DNA from: Morchella semilibera | Lineage: Eukaryota; Ascomycota; Pezizomycetes; Pezizales; Morchellaceae | DNA: 64,000 nt | Direction of reading: 5' to 3' | Assembly: GCA_009192285.1 (NCBI GenBank) | Contig: CM018606.1 | Location: 1,416,081-1,480,080, forward strand | Shown here: piece after piece, positions 1 through 64,000 of the stretch | Layout of the letters: each line of letters opens with the position of its first letter | Position numbering within the stretch: the first letter of the stretch is position 1 | Translations under genes and position numbers: made by a program | The notes under the pieces: model-generated | The model's database searches: none | The model's input: the letters and a program-made list of their open reading frames with translations, nothing else | Told to the model about the DNA's origin: nothing

Positions 1-635
1 TTGAAAAGGCACGCTGTAGTAATTGCCAAGTGAGACTTAGCACCCGCCCCCAGCCACAAGCTAACCTCTATCTCTGGCTTGGCCTCGCTCCAAATACCTA
101 TCCTTTGTAACGACCCTCTGCCACGTAACGCTGTAGGAGAGTCGAATATATAGGGGCGCCCATAAATTACCAACGTTCGATCACCATTTCCCTAGATACT
201 GGAAGAGGGTCTAGAGTACTTACATACAGTACCCCTGCAGGAGGAGATCATCAGAATCAGATCAGGGGTATCAAACGGCCATGTTACCAGCCCACAACGT
301 CCGTGGATAGCGTACCCGGCGCACCCCTAGCCCCAGCAGCCGAGTGATATTCCATGTTCTGCGACCACCCCACCTGCACATCACCTCTTAAATACCAGAC
401 GCGTTAAACACAGTCTGCAGACATCACCTTCAAGCCTGCGCCTCAATCAATCAATTTCCCAGCCTTCTCGACCTCCAAAGTTAGCCCATCTCCAATCACG
501 AGGCAGCCAGAACATTCCGCCACCATCCACATCCTGCTGACACTATCATTACCCCCCATCGGTGGATTACTAACCCAAACTTCTTCTTAGGTCTTGTGAA
601 CCCTAGCTTAGTAGAGCAGAACATCCGAGCAGAAG

Positions 636-657
636 TACATGTAGGTACATACATGTA
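636..657. repeat. Paired TACATGTA palindromes
   Basis: Two copies of the palindromic octamer (636-643, 650-657) lie 6 nt apart. They belong to a motif that recurs at least 34 times between genes in this window. Confidence 0.8.
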
Positions 658-1854
658 CCTAGAGTAGAGTAGACAACACCTCACGCTGATCTGATCCAAA
701 CCCGACGCCAATCTGACCCAACCCCAACGCCTCGCCTCGCCTCGCCTCGTGGAACAAAAAAACATGTAGGGTGTAAACAAACGTCATCCCCGGTCACGAA
801 CCAGTCCTTTGTTTGGTGTTTTGGCCCATCAAAAAAAAACTACATCATAGCTGCACCAAAAACCTGGCTCGCGGGCACTACGGCGGTCGTATTGCAAATG
901 CGTGTGTGTGTGTGTTTCCCGGGGACTCGATCAGGAACAGAGCAGAGCAGTAACCAGACTGCGAAAGAGAGAAGCATCCCCCCCAAATAAAAAAAAGCCA
1001 TATCTAGCTCATGATCTACATTCCCACCCCACCACATCTCTATTGCTCATCCCGAGCGTGATCTCCCGTGACATTGCTTCACCTAGAACATGGTCCTACA
1101 GCGAGTAGATAAACACCACCCGATGGATCCAGGATACAAGGGGCTTGGCTGTTTGTTCTTCTGTCTGTATGAAGTCATCGTGCCGCGCCTGCCTGCCTGC
1201 CCGCCTGTCCGCGCTGGTCGTTATTCCTCCAACAGTATACTTAAAGTAGAGTATGTACATAGGTATATGTAGCCTTGACAGCAAATGAGGGAAGAGGGTG
1301 GATGAGGCTTATTCATCTGACCCCCAGACCACAGCAGAACTTTCCCCACACCCATAACACCGAGCTGTCACGCTAGTTCCTTCCCGTCCTGCAACTGCAC
1401 AGCGCCCACATCTGACAAGGGCACGCAAAATCAAGATGCTGGAAAGAGACCGGGGCCGGGGGAGAGACCACTTTAAAAGTAAATAATACCCAGTAGAGCG
1501 CGCTTTACGTACCTACATTGCTGTTCCTAGCTAGCTGCTGCCTCTGGGGTAAGTGCGTTAAGTACATACATATACAGTACAGCGCTGTCGAGAGAGAGTG
1601 GGAGTGAACTCTTTGTTTCTGTAACGGTGGACATGGTCAGTTGACTTCTTGGTCATTGACGGGGTTCGTGGCCGTCGTCGCGGTTGAGAAGGGTATTTAT
1701 TAAAATACCAGCTACCTGCGCAGGTCACGTTGCCTCGAGACAGCAGGGAGGGGCTTGTCTCAGTACGTAACAAAAAAAAGAAGTAGAAGAAGTACCTGCC
1801 TGGACTATTCTCCGCCCCCACTCTAGGTACCAACTACTCCAAAGTAGAATACAA

Positions 1855-1869
1855 CCCCCCCCCCCCCCC
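1855..1869. repeat. C15 homopolymer
   Basis: An uninterrupted run of 15 C. It is one of at least nine G or C runs of 11 nt or more in the intergenic DNA. Confidence 0.9.
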
Positions 1870-2673
1870 GCTTTTTGTACATGTTATTATTATTATTATG
1901 GTTGCTGCCTGAGAAACTAGAACTGGGACTGATTGGGGGGCTGGGAATCTTGAAAATTAAGAAACCCTTGTTGTTCGCGTTATCATTCCATCTTTAATAG
2001 CCATATACACTGCAAATGCGCCCCAGTTATAGAAACAAGAACCAAGAGGAGATATGTAGAGAGAAAAAGCTAGCTACTCCATACCCATGCATGACCCTTA
2101 TTTGAAGAAAGTAAGAAAAGACCGAAATGAAATGGAACGAAAACGGAAAAACGGAAATAAAAACACATATTCCTCTGTAAAAAGTGGAACATCAAAGACG
2201 CCGCCATAATATTCGTACACCAACCAAATTCATCAAGGAAAGATAAAAGAAAAAGAAATAGAAAAAATATTCAAAACCACCCCGTACCCCTTCCCGCAGA
2301 GACCTGACTAGAAGAATATAAGAACAAAATATAGAAATTTAACAGAATAGGTTTGAATAGAAATAAGTCAGCCACACTAAAATTTTCTCAGTTGAGAATC
2401 GCCCGCTGTCTGCTCCTAGTATGCGGTACCCCGAAGAAAAGAATTGTAAAGACAAAACGCCATAAGCACAAACCACGTCTTCCCGAGAGCCTCCGGAAAG
2501 TGAAAACGGTACCAGCTCAAAAGAGTGTTGCTTAAAATGAAACCCAAACCCTTGCAAAAAGAGAAAGAAAGAAAGATAAGAATAAACCTGTGGTCGGCAG
2601 CTTACAACCAACTAATCGCTCGCAAACTCTGAAAGCTCATGAGGCAAACGTAAGGATAGAACGATAATTTAGA

Positions 2674-5600
2674 TTATTTCGGCGACATCCCCACCCCTAA
2701 ACCCATGACTGGAGACATGGAGGGTAGATGCGGAGAGCCATGGTTGGAGTGGATGGACTGAATTCCAGAGGATCGTTTCGACATGATCATTGCAGACTTC
2801 TTCTTCAAAAAACCGAGTCTAACACGAATACCTTCCAGGTCTACTGAAAGTTAGAACTGTTTTGTGGTGAAGAGCAATACTAGGGAAATACTCACACTTC
2901 TCCACGACTCTCCTATCCTCCTCCTCCAATTGTTGCCCACTATCTGTCTCGCTGTCACTAGAATCTCTTTCCAAAACTGCCTCTAGCATTCGGATCGATG
3001 TGACATAAGCCACCTCACACCCGTTGAGATCCTCTCCGATCAATTCATTGACAGCCGCCGCACTGCTCATCTCAAGTGCGCGGTCATACATCAATTTAAT
3101 AGCAGTCACTCCAGGAGTAACTGCTACATTCTCCGTATCCGTACCCGTTTCGTCGTTCTCTGGATAGTTCCTAGGGTGACTTGGATGGCTTCTCGGCAAT
3201 TCCTTCTGCGCATCCACCAGTCTGGTACGAACGAACTCAGCCTTTTCCAAAACCTCGTTGAATCGCTCTCTGAGCCATTGAACGACATTGTTGATTCGAG
3301 CACTAGCCATTTGGGTGGCTGGACTCATCGGTCCAGGTCGTGTATTTGATGTAGACCACCAAGCTCTTGCTGATTCCATAGCCTTTGAGAGCAATCCGAG
3401 TGCCTTGACGTATAATACCAATGCTTCTTCGGCGAGTTGGACAACTGCATCCGGAGTCAAATGCATGTCACTGCTTCCAGGAGAGGATTCAGCTCCAAAT
3501 CCCAGCTCTCCAGCACTACCTGATGAAGGTAGCAGCCCAAGTCCGCGGGGCCCCGAGGGAGCAGAAGGCACCAACTGTGCCCATTTAACTTCTGCAAAGT
3601 TATACACAACGTCGCTCCTACTAGCGGATTCTTCAATTGTTTGAATAGCCATCATATCATCTTCCGCAAGGCCACTAGCATTGCTAAGCATGACCATACT
3701 TCCGGGATTGGGTTGCGATGTATACCCTGATTGCATGTTTGGTGGGCTCTGGTTTGGTGGTGAGACACTGACCCCAAAAAGACGAGCATTGGCAATTTCC
3801 AATGCCTTTGCTAGTGCCGACCTTGCAGAACCTGGAGAAGATCCATAACGCCGGTCATAAGATCCCTTGGAGTGGGATTGGACTTCAGGACGACGGTTGG
3901 TAACAGCAATAGCTCTCGAGGGGGTGGTCTGGTGTCCGCCGGGGATTCTGCGTGACAGGGCGCTTGATGAAGGGGACGGCGTAGTTCGACCAACTCCCCT
4001 AGTTGCGAGTTCATCGGCAAAGGAGTTAACCTGCACATATTGCTTGTCGATAAAAACATAGTCCTCCTTCTCTGCGCGCTCTTCTTCAACTGGTCGCATA
4101 TCTCTGCCACTTGGTGAACGCTGAGCGTATCTATCTCTAGCTGACTCTCCTCTTTCAGCTCGCTCAGCTCGTTCAACCCTTTCACCTCGTTGTACCAATA
4201 ATGAGCTACCGGGTGATGGATCTGTGCCTCTGCTGTGAACTCTCTCCATCGGCACAGCACCAGTATCCCTGGTTGAACTCCATCCTTGCCTAGCTGGAGC
4301 AGTAGAATGATTTGCAAGTAAGGGGCGAGATTGTGGTCGTTCAAAAGCTGGTGATGATGGTCCAGCAGAAGGGACTTGAGTCGTGAGCCTTCGCTCAACT
4401 AGTCTTGGTGAAGCCCGAGATGGGCTAATGTTTGCAAAAGGTAAGGCAGATGACTCTACAGCTGTTCTAGCTCTTGGGGATGGTGGGATGTAGTGGTGAT
4501 CCGGCGCACTCCTTCCGGTTCCCTCTCGGTCGGCTCCATGTGCTCTTTCGTCACGTGGTGTTCGTAGTGATGGGCTTCTCCTCATTGGTACTGCTTCGGT
4601 TCTGATAGCAGCCAAGCTACTTTTGGGCCTTATCGTCGGCACCTCTGAAACTAAGGGTGCCGGTGCACTGACAGATGCACCAGGGATTTCATTTCGAATC
4701 ACAGGGTGATCGAAGAACTCTGCAAAAGACATCCTCTCTAGCGGGTTCCTCTTCAACAAACTGCGCACCAACCCTCTAATATCATCACTCGCTATACATT
4801 CCCTAGGAAAACCGATTTTATCATTTTGGGTTTCGATTTTCCTAAGCAGATCGACATGATTGGGGGCACGGAAAGGCGGTCTTCCTGCAATCATTTCATA
4901 AAGAACCGTTCCGACAGACCAAAGATCCGCAGTGGCGTCGTACTTCTCGTATCGGAGGATTTCTGGTGCCATATAGAGCGGAGATCCGCAAAGAGTTTCT
5001 GCCATGGAAGTGGCAGGCAGAACTCTTGCGAATCCAAAATCTGCGAGTTTCAACGTGGGCAATGATGGAAGCCCAACAAGAGCACGTGATCCCTCCAAGG
5101 GAAACGGGTTTTCGGGGACATGTCCATCCCAACCTGGTGGTGGATCTAATAAGAGATTCTGGGGCTTCACATCGCGGTGGACCAGTCCGTCCTTCCTCAA
5201 GTACTCGAGCGCGCTTGCCAGCTGCTTCAAGAAATGCCTTACAACAACTTCATGAAGTCCGCTTCCCGGAACAGGGGGATAGTTCTGCATTAAACTTTCC
5301 AAGCAGGGGTGCATGCGATCCAAACGCTCTCTCTTTTTGATGATATGAGAAAGATCACCGACAGAACAATATTCCATGATGAGATGGATGTACTTGTCAG
5401 TTTTCTCGCAACCTGTGAGAGCCACAATGTGGGGATGGTTCAACTTCTTGAGAATATTAATTTCCGATTCAAGATTTTCGAGGAGCTTTTTATTGAGCTT
5501 TGCTTTCTGAACGACTTTGATAGCTGCGATAGACTTGTTTTTCTGTACGTTGGAACGCAAACATTAGCCGTGTGAACCAATCATGTTGATGCATCGTCAA

Positions 5601-5914
5601 AAGCACGAGTTTTAAATGGGTCCAAAGCGAGCGGAGCCGCAAAGTTTATTTTCGAATGAGAGTTTCACGAATAGGATGAGGATGGCCAGCGAAGCACTAC
5701 CATCGAGGGTAGCGACAGCTCTTCATCAAGGTGCATTGCAGGGTATCGAGAAGAGCACCAAAAAGTAAAATATTAAAAAACTAAGGAAACATACCATATT
5801 ATGTGCTTTGAACACAACTGCAAATGATCCTCTACCAATTTCGGTACCTATTCTGTAATTTCCAACCTGTGTGTTCTCCGCCGGTCCCCCGACGCCGGAT
5901 GATCGAGAAGACAT
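2674..5914 (-). CDS. atg1: Serine/threonine kinase Atg1 (ULK family)
   Basis: Autophagy-initiating kinase that works with Atg13 and the Atg17 scaffold at the phagophore assembly site. Three exons (5914-5795, 5542-2896, 2843-2674) join in frame to about 978 residues, the usual length for filamentous fungi. The kinase domain fills residues 22-310: glycine loop GRGSFAVVF, lysine in AAIKVV (K49), HRD at 162-164, DFG at 208-210 and CGSPLYMAPEI in the activation segment. A Ser/Pro/Arg-rich disordered middle follows. At Y535 the acidic EDYVFI motif matches the position and form of the Atg8-interacting motif of Atg1 kinases, followed by VNSFADEL. The C-terminal 250 residues are helical and fit the MIT pair that binds Atg13. 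The last exon, ending GVGMSPK, was found by splicing out the 2844-2895 intron, since the middle frame otherwise runs into a stop. The first intron falls inside the N-lobe between HNM and KNKS. Identification is firm; small splice errors are possible. Confidence 0.95.
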
Positions 5915-7492
5915 GGCTACTAAAAGCTCAGAGCTGAGGTATCAGGCGTAGATTCGAGAAGGTGTTTGAAAGAGGAAAGTAAATATTTCCAAAGCTGCTA
6001 CCGGGCTGGCGATGCTGTGGCAAATGTTGAAATAGTGGTGTTGCCTTTATGTGTCATACATACGATGGTTGAGCGACAGTCCTATCAAATATATGGGGGG
6101 AGGAGAGACTATGCTAGCTAACAGTAGAAGACGCGCGGGACAAGAGGGGAGGGGGGTGTTGTTCTAGATAGAAGGGGTCCTAGATAAGTGAATGTACGGA
6201 CACAATGTGGCCTAGGAGTAGAGTGTGGACTGAGAAGAAGAAAAAGTATGTGTCGAACGAGGAACCGTGTGGGCGATGGGAAGAAGAGAATGGGGAGCTA
6301 GCTAGCTCAAGACAATATGGGTTGATAACCGAGATGGGTTCGAAGGCGATATTGTGTGAGTGAATGAGATAATAGATGCGAGGAGATGTAGATGGAAAGA
6401 AAAAAAAAGAATATGAGGCAGTGTAAGAGGAGACAATACTTTGGAGGGGAGGGGAGGGATAGCAGACAAAAGGTGAGGAGAGGAGAGAGGAGGAGTTGAG
6501 ATGTGAATCACTAAAAGACGATAGTGAACGAGTAGATAGGGAAACCGCCAAGGTCAACCGCGACGGCAACACACTCTAGATAGGCCTCCCCACAAAATGT
6601 CCGCCCTTGGGTCAGGCCTCTGCTGTCTATGTACCTACAGTAGGTATCTACGAGTAGCTATATAGCTAGCTGTTACGTGTATGTGCTTCCAAAGGGAGAG
6701 GACCTGTCTGAAATGTATCTAAAGCACTCTGCCACTACATAAACATACAGATAGGTACAGCTGTATTGGATGGCTGCACAGGCGGTTTTGTATCTGGTAG
6801 TGTCATAGAGTCAGAAGGTAACCCACTCAGAAATAAAAGAAACCCCAAGACCAATACCACAACCACCAACCCCCAACGGTCCCAAGACCGTTCCCTCCCC
6901 CCCCCCCTCCACTCTCAAAGACAACATCCGGCCCACACAGAAACAGGTACGGAGAGGGAGACTGTGCCCTTCTATCCATATCCTGCCTCCACCTATTACA
7001 GACCTTACCTAGTCGGAGATTCCCAGATGGTGAGCGTCAACTGGCATATTGCGTCGCAGCTTGACATACTAGCCGCGTAAGGTATGGTCCAAACGAGTAT
7101 TCCCCTCTCCGGAAAAGACAATGTCTTAGGGAAAGCAGGGTAATTCACTTGCCTCGATCACGTAGTTGGGCACCATCCATATCCATATCCATACCCCGTG
7201 CGACGTAAAAATGAAGAGATATCCGTCCTGGCTGTAGCTACCAGAATATGGATATGTACAAGCTATCTGTTTCGACTCTCGATTGAGTGTTGGTACATGG
7301 TTTGTACATTGCATTAGCATCATGCTGCTGTCGGTGTGCGTCCAGGGTGTGTGTCGGTACTTCCTAGGGTCTAAAGATAACCTCGATAAGAGCCGCCGCC
7401 GCACCCCCCCACAAGAGTGCCATACTTCCAAGAACCGTATGCCCTAAGAGTCCTATGTATATTCTGCAAGTCCCTCAAGCGAGACTGAAATA
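5915..7492. other. atg1 upstream region, no gene seen
   Basis: This is the 5' flank of atg1. The ORFs in it are low-complexity readings of a polypurine/polypyrimidine tract and were not accepted. A C11 run lies at 6897-6907. Confidence 0.55.
6371..6500 (-). promoter_or_regulatory. Pyrimidine-rich tract upstream of atg1
   Basis: The + strand is almost pure purine (GGAGGGGAGGGGAGGG followed by GA-rich repeats), so the atg1 sense strand is CT-rich some 450-590 nt before its start codon. CT-rich blocks near the transcription start are common in filamentous fungal promoters. That this one acts as core promoter or 5' UTR is inference. Confidence 0.35.
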
Positions 7493-7707
7493 GAGCGTTT
7501 TAGTCCTCCCATTTTTTTCGTCCATAATTCAGACTCGCAGTGCCGAGATATGCGCCGAGTCCTGTAAGAGTTCCTAAATCGGAAACGATCTGTAGTGATT
7601 AAGGCTCCCTATTGGTCTATTTTATACTCTTACAGGGCTCGGCGCTGCGAGTCTGAATTATATATTATGGACGAAATATGGCCGAAATATGGGGGACTAA
7701 AACGCTC
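7493..7707. mobile_element. MITE-like foldback element A (215 bp)
   Basis: Imperfect terminal inverted repeats of about 80 nt: the left arm opens GAGCGTTTTAGTCC and the right arm closes GGACTAAAACGCTC, with further pairing through the ATAATTCAGACTCGCAG region. Both ends abut TA (7491-7492, 7708-7709), the target duplication of Tc1/mariner elements. It has no coding capacity, so it would be a non-autonomous copy. Confidence 0.8.
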
Positions 7708-10700
7708 TAATCCGAGTTCTGAGAATCCTTCTTTATTCGGCTTATTCCTGCAGGTTCCTCGCTACTCTACTCTACATGCGGACCTGTTTCAGACACAAAA
7801 ACCATTGTTACAATGTCCATTGTTATGTAGTTGGGTCCTAGGAGTGACAAGACAAGAGAGGTTTACATGAGCTGACTACTGCGCAAATTCCAACGAAACC
7901 AGGCTGCCATTTCTCAGGCGGAGGAGGCAGAAAGGGCAATTTCATCATCCTAGGCATGGAGCGCATCAGGGCCCCCCTATCACTGGTTGGCGCGATTTAC
8001 TCCAAAACGTGGGATCAACTGTGGTCTTGTGCACTCTTTCTATGGGGAAAACAAACGAAAAAGTAAAAGAGTCCATAACCCCCGTTATCCGAAAGTTTAA
8101 GCCCATCCTGGAGAGACTTTAAAATGTCCAAAACTCGCTCAGTCTCACACATTCACCCATTATCAGATCATCTAATCTTCAATGTCACACCCCCCCACCC
8201 CTTGACACTTCACTTCTTCGGAAACTTATGATGTGCTTTTTGCCTGTCTGAGCTCCCCCGAGCTTCTTGCCTCCGCGGCGTGATTTGACATTGATGATGA
8301 CATATTTGTCCTCCAAATCGTAAACACTTGGCCATCAAATTAGACATTCGGAGAAGGCTTCCTCAAAAGATAATAAAAACACCCATGATCCATCCCTCTC
8401 TCCCCCGCAAATTACAAAAATATTTACAAGATTACTCACACCTCCAGCACACTTGCAGTACTGTGCTTTTGTATTATGATTCACAGCATGTTACCAGCGA
8501 TCTATAAGCACCCCTTGAGAGATATCGAGGCGCCCATAGGCCGGTGTGGAATAAATACTTACCTGTAGGTAGGTAAGTACGTCGTAAATGTGACCGATCC
8601 GCTACCCATTGCTACCTAACTAACGACAACAACAATGCCACAATGATTGTCCACGGCGAAGGTCCGTAGGCAGGTAGTCATTTTTTTCAACGAGGATGGA
8701 CGATTTCCCTCGCTAGAGGTGATTACTGCCTGAAGCAACCGCCGATGATGGTTTCTACTAGCTAGGGAAGATCAGACGGCCAACCACTTCTCATGTTATG
8801 CGGTCCTGTGAGCAGGAGCAGAAACAGCTTCAACCTTGCCAGTACTAACTGAGCTTGACTTGGACCGCGCCGCGGATGCCCAGTGAATAGATCAATCAAT
8901 TGCAATTGAGACTACATCAACACAGCCCGTCCCGTGCTTCTATTTCATAAAGCTCAAAGCGGACCAAACGGAATGCCGTATGGAGCTCAGTTTTACATGT
9001 CACCATCGACAACAAGCGGCGGAAGTGTCGATAAAATCAACATCGAATCACATCTTCTACTTTGAGCTGCATCCTTAGGCCGTGGCTCCGCATGGAGCTA
9101 GTAGTTCCATCATCCCCACTGTGTTTCAGGATGTCCTAAATTCCCAAGCAGCTAAAATTAATAACGGATTCCGATGAGGCGTTATTTCACGCGGGGAAAA
9201 CGGGTGTTTGCAGAAACAAAGGAAACTAAGCAATAATCATGTGCGACTAAAGTTTATATCGGATTGGTATGGCATTTACAGCGATTAAAAGAACGATTAA
9301 AATGTCGGCGCTGCTATCCAAGATAGTTATAGACCTGGAATTCCCGAGAACTCGGTAAATCGGCCCGGCCGGTCGGCCCTTAAGGTAACTCGGATGAATA
9401 AGACACAACCCCTGGTGGAATCAAACGGATGAAGAGGCAGGCCTAGGGAGTTCTTCAAAAAAAAAAAGGGCGTTCCAGAAGCAGTCGGCTGGAAGAATAA
9501 ATATTAAATTGCGTCTTGAATGTAACCGCGGGCCGAATCACGATTCTGATATCAGCTGGCGATTGTTGCCTGCATGAGAAGTCCAAGCTTTGTTCTTTTA
9601 TCTACCCTGTATCCTCGTTCCTTATCTTTAACAGCCAAATGAGGGTTCAACTGTTCAACGTCAGCACCAAAAATATCTCGGATACTTCATAATCTTACAG
9701 ACTCTTGTGGCAGAGACATGCCTTTGCTCCGTACCACAACCTCGGATCCTGATATCTAACGATTCCCAATATATGTACCTTGAGGCGCGCCCCTTCACCC
9801 ACCACCCCTTTCTTGATTTCTCATTGAGAGAACTCCGAAAGCACCCGTTTCGGAAAGACGGCGGACCAGATAACCAATCTGTGCTCGCCCATATGCCTCG
9901 TCCGTTCCTCGGATACTCGCATTGAGTACCTACAGGCGCACGACGCTGTTAAATCATGATATCGGGTGCGTACGTCTGGGAACCTATGGTACCTATCATC
10001 TGAATGCAATCGCGGTATCTCTTAAGGGGCGGTTCATTTCGTCTATCTACTGGCCAGCATTTGGGGAAGAAATCGCTTCGGTGATCGCGAATCTCATCTT
10101 GATAAATAGCCTTCCACTCGGTGTCAATTCAAAACACCGCATACATAGTTACTTACATACGCAAGTTGCCTCCCGAGAACTTCGGTTGGTCACCTAAGAG
10201 CTTCGCCCAATTCTGACTTTTTTCTGCAAGATGCCTATTTTATTTTCAATATTAAAGTCATAATATTAAATGTGGTGACCTTTTTTTTTTTGACTTCCCT
10301 TTGTTTGTGCGCGCACGCATATCAATCCACCAATACCATTTGTGAACCCTCATTAAGGACACCGCGGCGTAGCAATGGTCCTTCCCTATCTGCCAAACAT
10401 TAGAATTCTATTTTAGACCGCGACGCAATGATAACCATTGCAGAACAAGGGCAAGGGTTATCATTCCTCGTAAATTGGTTTTCCCTGCATACTCTCAAAC
10501 GTTAGGACAAAGCCTAACCTGATGGTACGAGGCACGCGGACGCTTTTGTGAGTGAATCGAAAAATCCAGCACGGAAATCTAGAAGCTCCTTATCCTGGGG
10601 ACTGCAAACGTACTCTATGCGGGCGCATATCATCTGCTCTAAGCAGAGCACTCTACATATACGTGGCCATATCTACAGCCATGCATGGAGGAAGGAGGGT

Positions 10701-13700
10701 GTGGCTGAACCCATTGAGAGCCAGATGGGCGGTCGTAGATAAGGGAACTTCATTAATTGCATGTACCTACTATGTGAAGAGTGGGGTAAGGCTGGGTAGT
10801 CGAAACATTCCTACAACGTGAAGGGGAGAGGGTGAAGTTCTCTGCGATGATGGGGGAGATGTCACGTATGTAGGCCGTTATTCCGTTATTCAGGCTCTTT
10901 TGCAGACAACGTCGAGTGATTGCTTATGAAACAAGAAACAAGCGCAGTCGATCACTGATAGGATATTCTACCGACCCCACTGGGACTCCAACTCGACCAC
11001 GAGACTCAGCAATACCCGGGGATACATAAGATGAACATTTTAACTAACTATTCTCCGCAACCCAGTACCGGTACCCCACTGGGCACTACTGTTCGCTCAC
11101 TGCAGAATGGTGAAGTGGCAGTAATTGTCGGTCGTCGGCTCAGTTCAGTCATCCCCCACAATCAACATCATGGGGTTGGGTACAACCACTGTACTACCGG
11201 ATGATTAGTTAATCCGGAATACCAGCAAAGGAAACTCTACAGTCTCTCTTTGGTTCAATTGTGAAGTCTGCCAGTGTGTGTTCTGCTGCTGTTGTTGCTC
11301 TACTCTTACCACCCCCCCCCCCATCAAGCTACTCATGCGCCGAGAGATATGCAGAAGCTCATTACGCCATTGAGTACCTCAAGCGACAAAGATTTGACCG
11401 GGTATGGTTATGTCCTTTGCGTTGCGCACCATGTTCCCATGCCCATGCGGGTGGGTTGGATGTCTCCATCCACAGCATGATACTGTGCATACGTTCTCCG
11501 CAAAAAATAACATTCCACTGAAGATCTGACTGGCGAAACACACAGAAGGGTGAAAGGACATTATAGCCGGGGTTTTACGCTCCTTCTCTTTGGGGGGGGG
11601 GGGGGGGGCTAGGGTGGTGATTCTTCCGACCTCCTGCGAGTGTCATGAAACCCGCACCCGACGATGTCACTGGGGAGCACACAATCCTCCGCTTCCGGAA
11701 GAGAAAAGTTGGTTGCGGAGGTGGAGGAATCATAGCCTGAATAATTATATATCTTTCTTGCACTTTTCGCGCGGATCGCAGTGGGCCTGCATAGGGCATT
11801 TCTTTTTACTGAGGGGGCACGGGGTAACTACATACATAGTTTGCTTTGCGCACTGTTTGATATGTGAGTATTTCGTCCAAGAATAAGTAGGGCGGGGCGG
11901 AGATGTTGGAGTTGTGTGGTTCGGCGGTTCGCAGTCATGGGTCATCACTCGGTAATGCATCTTCCCGGTGAAATTTCATTGGAGGAGGCCCTTGCCTATA
12001 GACAGCGGATGAAGAAAGGTCTACGGGGATTTTGACAACATCATGTGCTTTCAATGCATTACTGTCTGTCAATTGATCCATGATTACGGGGGGTTACATG
12101 CACAGTTGGAATTCTGGCTCTAAAAAAAGTTCAGACAGGTGATCTTAATGCTTCAGATCGGCCAAGAACTTTAGGAAAGAAAGAGATCGATGAACGGCCG
12201 GACTCTCCATTGACTGGGCGTCCATTGAGTCGATCCGGTACATCTATGCCATTAGGCTCGGTATTTTACCACAAGGACCGAGCTCTAGCAGGATGAAAGT
12301 GAATACGTGCGACCTTAAGCTTTTTGACGTGTCTGGACGTGGTGATCTGACACTGTGTCTCACTTTGTCCTACGGTTAAGGTTTGGGCTTAATGATCAGT
12401 GCTGGGAACTTGATGGATGAGCCTGAAAATTCGATTTTCTGGGCCTGCTAGCTCGCCGCACTCTATGGACTACAGCATGTCCCAGCATACACCTACATTT
12501 TCTAGGCTATAAAATACCATACTAGACATGGAGATGACCTGGGAGCGGGAACGTACTTACGCACATCAAGGCTTCCATACATGATCCCGCACATGATCGC
12601 AGTTTAGATATTGTGTAGCTTCAATCGTCCCCCCTCCCCCCCCCCCCGCGGGCGGCCCGACTCTTTATGCTGCTCATCAGATATAGTTCTCCTAATTTTC
12701 CCTGGGCCCCGATACGATAGCCGGTGTAGCTCTGGGCTCGTGCGTAGCCCGGCGGAATGTAGTGATTTCCCGCATGCGCGGCGGCGGCGGCGGCGGTATG
12801 CGTAGTAGCAGTAGAGGAAGATTAGTATTTAGGCTGACCCATCATATGGTGCCCGTCTCTAACATCGGGCACTCTAGATCTAGGTGGCCAGTTCTAGGAA
12901 CTCTTTATTGTATGTAATTTACTCAGATGGAAAATGATCGGAGCTCGACCCAGTCAGATCTCTGGAATAGGGAGTGACTCTTCATGAGTCAGTGCACACT
13001 CGACTCCAGAAACCATTATCGCTAGCTTCACCAGTAGTAGAATGGGAGACTTCGACGATCATTTTTAGTCATTGGGGCTCTTGCGCTTGAAACTGGCCAA
13101 ACTGCACATCTAACTGGACCCCCGTCGCAGCCATGGCTTGGGACCCAATCAGTGGCCACCAGACTGAATTTGCTGGTTGTCCTTGAGCTGCGATCATTGA
13201 CAGTTGTGACGAAGAAGGGCCTCACCGGGATTCGATTTTGCAGCTTCTAGCTGGGGGACCCAACGTATGCACAGCCTGGCCCTCTGTTATCGCGATGACG
13301 GGCAGACTAGGAGAGAAGGAATAATTCATAGTGAATCATTGCGGCCAATCAGGAGGTTTTTTCACCGGACTCATCAGATCAGATTATGGTGCTACCCTAG
13401 ATAGACCTATCAGCTCAATCCTTCCTCCAGATCATCTCACCTCACTATGGCAACGTGCAAAAAAGCTTTTGGGGGATCCAAGCAACGAATTGTCGGAGCC
13501 GTTGTAACTATGCAATCTTGTCGAGGATCCCCAACAGCCGGGGGGATGAGAACTCCTCGCAAATCGCCCACCCGGCTTTTGCCAATAAAAATTAAAATCG
13601 CTGGTAACACAAATCTAAATATACCAGGCATGAATAATCACACACAATATATCCATATACGATATTTATATTAACAACCTTTAAGGGAACATGCAAGGGC

Positions 13701-15523
13701 TAGGGTTAGTTCCTTCTTATGCTGCATTTTTGGGACCGCGGCAGCATGCAGCATAACAGTGGGGTATTCAGCACTTTGACTCCGACCCACCCGTAAGCAG
13801 ATATACACATACCTTTCCACTTTAATTGGCGAATGCCCCCTCGTCTAGCTAGCAGCCATCGTACTTCTTTATTCGATAGGTATTTCACTCGCGGCGGCCA
13901 CGGGCAGGCCTGGGTTCGGCTTGACTAGTCGAAAAAGCCTTTCGGTGCGCCTTAGCTATGTAGGTTTCCAGGGAATAATAACTCCGAGACTGGTTTCCGC
14001 CCTATTGATCATTGACAGCTGCATTTAACTTCCTCTAGGAGCTAGCGCCTGCTGCAAAGCCCAATACATTAGCAGAAAACACATATAGTCTCGGCCTATC
14101 AATGCACAGATTTGTGGAACGATTTTTAAGACACCCCATTCAAGCAGCTCGCGAAATACCCCGCTATGCAGAACACGGGAGAAGCCCGCTAGCTCACAAA
14201 GAGGGCCGGGGCCATCTCTACATTGTTCTTTTCCCTCTTATCCATAGTGAAGTATAGAGCCCTAGTTACCGGCCTATTAAAGCTAGAGAGGTCGAGACCG
14301 GAGTGTTGGGGAACGGGGCCGGCGGTCGATTTATTGGCCGGTGGGTCATTGACAGCCACTGAGCTGGAGCAGTCACGACCCCGGGCATGTGGCGGGGCCT
14401 AACAACTATATAAAACCAGGGGAGCAGCTTGACTACATACCTTACACTGGGGAGTGGCCTGCTGATAGAGATGTAGACAGACCTTCAGCTGCTGTGTGGT
14501 GTGGAGGAACCCTAACCCAGAGGTAATATATAGCAATAGGAACCCCTTGGTGGTAGATGGATATACATAAAAAAAAGGTATTGAGTGATGTATGGCTCTC
14601 CCAGTCGGACGCCGGTTGAGATAGGAAGGGACATAAAAAACCCATCTTAACCCCGGGTGAGAAGAAGTGTGTATCTGCACGAATCCGTGGAGTTTGGTCC
14701 GTAGGTTTGCCTTGATTCGGACTTACCACATACAAATACGAGGATAGTGGATGATTCGAGTTAACGGTAGTACATTATCGGGGTTGAGCGTTTTATAGCG
14801 CCGAGGGCTTTAGTTAGGGGTACATACCAAACCAGATGGCTGAACAGACGCCAGACGCCTTGAGGTGCCTAGTCTTGCTGCTGGCCTTGTTGAAGGATTA
14901 CGGAGGCGCGTGTTGATACTGCTAGTTGTGGTCAGCCATGCATGTTGGCAGTCATGTGTGGGGGGAGGTGGGGAAGGTGGGATTTTTCCATCACGAATTA
15001 TCACTCGATGTGATTTTTAAGGGAGAGCTGGCATAATTTTTTTTTTAAGAAAAATGACATGATGATGATTGTTTTAATCCCCGCCCAGCCGTCGTCATCT
15101 AGTCTCTGCTGAAGGTACCACGGATCTGCTTGCTGGTTCTCTGCCTTTTCTTTGGTCCGGTGGGGGTGTTGGTGGGGTAGCGGATGCTTGGCGGGGTAGA
15201 TGATCAGGACCCCACCTCCGAGTAGAGGTAAGCATGAGAGCAGTCGGGGGGCCAAAGACTTCAGTTTACATAAGTATGTGTACATATGTGTGTGTATGTG
15301 GGAGAGTGGGGAAGGGGGGGGGTATGGGGGGGTATTATCGTCGAGACTCCCTCTATTTAAGAGCTAGAGCGTTAGCTAACTAGACCTAACTGAGACGGGG
15401 GGCCTACTAGAGAGAATGAACGGGATAAGGCAAGGACTCTATCCCGCACAGGGAACACAGGGGGTACTACACTACCGCCAAACCCCCATTCCATCAATCC
15501 CCTCACCTTCCAGCTAGGTTATA
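7708..15523. other. Gene desert
   Basis: About 7.8 kb without a convincing gene on either strand. ORFs are short, often lack ATG and have no recognisable domain or composition. It contains long homopolymers (C11 at 11312-11322, G17 at 11592-11608, C12 at 12636-12647) and a (CGG)n run near 12779-12795. I see no transposase or reverse transcriptase remnant, but decayed copies could escape a read by eye. Confidence 0.5.
11592..11608. repeat. G17 homopolymer
   Basis: The longest single-base G run in the window, in non-coding DNA. Confidence 0.9.
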
Positions 15524-15871
15524 ACGTGTTTCACCGGGAAAACGATCGTCACCGGGAAAGCAACCGGCCCGTTGATGAAGGATGATAGCACTATAGTTCA
15601 TTCTAATACGAAGCCAAATATGCTGGAAGTGCTTTTTGTTGTTGTTGGGTGATATTTACTTAGGTTAGTGTGGGGTAACTTTCAAAAGACCTAAAAGGAG
15701 AAGAAATTATGTATTATGACAACCATCCTTCACCACTCAACCTTAGCAAATATCACCTAAAATAGCCAAAAGACACCTAAAGGGTGCCTCTGGACACTTG
15801 ATTCGCTCCAGCCTCAAAATCCAAAATTCCCAAAGTCCTGTTGTCATGATTGCTTTCCCGGTGAAACACGT
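15524..15871. mobile_element. MITE-like foldback element F (348 bp)
   Basis: Outer arms ACGTGTTTCACCGGGAAA and TTTCCCGGTGAAACACGT are exact inverted copies, abutting TA at 15522-15523 and 15872-15873. An inner pair (GGTGATATTTACTTAGGTT near 15649 against AACCTTAGCAAATATCACC near 15740) adds to the foldback. A second CACCGGGAAAGCAA copy sits just inside the left arm. No ORF of note inside. Confidence 0.75.
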
Positions 15872-16189
15872 TACCTTTCCCCAGCTTTCCGCCCTTAAGC
15901 TTCGTCTCAACAGCCCACTAACCCCACAAAGAGTGATATCTCATGATTCCGCCTTCCAACGAAACACCACGGCGCACAAAGCTTACCCCGTCCATAGTCA
16001 TAGTAGTATCCCCGCTACCCTAGCAACCGCACAGCCTTTAATAGCATTATAATTTTAGAAAATTAAACGACTCCACCCATCTCCATGGCCCGCGGCAATT
16101 GCACCCTAGCACAGTGGTAACCCTGCAAAACGCGCGGGAAGCATCACAGAATAGGGTGCAGGGTTACGGGCGGGTGGGCGGGGTATCTA
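15872..16189. other. Spacer between two foldback elements
   Basis: About 320 nt with no supported gene or RNA. Confidence 0.5.
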
Positions 16190-16306
16190 CTCGTAGTGCC
16201 TGGCGTTTTTGAACTCTGCCGCTATTGCATACACCCAAAATCAGGAGCTTGGCGTATCCTTGTATGGTATGCAATATCGCGTTCAAAAACGTTAGAACAC
16301 TACGAG
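16190..16306. mobile_element. MITE-like foldback element B (117 bp)
   Basis: Inverted arms CTCGTAGTG...GCGTTTTTGAAC and GTTCAAAAACG...CACTACGAG with further pairing to TATTGCATAC/GTATGCAATA, leaving a short central loop. TA lies at both borders (16188-16189, 16307-16308). The terminal sequence differs from the other elements here, so it is a separate family. Confidence 0.75.
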
Positions 16307-16692
16307 TAAAGGTTTGGGCCTTCATGGTTGTTTGCGTTTGTATACGGATGCAATACGTCGAACAAAGCTTATGCTATACAGCTTGGCCGAGAATAACCGA
16401 GAATCCCCGATAAACGGACAGAATAGATCACGTATAGATGATGGTTCAGTAATAACCACAATATCAGATAATAACCAGTCTTGATTTCCTCAACTAATTA
16501 CGCAAGGAAAAAAAAAAAAAAAGAGGGAGAAAAGAGATCCTTTCACTAAAAACAATCAAAATAAGAAAACACAGGACGCCATGGATATTACGCAAAATAC
16601 ATATAAAAAAAACCATAAATTGGTATCGCAAAATGCCCCAGGGTGGTATCACCGCACTCAATCTTCCTATCAACTCAATCAACCATCAAGAT
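16307..16692. other. ccp1 downstream flank
   Basis: AT-rich, including an A-rich run near 16507-16522. Contains no gene; it presumably holds the ccp1 3' UTR. Confidence 0.5.
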
Positions 16693-17964
16693 TTAGTCGG
16701 TGGTTGCCTTGAAGATAAATTTCTCCTCCTGTTTGAAGGGGACTCCCAGCTCCAAGAGCCTTCCGAAAACATCGGAAAAGTCCTTGAAGAAGAGCTCGTT
16801 GTCCTTAGCGTAAGCCTCAACGTGCTTGCGGAAGGCCTTGTCCTTGATGAGGGCCATATCAGTTGGTAACATCATTAGGGACTTGCTGGAAACATCCTCG
16901 AACTGCTTGGGACCGTTCCACTTCTTCCAGGCCCACTTCTCCTCAATAAGGAGCTTGTAGAAGTCGTTAGTGAAAACGGTAGGTGAGAATGTCCATGGTC
17001 CTGATAGATGTCAGTAAGCCAGTTCAGAAGTGTATTAGAACGGATGACAACTCACCATCGAAACCTGATCGGTCAGTGTGGCACCGCCCAAGAGCGTGAG
17101 CACCGGAAAGAGCCACGATCTCTTGGTCATTGAAGCCCATGCGGTAGAAGATATCCCTCAAGTGCTTCTGCTCCTTGGAGGCATCAGGAAGACGCCCATC
17201 AGGAGTACAAGCGGCAACGTCCCTGTCGCTACGTCCAGGCCTCCATGGGATTTTAGGTCCACCCATCTCCTGAATGGCAGCAACAGCTGCAAGAGTCCAC
17301 AGATCAGAGTAGCTGATCCATGTGTGCTTGTCCTTGATCTTCTCGAGAACCTCACGGGCAACCTTCAACCCAGCATTGGCCCCATGATCAGACTCTGGGG
17401 CGAATCGCATGGTAGCACCGTTAGAGCCACCTGTCTTGGTTTCTTTGTCGTAGGTTCCGGAGGCGTGCCATCCGAGACGAACAAGGACCTGGTTGGTGAA
17501 ACAGTCAGTCACAGATTTCTTAAAATTATATAATTTACAAATTGAGTTTGAAGAAAACTTACTGGTCCGTAAGAACCATCATCGTATTCATCATTGCTGT
17601 CCAACAACTCTGCAATTTCGTTGTAGACCTTCTGGTAGTCCTCCTTGGTAGGCTGGAAAGGTCCTGGGGGCTTGGTGCTTGACTTGCCACCGGCCAACCC
17701 AGTGATAGATGAGAGTTGGTCGGTAGAGTAGAGGTAGTACCCCGCACCACCGAGTGCGGCAAGAGTCAATCCAACAAAGATACCCTTTCCGCTACCACCG
17801 CTAGGAGCTTCCGAGGCATATCCACGGCGAGGTGCCTGCCTGATAGGGTTTGCTATCTTTGTTGATGGACGAGCATGTGATGCAGTTGTAAGGTTCCTTC
17901 GGAGGGGTGTGAAGGAAATGTTCTTCGGGGCGAAACGAGTGATAGTGCGAGCTGCAGATGCCAT
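16693..17964 (-). CDS. ccp1: Mitochondrial cytochrome c peroxidase
   Basis: Reduces hydrogen peroxide with electrons from ferrocytochrome c in the mitochondrial intermembrane space. Three exons (17964-17563, 17488-17056, 17000-16693) give about 380 residues. The first 50 are Arg/Ser/Thr-rich without acidic residues (matrix-type presequence), followed by a hydrophobic stretch [19 protein letters not shown] at about 60-78, as in the bipartite presequence of yeast Ccp1. Distal haem residues are R138, W141 and H142 in [11 protein letters not shown]; the proximal histidine is H265 in LSGAHALGR; the radical tryptophan is W281 in GPWTF. The His-Trp spacing of 16 equals that in yeast (175/191). The presence of this Trp separates it from ascorbate peroxidase-like class I enzymes. 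The second intron falls right before PWTF. The C-terminus, ending FIFKATTD, matches the family end. Confidence 0.97.
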
Positions 17965-19869
17965 CTTTGATGTAGTAGGTTGGTGAGGAGGGGGTGGGGG
18001 ATATAATTATCTCTAGAAGGAAGTGAGATTGATCAACGGGTGTGGGACGAGAGGGAATAGTGGCCGGTTAATATAGAGAGAGATGAAGAGGAGAAGGAGG
18101 GGATAGAAGTGGGGACAGAAGGGAGGAGAAAACACGAGAATCAGTAGGGTTAGGGGATATCAAGACCCTCAATGGCAACGAGGCCATTCAATTCAGAGCT
18201 TCGACTCTGAAGACCGAAACAAGAGACCCATGGCTGATTAATGCGAGTCTATCGACAGGGTTTAAAGATCTCGGCTCCATACCCGCTAAGCTCAGTTGAG
18301 ATGTTTCCCCAGCTTTTCAACGCTGGGCCCTGGACAACGAGCCCACTAATGGCTCGTTTTCGGATAGCGGTGGGTTCTAACAAGAGGGTCTGGACGTCGT
18401 TCTCTGTCAGCACTATTACTGTGAATAGTAATACACAACGAGTTTCTTACGGGAATTTTCCTGAGCAGGAAAAAAATGAAGCGAAATTTGTCAAATGCAG
18501 GGAGGTACTAATATTCGGACCCTTCCTAGATTACAGAGCCGCAATCAGGGCCAAAAAAAAAAAAACGTGCTGCAGGGCCAACCCGTTACGTGACGCTAAA
18601 TTTGAAAAAAACGTTTTTTTTTGTTTCAGAACGATTACTACACTATGACGCACTGAACATTGGGGAAATGTTTATCCTAGAGGCACTTTTGATACTGCCA
18701 AGAGACCTCGGCCAGGACGCAGAAAGGATCAGAAATACAGATACACGCAGTAGCTGGGGGAATTGAAAATTTACTGCGCATCTAGTTAGAGCCACAGAGA
18801 GGTGACACGTATTAGTAGCCGCCAGTAAAAAGGGAAAAGGAAATGGGCTACTAACAATCGCTACTAAGTACTCTAGGTGTTCACTCCGTGACCTCGGTAT
18901 TCGCTGGACATCCTGGCAAATAGCATCCAATCACGAGTTGGAACCGTCCCATCACCGGAGGATCTGCATTTTTACTTGCTTAGAGCACACGGGTGCTTTT
19001 GATCTAAAGAGGAGTGCTCCAGCCGTACGTATATGAAAGTAACAAGTCATGAATGCAGTCCAGACACCTGCAATAACATTCTCGTACAGGTCGATCGGTA
19101 CAAATCATTATCAATTAAATCCTGGGATCCTGAAATTGCCACTGCAGTTGTGCAAGGTGCTTACTGGCTACATACATACTATCAAAAGCTGTTATAAAAT
19201 ACCGCTACTGCAACTAAAATCTCGGCCTCAGAATGAATAATTGCGGCCAATATCTGCGGATTTCGTGGAAGAAACTACATGTACTTGATTTAGATGGGTT
19301 GTGGGGTATCCAATAACCTAATTTATACCTATCCTCCCATCAATCACACAAGTAGAAAAAGACTCTAGGGTCTTTTGCGCGGAGGGCTTAATGCCAAAAA
19401 AAAAAAAAAATAGGCTACAATCTTATCAGATGTCAAGATTACTAGAGTCAATTAACCCCAACCTCATTGGCCCAGGACCCTGGTCGGCGTGGTTTAGCGC
19501 GAGTGATATCCGGTGATGAGCCACTTCATGCGGTGCTGGGTGATTTACAAAAAAAAGGTTTTGTCCAGTGCTACGTATCAACTCCAGTCTTACCATCGAA
19601 AGGAAGAATTTAATCATCACTAACCATCTGACTGATTCCTTTATAGATGCCTCTCTATAACAAACACTACATTTCTAGCTGTGTTTACCAAAGAGTTGCT
19701 GCGAGAGACAGCCAGACGAGGCCATTATCAATTAACCAAGGGATAAGCCCAGGTGTTGATTAAATATCTACAAGTATCTAAGCGGTGTATACAATCTTCC
19801 TCATTCTCAAAACAGGAATGGCAAAAACATGTAAGCATTTCTCCCCAACTAACCACTCGTCAAAGCACT
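17965..19869. other. ccp1 upstream region and dph6 downstream flank
   Basis: No gene supported. Short poly(A) runs occur near 18555 and 19398. The dph6 3' end lies at the right edge. Confidence 0.5.
18074..18135 (-). promoter_or_regulatory. Pyrimidine-rich tract upstream of ccp1
   Basis: A purine-rich block on the + strand (GAGAGAGATGAAGAGGAGAA and onward) makes the ccp1 sense strand CT-rich 110-170 nt before its ATG. It resembles the CT-rich core-promoter blocks of filamentous ascomycetes; function is inferred. Confidence 0.4.
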
Positions 19870-22146
19870 TCACAAAGCCATCTCACCAACCCTTCTAACC
19901 ACAACCCCCAGCCCCGCCTGGTGACCATCACAGTCCCACGCCTGCTCAACTGGCACAAACATAACCGCAACTCCCACTACCTTCCCCATCACAGCACCGC
20001 TCCAGGCCTCCGAAAACTCACCCGCCGTCCCCGTCACGGCCGGTATATACACCCTCACCTCCGCGGCATCGAAGCCCATCTCCAGAGCGCCCACCTTCTC
20101 TGCCACCTCGTGCGCCAAAGTCTTACACCTGTCGACCTCTGAAGAGATAGGAAAACAGAGGATGCTCACGCCGCCACCACAGATGCTCCGGCCGTTTGTC
20201 CAGCCACCGTAGTAGACTCCAGAAGAGGTCACGATCCCGCGGCTGGATGTTTCGGCACAGGCCTTGACGCCCCAGTCGTCACTGGACTTGGCGGCGTCGT
20301 TGGTGTCGTCGGTATAGTACTCACCATGCACCCTCTGGATCCACTCTGGGTCGAAGCCCACGCCCGCCCACTCGACCGCGCAGCCACGGGGCAACTCCTC
20401 CACCGAGACAATGAGGAGCGGCGGTCGTATTCCAGTCTCCATCTCTGCAGCCCCATCATCGTCGTCCGCCTCGTCCCCGCCGGCCCCGAAAAGCCCCTTC
20501 CACCCGGGCTCCCCCTTCCAGCCCCTCCAGAGCTCCTTCCACGCCGCTGCCGCCGCCGCAGCGCCCGCAGCGCCAACCACATAGGCCACACACCCTAGCA
20601 GCACCGTCACCTCCGCCGCCGCCGCAACACGCCACATATGCTGGAGTGCTAGAACTGCCTGCTCGTTTATCTCGGGGCGGGTGATGCCGGGATTGAGCAC
20701 ATCCATGCTGCTCGGGACTAGGGGGATCATCCCTGCGAGCGCTGTCCACCCGTCGACACTGATCGCCTGGGAGTAGGGGCCGATATTGGCTGGCGCCCAG
20801 TAGGAGCGCGATTGGACATGTAGGCCCTTGCGTGGAGATTTCCTGCGGAGGTCGACAGTTACGGAGAGGAGGATGTTTGTGTTCTCGGGGAGGCGCGAGC
20901 CAACAGAGACGCAGACGCGGGAGGGGGGGTTTGGGGCCGTGAAGAAGGAGGAGTAGACGCTGTTTATGGCGCCAAAGTCGGTCATGGAGCGGAGGAGGAG
21001 GGTGGTGGAGGTTATGGAGGAGAAAGTGGTGTTGAAGACTTCTAGGTTCTTGGAGAGGATAGTCATTACGGCATGGGTTTCTTCGGAGATGTTTGCAATA
21101 GGAGAGGGACTGGAGATGTTCGTTATGAACACGATGTTTCCGGACTGGGAGGTATGACTGGCGAGGAGATTGGGGCCGCCGGAGAGTGGGGTGTTTTGTG
21201 CCGAATCTAAGGGAGTGACATCAATACTAGTATCAATGATCTCCAGGATACCCGCAAACACCTTATCCCACAGCCCTGGTTTCCTCAGGTTCTTCACACA
21301 CTCCTCTTGTCTGAATATCTCCCCTTCCCTCTCTACAAATCTAGCTCCGAGCACCTTTAGGTGCCCAACCCCGCCCGAGCCCTCTACAATCTCCCTCTGG
21401 TCTTCTCCGACCTCTATCCTCCCTTTCCACCCGGGCCCGTCCACCACGATGGTTTCATACTCACCCCCCTCACCGGCGACATGGACCCCCCACCTCCTAC
21501 TCAGCCCATCCAGCTTCATCCTAACCCCCGGGTCAACCACACTCTTCCACAACCATAGCTCCGCATCCAGCCCCACCGCCGCAACCTTCACAATCCTCGG
21601 CTCTAGTCCCACCTCTGCCATCTCCTCCAGCAGCGCCCCCTGCTGCCGCTGCCACAGGTACGACAGTGACGTCAGGCCCAACCTCGCACACACGCTCTCG
21701 ATCCTCGTGCGCTGATACGTGCTCAGTATGGCGCCTGTACAAACCGCCTTCACGCCCGGATGGTGCGCCATGATGTGTCGCAGCAGCGGCAGCAGGTCCT
21801 CGGTCTCGTCGTCCTCTGTCAGTGCGTACGAGAGGTTCTGGTCGGCGCTGCGGCCGGTGATGGGGTGTCTGTAGAGCGGGAGCGAGAGCGCATTCGGGTA
21901 GAAGGGGAGCAGGGCGTGCCCAACTGTCTGGTACATGAAGGAGTCGAGCTCATCGGGGGTGTCTGGTGTCGGTGAGACGAACGTGCGGGGGGCGGTCGTA
22001 GGGAGGATGGTGGTAATGGCGGTGGGTGCGCCGGGGGTGGGCGGGTGTAGGTTTGCGAGGGCTACTATGTGGTGGCCGTTTGAGATGGTATGGAGGAGAG
22101 AAAAGAAGGAATCTTTGCCTCCGGAGATGAGGGCGACGGTCTCCAT
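19870..22146 (-). CDS. dph6: Diphthine-ammonia ligase with Rid domains
   Basis: Catalyses the last step of diphthamide formation on elongation factor 2, amidating diphthine with ATP and ammonium in the cytosol. A single open frame of 758 residues without introns, unlike most neighbours. Residues 1-240 form the ATP-pyrophosphatase (PP-loop) domain: SGGKDS at 8-13, AVCTGAILSTYQRTRIE at 135-151, and the family motif GEGGEYET at 225-232. Two YjgF/Rid-type domains follow, roughly 305-435 (VFITNISSPSP) and 455-740 (YWAPANIGPYSQAISVDGW), the second interrupted by an Ala- and Asp-rich insertion. This PP-loop plus two Rid layout is that of yeast Dph6 (YLR143W) and other fungal orthologues. What the Rid part does in this enzyme is not shown by sequence. 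Codon third positions are strongly GC in several stretches, which creates long shadow frames on the opposite strand. Start and stop are unambiguous. Confidence 0.95.
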   Translation of the reverse strand: METVALISGGKDSFFSLLHTISNGHHIVALANLHPPTPGAPTAITTILPTTAPRTFVSPTPDTPDELDSFMYQTVGHALLPFYPNALSLPLYRHPITGRSADQNLSYALTEDDETEDLLPLLRHIMAHHPGVKAVCTGAILSTYQRTRIESVCARLGLTSLSYLWQRQQGALLEEMAEVGLEPRIVKVAAVGLDAELWLWKSVVDPGVRMKLDGLSRRWGVHVAGEGGEYETIVVDGPGWKGRIEVGEDQREIVEGSGGVGHLKVLGARFVEREGEIFRQEECVKNLRKPGLWDKVFAGILEIIDTSIDVTPLDSAQNTPLSGGPNLLASHTSQSGNIVFITNISSPSPIANISEETHAVMTILSKNLEVFNTTFSSITSTTLLLRSMTDFGAINSVYSSFFTAPNPPSRVCVSVGSRLPENTNILLSVTVDLRRKSPRKGLHVQSRSYWAPANIGPYSQAISVDGWTALAGMIPLVPSSMDVLNPGITRPEINEQAVLALQHMWRVAAAAEVTVLLGCVAYVVGAAGAAAAAAAWKELWRGWKGEPGWKGLFGAGGDEADDDDGAAEMETGIRPPLLIVSVEELPRGCAVEWAGVGFDPEWIQRVHGEYYTDDTNDAAKSSDDWGVKACAETSSRGIVTSSGVYYGGWTNGRSICGGGVSILCFPISSEVDRCKTLAHEVAEKVGALEMGFDAAEVRVYIPAVTGTAGEFSEAWSGAVMGKVVGVAVMFVPVEQAWDCDGHQAGLGVVVRRVGEMAL

Positions 22147-23883
22147 TTTGGATGGTGATGGTGGAGGTCGGCGGTAGATGATGGGAGAATGAGAGAATGG
22201 CGGGGTTCGAGACGTACTACTGGTAGGTAAGTTTTAATCCTCCGCTGTTAGCAGGGTTTTCGGGTCTTTGGTAGCACAATGCAATGCGGTAATGATCGTT
22301 TATTTGGAGATGTTTGGAAATACATTGATTCTACTGACAGCGCAAACAAACAAGCAAAAAAAGCTATTTTATGATTGATATTTCCCGCTTTTCTATGGCC
22401 ACAATTCCACTGTTTAGGTAACGGCAGCCTCAAACATACGGTTTTGAATCTCGCAAACTGAAGCATGGCATATACTTCTATTCCGCTCCTCAGTAGATCC
22501 CTCAAAAATGTGGGAGAGTCTCTGTAGAGCTCGGCTTGCTGAATGTATACATATAATAGAAATATAAAAGAAAAAGATGAACAAGATGAAAAAAGGGGAA
22601 GCGAGCAAAGAAGGAAGTAATAAAGCAGGCTACATTCCTGAATCTATTGGTTACGTGACAAGAGTAGAAAAAAGAAAGAAATACCAACGTAGACCCACCC
22701 TCCCCCAAATACCTGTGTGGACGTCGTCGTTGAAGTTGGTTGGTTGGTTGGTTGGCCGGTTTGTGTGATGGTGATGGTTGTTTGGTTGACGTTGGAGGAA
22801 AAAAACATATTTAAATATGCTGTGGGTTAGGGTTATCTGATCCTTGCGACATCAACATGTTGGTTTGAGAGCTAGCGCATCTGGTTTGGGATCGGGTTTC
22901 TTTTGTTCGTCTCGTAGGCCCTCTTAAATACATGTACTATCTGGTTATATTTGGTAAATACATGTATGTAATAAGCGATTTAGGACCACTGTTGTTAAAA
23001 ATTCTGTCTATGTACCAGGGAGGGCCCGTCAATCAGATCCAAGAGTATCTTTGAGTCCCCCTACGCCATTATAGCAAGATGCCTTACAACACCTCCCTAC
23101 GTCCACCAACTACATGTAATGTGGGTAAGACTCTGCTACCTGCCTTACTACATGTATGTACATGTAGTCCTGTTAGGCCCATCCACGGATATGTACTCTA
23201 TAAGGTCTGGTAGAATTGTTGCAAAAGTTGGTCCTATTATATTGACTCTTACTAATATGTAGCGAACGGAAAAAGAAAAAAGGAAAGAAAAAAGTTAGCC
23301 CTATTATATTAATCCTTACGAGGGAGGTAAAGGAAAAAGGTTATCCTCGAACCCACCCATGCGGGGCCGGCTGGGGAACCTCCCCTCTGCGACCACCCCA
23401 TTTTTATCCCTCACAACCACCAACCAACAGCCTCACAACACATGATGTGGGAGCCTTTAAACCTGATTTACCCCCACAACCCTAGCCCACGGCCTCTCAT
23501 GCACGATGGTGGTAACCTTCTTTGCTGATTTGCGTACTTGGGGAAACAAAAAAAAAGATAGATCCAATTTGGCCCCTTGTACAGTTTCTTGGTCAATGCT
23601 TACAGCAGAAAATTCTTTTAAGGGCCAACAGGACTATTGGGTCACGCAAGACCCACTTTTTACAATGGTTCTCCTTTCACCCCTCCAAAAATGTGGGCGG
23701 GTAGGGCTCTGGCTATAATGTAAGAGTGTGCCGCGCGTGCCTTTTCGAAGGTCTGCCTCTACCTCCACCTACAAGCGTGCGTGTGCGAGGGCGATGATCT
23801 CTCATTTAGAGATGTACATACATGTATGTACCACCTCTGTCGTGGGGAGAACCCCTCCAAGCAGCGCCTCACAGATGCTGGTA
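22147..23883. other. dph6 upstream region, no gene seen
   Basis: Holds a (TTGG)n run near 22736-22752, five TACATGTA copies between 22929 and 23166, plus one at 23819-23826. A partly repeated CCTATTATATT block occurs at about 23232 and 23302. No supported coding sequence. Confidence 0.5.
23111..23166. repeat. Cluster of three TACATGTA palindromes
   Basis: Copies at 23111-23118, 23149-23156 and 23159-23166 in the dph6-rad7 spacer; the last two are only 2 nt apart. Confidence 0.8.
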
Positions 23884-23982
23884 CAGCGGTGGGTAATAAG
23901 TCATCGGATGACCTAAACAGAATTTTGCCTGCAAACGCGCATTCTGGTGGCGTTTCGTCCGATGACTTATTACCCACCGCTG
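23884..23982. mobile_element. MITE-like foldback element C (99 bp)
   Basis: Arms of about 28 nt, CAGCGGTGGGTAATAAGTCA at the left and its inverted copy at the right, nearly exact, flanked by TA (GTAC on both sides). The CAGCGGTGGGTA terminus resembles the ends of fungal Fot1/pogo elements; that link is from memory and would need a search. Confidence 0.8.
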
Positions 23983-24884
23983 TACCTAAGAACTTGCACC
24001 TGTACTTGCCGCAATCCAGCTAGCTAACTAGGAACATAAAAAAAAGAACGCACTTAACCTGCCATGGACTTTTCTAGCTGTAGGGAGAGCTTACATACAT
24101 GTAGCACTTCCCCAAGCCCTCCGATTGGGATTCTCGCGGTAGATGGGTACATGTAGATAACGCGCGAGCGGATAAAAAAGTGCAAATCATGGAATATCAC
24201 TCGACTATGAAGGTGCTACGTTTTGGGCTAGGATTTTTATTTATTTATTACATCATTAATTGTAAGTTTTGGGCTAGGAGGCGGGAGTGGGTTTGGCTCT
24301 GATACGTATATACAGCCACTCTTCAAAAGTATTCGTGATTCATACATGTACATATATATAAGATGGTCAGTGCTCAATGTGGCTTACAGAGTTGAATCAA
24401 AGAACTCAAATGTATCTATAGAATTAGGGACTTGGTAACAGAGGAAGAACACCATGAACATCTAATATTGGGTTTAGCCTCCATTAAGTACATGTAGTAC
24501 TGGTGGCTTGAGATTTTAAACATTTCAATGCACAGTTTGATAACTGACTTGAGCCGGACATGTCATATTAAATCCGAATCACGAACGCTTTTGATGAGTG
24601 GCTGTACATCGTTTATATTCATGAGATATACTGGGTACCCCGGCGGTAGAGTGGGTGTTGGTGTTTTATGGTGGCTCTGTTAGAGAGGTTTTTACAATAT
24701 CTTTCACAGGCTGGTTTTTCTTTTCGTTTTACTCCTCCCCAACGGCTAGGAAGATGTTAAGTGCCCAGTCTTCAGTCAATATATGACATGCTAAATTGCA
24801 CGAACCTATGAAAGCCCATAAAAGATAAGCAAGTTTAATTTTGTGGACTCCCAGGAAGTTGTAAAAAAAAAAGGAAAAGAGTAT
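23983..24884. other. rad7 downstream spacer
   Basis: No gene. Contains TACATGTA copies at 24096, 24148, 24343 and 24489 and AT-rich DNA near 24237-24260. Confidence 0.5.
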
Positions 24885-26887
24885 TCAAAAGCCAAAAAAA
24901 TCTTGTATGCCAACCACCCGCAAGCCGGGACGCAGGCTAGCGCACCCAGTGCACCTCAACACGCCCCAAACCTTGATGATTTTTAGTTCTTTACAGCTAT
25001 TCGACAAGTCCTCTAAAACTTTGTCATTGACAGCTCCAATAAAGCCCAAATCAATCTCCTCTAGTCTCCCAAGCCCCCTCCCAAGAGCTCCCAATCCAAT
25101 ATCCGTCAGCTTCCCACAGGAGTTGAGATTAAGAACCTCCAAATTGGTCCCGGAGTGGCCAAGAATGGCGTGGAGAGCTTCATCAGACAGCTCGATGACT
25201 CGCGAAACGTTCAAGTGTGAGAGACCCGAATTCACATTCCAGTTTGTGAACAGCGCAGCCACGCCCTGATTGGAAAATAACTCGCTGTCCTCTAGCGTTA
25301 GTATTTGGAGCCGCGTGCAACAAGCATGGATCGACCCCAGGACTTCATCGGTGAGCTCCTGGCAGCGAGTGAGATTGAGCTCCTTCAATCCAGACCCAAC
25401 GGAATTTAGGATATCAGCAATAGCTGCATCACTGACTTCGCCACCGGGATTTGAAATCTCGAGGACTTCGAGCTTGGTTAGGCCTGTAAGGAGACGTGCC
25501 GAACCGTCGCCGAACCTGTTGAGGTCGGAGAGACGGAGCTCTGTGAGATTGGGGCAGTTATCGACGATAGACTCAATGACAGAGGGGGTGATGCGCGCAG
25601 TGTCGGTGAGTTTGAGGCTTGTAAGGCGGTGGCCGGCTAGTTGAAAGAAGTTTTGATAGCATTCAGCTGTGATGAGGAAGGGGCCGCCAAGGTGGAGAGA
25701 GTTCAGGGAATGCAGCTGGTGCGCGTAGTAGGTGAGGACTGTGTCGTTGATGTTACCACAGAAGGAGAGTGAGAGGTGACGGAGGGTAGGAACGATGGAA
25801 GCAATTGATTGGAGCTCATTAGCTTCGATTTCTAGGCTATGTTAGAGTTGGGTTCTAATACATTGGAGGTGTAATGGTTGTAATTGTAAGATAGTAGACG
25901 AAAACGTACTGGAGCAATCATAAATATTTAGTTTAGTGCTTCCTGGATCTAGGAATAGCTTTATGGTATTGTTATTGAGCCTACGGTTTCGGGCAATAAT
26001 CTGGCAGATAAGATCCATGTTCATTGCCCCAATATCACCGAGGGCTTCAACGTCGTCAATGTATTTAGCAACAAGCTACACCGAATTAGCAGCCCATAGC
26101 AACAAGTCTCTCAAGCCAGGTGTGCTCACGTTGATACACAGCTCCCTCAGAGTCTTCGGTCCCCCTATTTTTCCATCAAGAATGTTTTTAGCACCCTCCT
26201 TCTTTCCCTTCTTGGCCACAACCCTCTTTTTCTTCTCAGTCTTCTTAGTACCCGCGTCCCGTGCTCCACATGCATTACATAGTAAGCCGTCGCCATCTGG
26301 GCCATTACGGGAGTATGCTGTCACGGTGAAACGACACTCACACTCCGCGCAGAATGAAATCTGCCCGGGGACTGATACCGCCTTTGTTCCCCAGCCACCA
26401 TTTTTTCGTTTTTTAGTGGCCGCAGCACCCGAAGAGGGCTGCTCCGTGGAGGGACCAGCTTCGCTCTCAGGCTGCCCACGACGGCGGCGAGTAGTTGGGG
26501 CTGGGGCTGGGGCTGGGGCTGGGGATGTAACTCGATTTTCGGCTTCCGCAGCTTCAGCTATCGCGGCTTCAGCAGCTTCGGCGCGTTCAAGTGCACGACG
26601 GCGAATATCAGCGGCATTTATTCCTTTGTCCTTTGGTGGGGTCAGTGAATGCAGTTTCTAATACTTTGAAGCTTTCAAAATCCCGATTTCTGGGAAGTAA
26701 CGTACTCGCAGGAATTCTGTCATTGCCGAATTTCTGGAAAGCAAAAATCAGCGTCATATTTAGCCATATTTGGTTGAAACGTTGAAACTTACGGCCCACG
26801 CACGCCATTGCCTCCTCTGTTTCGTCTGGACCTGATAATTTTTTAGCTTAATTAAGGTTATTTCTGTAGAAACGGTCATATTTACAT
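24885..26887 (-). CDS. rad7: Rad7, nucleotide excision repair LRR protein
   Basis: Partner of Rad16 in the global-genome repair complex, acting on damaged, non-transcribed chromatin; Rad7 also joins an elongin C/cullin ligase in yeast. Six exons (26887-26886, 26831-26793, 26733-26706, 26630-26130, 26075-25910, 25831-24885) give about 560 residues. The N-terminus reads MSRRNRGG...RGPNSAMTEFLRDKGINAADI, as expected for fungal Rad7. An Ala/Pro-rich linker leads to two CxxC pairs (FCAEC ... LLCNACG), a putative zinc finger. From about residue 210 come leucine-rich repeats of the cysteine-containing type (LNIYDCS, LRHLSLSFCG, LKELNLTRCQELTD, LEVLNLNSCGKLTD), ending IKVWGVLRC...RVVGIQ. The start codon appears split as AT|G by a 54-nt first intron (26832-26885), since no ATG precedes the conserved SRRNR in frame within the exon. 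The neighbour across 1.0 kb is rad16, in the opposite direction. Confidence 0.92.
26832..26885 (-). other. Intron splitting the rad7 start codon
   Basis: The putative donor GTAAAT follows AT, and TTATCAG precedes GTCCAGACG, so splicing builds ATG TCC AGA CGA. The following exons, in the same frame, give the conserved Rad7 N-terminus. The donor is weak, so a slightly different first exon is possible. Confidence 0.6.
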
Positions 26888-27887
26888 TGTCTGTGTGGTT
26901 TGTGACCTAAGATTTGATGGCTTTGTGTGATTTCTGTGGTGGAGATTCTAAGAGACTAAGAGAGAGACCTGGGGTGGAAGTGAAGTGAGAGTTCCGGAGC
27001 CGTGTGTACCTCTAACCTAAGCACTACCATCTGTATGGCATTCTGAAGAACGCGCAGAACTACGGATAACGGAGCGTGTAAAGTGGCTGCAGCACCCTGC
27101 AGTGGCAATTGAAATCTCAATCCCTGCCGAATCCAGGGAAATATAATACGATCCTTCTAGCCCAAACAGTTCATCCCGATACCCACGGAGAATCGACTAG
27201 CAAACTGCCAAGGCGGGAAAACACGAAGCAGGAGTCATAACGCGTAAAGTGCTCCACAAACAACCGGGGGAAGACGCGTTTTTTTTTTCTCCGTCTGCTT
27301 ATCGCCACTCGCGAAAACCCGCAGATGCAGTATACAGATAGCTCCGTATAACAAAAGTTCGAGGGGGCCACAGCAAGGTCGGGGTGGTCTTATCTGATCT
27401 ATACATAGTAATTTCTTTAAAGAAAGTTTTTCTCTGGTTCCCTCGACGCCGAGGACCTTGTAATCATTACCTGCGATTCTGCTGAGACAATATCCCTTTG
27501 TATTCTTGGCTGCCTTTCTCCCTCCTTCTCCAGGAACTCCCCCCACCCCCCTCTCCATCTCTGCACTGTCACTTCCTTATCAGACCACTTCGCCTTGAAA
27601 GTCGTCTTGAAAGTACTCCTTACCTACTTTCCTTCCCTCTTTGTCGTATAACACTTTAGTTACAAACAATCCCTTATATAAGCTTCCGCGGCGGAATTCC
27701 TTGTTCTCTGTAGAGATCTGGAAAACTTCATTTGAGCCCCATTCATTTGTATGTTTCAATGAAACAAGGCTACACACGAGCTTGTAATTTCTGACTACAA
27801 CCCCCAGATCCTTCAGTTGTAGTAAACTGCAGTCACAATAACTAGAGCACTCACATCCGTGCGGAAAAATAGACCATCACAATAAAG
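26888..27887. promoter_or_regulatory. Shared upstream region of rad7 and rad16
   Basis: The 1.0 kb between the two divergent start codons. ORFs inside are short and have no domain. It should hold both promoters; I could not assign a specific damage-response site. Confidence 0.6.
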
Positions 27888-30800
27888 ATGGTTACTCTTC
27901 GTTCCTGTAAGTTTTAATTTATCAATTATGAGGCAACTCGCTGAATTTCCTTTCTAGCAGCTCGAATTGCAACTGCTGCTTCGACAATTAAGGCTGTTAC
28001 ACCGTCTAAAGCTGCCGCTACCACTACTACAACCACGCGTAAGCGCGCCCACACATCTGATTCGGAGGGGGATTCAACCAACGAAACTATTTTGGTCTCT
28101 AAGCTTCCCGCGAAGCGTACAAGGAAGGGCGTTAGGACTGAAATTGAGGCCAGCAGTAAAGTCAAAATTGGGAGCTCATCGACATCCACAGCCAATTCGT
28201 ATGCAAATTCTCTTGACGGTGGAGACGCAGATACACCTGCTACTTCTCAGGGCTCCAGAAGTAGCACTGTCTCCTCTAGACCTTCAAAAGGGAAGGGGAA
28301 GGAGGTAGCTGTTTCTACAGCTACTAGAAGAACTAGACTCTCAGCTACCAGGGTTGAGGTTGCGGATTCTCAAGAAGAAGATGAAGGTCTGGTGTATGAA
28401 GCAGCAGTTAAGAGTGAATCTCCGGAAGAGAGTGAACTCTCTGTGCCTGAAGACGACGAAGATGACAGCCTAGACGAAGATTTCAATGAATCCGTTCCTC
28501 CCGTCGGAGGTAAAGGTAAAGGCAAAGCTAAAGCCAAACCTCCAGCAAAGCCAGCCCGCCCCTCTAGAAACAGAGCCGCAAATAGAGGAGGAACCATCTC
28601 TTCAAGCGTCATTCCCGTAGGTCTAACGGAAGTCCCGGACATCACGGAAGGCGAAGAAAGTGCCATCACCTCAGACACCAGTTTTACTGATAGCGATCTT
28701 TCGGATTCCTATGCAGCCCTCGTGGATGATTCTGATGAAGAAGAGGCAAGGCCACGGGCTACCCAGCCCAATGTGCAAACTATAGGACCATACCAACCTC
28801 TTATACTCCCTAGAAATAGAAGGAGGCCTAATTTCCCTGGCAGGACCAGGGAGGATAATATTCGCAGCCAGCTCATGCATTGGCATCCAGAGCTCTGTAC
28901 TATTTGGGATGAGCTTGATCAACGTCCCAAGATTGCTGTTGCAAAGGCTACGCAGCCTGACGGGTTATCATTGACCATGCTACCCTTCCAGTTGGAGGGC
29001 CTTAATTGGCTCCGGGCTCAAGAACAAACTATCTTCAAAGGCGGTATTCTTGCTGATGAGATGGGCATGGGTAAGACCATCCAGACAATTGGTTTACTCA
29101 TGTCCGAGCCTCGTGCAAAGCCAAACTTGGTTATAGCTCCGACAGTTGCGCTAGTTCAGTGGGAGAACGAGATCAAGAAACATACTAATAACGCGTTGAC
29201 CGTGATCTCATACCACGGTGCGAACAGGGAGGAAGACCCTGAGGTATTAGCTCAGGCCGATGTGATAATGACTACCTACAGTGTTTTGGAGAGCATTTAT
29301 AGGAAGCAGACAACAGGCTTTAAGAGGAAGGATGGAATATACAAGCAGGATAGCCCTATCCACATGTTAAAATTCCATAGGGTCATACTCGACGAGGCGC
29401 ACAATATTAAAGTATGGCGAACTTACCCCATTAAATTTGTTAAAATTGTGCATAACTGACCATAATAGGACCGATCGAGTAAATCCGCGAAGGCGGCTTT
29501 TGCGCTGCAGACAAAGTACAAGCTCTGTCTTTCTGGAACACCGCTCCAGAATCGCATCGGAGAGCTTTTCTCTCTTCTCCGATTTCTCGAGGCAGATCCA
29601 TTCAGTTACTACTATTGCCGCAACTGCACTTGCAAGTCGTTGAACTGGAGGTTTAAGGCTAATCGTGGCTGCGACGACTGCGGGCATAGTCCAATGCACC
29701 ATCTTTGTCTTTTCAACCACGAGTTGCTCAAGCCAATCCAGACTTACGGGAATGAGGGACGCGGCAAGGCTGCCTTTCAGAAGCTGCAAATTCTGCTGAA
29801 GCACATAATGCTCCGACGTACAAAGGAGGAGCGTGCTGATGATCTTGGACTGCCGCCGAAAATCGTGAAGGTCAGGCGAGATTACTTCAATGAGGAGGAA
29901 CTTGATGTCTATGATTCGATATACGGCGATTCAAAGAGGAAGTTCAACACATATGTTGCACATGGTGTCGTCTTGGTAAATTCCTTTCTTATCTTGTTTC
30001 CGGCAGCACTCTAATTTCCCACCGTAGAACAATTATGCAAATATCTTCACTCTCATCACTCGTATGCGCCAACTTGCGGATCATCCTGATCTTGTACTCA
30101 AGAAGGAAGCTCTTACTGGCCAGAACACTCTCGTCTGTTCTCTGTGCGACGATGAAGCTGAGGATGCTATCAAAAGTAAATGTCACCACACATTCTGCCG
30201 AATGTGTGTACATGAATACATTTCTGGTTTTGATGGCAAATCAAACCCCGATTGTCCCAAGTGTCATATCACGTTGAATATTGATCTTACCGCACCCGCA
30301 ATTGAGGTTGATGAGGGGACAATTGTCAAAAAGAACTCCATCATCAATCGCATCGACATGAGTCAGTGGCATAGTTCGACTAAGATCGAGGCCCTAGTCG
30401 AAGAGCTCTACAAGCTAAGGAGTCAAAACCACACTATCAAGTCCATCGTATTCTCCCAGTTCACGTCCATGCTTCAGTTAGTAGAATGGAGGCTGCGCAA
30501 GGCCGGTTTCCAGACCGCGATGTTAGAGGGCAGCATGACCCCCAGCCAGCGCAACGCCACCATCCAGCACTTTATGGAGAACGTGGAGACCACGGTCTTC
30601 CTTGTCTCTCTCAAGGCTGGAGGTGTTGCACTGAATCTTATCGAGGCGTCCCAGGTGTTTATCATGGACCCGTGGTGGAATCCGTCAGTGGAATGGCAGG
30701 CCGCTGACAGGATCCATCGTATTGGCCAAACAAGGGCTTGTAAGGTCACTAGGCTGATCATTGAGGACAGCATTGAATCCCGGATCTTAGACTTGCAGGA

Positions 30801-30897
30801 GAAGAAGGCGAGGATGATACATGCCACGGTGGGCGGTGATCAGGGTGCAATGGATAAGCTGACACCTGCGGATATGCAGTTTCTGTTCCAGAATTAG
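27888..30897 (+). CDS. rad16: Rad16, SNF2-type ATPase with RING finger
   Basis: DNA-dependent ATPase that with Rad7 scans chromatin and generates the torsion needed for excision of lesions in non-transcribed DNA. Four exons (27888-27906, 27958-29411, 29469-29975, 30028-30897) give about 949 residues. The first 230 residues are Ser/Lys/Asp/Glu-rich and disordered. Helicase motif I is in [13 protein letters not shown] near residue 371, motif II is DEAH near 483, and [11 protein letters not shown], then [16 protein letters not shown], follow. A C3HC4 RING (CSLC ... CHHTFCRMC ... CPKC) sits at about 697-740 between the two helicase lobes, the hallmark of the Rad16/Rad5 class. The C-terminal lobe has [22 protein letters not shown] and DRIHRIGQ, ending ADMQFLFQN. 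Intron 1 ends in TAGCAG, a tandem acceptor that adds or omits one Ala. Rad16 rather than Rad5 because there is no HIRAN domain and the RING-proximal sequence and C-terminus are Rad16-like. Confidence 0.97.
27952..27960 (+). other. NAGNAG tandem splice acceptor of rad16 intron 1
   Basis: TTCTAGCAG offers AG at 27956-27957 and at 27959-27960. Both keep the frame: the first yields Ser-Ala-Arg, the second Ser-Arg. Tandem acceptors of this sort commonly give mixed products. Confidence 0.6.
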
Positions 30898-31575
30898 GCG
30901 GAGGTTTAGCATAGGTAACTTTAAGATATTAAGGGATGCCTGTGTAAATATTCCACTTTGTACCTCTGGCATCTTAATAAGTATTTCTCTTTCACATATG
31001 ATCTCTTGTTATATATATTTATCCACCTTATTAGTCTATCATGTCCCCACCTTCGCACCCCTAAGCTTCCCTAGAGTGGCGATATACATATAAGACATGG
31101 GGAGTAAAGTTGGATAGTGTCTGAGAGGGTCGGAAGGAGGCGTGTGAGGTGTGCAGGGTTTTATTTATACCCTGCCATACATTGCCCTGGTCATAGGCTA
31201 TCACTCGCGTCCTTCAGGACAGGAATATGCTACCCCGCGAACCCCTCAATGCTGCTATAGGTCCCCCGGACTCGGTAGCCTAAGTTCCGAGGTGAAAATC
31301 AGGTGAAAGCCCCTAACGTAGTAACCCAGGTGGGCAAACGGGGAGTTGAATGTTAGGCAGCTAGACTAGAGACTTCATTTAGTCACTATTAGAATGTAAC
31401 TTGTAGACCGAGAGATTTCGTATCATTTAAATTCATTGGTCTCATACGTCCTACTTTATCCGTATCAACCCCGAGTGATCGGGTATGACCGGGTTTATCA
31501 TACCCTGTCACTCGGGGGTGCGCCGCTACCAGTGCACTGGCATCCTAACCTACACAGAAAAAGCCGCGACCGAAC
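30898..31575. other. Convergent 3' flank of rad16 and the LVIVD gene
   Basis: No gene. A near-palindrome (CCCCGAGTGATCGGGTATGA ... TCACTCGGGG) at about 31470-31516 could form a stem-loop between the convergent genes. Confidence 0.45.
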
Positions 31576-33358
31576 TTAAAACTCTGCCCGGAATTTGCCC
31601 ACAATCTCCTTACTTCTCCTGACGACAAACACTCCCCGGTCATATGTATTGATAATGATGTGGCCCGACTTAAAGAACCCATACGAGCCCCACGTACCCA
31701 TAAAGGTCGCCGCCGGCGCTGCATCATCGTCGGGAAAAAACTGTTCATCATTACCACCGTCCTGGTTAGCCACCTCTCCGGCGTCTTTAAAGAGGAGTTG
31801 GGTATAACCTACTATCTATAAATGCGACCTCCTTGATATTCCCTCCAGTCGGATCGCTCGGAATCCCCTGCACGTCCAGAATCCGCAACCCCGCGCCATA
31901 GTTACTCTGATACGAGAACCCCTTATCGATATACTGGTTGTGATCGATTGATACAACATCAGATTTGTAGACGCCGGTCAAAATCGGTTTCTCCAAGTTC
32001 GCAATGTTCCAGATATAAGTCGTTGCCTTCTGGTCCGCGGCGCTCCCGGCCTTTTTTTGCTCGTCCAACTCATCGTCCATCAGCAGAAACTCTTGGTTCT
32101 CCGGATCTAGCACCCATCCTTGATGCGTGTATGAGGCGCCCTCATACGAGATGCGGGAGATTATCTTAGCATCCGCTTTGTCGGTGATGTTGTAGATGGT
32201 GAGTGAATCCTCGTTATAGCCATAACAGATCTCGACCCCGTTATAGCGCGTGTCGGGGCCACGGTAGATGAGGCATTGAGCATCATGGACGTAGCCATCG
32301 GAGGCAGCACAGCCGGTTTGTGTGGGGCTGCTAGGATCGGAAACGTCAATGAAAATGAGTCCAGATCTGCATGTGTCGTTGCGGGGCCTGTTGGGTGGTG
32401 TTAGAAGGGAGGATGCGCGGAAAGAAGCAGTTGAGATGGGACTTACTGGGCACCAACAGCAATGATGTGCTGGCTGGCTTCAGCAATAACAACGTTGTGG
32501 GAGCGGCCGACAGGGAGTTTGTCGAAGTGTCCGGTAACATCACTGATAATATCAAATGTCTTTGTTGTAGTTGATAGTGGGTTCCACCAAGGCCTAACCT
32601 CGAGGAGCTGTCTCAACTATCATGAGCACTGTGTGTGTGTGTGTAAATTAATTATATAAAAGATGACCGGATGCCTACCTTCCTCAAATCAAAGATTTGA
32701 ATACCATGACCGACAGCTTCAGAGCCAATGATCGCATAGTTCTTATATGTCTTGATCTCGCGCCATATAATGGGAACACTATGTTGTGGTAGTCTCCCAA
32801 TGTAATCCAGAGTTCCTTCACTCTTTCCATAATATGGCACCCAATTCCACCACCCCTTTCCCACAACCTCCGCAAATGCCGCCCCATCCGCCTGTCCGAT
32901 AATTGCAAACTCACGTCCCTCGAGCGTTATACCCCAGATCGAACTACCTATCCGACAAATAAAGTATTCTTAGTGATAAAATAACTAATCGATGAACCCT
33001 TTTCACGCAAGAAACACGTACCAATCCGATCGAGTATAGGGTTCGTTGACCCAAGGTCATCATGCGTTAAATGTCCCGTCACATCGAGATTTAGACACTG
33101 GAAAGTGCTGTTCGCACCGTCACCGGCAGTGACAGAGCCGTCAACGCAGGGGTAGAAACTGTTGCTGGATTTATAACGGCCAGGCTTAAAGTATCCCAAG
33201 TCGCGGTAGTGCTGCCATGTCGCCTCCTTCTGTGCCATAATTTCGTCCATTACCTCGCCGGAGGCGTACCGGGCATGGGCGGCCTCATTGACCGCCACCT
33301 CGCGCGCAAAACAGGCCGAGGAGAATAGAATAGTAGAGGAGAAGAGGAGGAGATTCAT
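31576..33358 (-). CDS. Secreted choice-of-anchor B / LVIVD-repeat protein
   Basis: Fungal databases tend to call this family regulatory P domain-containing; its biochemical role is unknown to me. Exons 33358-33022, 32947-32679, 32607-32447 and 32387-31813 join cleanly; a last part, about 31784-31576, completes roughly 516 residues. Residues 1-18 (MNLLLFSSTILFSSACFA) are a signal peptide. Propeller-like blades follow with the phrases WGITLEGREFAIIGQ, YAIIGSEAVGHGIQIFDLRK, SGLIFIDVSDPSSP, SLTIYNITDKADAKIISRI and GLRILDVQGIPSDP, as in LVIVD/choice-of-anchor B proteins. SYTHQGWVLDPENQEFLLMDDE is a well-conserved patch. The end FMGTWGSYGFFKSGHIIINT...GVFVVRR is family-like but lies in another frame: joining it needs a 28-nt or 38-nt intron (both too short to be comfortable) or a one-base indel near 31735-31812. 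It may be a sequence error or a recent lesion. Secreted or surface location is inferred from the signal peptide. Confidence 0.8.
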
Positions 33359-34498
33359 AGCACAGTTGGGGAATTGAAGATGCGTTTTCTACGTACTTCA
33401 TGCTTGACTTGGGGTATTTAAATGTTTTTCATATCCCCCAGGGGGTCAGATGGCCGTTTTAATTCTGTACTGATTGTTTATCAGAGCACGGAATCATGTG
33501 GAATAATATTGGCAGGTGCAAACATATCACCAACTCTCTTCCGCTCATCATTGACAATTGCAGACCACCTTCCTCGCACTGAACATGCGCCTTCCTAAGA
33601 AGGGTACCATCCCGCGATGCGGGGTTTTCTCCAAACCCAGGATACCCACAGGATCGGTCTTTTTTTCTCCAAATTTTAGGTTTAAAAGAATTGCTTGACC
33701 TGACCTTCGGCGTTTTATTGGAGCCGAACTTTGATTGTACCTACGATAAGCACCTGCGGGTGTCGACGTCCAATACTTCCCCTACGGACCTGGCCGCCTG
33801 GTGTGCCAAGTGGTTACAACACAATGAATACTGCCAGGTGGCTGGTGGTAGAAAGGGAAGCTGGTAATAATTGCCCAGAGTCTATTTAATGGTTGAGTCC
33901 AGGTTTGGAAGTTGTGTTTTGATAGGTAAAGAGCAAGAGTACCGATGGTAGCTCAAGTGGACTGTCTCTTATAGCCCAAGGAAACGAATCGGGGGATGGG
34001 TCCTTTTTTCCGCCTGACCTGTATGGCGGGTAGTGTGTGCAAAGTGACCGCCCTGTAGAAACGAATCAAAGTACTACTGTACTTATGTAGAAAGGCATCC
34101 AGAAACGAATCCTAAGTGCAAATGGACCCATTTATTGAGCATACATGTACTTATATCCCAGAGATATGTGTACATAAGCAAACTTATATGGCCTTCTCAG
34201 ACGCTGACGGCACTCAGGGTGCCCAGGGAATTGTTGAGACAAACTCAATCTCTGGAGAACATCGCCGTTCTCATGGCGTGCCTGGCAGAGAAAGTATCAC
34301 CATATCTCTCCAGGCGATTATATCTCTCTCCTGGTGGACTCTGTGTTTCTTGACAACTCCTGGAACAACTCGCTCCCTCCTGAAGATAGCTTGACTCCTC
34401 CTGGCACTCCCTGCTATGAAGAATTACCTCTAGCACTGTCTGACGTGACGCACTCAACATGACTATGATCACCCTGAAATAACAGTATACCCTTCGAG
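33359..34498. other. Intergenic with possible gene debris
   Basis: Upstream of the LVIVD gene. A stretch at 34230-34450 has protein-like readings in two + frames (LENIAVLMACLAEKV and NSLPPEDSLTPPGTP) that break off at stops. This could be the 5' part of the remnant at 34499-34815. One TACATGTA at 34142-34149. Confidence 0.4.
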
Positions 34499-34815
34499 GT
34501 GCTATTCCCGCCTCGGAAACTCTCTACCCATATTCTATACTGCTCCTATAATACTCACAATACCTTTAGTTGTGATGTCATAGAAGCAAGGAAATCTTCT
34601 CTGGGAGAGGCGATGAAACAGTGCTTATTGGCAATGAAAGATAAGAAAGACAACAATGACGATTGTGGAGGCGAGGTGTACGGATTCATCACAAACGGGG
34701 GAGGTTGGCGGGTGCTAAGATACGATGGTAAAAGCAGTTGAGTGGTGAATTATTGTGGACTACATGAATGTCGCGTTGAGTCATGGAGGCATTGTGAGAA
34801 ATTATTGAAGGTGAC
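34499..34815 (+). pseudogene. Remnant of a fungal multicopy gene family
   Basis: The frame to 34741 reads IEARKSSLGEAMKQCLLAMK, then GGEVYGFITNGGGWRVLRYDGKSS before a stop. A second piece just after (about 34755-34810) reads VDYMNVALSHGGIVRN in another frame. The pattern, an acidic-basic helix with Q/K then a hydrophobic G.V.NG..W strand, resembles the nuclease-like core seen in multicopy fungal proteins of unknown role. The two pieces look like one domain with an internal deletion and frame loss. I cannot name the family with confidence and see no intact copy in this window. Confidence 0.4.
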
Positions 34816-36089
34816 TGATTTATTATTCAGGGAATATTCCTATTTTCACGGGGGCCGATAGGAGAAAGTTGTGGTTTCGAGATGTACCTACATAAGTACA
34901 TGTACTTATTACATGTATGTAGTTATTAATTGATTTACGACTTTTTTGCTAACTGATCTTATCTTATCCTGGTGGTCCAGATCTTCGGATTTATTTATGA
35001 GAAAGAGGGTACTGGAGCCTCTGTCATGGTCCGTATATTCCATCTCTTCTACCTCCTCCTCCTCTGAACCAAAATCATCAATACGGCTTTGTTCCGATCC
35101 CCAATCAAGCAAATGGGCCGATGTTTCGTTTCGTTTCGGAGTCTCGCCAGCTTAGCTAGTAGGAAGAGTAGGTGCCAGTGGCTAATCTAATACTTCCAAT
35201 CAGTTGGAGCAGTCTTTATGTGTAGCACTGCCTGGCGAATCTCAATTAGAAATTAAATCCTACTGGTATCATAATTATAAAGGAGTAACATACCTGGAAC
35301 CACCCATTGAACCCGGGAGTTGGTGGTTAAATCGGATATGATGTCACAAGTGCGCATGTTTAATCGGGCTTAGGCTCGCCATTAGCTCCTGGTAGCGCCC
35401 CCACAGCGCCTGGTCGTAAAGGAATAATATCAGCCTCAGTGAAATCATAGTCCAATTAAGACGTGATCTAAAATATCAGTCATGAAATCAAAACCTGATG
35501 TACCAGATTTAAATCAGGCTGATATTTACTCGTTTACCATAAGAACCAAAAATGCAGTTTCTCAGGGCAAGAATAATTTGTATGGAGTGGCAATGATCTC
35601 CCCTACAAGTTTTCCCTGTTCCGGTCGCTTGGTCCTTCTCGTGGTAAACGAATATATACGGTCGGTCGTTAAAGTAAGTACATGTACTTATGTAGCCCAA
35701 CAAGGGTTTCCAATGAGATTCAGTTATGTCGAGCTACTATAGGGTTATGGCAAAAAAAGCTGAGAGTAGAACTCCCATGCAGGGAGGGATCCCTGCGGCT
35801 CTTTCTCAGCAGTTGCCTGCAGATCCTTAGGTGCTTCTGCTGGACATAAAACCTCGCCGCGAGCCTTACCTGCATTGTAACCCCGCAATATCCCACATAC
35901 CCCACCATCTGTCTATCTATCTATTATCTACTGGTATTTTTCCCGGGAAAACATAATTCTGGCTCAGGTGCGCCTACTTTGCACCTCCCACTTCACAACA
36001 TACTCTTTTCGTCGATTCGAAGGAGTGTGGTTATTTCACTTCTCTCTCTAACAACTCCCAGAACCCCCCAATATCGCACCATCCTTACG
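34816..36089. other. Upstream region of the M16 peptidase gene
   Basis: No supported gene. TACATGTA copies lie at 34897-34904, 34910-34917 and 35679-35686. An acidic frame on the - strand (34909-35112, DFGSEEEEVEEMEY) is isolated and was not accepted. A CT-rich block with ATCTATCTATCTATTATC lies near 35910-35930. Confidence 0.45.
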
Positions 36090-39000
36090 ATGACGGGGTC
36101 AAGCTATTTCAAGAAGGAACTACAGTTCAAAACTAACTATTCTCCGAGCACGATTACAAAGTATGAATCCAAACGCACGGGAATGTCGGCGGTGGTTGTA
36201 GATCGTGAGGGACCTAAGGTGTTGGGGTTCTTTGCGCTTGCTACAGAGATTCTGGATGACTCAGGTAGCCCTCATACCCTTGAGCATTTATGCTTCATGG
36301 GTAGTAAGAACTACCAATACAAGGGTGTTTTGGATCGGATGGCAAATAGGTAGAATTCCTCCTGGTATAGGTATACAAATGAAATAACTTTAGAGTTAAC
36401 TAACTAAATTCAGAGCCTACTCCGGTACGAACGCGTGGACAGCTACCGATCATACTGCATACACCCTCGATACCGCTGGCTGGGAGGGATTTGCCCAAAT
36501 TCTCCCTGTATATCTCGAACATATCCTACTTCCTACCCTTACCGACAGTGGTTGCTACACTGAGGTCCACCACATCGATGGAGAAGGACAAGATGCAGGC
36601 GTTGTATACTCTGAGATGCAAGGGGTTCAGAACACCCCAAGCACAATCATGAATATGAAAGCAGTACAAAAGCTCTACCCAGAGGGCGTCGGTTTCAGAT
36701 ATGAGACAGGTGGTATGATGGAAGCTTTGAGAGTTCTTACGGCGGAGAGAATTAGGCAGTTTCACAGGGACATGTACCAGCCAAAGAATCTTTGTTTGGT
36801 GATAATTGGGGAAGTGGACCATGATAATCTCTTGGAAATTCTTGATGGCTTCGAAGGAAGCATCTTGCCCGATATCCCAGACCCAAGCTTACCATGGAAG
36901 AGGTATGGATCATGACAGCTTTTTCAATGCCAATTTTGACTGGTGCCATAGACCCTGGATTGACTCTACACCTGTCCCCCCGCTGGAGAAATCTACGATT
37001 GACACCGTCGAGTTTCCCGAAAAGGATGAATCGATGGGCGAGATCTCAGTTGGCTTCCTTGGCCCCAATTGCAGTGATCCAAAGGCGATGGCAGCTCTCG
37101 AAACTCTAGGCATCTTCCTTGCTGGCTCCTCTGTATCGGTCCTAGAGAATCAGCTTGTGGAGATCAAAGAGCCACTCGCATCTTCCGTTCAGTTTTTCGT
37201 TGAAGAGCGTCCCAATTCACTCATCTGGTTTCAATTGACTAGTGTTCCCACTAAGAAGCTTGCCGAAGTCGAGAAGCGTCTCTTTGAGGTACTGAAAAAG
37301 ACTGTGAGTGAGCCAATTGACCTTGCGTACATGCAGGAATGCCTCCGACGGACAAAGAGGCAGCGCAAGTTCTCTGTGGAGAGCTCTGGATACTACTTCT
37401 CCAATCCTCTCATCACTGATTTCATCTTTGGAGAGAGGGACGGCAGTACCCTCAAGTCACTTGAGACTCTGGGCGCATTTGATGAACTCGAGAAATGGAC
37501 TGAGACTGATTGGAGAGACTTTTTGCGCAAATGGATTGCGGACAACGAGCACGTATCTATCCTTGGAAAGCCTTCCGCAAAACTTGCAAAGAAGATTGAA
37601 GAAGATGAGAAGAAACGTGTGGCGGCCCAGAAAGCTAAGCTTGGGGAGGAAGGCCTCAAAAAACTTCAGGAAAGGCTCGAGAAGGCCAAAGCGGATAACG
37701 ACAGGGAGATCCCGAAGGAGAAACTCGGGCAGTTCCCAGTACCAGGCGTTGAAAGTATCCATTTCATCAAAACCGAGACAGCAAGGGCCGGATTGGCAAT
37801 AAATGATGGAAAGGGGTAAGTAACCTTCCATGATCAGCCTTACACTTTTCAAGTTTCTGACTCTCCACAGTGACAAGGAAATACAAGATATCATTGATAA
37901 AGACCACATTGACCTGCCACTCTACCTCCACTATGAGCATGTCCCATCAAACTTTGTGCGAATAACGATTCTACTCTCAACTGCATCCATCCCGGTTGAG
38001 AGACGACCTTTGCTCCCAATATATCTTGAAAACTTCTTCAATACGCCCATCATGCAAGATGGGGTACGCCTAGAGTACGAGCAGGTTGTAGCCAAGTTGG
38101 AGAAGGATACTGTCAACTACAGTATCGGATCCGGAACATACATGGATACACCTGAGAGCATTAGGATCAGGTTCGAGGTTGAGCCCGAGAAGTACGAGGT
38201 TTCTATTAAATGGATTAAGGAGTTCTTGTGGAGCAGCATCTTTGACGCTAAGCGTCTTGCTACTACAATTACCAAAATGAGAAGTGACATTCCTGATGAG
38301 AAGAGAGGTGGTAAGCAGGTAAGTAGGCTTTTTCGGGTTTCTAATCGAAGATGCTAACATTGATTACAGATGAGTATGTCGGTCAACAGCATGATTTCAT
38401 ATTCCCGGGAATCTATTGGACGTGCACAAGATACCCTTGTTAAGGCCCTTTACCTGAAGCGGATCAGTAAGCACCTCGAAGAGAAACCTGATGAAGTCAT
38501 TGCCCAGTTTGAGGAACTTCGACAAACATTCTGCAAGCTTGAGAACTTCCGTATCCTTGTTATCACGGATGTAAAGAAACTTAAGAACCCTGTGTCGGTA
38601 TGGAAGAATTTTATTACTGGCCACAGTTTCACAGGAAAACTGGCGCCCCTTGACAAGCGAATTCAGCGCCTCACTCCCCAAGGCAGAAAGCCCGGAGGTG
38701 TAGCACATCTGGTCCCACTCTCAACTATCGATTCGTCTTTCTCAGTACACGTTGCCTTGGGCCCAGACAGCCCGACTCACCCTAAGCTTCCCGCTATGCT
38801 CCTAGCAATCTCATATCTCGATGCCGTTGAAGGTCCTCTCTGGAGAGCAGTCCGCGGTACAGGTCTCGCCTACGGCACTGGCTTCTCAAAGAACATTGAC
38901 TCGGGTCACGTCCAGTTTACCGTATACCGTTCTCCAGATGCTTACAAGGCTTGGGAGGCCTCCCGCAAGGTCCTAAGGGATCACATGGATGGCACAGTCG

Positions 39001-39544
39001 AGTTTGACCTTCTGTCTCTCGAAGGCGCTCTCTCGTCCATTGTGGTCCAGTTTGCGGACGAAGAGGCCTCTATGGCGACTGCTGCGTCGGCATCGTTCAT
39101 TAACCAAGTTATCCACGGGCAGAGTAAAGATTACAACATGGAGCTGCTCAAGAGGATCCGTGCCGTTACGGTGCAAGAATTGAAGGGTGTTCTTAGAGAT
39201 GTGCTTTTGCCTGTGTTTGACCCGAAGCTGAGCAACACAGTGATTGTTACAGCCCCCGTTAAGACTGATGTAAGCTACACCCCCACTCACTACCCCCGTT
39301 GATGGAGGCAACTTCTGGGCAATATACTAATGGAACCTGAGCACAGTCGATCAAAGCGGCCCTCGAAAAGGAGAATTTCAACGTCAGTGTCAACCCATTG
39401 AAGTTCTTCCAGGATGACTATGGCCTAAAGTACGGTCTCAAGGAAGGTGAAGAGGACGACGAAGAAGAAGAAGACGGTGAGGATGACGATGATGACGATG
39501 ACGATGATGATGAGGATAGTGATGAGGAGATGGAGGATAAGTAG
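36090..39544 (+). CDS. M16 zinc metallopeptidase (yeast YOL098C/Sdd3 type)
   Basis: Inverzincin metalloprotease; yeast YOL098C and the nematode C05D11.1 group are the relatives I recognise, distinct from Cym1/PreP and from the mitochondrial processing peptidase. Substrate unknown. Six exons (36090-36349, 36414-36902, 36952-37815, 37871-38318, 38370-39269, 39347-39544) give about 1052 residues. The inverted zinc motif HTLEH is at 62-66 in SPHTLEHLCFMGS; the downstream zinc-binding glutamate is probably E154 in VVYSEMQG. The second half keeps the M16 inactive-domain fold (SYLDAVEGPLWRAVRGTGLAYG). A Lys/Glu-rich helix near 500-560 looks like a hinge or coiled coil. The protein ends in an extreme acidic tail, over 30 Asp/Glu in about 45 residues. 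The ATG at 36090 was chosen because the frame upstream lacks an ATG; MTGSSYFKKELQFKTNYSPS has no targeting signal, so the product is probably cytosolic. Confidence 0.93.
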
Positions 39545-40896
39545 ATTAAGCCAATTATAGACCATGTGAGGGGTTTAGACTGCTTATAGTGCGGATAGAA
39601 GAATAGAAACTTTCATTTCGCAGACATCAAGTAGGGCCATGTTTGTTTGATATTCCGATTCTTAGTGGTTATGTTCATTGCCGGGTGTTTACTGGAATAA
39701 TTCTTTCCTACGTTAGCTGGAGCTTTTAAGGGGTGGCGGGCAATAGGTTCCGCCCAAATCTTATCTTCAGTTTATAGCCATCTCGTGCTTACTTCACTTT
39801 GTTGGAATGTGCTTTCGATGTAGTTACCCCCCTACCCTAGCTACCGGATAATTACAGCTCTGTAGAGTCCCGACCAGTAGGTAGACAGACATCTTTTCTT
39901 ATCCAACCGACAATCCCTATGGGTACTTGGACCTGGCCGGGTTAGTGACAGCTTTATTGCTTCACAGTTGATACTTCTCTCGGCAGTGGGCACTCACCCA
40001 CCCACCTTCCAGCCATACAATATCCATACCGTAACAAGTCAAGTGGCACTCAACATACCCCGCACTACGCTACGCACGCCGTGCAGTGCATCCCTCTCTC
40101 TCTCGGGCCCGCTAGACCGTTTACCAATAAACGTAAACAATCGGGGAAGCTGTTTTTTTTCTTCTTCCTCCATCTCCAGAATCGACTGGTTGACTGGTTG
40201 GCTGGTTGACTGGTTGATTGAAATTGATTGAGTGAACTGCACGGTGGGTGAAGAAATCACATCACATCACACCGCAGCGGGGGGCTGATGAGACTAGAGG
40301 GCTTCTTCGTAGGAGGAGCGAGGAAGAGTGCGGAGAAGAAGAAGTGAGGTAAGAAACGCAGTAGTAGCTAGCTTTATAAGGTATTTACATGTATGTACAT
40401 GTAGCTATATGGAAGGGTCCCGAGTAAAACAATAAAACAAAAAAACGAGCATCACCCCCTCTTCTCCCTTTTTCTTTATCTGAGTTTAAGAACGGGGTGC
40501 CACTCCCTCCCCCCTTCTTCATTTACTCTACCGGGACGGCCTTTACTGCTCTGCTCTGCTCTTCTACTCACTCACCCATTTAGCCCGCACGGAACTTTCG
40601 CATCCCCATTCCGTCCGTGTCCGTGTCGCGTATAGATCGACTCACCCTTACCTACTGTAACTACCCCCTGTCCCCCGCAAAATCCCCAAGACAGCACTAG
40701 CTAATCCAGAAAGAAAAAGGTTAAAAAAAATTAATAAAAGGCCACTTACACCATGAATGCCTCCTGCTTTGCGCAAACCACCCGCACTCACACACCCCCA
40801 ACCCTTCATCACCCCGTCCCCCAAAAGTTCCGCACAATTCACATCTGCGGCCTCCCCGTCGTCCCCTGCCCCGAGTCTCTCTTCCTCTCGCTCACA
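39545..40896. other. Intergenic, no gene seen
   Basis: Contains (TGGT)-rich repeats near 40188-40220 and two TACATGTA copies at 40386-40403. The C-rich leader of the next gene lies at the right edge. Confidence 0.5.
40386..40403. repeat. Paired TACATGTA palindromes
   Basis: Copies at 40386-40393 and 40396-40403, 2 nt apart, in the same close pairing seen at 23149-23166. Confidence 0.8.
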
Positions 40897-41746
40897 ATGT
40901 CCCACCCGGGCCCTGAAAAATCGCCCACCCCGACACAAACACCAACACCAACACCGCCGCCGGGGCCGGCAGTATCAAGGAAGCGTTCGCCTCAGGTTGC
41001 ATTCGCGGACGAAACACCACCGTCGTCCCGCCCGCCGTCGAGGGCACACACGCAGCGGCGGGTGCGTGCAAAGCGCGCGGCGGAGCGGCCAGCATGGGTC
41101 ACAGAGAAGGATGCGAGCATTGGCCTGGCGGAGCGCGTGGAGGATGTCACGGTGGATATCATGTGGCCGGGCACAGAGCAGATGGAGACGGGCCGGCGGG
41201 TGGGGGAGTTGCGGGCGAGGAGAAGGGTCACGGTGTTGTGTTTTTTGGGGTGCACGCTGGAGCATTTGCAGGGCCTTAGGTTAGTGTTCCTCCTGCTGCT
41301 ACCTGGATTTGGGAGGTGGGAGTGTAGGTTACTGACGGGAGGATGGTGGGTGTAGACATGTCGCGGCATTACTTTCCAGTAGCGGTGCCGATATCTTCGG
41401 TGTGAGCTTAAATGCACCGCCGCCGTTCACGTCGTCCCTACCAATCATTCATGATGTGTCGAGGGCGCTAACACTATCGCTGGGACTGCTACATCCGCTT
41501 GGCGGCGGGCGGCAGGCGCTCGATGCCATTGTTGTACTGGACCGGGAGTCTCTGCGGAGGATGATGCTGCCCGTGGGGTGGGGTCCAAGACTGCCGCCTG
41601 GGCAGCTCGATGAGGAGAATGGTGATGACATTAGTAGTGTCGTGAGCAGGTGTGTGAAGGGCGTTGAGTGGTTGGGAAGTGAGGCGGTGGACCAGGTGGT
41701 CGAGGATGTTGAGATGGGGATAGGGTGGAAGTGGTGGGCATCGTAG
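40897..41746 (+). CDS. Conserved protein, thioredoxin-fold (AhpC/TSA-like)
   Basis: Two exons (40897-41279, 41356-41746) give about 257 residues. The N-terminal 75 residues are Pro/Thr/Ser/Arg-rich and disordered. Residues about 110-220 read like a degenerate peroxiredoxin-like domain: a strand and turn VTVLCFLGCTLEHLQGLRHV where such proteins have their Cys, then ADIFGVSLN, then SLPIIHDVSRALTLSLGLLH, the last strongly like the FPVYADPSRALYEALGL pattern of AhpC/TSA_2 proteins, and AIVVLDRESLRRMMLPVGWG. Only one Cys (in FLGCT) is near the active position, so peroxidase activity is uncertain. Another in-frame ATG at 40753 with good context would add 48 Pro-rich residues. The splice join GLR|HVAALL restores an open frame, which supports a real gene. 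Confidence 0.7.
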
Positions 41747-43746
41747 TGTGATGATAGTGAGGTTTCCTTTTTTCCTTTTTCCTTTTTCCTTTATTCGAAA
41801 GCTTTCCCTTTTCTTGTTTCGTGGGCCTTTGGGAGAAGCGGTGTTGGTTATGGGTTTTTTTTTTTTTTCTATTTGCGGTGTTTCTCCTAACTTCCTTTCC
41901 CCGATTGACCTGCCTGTAGTTAGCTAGTTGACTCTCCTCTACTGGTAGCTTAGTTTTTTCCGGATGTTTTTTCTCATGGAGTTTTTTCTTTTTTTTTCTC
42001 CGGTGGAGGGAGGGCATGTGCCTCCTCTGCTGGCCTACTTACCGGGATACCCATCCTGACAGTTCAGGTTGATGTCAGGACCAGCCAAAAGCTTAAGTCT
42101 ATTTTTAAGCATCTACCCCAGGATAGTGGACTTGGAGGGTATTTAGTGATGATCTTGGACTTAATAGGGTTAGCTGTTATTCTTTTACCGAGTGACAATC
42201 CATGATATCTTATGTACATGTAGTTTGACGGCCAGGATGCAACTGAGGAGGTACAACAAACATCCACCTGACTCCAGAAATCGAGGGAGCAGCCTTTCTT
42301 GATCCGCAAGCTACATGTAGTAGAGATAGTATTCAGTTTCGGCTAGGTATTATGTCAATGGGTGCTATTCCTGACATGAAAAGGGGTGTGGGGGGGGGGG
42401 GGGGTAGTGAGGTGGGGATTGGAGGTGGAGATGTGGAGGGTGGTACTGCCACAACTTGTGGGTTGGTTGTAAGATCAAGTACATGTATATATATCCACAT
42501 GTATCTGAAGACTGAACTGACACTGAGGGTGAATCGATAAATTGCTAGGCTGATGATTGGAACGAAAGAAAAGGAAAGAAGAACTTTGATCTACGTGGAT
42601 GTAACACGGGAAAAGAACAAGTATCCGCAACGCAAAATTATATGCGTTGGGTAACGACAAAATCAATTGCCCGGACAACAGAGAAGGGCCAGGTCATCCC
42701 TACTCCCACGTACTTCTGTAAAGTAGTTTAGTGCCTCTCTTTGGCCAATCAGTTTTTGGCTGGTCTACTTTAGTGTAACTACCGCTCCGGCTGATAGAGA
42801 TCGAACATCAGATGTTTCCCTAGACCACCGCAAGAAGCGGAACCAAAGGTAAAGGAGAATACCATATACATGTATGTACATGGTATAGACAACCAACCCA
42901 GCGCCATCCAAACCCTCCTTCCCCTCCCAGAGCACCACCACCCCCCACCTTGCCGCCATAGCCTTACTCACAGACCATCACTCGCCCTCAAAACGGCCCA
43001 CACCAAAGCACACCGCACAACACGCACCACTCCCCCCCAATCCTCCCCAGTGTTGGAGCACCACGTCTTTATATATATGCGACCTAACCCACACATTTAT
43101 ACCCACAATCCATAATCTTATGTATTTTATAGAGTACTACATGTAAGTACTACACACAGAGATTATCAAGCACTACATTCATTACCAGGTTAGGCAACTC
43201 AAAAGGTGCAGGTCAACCAGTCATGCAGCTCGATAGCTCGGGTTACACAAAGAGTCATTGGGGGGGTTGCATGACTCTTTCCTTTCCTTTCTCAAGCAAG
43301 TTGAAGACGTTGGCACTGGTTGCCCGTCCGTTGTGAGTCACCCCGCACCCGCAGTCTCTCATCTACTCTAGTCCTTATCTAATTCTATCATTAGGTATCC
43401 CTATTTTAGACATAGCTGCTACTAACATACAATCAAATTGATATCAAATCAATCAATATCTTCAGACTACTGCAGAGAAGCTGCACCCCCCCGGCCAGAG
43501 TCACCTGTGTTCGCGTCTCCCCAACGCGACCCCTCCCTCCTCGCAAACCTAGCGCGATCGAATCCGTCACCACCACCACATACCCCCCCCCCACCTCACA
43601 CCCACACGCCCCACCCCCCATAATACTATACCATATCGTATGTGTGTATAAAGGGGCTTTCGATTCTTCTTCTTTTTATATAAAATAAAATACCAGAAAA
43701 ATAAAGATTTTACTACTATATACATACATCCCCCCCACCCCTCATA
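41747..43746. other. Intergenic, no gene seen
   Basis: T-rich tracts with repeated TTTCC at 41761-41815, a G15 run at 42390-42404 and TACATGTA copies at 42215, 42312, 42480, 42867 and 43138. C-rich DNA precedes the next gene. No convincing ORF. Confidence 0.5.
42390..42404. repeat. G15 homopolymer
   Basis: An uninterrupted run of 15 G in the non-coding spacer. Confidence 0.9.
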
Positions 43747-45231
43747 ATGTCTCAACCACGTGAAGACGAGCTCCCAGAGCTCCCAGAGCTCCCATTACCA
43801 CCTCCATCTAGTACCAGCAACAGCCAACCTCCCGAAGATCAGCACCCCACAGAGCACCCCGCATCAGCACCATCAGCAGCAGGTCCATCCTCCTCACGAC
43901 CCTCATCAGCTGGCTCATCCGGCAAGCGCCCCGCTCCTGAGGACGAAATATCTGAGCTTGTTCGTAAGGCCAAGGCTTCTCGCTACGCCCAACCCGTACG
44001 GAAGTCCAGTGACGACGACTTCGCAGATATGCTCGAGCAGGATCTGAGCTGCGCCATCTGCTCCGAGGTGCTGGTGAACCCTGTGGCTTGCTGTGGTTGT
44101 TTTCACAGGTTTTGTGGTGAGCACTCTAGTCTGACCCTTCCCTTCCCATCCTTGCTCTTTTCTTTGGCCTTGAAAAGCTCTTGGATCTAATGGGTAATGC
44201 GAAGGATCATGTTTGGTGCTGTGGTTTGAGAGGAGAAACACATGCCCGACGTGCCGGCGGGTCATCAAGAAGATTGGTGATGATCACAGCACTGCCCAGC
44301 TTATAGAAGACCTCCTAGCCCGGTTCCCGGAGAAGCGCCGGGATCCCGAGGAGCTCAAGGAGCTCGAGAAGGTCTACAGGCCTGGGCAGGCTGTTCACAT
44401 AGAGGAATCCGACCCAGGTGACGAGGACGAGGACGGAAACCACACTGATGAGGATGAGGACCCCCAAATTGAATGGCCGCCCTGCCCTGTTGCGCTCCCA
44501 ACAACCCCCACGGCTTCCAATGCCCCGACCCCATCCCCGCCACCAACCCCCCGTACAGGGCTGATGTCTACATCTACCGCAACCATGTGACTTGCCCTAA
44601 CTGCCCCAACACAATCCCGACCGACTGGAAGCCTAGCTGGAGGTGTCTGACCTGCGGCACCGTCAGCTGTAGCGCACTCTTCAACTGTGCCTCCCCCGGC
44701 ATCCTCGGCCTCCCCGAAACACACATCACCAACTTCAGCATCGCACCCCACATGATATTCCACGGGAATCATGTAGAGATGCGGCGCTTCGAGGACTGGC
44801 GTGCGAGCACAAACACAACATATCCGGAGGTGTCGCGCCACATCTACAACTGGCTGCTGGGCCGCAATGGCGGCCAGTTCCCGATATTGGGCAGGATGGT
44901 AGCGCCAGACGCATATGTGTGCGGGAACTGCACGCGCAGCGCCCTGGTGGACAATGCCATGGCGTGGTGGATTGGGGAGAAGCCGTTGGCAGATAACAGG
45001 CAAAGGTGCTGGTATGGGTGGGGCTGCCGCACGCAGTTCCATAACCCGTCGCACGCGGAGAGGCTTCAGCACTGCTGCCCTGAGACCCCGGTGGCGGAGA
45101 GAGGGCGAGGGGGAAGAGGGGGAAGAGGGAACGGCGGTGCGAGCTTGGATGTGGCAGGTGCTGCGGGGCCGGCCGCGAATATTGCGAGGGAGCAGCATGA
45201 GGCCGATGCTGGATTACCGGAACAGCAGTAG
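43747..45231 (+). CDS. RING E3 ubiquitin ligase, CHFR-like, with PBZ-like finger
   Basis: Probable ubiquitin ligase. Exon 1 (43747-44116) encodes a Pro/Ser-rich leader and the first half of the RING; exon 2 starts at 44205. The joined C3HC4 RING reads CAIC, CFHRFC, then GSC, and ends NTCPTCR at about residues 104-140. An acidic stretch follows, then a Cys-rich C-terminal region typical of CHFR proteins (FQCPDP, HVTCPNC, WRCLTCGTVSC), then RCWYGWGC with NPSHAERLQH, which fits the C-x5-C-x8-H-x5-H spacing and Y-G signature of a poly(ADP-ribose)-binding PBZ finger. An RGG-rich tail ends the protein. No FHA domain is present, unlike animal CHFR. The frame breaks at 44488: EWPPCP must be followed by CCAPNNPHGF, one base back. 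No intron explains this, so one C may be missing from the run at 44485-44487, or the gene carries a real lesion. Confidence 0.83.
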
Positions 45232-46724
45232 ATGGGGGTTTCGCACAGTGCGGGTATTGGCGTTTATTTATGGGCTCTGTAATTTTTTCTCGTTCCTTCC
45301 TTCTTCCTCTCCTTTTGCCCTCCCTTTTGTAAGCATACACCATACTGATCATTCAGCACAAAACAAAAAAACAAAAACATTTAGAATAAAAGGCCCCCGT
45401 CCCTTCGAACTGTGAGGCATGGGGGGCGAGTGATATTTTGTGAAGTGATGCGCCAGCCGGATTGTAGCCAGGGAATAATGGGCTGATCTTATAGTCAAAG
45501 GACAGTACACCCAGTGACAGACTGCGATAATAATTCCCAAATCTAAAGTATCCGGGCTGTAGGAAGTAAATTATCCCGATAGTTCCTCTCCGTTATACTG
45601 GTTGGTATCTACATGGGGTCGGGACCGCTTGGCAGGTACCGGTAAGTGCCGAAGTAGATATAAGTACCTCTCCGGGAGTCCAGGCTACAAAATCCTTGTG
45701 GGTCAAGTCAAATCAGGGCGTGTCTTATACTACGTGCGTAAGGGAGGGCGAGCCATCAAGGGGAAGCCTTGCAAAGCTATTATTGGGCTGATACATGTGT
45801 TTGGTTCTGCTTCCTGCAGGAAATAAAGCGGGCCGCGGTCTAGTTGGCGTCTGTGTTTCTTCTCCGCCGGCGGTATGTCCCACCGGCGGAGGAAAACTGG
45901 GGCTGGATAGAGTAGGTGGTACTTCTTTCCTTTGGACCGACGGTGTGTAGTGTGTATTTTATAGGACTGAACCCTGTGTGTGCTGGAATTGGTGGTCTTG
46001 TGAATGGAGCGCGCCAGTTGGTCGGGTTTAATTCTAGCGATTTCCAGATTGTCTATCCTCTATTTTTTTGTTGATCAGAGTAGTACATGCGAGTGATAGC
46101 CTGTGATGATGAAACACCTAACCCTGACCTACAGGCTATCCTGTCAAGGATTTATCGTCCAGTACTTGGCGTAACCTATATGACTTGCGCTATATAAACC
46201 TTCGTAAGACGGGTGCTAAGGGAGGACAGTCCGTGAGTAACAGCAAGTGGTGGCGGGGGGCGTAATTTGGCGCTTCAGTGTATATCACGGCCAACTCATA
46301 TCATGTATATACCTAGAACTTGTCTTGGATTCAGTACATGTAACGCATCTTAGGAAATGATTGCACACGTCGATCATGTTTGGAACTGGTCCTAGATGTT
46401 TTATTACAGTAGCGGATATCCATCTTTCCGATGGTAACCGGTTGCTTTTTGTCCTTCCAATGATATCTCCTACAGTTGGAACAATGGCAATTTCGACAAC
46501 AGAAGCTTCCGAAATCATGGATGCTTTGATTTTCATGCCGGACGTAAGTCGGTGCCGGGATGCCCGTCGGTTACCCTTTCCGTACTCGGACATAGCGTAA
46601 CCTACACCCCGCTCGGATAACCTACATGTCCCACTTTCCAGTGTCGAAGTTCTTCCCCGCTCTGAGAGATTCGCCGCACGGTAGCTACCCCTCAGCACAG
46701 ACAAATCCCAATTCTCCCAGCTCC
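45232..46724. other. Intergenic, no gene seen
   Basis: Small open frames near 45602-45826 and 46361-46600 lack an ATG start and domain support. A GC-rich stem-loop sits at 45862-45893. One TACATGTA at 46335-46342. Confidence 0.45.
45862..45893. repeat. GC-rich stem-loop
   Basis: CTCCGCCGGCGG and CCACCGGCGGAG pair with one mismatch across a 6-nt loop, about 630 nt after the RING gene. Function unknown; too far for a simple 3' end signal. Confidence 0.45.
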
Positions 46725-49700
46725 ATGAGGACCTTTCTTCACCGGCCGCAGATCACGCGATCCAACCGTGTACTGTTGTCCATATCTCAGCAACCCCGCA
46801 CTATCCCGTTTAAGCTTCGACCCTACACCATCTCAGCCCTTTCTCTGCCTTCATCACCCTCCTCCTCCACATCTTCCTCCTCCACTATCCCCAATCTCAA
46901 CAAGCCATCTTTATTATCATCGCGGCTCAGACCAGCTTCAGCTCCAGCTACCCTAAAACTCAGATCTAAGAATTTTGCAAGAAATTGCTCCTGCCAAAGA
47001 ATGTGTCGTCGCCATGATCTCGACGCGTCTGGGAGCACTATCAACCAGGGTAGAGAAGTGCTCCCTGATAACGTGAAGCCGACCAATTATGCGTTGGAAC
47101 TTGAGCCTGACCTCGAGAAGTTTACCTTCAAGGGGATAGTTGCAATTTGGTCAGTGGCTCTGCTTCGTTAGAAGGAGTTGAGAGCTAATGGAGTGTGGTA
47201 TAGCCTCGACATAGTCAAGGACAGCACCACAGTTGCTGTCAATGATGTCGATATTGAGATCAAATCTGCAAAGCTCGAGTACAATGGGCAGGAGTACACT
47301 CCCGTTAATGTCGAGTATGAGCCTCCGTGGATAGTCCTTAGTGGCGAGTCTTGGTGCTGACCGTGACCTTTTTAGACATGTTGAAGATATCCAGACTACT
47401 ACTTGGACTTTTAAAGATGTCATTCCAGCCGGAACCAAGGCCACCCTGACCATTGACTACACCGGTATTCTAAACAATAACATGGCTGGTATGTCCCCTG
47501 CGATGATTTACTCGGGTGGCATCTACTGATGTTATTAGGATTCTACCGCTCTTCATATAAGGATCAGGATGGATCAACAAAATACATGGCAACTACACAG
47601 ATGGAGCCTACAGATGCTCGTAGGGTATGTATTCCTATCGGTATATCAATGAGAATATCGATTGACAAATTATTCTACAATTTAGGCTCTTCCCTGCTTC
47701 GACCAGCCGGATCTTAAGGCCACTTGGGATGTGACCTTGATTGCTGACAAAAATTTGACTTGTTTGTCCAACATGGACGTCAAGGGCGAGAAGGATCTGG
47801 GTAACGGAAAGAAGGCAGTATCGTTCAACAAGTCGCCAAAAATGTCAACATATGTAAGTCCCAATCTCTTCTCTTGTGTTTTATTAGGTGGTAGAGCTAA
47901 CGGGAAATCTGTAGCTCTTGGCATTCATTGTTGGAGACTTTAAATATGTTGAGAATAATGACTTCCGTGTGCCTATCCGAGTCTACGCCACCCCCGGGAA
48001 TGAACACCAGGGTCAATTCTCCGCAGAGCTTGCTGCAAAGACTCTTAAGTTTTACGAGGAAACGTTCGGTTCAGAATATCCTTTGCCGAAGATGGATATG
48101 GTTGCGATTCCGGACTTCTCGGCCGGTGCTATGGAGAACTGGGGTTTGGTTACATACAGAGTTGTTGATCTGCTTTACGATGAGAAGACTGCCTCCCTTG
48201 ACCGAAAGCAAAGAATTGCAGAGGTTGTTCAGCATGAGCTTGCACATCAATGGTTTGGTAACTTGGTTACAATGGATTACTGGGAAGGTCTGTGGCTCAA
48301 CGAGGGCTTTGCTACTTGGATGTCCTGGTACTCATCAAACGTTTTCTACCCACAATGGAAAGTTTGGGAATCATATGTCACCGACAGCTACGCTGGTGCC
48401 CTCAACCTGGACGGATTGAGAAGCAGTCATCCTATCGAGGTACCAGTTAAGAGGGTGTCCGAGATCAACCAAATCTTTGACAGCATCTCATACTTGAAGG
48501 GAAGTTCGATATTGCGAATGATTTCAGTATATCTTGGCGAAGAAGTCTTCCTTGAGGGTATCAGACGGTACTTGAAGAAGCACGCCTATGGTAACACCCA
48601 TGTAAGCCAATCTCCCCAAATTTTATTGATAGGAGGCTAATGAGCAAAGACTGGTGATCTCTGGGCTGCTCTCAGCGATGCCAGTGGGAAAGACGTCGAG
48701 AAAGACATGGCTACATGGACCAAGAAGACAGGTTACCCTGTGATCACTGTCACTGAAGACGGAAATAAGCTTAATCTCAAACAAAATCGCTATCTTAGGA
48801 CAGCCGATGTGAAGCCAGAAGAAGATGAGACATTGTGGCCTATCTTCATTGGCCTCCGCACTAAAAATGGCGTGGATTCAAAGCTCACGTTTAACACACG
48901 TGAAACCACAATTGAGATTCCAGATGCCGATTTCTTTAAGCTTAACGCTGATCAAACTGGTGTTTACCGAACACTTTACTCTCCCGAGCGTCTTGCAGCG
49001 CTTGGGAAAGAGTCCTCACTCCTTACTGTACAAGACAGAGCAGGGTTGCTTGGAGATGCTGGTGCTCTTGCTACTAGCGGTTACCAGAAGACCTCTGGTC
49101 TTTTAGACTTGCTTTCCGGGTTCAAGGCTGAGACTGAATATATTGTCTGGTCCGAGATTGCAGCAAGAATTGGAAACATCAAGGCAGCTTGGCTCTTTGA
49201 GCCTAAGGATCAGAATGAAGGGCTTAGGCAATTCCAGCGCGAACTCTTCTCACCGCTTGCCCGCAAGCTCGGCTGGGAATTTAAGTCAACGGACGGTGAC
49301 ATTCTTCAACAGCTCAAGGCGCTTGCTTTCTCACAGGCTGGGTATGCCGGTGATGAGGAGGTCGTTTCTGCGGCGAAGGAAATGTTTAAGAAGTTTGTTG
49401 GTGGAGATCTTGACGCTATCAACCCCAACATTCGCGGACCTGTCTACAGCATCGTTCTTCAATACGGTGAAAAAGATGGCGAAAAGGAGGTACGGTCGAC
49501 CTTTTCTCCCGACTTCGAGCTCTGCTTACAAACTTCTTTTAGTGGGATCAAGTTTTCCATGCCTATAAGAACGGGCGTACCAGCGATGAGCGCAACGTTG
49601 CACTCCGCAGCCTGGGCCGCTCCGAAAACGCAGACAACATTAAGAAAACACTTGAAATCGCTCTCAACGGTGAAGTGAAAGAGCAAGACGTAAACAGCCC

Positions 49701-50079
49701 TAAATCCCTAGTCGCAGGACCTCAATTGACATGACTCTAGATCTACCAACCTATTGGTGGCCTCCGTGCCCATGCCGCGGGTACTAAGGCTCTTTGGGAG
49801 TGGGCCCAGCAGAACTGGGACCTTCTCGTGAAGAAGCTTCCCCCGGGCTTGACAATGCTTGGGAGCATTGTCGTTACTTGTACGGGAGGGTTTACCTCTG
49901 ACAAGGCTGTCGAGGATATCAGTAGCTTTTTCGGTAACAAGAGCTTAAAGGGCTTCGATATGAGCCTGGCCCAGAGCTTGGACGGAATTAGGGCCAAGGC
50001 GTCATGGGTTAAGAGAGATGCTGAGGATGTGAAGGCATGGTTGAAAAAGAACAAGTACTGCTCAGGGGAGAAACTATAA
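46725..50079 (+). CDS. M1 zinc aminopeptidase (Ape2/Aap1 family)
   Basis: Removes N-terminal residues from peptides. Nine exons (46725-47149, 47204-47314, 47376-47488, 47539-47624, 47686-47853, 47915-48601, 48650-49489, 49543-49689, 49741-50079) give about 971 residues. The exopeptidase motif GAMEN is at 371-375 and the zinc site HELAH with Glu 18 residues later (WLNEGFATW) begins at 408; RVVDLLYDE and [11 protein letters not shown] are also family marks. The ERAP1-like C-terminal half runs to NKYCSGEKL. The first 92 residues contain no Asp or Glu and are rich in Arg, Ser and Leu, a strong mitochondrial presequence. The ATG at 47001 ([11 protein letters not shown]...[10 protein letters not shown]) is where cytosolic fungal homologues usually begin and would give 879 residues. 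An upstream in-frame ATG at 46626 exists but adds acidic residues. Use of both starts is inferred. Confidence 0.96.
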
Positions 50080-51120
50080 GTTGTATTAAGTATACATGTA
50101 GTTTAGTAATATTGGATACATTGTATCTTAGTATAGTGGCAGTATAAATTTAAATACTAGATTGTTTGCTGCTATACTCGCTTGTGTTCATACTGCTCCT
50201 ACTGAAGTTGGGTTGAAGGTACATACACAAACTGGACTTTTATATTCCGGCACCCCACCCCCGAAGGATGAGTTTTCGAAAAGGGACTTTGGTGATATAT
50301 CTACATGTACATAGCCTCTTAATAATCCTGCGCCTAGCCCGCCATTCGACCCTGAACCCTACGCCAAGCTCACCCACCCGAGAAGAGATTTTCACCGCTA
50401 GCGCGCACCGTGCTTCTCCTGATGGTGGGGTATAAAAAGGCTGTTTCTCCCACGCCCTTCTTTCTTGCACTATCAAAAAGTTTACGAGGACAGCCACGTC
50501 TAGCACTATAGGTCTCCGCAGTGTCACAGATGCCAGGAACCACGCGTTCTAAGCTCCTCAAGATTATAGTGTAACTATCCTCCCGTTAGGAAGTTTGCTT
50601 TCCGTTGCGTCCTATTCAGTTAGGGCGATGGACTGTGAATGTCGAAAATTATGGGGGACATGCCTTTTCCTTTTCCTTTTTTTTTTTTGTATATAATTAA
50701 TTTTTTTAATTTAATATTTGTTTCTATTATTTTGATTTCGCTTTCCATTTTTTTATGATCTTTTGTTTATTTTATTTTTATTTTTACTATTTTTAATTGA
50801 GCCGCCTTCAAAAACCATCACCATCATCATCATCGCAATGACCATCTCAGGCTGGTCGGCAAGAGATCGCCTTCCCGCCCACATACACCGTTCGAAGCGG
50901 GATACCTTTCTTTCCCAACCAATCCGACACAGAAGCCACTACCCCGAATCCACTCATCCAAAACCAGTGCCGGATTCAAGATTCCCCAACTTTCAAGGGG
51001 CACCGTGGCATTCCGAAGAATCCAGAGTACTAAAACGCTTCCGAATATCCCATCTTCTATACTTTTCACAACACCCACGATTCTACCTCCTAAGAACTAT
51101 TGATTAACTAGGTTTCAAGA
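50080..51120. other. Intergenic, no gene seen
   Basis: Contains TACATGTA at 50093-50100 and 50302-50309 and a very T-rich stretch at 50661-50800. A small ATG frame after 50838 has no domain and was not accepted. Confidence 0.45.
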
Positions 51121-51481
51121 ATGAACGCCGCCGCTACATGCCACTGCAGAGGATGCGACAACCCCGCGCTTATATGGGCATACTGGGTCGCGATGATGGC
51201 GACTTTGGTCGCGCTGGGATGGGCCGTAACCGTGGCTGCTGTGGATCCTGGGTATTTGCGCGAGTTTTGGATGCTTTGTGTGAGGTCGCGGTAACCTTAT
51301 GTTGATGAGTGGAGATAACTGTACCGCGCAGGTCAACATACAAAGGCCGTGGAGAGGATCAATGATTGATTTGCAGCAAGGCGCCAGGCTGGTCTGGAAT
51401 TCGATGATCGGGTTTTGGATGCGGCTGGGGGAAGGGGGGTTCGCGAGGAGATGGGGCTCCTGGAAGGAGCTGCGGTATTGA
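51121..51481 (+). CDS. Possible small membrane protein
   Basis: Tentative. An ATG frame from 51121 encodes a short Cys-containing head (MNAAATCHCRGCDNP) and one hydrophobic helix of about 25 residues (ALIWAYWVAMMATLVALGW and on). Read straight, it stops after 57 residues. With an intron 51291-51345 (GTAACC ... ACAAAG) it continues as PWRGSMIDLQQGARLVWNS and ends KELRY, giving 101 residues with a Trp-rich amphipathic tail. The frame fits, but the donor is weak and I recognise no family. It could equally be chance. Confidence 0.3.
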
Positions 51482-53154
51482 GAAGGCAAGCTGGCTTCGG
51501 TCTTGAATCGATAAGTCGGTCGAAGCAGTGGCGTGTTTGGGGGCTTGTGTAGGAGTTCTGTGGCCGCGGCTTCTGGTAGTAGCAGGCTAGCGTGACGGTG
51601 TCTTTGTGCGTCAAGCTATCCAGATATGTTTCTCATCTTGAATTGAATACTGAAACTTTCTCGATAATAGGTTAGTCTCGTCAAAGTCTCGAGACCTCTT
51701 GTCCATGTGACTTGGATGCTGGAAAAGTTGAAAATAATTTACAAAACCACTATGCCCTTGTTATATAAAACCAATACAGACTTCCGAAACCACGGCGTTG
51801 ACTTGAAAATGATGATGAAAGTCTTTTCTCATCACTTCCAGGGCCGTCCTGCCTTGGCGAAAGTATCGAAACTCGAGAGCTACAGTATGGGGGGGGGGGG
51901 AGGGTGAAATCACTACCACAGGGCTACGGAATTTAAATTCAGTAATGGATACCAAATTAAAACGGCATTGGAGGAAGGGTGCTGCACCAATACCGTATTC
52001 TTACCGCATTGCTAGCGTATTGATGGGAGTACCTAGTGATCCCATTCTTCTTTTCGGTACTGTAGTCTCGACTCCTGTCCATCAGTACTCTCTGGCCGGA
52101 GAATACGACTGAACTCTCACTCTGTCTAGCGAATTGCAAGTATGTATACTGTCACCGTGCAGTGTTGGCAACGGTTGGGGGCCTAACGATTCACCTTGAG
52201 GTCAGGGCCATAGCGACTCTGATGGGACTGGGTGTTCGATCGGCGGGTACTTGTGCTTCAATTTCATATCGTAATAGGTTACCCCTTCAGGTACTCCAGA
52301 AGTCCTTTTTGATAGGATTGGTGACCAATTGGTGATTAATCGCCAAAAAAGAGAGTTTGTATGTATCCGGTCACAACGTAGGTCGTAACTTAGGTACAAT
52401 ATCAGTGTCAAGTAAACTTGATACTACGACCCAGAGGATGTGACCTACTATTAAGTCATTCATTACCTTTTACGTCCCATGAGTCCTCGGCCGGGTTCTA
52501 TTACTGACCTGCCGTTACGGGTCGTATGCCTTTACCAACACTGGGCACACACATACATATATGTATGTGTAGGTACATGTAATAATATCATAGCCCATCA
52601 CTCGACCTCGAAACCACCCCTGCCAGTTGGGAGTTATTGCGCGAGCCCAGGAACCAAGTCCTACTTATCATAAATCATGCAAATATAAGTATATTCTAGG
52701 CCGTAATTGTTAATGCTACGTGTGGCGGTAAACAACTAGAGGCGATCACCGATGGACGTCAGATGGCACTGAGATCGCGCCACGGAGGAAATGATCGTTC
52801 CGAATATCCCCAACCTCCGCCAAGGACCGAGTATAAAGGGCTTAAAATTGCCCCGTTGCCCATCTGGAATGAAGTTCTCTTGCATAACTATGTTCTTTTA
52901 TATGACTCCTGCAGGGGTGGTTCTTGTCGGCTCGGCGGGGGACAATATATTTGGCAAAAGAAATAAGGGCTGCGGGCTTTCTTCCGAGGCTTGTTCTTGG
53001 CATGATAATGCCAAGGATTTCAAAAGTGTCCGATTAAAGTGGGAAGGTAGGCACATGTAGGTATCCTCCGCCTCTTATCCTCATATGATGTTACGACGTC
53101 ATACCCGGTGCTAATATAAGCTATAGAGTTCGAGGGGATTACACATAAAGTTCA
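51482..53154. other. Intergenic, no gene seen
   Basis: A G13 run at 51888-51900 and TACATGTA at 52574-52581. No supported coding sequence. Confidence 0.5.
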
Positions 53155-53336
53155 CCGCAAAAATTGGAAATGACTGCCGGGGATAATAATGTAAGGGGGG
53201 GAGATGGTGGTATATTCTAGTATGATACAAGGTAAGATTCTCTACTGTGGTGACTAATGATGGGGAGGATAGCATATTCGAGGGGGTAGTATAATCTAAG
53301 AGAGGGGGGGGGGGCAGCCATTTCCAATTTTCGCGG
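53155..53336. mobile_element. MITE-like foldback element G (182 bp)
   Basis: Left arm CCGCAAAAATTGGAAATGAC with TGCC and right arm GGCAGCCATTTCCAATTTTC with GCGG are inverted copies differing at two of about 24 positions. The right border abuts TA; the left shows CA. The interior is G-rich and non-coding, with a G11 run at 53304-53314. It ends 258 bp from the 3' end of the DUF2306 gene. Confidence 0.7.
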
Positions 53337-53593
53337 TAAGTGCAAAAGCCTTCATTTCCATATCCACGTTACCCACCATTAAATTAAAGAGTATCCTGGG
53401 ACAGTTCTATATATATATATTCGATAAAAGAAAAGAGCGGAACCTATGTACAGAAAGAGTCCGGTTAACAAGAATTTACGTTCCCTACTATACGATTTGA
53501 GCTGTGCCTTTGGTTATACTTGATGAAAATCATAAAATCGTGCCGTCGTAAGTACCCCGAGTAAAAAAATAAATGCACACCTTCTTCGCGCTC
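53337..53593. other. Downstream flank of the DUF2306 gene
   Basis: Includes a (TA)n stretch at 53409-53420. No gene. Confidence 0.5.
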
Positions 53594-54956
53594 TTAAAAG
53601 TCGCCATCAGCCGTAGCAACCGGTGTCCACCTCCTCCGATCTCCTAAACGGTCACTAGTAGTCCCCGCACTCCCTGCGGGCGTGATCCCCGCCTCAACCT
53701 GCCGCTCATAGGATACACGCCGCAGCCTCTCCGACTCGCCCGATGTCAGTCTGATCTACAGATGCACAAACAGAACCAATTAGCCTAGCTCCAAATACTC
53801 TACGTGTTAAATCCATGGCCGGACGATAAGGGAGTAACATACATAAGTCTCGACTCCAAACGTATGTACCACAAACGCAAGCCAAAAACCGACCCCGAAG
53901 GATATCCTCAACACGCTCCCCACAGTCTCCGCCCTGTCAAAGCTCGCCGGCACCACAACCCTCGTCGTCCCGTTATTGAGACATTCAGGGTAGAACAGTG
54001 CCACATCATCCTCCTTCGCTGTCCACATCAGATGGTCACAGTCCCATACCTACAGCATACAGGTTAGCACAGCTCAGCCAGACCCTATGATTAAAACAAA
54101 GCACTTACCGTATCGTATTCCCGCGACGCTCCAATAATCCCTAGGGCAATGCCCATGGCAAGGCGCGTGGTGATGATGCTCCCCATATAGAACATGGCCC
54201 GCAGCATCCACTTGCGGTGCTGGTCGATCTGAAGCCTCTTGATATTATAGTATGCGAGTGCTGCCGAAACGATTGTGGCGACCGAGACTGTTCCGGAGAC
54301 GACTTGGGTGCTGACCTCGCCGCCGAAGGCGTGACGGGTAATGATCAGGGCGCCTGAGACGCCGCCGAGGAGGAGGAGGAGGACGAGATAGCCGTTGATG
54401 CGGTGGACGATGAGGGCTTTGTGTCGCAGGATGGGGAGGAATTGGAACACTGCAATTATGCCACAGGCTGGAAGGTTTGGGTCTGTTAGGTCCGTTGATC
54501 TTCATTAATCTGTTGGTAATGGGGTACTAACGTAGGATACAGGCCAAGTGCAGGTACATTCCGACTGGCTCAGGTTGTTAGATGGACTGCGCTTAAACGC
54601 TGGTATATGATGGGATGATATACCCTTATAGAGCTTATCCCCCAGCCAAAAACATTCTCCAGGTCCGGCTTGTCGACAGAACATTCCGCCGGGCCCCATA
54701 TCTAGGAAACCAAACCTTGCGGCTGCAAACCCAATCATTACCCCGCCAAAGAATAGCCCTAAGTTTTACACACAATTTAGAAAACCCCGCGCATCACCAG
54801 AGAGGAGGTTTACGGACATAAGATGAGGTTATAGCGTGTATTGAACCCCAGACAGTGCCGGAATTTACACCAAAAGCCACCTCCATTCGGAGTAATAGTA
54901 GCGGAGGCATGGTCTGATGAGTCTGTAAAATCTTGGGGCGCGGTGGATTTAGACAT
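53594..54956 (-). CDS. DUF2306 multi-pass membrane protein
   Basis: Predicted integral membrane protein of the DUF2306 family, function unknown. Six exons (54956-54818, 54758-54624, 54564-54532, 54467-54109, 54049-53843, 53755-53594) splice in frame to about 344 residues. It opens MSKSTAPQDFTDSSDH, then NTRYNLILWLFFGGVMIGFA (first membrane helix). Further helices are GMYLHLACILPCGIIAVFQF, GYLVLLLLLGGVSGALIITR, VSVATIVSAALAYYNI, MLRAMFYMGSIITTRLAMG and GVGFWLAFVVHTFGVE. The conserved pieces ILRHKALIVHRINGY and DQHRKWMLRAMF, with possible His ligands, are those I associate with DUF2306. The tail ends SGESERLRRVSYERQVEAG, a common fungal ending, then a short polar extension. The 33-nt third exon carries only GMYLHLACIL and would be easy to miss. 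Splice phases agree throughout. Confidence 0.9.
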
Positions 54957-56951
54957 TGAGAGTGCTGATCTTCGGTATAGAGGTGCTTTGCAGACATCGG
55001 TGGGGTTTTATAAGAAATCCAGTCCCAACACTCGTCAACCTTATAGCCCGAAATGTCTATGATTTGCACTGCCCAGCGTAAGGCTATAGCAAAAAGCAAA
55101 AAGAAAAAGAAAGAAAAAAGTGAGTACGAGAACGCCTATCTGGTCTGCGCTATTCGGCCTTGTACCACCACGTCGCCAGGGTCTACAGCTAAATATTCAG
55201 CAAAACGACTGATCTACTTATATTGCAAAATCAATTCTCTAAAACATCGTGCACGCCTAGTCTGGATCCAACGAGTCCGGTTTCTGAGAGATTACCAGCC
55301 TTCAGTCCCTCTATACAGCTGTGCCGGACGGGCTTACCTATCTACTTGCCATACAAGTGCGGCCGGGGGTGAGGGGGGAATTACCAACCTTTAGCGTCTA
55401 CGATATTGTCTCATACTCGCTGGGATGGTTGTGAATGGTTTGCGCCACGTGCCAAAGACGAACAAAAAAACACATTAAGAGTTCACTTACCATCAATCAT
55501 ATTCACCCTAAAAGCAACCCTTACATTACCGTCACCGGGACAGAACGATGACGATAAGCTGTTGCTAAACTCTAATCGATGTCTGCCTTGAGAGAACGTG
55601 GACAAGCTCCTACCACAAGAGTAGTTTTGCTTTTTGAGACGATCGGCCGCATAGCGCTCTTCATGCAACATCACTCGAGCTGAGGGGTAGACAGAGTTTT
55701 AATTTTGGGCGGAAGGCATCTTCTTTCCACGACTAGCGCTGGAAAATTCCCAGAAGGTAGCGGGTGGATAATACGGGGCAGTGCAGCCCAGATACCTGAT
55801 ACATACGCTAATATTTTCACGCGCCTCTCTGGTACAGAACCTTAATCAATACTACCCCGTCCCTCGCAGCCTCTGCAAAAATTACACGAACAAATGTCTG
55901 ACCTTGAACAGACAAAGCCTCCAGCATGCATGATCTCATACGCACAAGAAAGATCACTCTCAACTACCTCTAAATAAACTACTCCTGAATCATGATACCG
56001 CAATATCTCTCCTATCTAGGCCGTTCAATTGGCCAGTCGGACCAATCAGCACGCACCCAACCAATGTGCCTCGTATTCAAGCATATAGCCAAGCCACACC
56101 CAAGCGCCCAAATGGTCCGTGACATATATGATCTGCACATATAGCTGCAGCCTCGTCTTATTGGACAGCGCCCTGTATCACGAACGATCACTCGCAGGTG
56201 CTGCTTATTAATTTCGGTACCCCAGCTCAAAAGGAACCGGGACATCTACACCTGGTAATATATTGGGAAATCGGCTTATGCGTGGTTTAAATCGAAAGGA
56301 TCTTCACCTCTCATACAGGCTACAATTTACCGCAGTATCTCAGAAAATTCGTTGCACTGCAATAGGGATACTCTGCACTAAAACTTGCATATTCACGGCC
56401 TCTGGTTGGCTTATACCCTGCTGAGGCGCAACGGATTTACTCAATTAATACGGTATACAGCATATATATAACTCGAGACATATACAGAGCAGCACTTTCC
56501 GATATGGGCAACTGGCCCAACTTCACAAGCAATATCAACACCACCACTATGCCACAAACGCCAACTAGGAATAAGTAGACGTATAAAACCCACAACCCGC
56601 AACTCCCTCGCTATAGTAACATCCAACCATAAAACCGCTATCCATCACATCACGCCACTCACCCATCACTTCTTTTCTTTGGTGCCTAAGCTCTTTCATA
56701 CTCCCAGATATATTCTATCTCCCGAGTAGAGTATGTGGACGAAGATGGTCATGAGTAGTGGCTCCTTTTGTAGTAATAATAAAATGATAGAATATTTGGT
56801 ATTATTCTGTCTACATGTCCGTCTTATCCTAGTGATTTATGCTCACAATCGTAAATGGCCCTGAAACCGTTGGTTCCTTGGATATGTCTAGATATTGGAT
56901 TAGATTTGTAGAATTCATCTAGTAGACACTAGGAACATGTAGTCACATGTA
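54957..56951. other. Intergenic, no gene seen
   Basis: Upstream of the DUF2306 gene. Short frames on both strands lack ATG starts or domains. AT-rich towards the right end. Confidence 0.5.
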
Positions 56952-57035
56952 CTACGGGTGTAGGGGTAAGTCTGTAGACAGTGGTCGTGGCTGCAACAGC
57001 AGTAGTTGTCTACAGACTTACCCCTACACCCGTAG
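56952..57035. mobile_element. MITE-like perfect hairpin element D (84 bp)
   Basis: CTACGGGTGTAGGGGTAAGT, continuing CTGTAGACA, is matched exactly by its inverted copy at 57007-57035, leaving a loop of about 26 nt. TA borders both sides (56950-56951, 57036-57037), and the outer flanks CATG and CATATG are also near-symmetric. The arms show no mismatch, so it is young or maintained. A structured RNA hairpin is an alternative reading. Confidence 0.75.
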
Positions 57036-59742
57036 TACATATGTGTAAGTGATATCTTGTGAATAAAACAATTTTCTAACCATACTACAGTTCATAATTT
57101 CGATGTTCATTGGCACTTTTAATCCGAGCTCTCTTCAAATTGGTGGCGTTTGTAGGGCGTTCAATGGAACAATGCCTAAGAAATAATAACCCCACTATGC
57201 CCCCATTCTTTTCAAGCTAGCTGATGTTTGAAAGGGTCTGGCGCGCCCCTGAAAGATCCTCGAATCTAACGACAAACTGCAAAGGCCCATTCAAGTGAAT
57301 GAATGTGCATTGTATAGCAACCCCCCCCACCCCCTGAATACCGGCCCGGATAAACTTTAACCTTAACCAGGGCTCACATCTGGGCTGCACAGATCCCCTC
57401 GGTAGGTTAACACATTCCGTCCTAAATATTCCAGCAATACGATCTTTAGCGAAGGACTAATAGCTACAGATTCATCATTTACGCAGTCAAAACTATATTT
57501 TACATATCCAAAAGCTTAGTTTCTAAGTACAAAGCGTTTGCCTGGCACGAGGTTGAGAAGGTATATGCAAGGGATATATGTAGTCGACCAGTGCCGCTCT
57601 ATCCCCTTGCCCCTTCCTTTTCTTTCCAACATACCCTTTTCTTATGTTTATAATTAGTAACTTATAATAGGTGCTATCTCAAGCTATTCCTTTACCCTAG
57701 CGCGGGCCACGGGGTTCGAGGTGTAGCGATTGATCCCGGATAGGATAGGGTCTATGATTCCTCGGGCCCTACCTCTGGCCCTGTGGTTACTCATCGTGGC
57801 TCACCTGGAAGATTCCAACGGCTATCTCCTGCAGGTCCGGCCGTGAACTGAGTACTGTAGCTTCATCTCATTGGGATACGGACCAGAGAGAAAGAGGTGT
57901 GTGTGTGTGTGGGGGGGGGGGGGTGATCGGCCACTGTTGAGAACACCAGAGACCTGTACTAAGCGAAGGAGGGTACAGTTCTATTGAATCGAATCGACCT
58001 CGGGCGCGGAGAAACGTATATCGAGACCTGCTCCTCGAAGAACGATGGTGGGAAGGTATTACGAACCTCGTGGATCAAGCAAGGTGTGCATTTGTGGGCC
58101 TGATGAGGTAATTAATGGTCGGAAAATAGATGTTCTTTCTTGTGACGAGGAAGGATATGCTATTTAGAGACTTAGGGCTATAGCTAGCGCTGTTCGTGAG
58201 GACACTCAAAGTTAGTTCTCATGGCTTTCTTGGGGTAATTTGTTCTCATTGTCTTAAGATATCATCTTCTGGCTTCGAGAACCAGACACTTCAAAGCCCC
58301 CTAAAGCAGACAGTATCAATATCTGGTATTGTGGTTACAGTTAATTTATTGACAATTCGTACATCGCTTATAGATACATATACAATTCCAAGAGGCATAA
58401 GCTCAGCACAATTCTATTTTATTCAAAGACGTCCAGTTTTCAGCAGCGGCCCTCAATATTAAACAAATGCGGCCATACTGTCTCAAGGAACCCCAAGGCG
58501 AGGAACATACGGCAGCCTTAAAAAAATTTGTTGCCATGGGCTATGTGCTGATTAGCCTTGTTGCCCCCCGAGGTCACGATGCAATTAAGAGCGTTCGTCA
58601 TCACGAGCCACCACACCTCACTTAGTTTATTTTGACGTAGGTAACTCCTAATGTAAAACTACCGTTGTGTCCTCGGAACCTACAATGCTGCCCCCTAGCT
58701 AATCAGCGGAGACCGTATCACAGAGAAACAAGGGTTGAGTACTCAGGAATGTACACTATCCTGCTGCTGTTGCTGACGACACAAGAGTCTCACTACCTAC
58801 ATGTAGCTATATGGGCTCTGCGCTCTAGGAGCGAGAGTCCGAGTGGAGGCAGATCTCGTAATTAGTACAGACCAATTGGAAATTCTGAAACTACATACTT
58901 CGCGTTTCAATGAGAGGCAAATTGCAAATCCAGTAAAGATCAAGAAGATAGTAGGAGTCTACATAGTAGTCACGCGACCTCATGAGTTGACGACTTGAGG
59001 TGAATTCGAGATCAAGTGTAGATACTATACGTATGCATTATGCAATGTATGCGATAAAATTTTCACCATATACCATTTCTATACATTGGCTAATACGTAC
59101 AGAGATCTTTTACTCCCCTCAGTGAGATGAAATAGTGCCCAATTTTACGTTTAAGCTTTGTTCTGGCGAAAGCTTCTAGAAGATACATGTGAATATTGTG
59201 CATGTGTTTAGGGGCTCGTTTTAGGGGTCTAGAAAACAACGTTGACTCAATGGGGCTAAATAGGGCTTTCAAGAAGCCCCTAGCCCCTGATTATAGCCCC
59301 AATTTTTAATGGATGGATGAATCAATTGGTTCTCCGCGCGAATGGGTTAATCTACTAGTGGAGCAACTGACTAGGACACCCTCTTAATTCGCAATTGTAA
59401 ACGGAGACTGCTCTTCTTACAGTATAACTATCACAATTTCGAGTAGATATCATGAATGAAAAATTTATGTGTGAAGTTTTAAAATATACATATTATATAT
59501 AGCCGATCAGTTATAGAAACTGAACTGACAAAATCACATATGACCTCAGGGCATTGACACACCAATGTCCCCGAATTAAAACAAAATGGAGCTCAATCAC
59601 AGAGGATTGCTGTCCACGGAACAAATGAGTAACTTGAACTCTCAAGAGTGAGGGAAAGAAAAACAGATAACTCCAAGTCGATATTTATCCCAGTAATACA
59701 GTTTTTGAAGACAATGACTAGAAACACTGAGGAAATCCTTCT
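57036..59742. other. Intergenic, no gene seen
   Basis: A G13 run after a (GT)n stretch at 57898-57923, and TACATGTA at 58798-58805. Short frames near 58196-58462 and 58665-58865 lack support. Confidence 0.5.
57911..57923. repeat. G13 homopolymer after (GT)n
   Basis: An alternating GT tract (from about 57898) runs directly into 13 G. Confidence 0.9.
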
Positions 59743-60135
59743 CTAAACATCCTGAACTCTCACTTTAAGCCTCACAATCAATTGCCGCGCCTCCTGATCC
59801 TCTGGCCTGGGGGTCCCATCGGCTGAATCTCTGAAGGCCTTCGCATCGATATAAAGTTTCCCTTGACTTGCAACCAAGGGTGTATCGCTAGAAGTCCGTC
59901 GGGGAGGGCTAAGGAGTCCCTTCAAAACCTCGTCGCACATGATTGTGGCATAAAAGTCCAGTTCGTAAGGAGTTATTATGGCTTCTTCGTCGAGGCCAAC
60001 TTCTTGACTTTGCTGTTCCGCAAGGCGAAGAGCATTCCTTGTCTGCAGCCTGGTTGTCATCCTGGTGGTAGGGGCTGCGTTTCTTGTAACGGAATTGGTT
60101 TTTTTGCCGGTGGTTTTTTGGACGCGAGAATCCAT
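59743..60135 (-). CDS. Hypothetical protein, 130 residues
   Basis: An ATG frame (MDSRVQKTTGKK...) of 130 codons. The first 50 residues are basic and Thr/Arg-rich (TTRMTTRLQTRNALRLAEQQ), the rest reads as folded: EEAIITPYELDFYATIMCDE, then GKLYIDAKAFRDSADG and a terminal strand QLIVRLKVRVQDV. The frame stays open upstream to 60240 without ATG, so a 5' exon may be missing. Composition is protein-like and the opposite frames are poorer. I recognise no family, and it stands alone in gene-poor DNA. Confidence 0.4.
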   Translation of the reverse strand: MDSRVQKTTGKKTNSVTRNAAPTTRMTTRLQTRNALRLAEQQSQEVGLDEEAIITPYELDFYATIMCDEVLKGLLSPPRRTSSDTPLVASQGKLYIDAKAFRDSADGTPRPEDQEARQLIVRLKVRVQDV

Positions 60136-61663
60136 TTTGATTTTTTTGCTACGAAGAAGTGGCTCCTCTGAATGGCCTGCGGAGGAGGCTTGATTTTGAG
60201 GTTGATTTTGGAGGTGGCGCAGGAGTATTGAGGTTATCAAAAATGTCGTTAGATCTAGAGAAGTGGGTTAACCTTTCTAAGTTTCCAGAAGAAGTTTGCT
60301 TTTTGAGGTGAAGTTACCAAAATTTCGGTAAATCTATCTAACCAAGAAGATAAATTCTCTAGATGATATGAAGAGGGGGTTTGGTTATGAATGTGCAGTA
60401 ATTTGGACTATCAAAAATATCCGTAGACGAAGGAATATTTTTTCAAAAATTTGAGGGGAAATGGTGGGAGGAGGGTGACGGGCAAACAGCGATTGCTTTT
60501 GTACTCTGGGAAAAATAGAATTGGGAATAGTTAGGTGTTGTTGTGGTATCATGATTCATGACATCAATATATGGATTGAATTCTCGCGACGGAGAACTTG
60601 AAAGTTTAAAGGGCTGTAGTCTATTGTAATGATAATTAGGCACCCGCGGAAAAGTGAGCTAGATGCCCTTGAGGTATAGGGGTACTCGATCGATTTCGAG
60701 ACTAGCTGAATTATTTTGAGATATACATGGTCACTGAATAGGTCCAGCCCTGGCCGAGTGAATGAGGGGTAATCATTGGCCATGGCCGTGATATTTCCGC
60801 GAGGTTGTTTTATTAACTCGATTCTGGATACTCTGGGCTCACTATTAAAGCTATTGGCCCAACACCACAAGGCCCGGAACGAATCTCCTAGCTTTGTAGG
60901 GCGTGGTTAGATGGATCTGTGTCCCCTAGGGTTGGTTTTTGGTGGCTTACAGGTTGGGGGCAGTGGGCAGCTGCGGTGAAGACTTGAGTTCCGTACAGAG
61001 GGGCAGTGTGTTGGTGGTAAACAGCGAGATCCTGAGAGCATCTGTATTTCGGGGGACCGCAACTCGCCCAAGCATCACCACCTTCAGATTACAAATGAGT
61101 TGAGTATCCAGTTCTTTAACATTTAATTTGTAGAAAAAAAAATTGTTGAGAGAGATGTTAGTGAATCATGTATCATGTACCGACGGAAAGTACATATAGT
61201 ATGGGGTGTGATTGGAGGTGCGCATTAACGTGCAGGTACAGGACCACTTCTTGCGCCAACAAGCGTTTGTAATCAATAACCTGTGTCTATGAGTTAATAC
61301 AGGTCATTCACCAGTGCTGGAACTTTGGTGCTCGAGGTTTACGATTAGAAGTTTTCAAGTGAGGCATGGGCCAAAGCCTCTTAGAATAATTTTATGTAGA
61401 TACATGTAGCTATAGTTCTAGATCTATCTAGGGCCCATATCGGCAAACGGGTTTCAAGGTGAGTTGCATCAACGAGGAATATCGAATCGTTGGAATAGAA
61501 ACACACAATTCTGTAGGGACAACCCTTCAGAGGCCGCAGTGGCACCTTACCAAGAGGACCAGGAAATATATATTTTTGGATTTGTTATAGCGTTAAGATT
61601 TTAATGGTAGATTAAAACGAAATAGCCTGGTTTCTCCCTGATTTTGTCTGTTTGAAGGCACTA
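60136..61663. other. Intergenic, no gene seen
   Basis: A 22-codon + strand frame at 60243-60311 (MSLDLEKWVNLSKFPEEVCF and LR) looks peptide-like but cannot be extended by splicing. TACATGTA at 61401-61408. Confidence 0.45.
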
Positions 61664-61830
61664 TCCCTTATAGCTTAGTCTGTCAGTAAACAGTAAAATG
61701 CTGACCCCCCAAGAAGGAAATTTTGTGTGGCTTTACTAACAGATCTCGTTATCTCCCTTATCAAATAATAGATCTTCCATACAAATTTAATTCCTCTATT
61801 ATCGGGGGGTCAGATTGATAGACTAAGGGA
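61664..61830. mobile_element. MITE-like foldback element E (167 bp)
   Basis: Arms begin TCCCTTATAGCTTAGTCTGT and, inverted from the right, TCCCTTAGTCTATCAATCTG; both continue into TGACCCCCC and end in AAATTT. TA flanks both sides (61662-61663, 61831-61832). Arms differ by small indels, so it is older than element D. No coding capacity. Confidence 0.65.
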
Positions 61831-62104
61831 TACACGCAGTCCGGATAACTAAGCACGAAGGCTACGTAGCTACGCTACGATATTTTATTTATCTGAAGTC
61901 AAAAGATTTCAACAGCCAAAGGTCTACAGGATATGTGTACCTGTACATATTATAAGTACAAGTAGAGTTTAGTCCGGAATGAAATTCGGCTCAAGTCATA
62001 TTGGGAGACAAAGAACAGGTGAAAACGTGTCTTCCAAACATCTTTATGTACGTACCTTCTTACCCGAGAAAACAAACCCACCACCATTTGTCTCCTTACA
62101 CATA
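61831..62104. other. Spacer between foldback elements E and H
   Basis: No gene or repeat of note. Confidence 0.5.
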
Positions 62105-62468
62105 TGGTGCGGTAAATGTACCAAACAGTGGTGAATTATTTTACCACCGGTAATATAAGCACTGAATTTCAGTTCTTGTTCTAGTATAAAAGCTAAATTT
62201 CAGTCTTTATGCTACGCTATCATTATTACAAACGCTTATGAATGATTCCCACGTCCGGTAGTGAAGTGCCTACCATGGTGAAATTCCCCACCGGTGGACA
62301 ATAGGGCTCATATATTGGCATTATATAGCCCCTTTCGGCCGAAATGTCTGTGCTTTTAGTATAAAAAGTGATATTATAGGTATAAATTATAAATCATTAT
62401 TTTCACCACCGGTGGTAAAATAACTTACTACCGTTGGTAAAACTACTTTTGACACATTTGCCGCTCCA
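62105..62468. mobile_element. Degenerate foldback element H (364 bp)
   Basis: Left end TGGTGCGGTAAATGTACCAA matches the inverted right end TGGAGCGGCAAATGTGTCAA at 16 of 20 positions, and TTATTTTACCACCGGT recurs further in on both arms. TA lies at 62103-62104 and 62469-62470. The palindrome CCACCGGTGG occurs near both the centre and the right arm. Confidence 0.6.
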
Positions 62469-64000
62469 TATATATACACAAGTCCTATATGTAACCATGG
62501 CCATGGTTCTCTAGGAGTTTTATCTACTCATATTTTTTTGTCTTCAATACCATTACACTACACAGAATTCGACTCCGGCGCCAGCACTAGTACAAGGAAA
62601 AAAATATACATGTAGTGGTCCCCTCGCGATCGCGCGATCGCCAGTACACGCGAGCAGGATATTAACCACCTTAACGTTTTTACTAACCGAAGACAAACTC
62701 CCGTCCTCGAGGGTATAAATCCGAGAGCTTTTCCCCCTCGCCATGCGCATGTAATGGAGGTTATAGCTATGTACCCCGGGTGTCGGAAAGTGATGCACAT
62801 TTTGACTAGACAACGCCCACTTTATCACAATACAATTGCAACACAACCGTACGTACAGAACCTCTCTACCATACCTAAGCACTAGGCATATACTCGATGA
62901 AGAGCATCTGCGCGCTCATATTTACCTTAAAATAGCCTTGGGTAGAAATTCATTTCCGTGTGGCTATGAAGCCACCGAATCTGCACCACTTCCCGACACT
63001 CTGGGTATATGTAGGTACATGTAGTGGGTATGCTCTAGTCATCGAGTGAGAGATTATGAGGGCTGTCCACCAAGTATTCGTACGTAAATATACCTACATA
63101 TATGCATTATAATTAGTACATGCATCTATAAGGATACGAATAAAGCGTATATAAAATCCCGGATCCCACTCAAAAGCTTTCGTGGAAGGGCCAATTACCG
63201 CCCAAACTAGGTGGAACCAGGTTCCAAGTGTAGAACCACGACACAATTAATTATAATGATGAACACAGGTAGATCTTTTTGCTTTTTGGGAGAAGCCTTC
63301 CCACATTTTTGAACTGGTAAAAAGGAGTTAAGGTGTAATAAAGTTGGAGAACCTCGTTGCTAATATGGCTTAGGTGGACTTTGTATGGGGTTTCTCCACT
63401 CAATTACATGAACTTTCGGACTTTTATGCAAACTTTTGGGTAAGGGCTTTACATACATATCCAAATTTTATCTGTTGCTACTACTTGCTAGTCTCGTGCC
63501 TATCCCTATCTTGGCGTGATTAGTATTTTAGTATTTTTATTAGTTCACACCAATTAGAACCACCCCAAAAAAATATCGATGGGGTCGACTGGGAACGGGA
63601 CTAACCCTCTCCTTACAATTAATTGGCTATATATATCCCTGCAGATAGTAGGTATTAAATACATGTAGACACTATCAGATAACTGTACTGAAAGGCAGTA
63701 TAAACAGTCTTGCGCTGTTTGGTCTTTTAGGCCATAGTGGATAGCAATCATTGGTTAAAAGAGTGCGGGGTGGGTGGGTCCGTGTGGCCATCAGAGCTAG
63801 TAGGTACACATGTACATGTAGTGTAGTATAGTAGTCTCGAGCTCCCCAAGTGTCAATGATTAGAGTGACGAAACGTTGTAGGTACGGCGTTGCATAGTAG
63901 GTACATGTAGGGTAACCGTGTCTCACATGAAAACAAAGTTTCAGCGTTGTGTTTCCTCCTGGCTACAGGTAGTCTTGAAAGTTAAAAAAAAAAAGTTTCG
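62469..64000. other. Intergenic to window end
   Basis: No supported gene. Five TACATGTA copies (62607, 63016, 63660, 63813, 63902) make this one of the densest stretches for the motif. GATCGCGCGATC at 62628-62639 is a short GC palindrome. Confidence 0.5.

Follow-up and report, generated by a model that had tools for sequence, protein, structure and literature searches.

The divergent rad7-rad16 gene pair of Morchella semilibera, with a pair of MluI boxes in its shared upstream region

Introduction

In yeast, Rad7, a leucine-rich repeat (LRR) adaptor, and Rad16, a SNF2-RING protein that is both an ATPase and an E3, constitute the complex that serves global-genome nucleotide excision repair.

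That the two genes can be kept together as neighbours was described by Davila Lopez, Martinez Guerra and Samuelsson in 2010 (PMC2871058), whose Table 1 lists RAD16/RAD7 as an evolutionarily conserved gene pair. The row for this pair gives 14 organisms, 14 pairs, a GS2 GO score of 0.91 and the phyla Fp and Ft, and the passage of text that goes with it names the Pezizomycotina. The section in which the pair appears deals with divergent transcription and calls this pair functionally linked, and the abstract of that paper proposes that conserved pairs are kept through relatedness in transcription and/or function.

Here we analyse a window of 64,000 nucleotides from the ascomycete Morchella semilibera (contig CM018606.1, positions 1,416,081 to 1,480,080), in which rad7 and rad16 are found head to head. 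A sequence-only reading of this DNA had presented the linkage as a new candidate functional cluster, with a shared promoter that might balance the two products. The linkage and the functional sense given to it were right; its novelty does not hold, since RAD16/RAD7 already stands in Table 1 of the 2010 paper (PMC2871058), and to call two genes a “functional cluster” is to put it strongly. The rad7-rad16 linkage has thus been known since 2010 and the locus described here is a further instance, to which the present analysis adds a lead in the form of two MluI boxes and an apparent split start codon in rad7. The explanation that we prefer, and to which we assign a probability of about 0.6, is that this is an instance of the ascomycete divergent RAD7-RAD16 pair whose linkage is kept by common upstream elements, the candidate being the MluI boxes together with an Mbp1-type factor.

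The rad7 and rad16 genes and their products

Manual splicing yields complete reading frames for both genes, which are adjacent and divergent, with rad7 on the minus strand (24885-26887) and rad16 on the plus strand (27888-30897). All eight introns start with GT, end with AG and measure between 48 and 78 bp; such short introns, like the gene content of the window, are of fungal type. The spacing of 1.0 kb between the start codons, first read from the unspliced sequence together with the divergent order, is confirmed by the spliced models and amounts to exactly 1,000 bp (26888-27887, 46 % GC). The DNA from 26500 to 28300 matches itself alone in the genome (56.76 Mb, 23 contigs) and is hence single copy. 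As regards the assembly as a whole, the contig pairs C9/C10, C12/C13 and C21/C22 show near-identical matches at almost equal coordinates, which suggests retained haplotypes or a duplicated assembly. On C4, the contig that carries rad7 and rad16, the region tested is without a second copy.

The rad7 model comprises six exons on the minus strand (26886-26887, 26793-26831, 26706-26733, 26130-26657, 25910-26075 and 24885-25831) and encodes a protein of 569 aa. Residues 120-155 correspond to a treble-clef zinc finger (Pfam zf_Tbcl_Rhp7, PF23550; E 1.1e-16, 60.5 bits for a cut-off of 27), and residues 209-564 (356 residues) match the structure of yeast RAD7 (5zb2_A, E 2.7e-43), that is, an LRR body. 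The structure matches that rank next are F-box/LRR proteins, with E 4.9e-16 or weaker. The protein thus carries both of the features looked for in a Rad7, an N-terminal zinc finger of the Rhp7 type and an LRR body homologous to that of yeast Rad7. It is encoded by a single copy gene, the one further match in the genome having E 3.7e-4. Close to rad7, a single open reading frame (ORF) on the same minus strand (19870-22146) codes for a diphthamide synthase with Diphthami_syn_2 and L-PSP domains.

The start codon of rad7 appears to be split by the first intron, as AT^G. This intron (26832-26885, minus strand) is 54 bp long and has the ends GTAAAT...ATTATCAG; once it is excised, AT and G come together and the message begins its frame with ATG TCC AGA. 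When the frame of exon 2 (N-terminus SRRNRGGNGVRGP) is followed upstream, a stop is reached without any ATG being encountered. A message that retains intron 1 would read AUG-UAA at once and, if the split start codon is real, intron retention could act as a post-transcriptional off-switch for Rad7.

The rad16 model has four exons on the plus strand (27888-27906, 27958-29411, 29469-29975 and 30028-30897) and encodes 949 aa. In the Pfam scan, the domains follow each other in the order SNF2-rel_dom (350-682, 4.4e-59), zf-C3HC4 (697-739, 3.2e-07) and Helicase_C (779-893, 4.8e-21), so that the protein has the architecture sought in Rad16, a SNF2 ATPase with a RING finger placed between its two helicase lobes. 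Its best structure match is Rad5, and no Rad16 figures among the best 60 of the 94 matches. Sequence features that we take to be of the Rad16 type were recognised in the 949-aa protein. Its probable assignment to Rad16 and not to a paralogue is based partly on these features, and further on the Rad7 neighbour and on the published pair. In the genome itself, a 553-aa part of Rad16 finds its best exon at this locus (654 bits), followed by a place elsewhere with 113 bits (40 %), so that rad16, like rad7, is single copy. A 608-aa part, searched against bacterial and archaeal contigs, gave segments of 49 % identity at most; of its 130 relatives there, the best 80 all bear bacterial titles. Two loci (27 %) were obtained from viral contigs. 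Since no fungal contig with Rad16 came up either in the bacterial/archaeal scan (best 80 of 130 relatives) or in the viral one, the conservation of the linkage rests on published papers.

Conservation of the linkage

In Fusarium graminearum, RAD16 and RAD7 bear the consecutive numbers FGSG_05904 and FGSG_05905 and both are hub genes of one H2O2-responsive co-expression module (PMC10581207). RAD16 and RAD7 of Magnaporthe oryzae are likewise consecutive (MGG_07014 and MGG_07015) and both are differentially expressed in a MoRph1 deletion mutant (PMC13207933). In the two fungi, consecutive locus numbers imply adjacency and leave orientation aside. Through the common module, co-expression of RAD7 and RAD16 is supported in another fungus, F. 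graminearum, which lends indirect support to shared transcription control of the pair. A study on B. bassiana states that filamentous ascomycetes with Rad16A/B yielded no homologue of Rad7 (PMC11205155). Taken generally, this statement has the Rad7 described here, FGSG_05905 and MGG_07015 speaking against it.

A neighbourhood due to chance and peculiar to the M. semilibera genome might come to mind, divergent gene neighbours about 1 kb apart being common in fungi. We reject it as extremely improbable in view of the same pair in 14 organisms (PMC2871058) and of the consecutive locus numbers in F. graminearum and M. oryzae (PMC10581207, PMC13207933).

The linkage could also be inherited passively: in an old pair with short spacing, breaks would damage two promoters and would rarely be fixed, with no need for coordinated control. 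Although highly conserved pairs, in particular those of fungi, have short intergenic distances and many of the pairs in Table 1 have low or zero GO-similarity scores (PMC2871058), RAD7 and RAD16 are partners of one complex with a GS2 score of 0.91 in the same table, and they are hubs of a single F. graminearum module (PMC10581207). We consider passive inheritance unlikely and return to linkage kept by common upstream elements, for which the region between the two genes provides a candidate.

The shared upstream region

The shared region contains the MluI cell-cycle box ACGCGT twice, at 27240-27245 and 27274-27279, 34 bp apart, the motif having been chosen after inspection. The boxes are located nearer to rad7, 353 bp from its start and 609 bp from that of rad16. 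Two such boxes in the shared region are what is looked for in a gene regulated by MBF through MCB elements. Further candidate motifs of the region are an SCB-like CGCGAAA at 27310, an ACGCG core at 27050, which is the third there, the word CCCCT, present twice, and an E2F-like word at 27220. Neither PACE, CCAAT, TATAAA nor an AP-1-like pattern was found between 26888 and 27887. An ORF of 107 codons that starts with ATG (27235-27558, minus strand) lies within the shared region and overlaps both MluI boxes; it is probably spurious.

Genome-wide, 42 pairs of ACGCGT with a spacing of 10-40 bases are present in 56.8 Mb (7.4e-4 per kb). The reversed word forms 104 such pairs, compared to 42 for ACGCGT, and about 27 ACGCGT pairs are expected from the single-site rate of the window. 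ACGCGT pairs as such are not over-represented; many must therefore have arisen by chance, and the one between rad7 and rad16 could be among them. This observation, together with the unequal distances of the boxes from the two genes (353 bp versus 609 bp), is in favour of a scenario in which rad7 and rad16 are co-expressed via separate elements near each gene, for instance within a general DNA-damage response, the ACGCGT boxes being fortuitous or relevant to a single gene. What makes this scenario doubtful in our eyes is the nature of the genes around the other box pairs: replication or repair functions are encoded by 11 of 53 ORFs situated across or downstream of them, but by 1 of 32 among those oriented the other way.

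This comparison is based on 37 sites, obtained from the 42 by removing four copies on the near-identical contigs C10 and C13 as well as the rad7-rad16 site, and viewed in stretches of 3 kb (14 sites) or 5 kb (23 sites). ORFs were defined from stop to stop, without overlap and longest first, and were sorted by position according to a rule; all 85 of at least 120 aa were scanned with Pfam, and five shorter ones reading away from a site were scanned too and left out of the counts. With the label “replication/repair” given after the matches had been seen and with orientation known, genes of this kind account for 8 of the 43 ORFs that read away from the site, 3 of the 10 that lie across it and 1 of the 32 that read towards it. 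For across and away together against towards (11/53 versus 1/32), the one-sided Fisher value is 0.021, and for away alone (8/43 versus 1/32) it is 0.041. Restricting the count to ORFs recognised by Pfam gives 11/23 versus 1/11 (Fisher 0.030) and, for away alone, 8/19 versus 1/11 (0.065). Expressed per site, 11 of the 37 have a replication/repair gene across or downstream. An earlier set of 60 hand-picked ORFs had given 9 such genes among 40 “away” and none among 20 “towards” (Fisher 0.018), 4 of those 40 actually lying across the site; rule-based sorting brought in 30 more ORFs and added an Mgs1/RarA-like gene (away), a Swi3-like gene (across) and a MAGE/Nse3-like gene (towards).

The replication/repair genes reading away from a box pair encode MCM2, MCM7, RPA1, Pol32/Cdc27, the small subunit of primase, Ctf18, Ku80 and the Mgs1/RarA-like ATPase, and those across a site Msh3, Eco1/ESCO and a weak match to the fork-protection protein Swi3 (E 1.9e-6). 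The only one reading towards a site is a MAGE-domain gene, which we take to be Nse3-like. The other away or across ORFs recognised by Pfam correspond to PEX1, EB1, Npa1, RICTOR, uricase, NUP159/214, BRAP2 (with an adjoining zf-UBP exon), a JmjC protein, a NACHT protein (with a GPIID_WHD exon at the same site) and an Obg GTPase, and 30 of the 53 away or across ORFs have no Pfam match at E 1e-4. With moderate confidence, the positions of box pairs can be called informative about gene function, and the double ACGCGT boxes near replication and repair genes look like an apparent MBF regulon of M. semilibera.

A factor of the Mbp1 type, which might read such boxes, is encoded in the genome. KilA-N has one match, in an exon that matches the MBP1 structure 1bm8 (E 3e-24) and is followed by an ankyrin-repeat exon matching SWI6 (1sw6, E 2.7e-40). 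Moreover, Gasch et al. (2004) report that MCB is enriched in the G1-phase genes of all species compared (PMC526180). A narrow search of the open-licence literature retrieved no paper that combines four of the five names rad16, rad7, MBF, Mbp1 and MCB. MBF control of the two genes is considered plausible in view of the boxes, the association of box pairs with certain genes, the Mbp1-type factor and the MCB enrichment.

How common upstream elements might keep the linkage can be pictured as follows. Transcription of rad7 and rad16 proceeds outward from a single 1-kb region, and one set of upstream elements driving both genes is the most likely reason for which the linkage persists. The best candidate element is the MluI box pair, which would be read by an Mbp1-type factor and would thereby bring rad7 and rad16 under G1/S and replication-stress control, alongside other replication and repair genes. 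We infer an effect of the boxes on either gene, and likewise that it is shared control which conserves the linkage. A more far-reaching proposal holds that rad7 and rad16 are served by a single bidirectional promoter, a target of MBF, with the central double MluI box raising both subunits at G1/S and under replication stress, and that in addition the start of Rad7 is assembled by splicing alone. This proposal is tentative and on balance improbable; if it were true, lesion recognition would be tied to replication.

Comparison with known systems

S. cerevisiae, whose solved Rad7 protein is matched by the Rad7 described here, keeps the same complex without linkage, RAD7 and RAD16 being on different chromosomes (YJR052W and YBR114W), which counts against the explanation that we prefer. 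The fission yeast genes rhp7 and rhp16, reportedly dealt with by Lombaerts and colleagues in 1999 (a paper cited in PMC10454142), are the orthologues of rad7 and rad16, and we take them to be adjacent and divergent (SPCC330.02 and SPCC330.01c). In the relevant portion of another paper, rhp7 is listed beside SPCC330 genes, rhp16 being absent from that text (PMC2659443).

As for the MBF/MCB regulon, in which Mbp1 acts with ACGCGT upstream of G1/S genes, the likeness consists in the box pairs near MCM2, MCM7, RPA1, primase, Ctf18 and others and in the Mbp1-like gene, whereas the membership of rad7 and rad16 is a predicted one. Among the closest described systems is the RAD16/RAD7 pair of PMC2871058. 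It concerns the same two genes in other genomes; its divergence is given by the section in which it is placed, its own row being without orientation, and the passages on it give no promoter elements. Like that pair, the locus of M. semilibera is an instance of partners whose genes have remained neighbours through long fungal evolution, for which the paired MluI boxes would offer a concrete element that could explain why.
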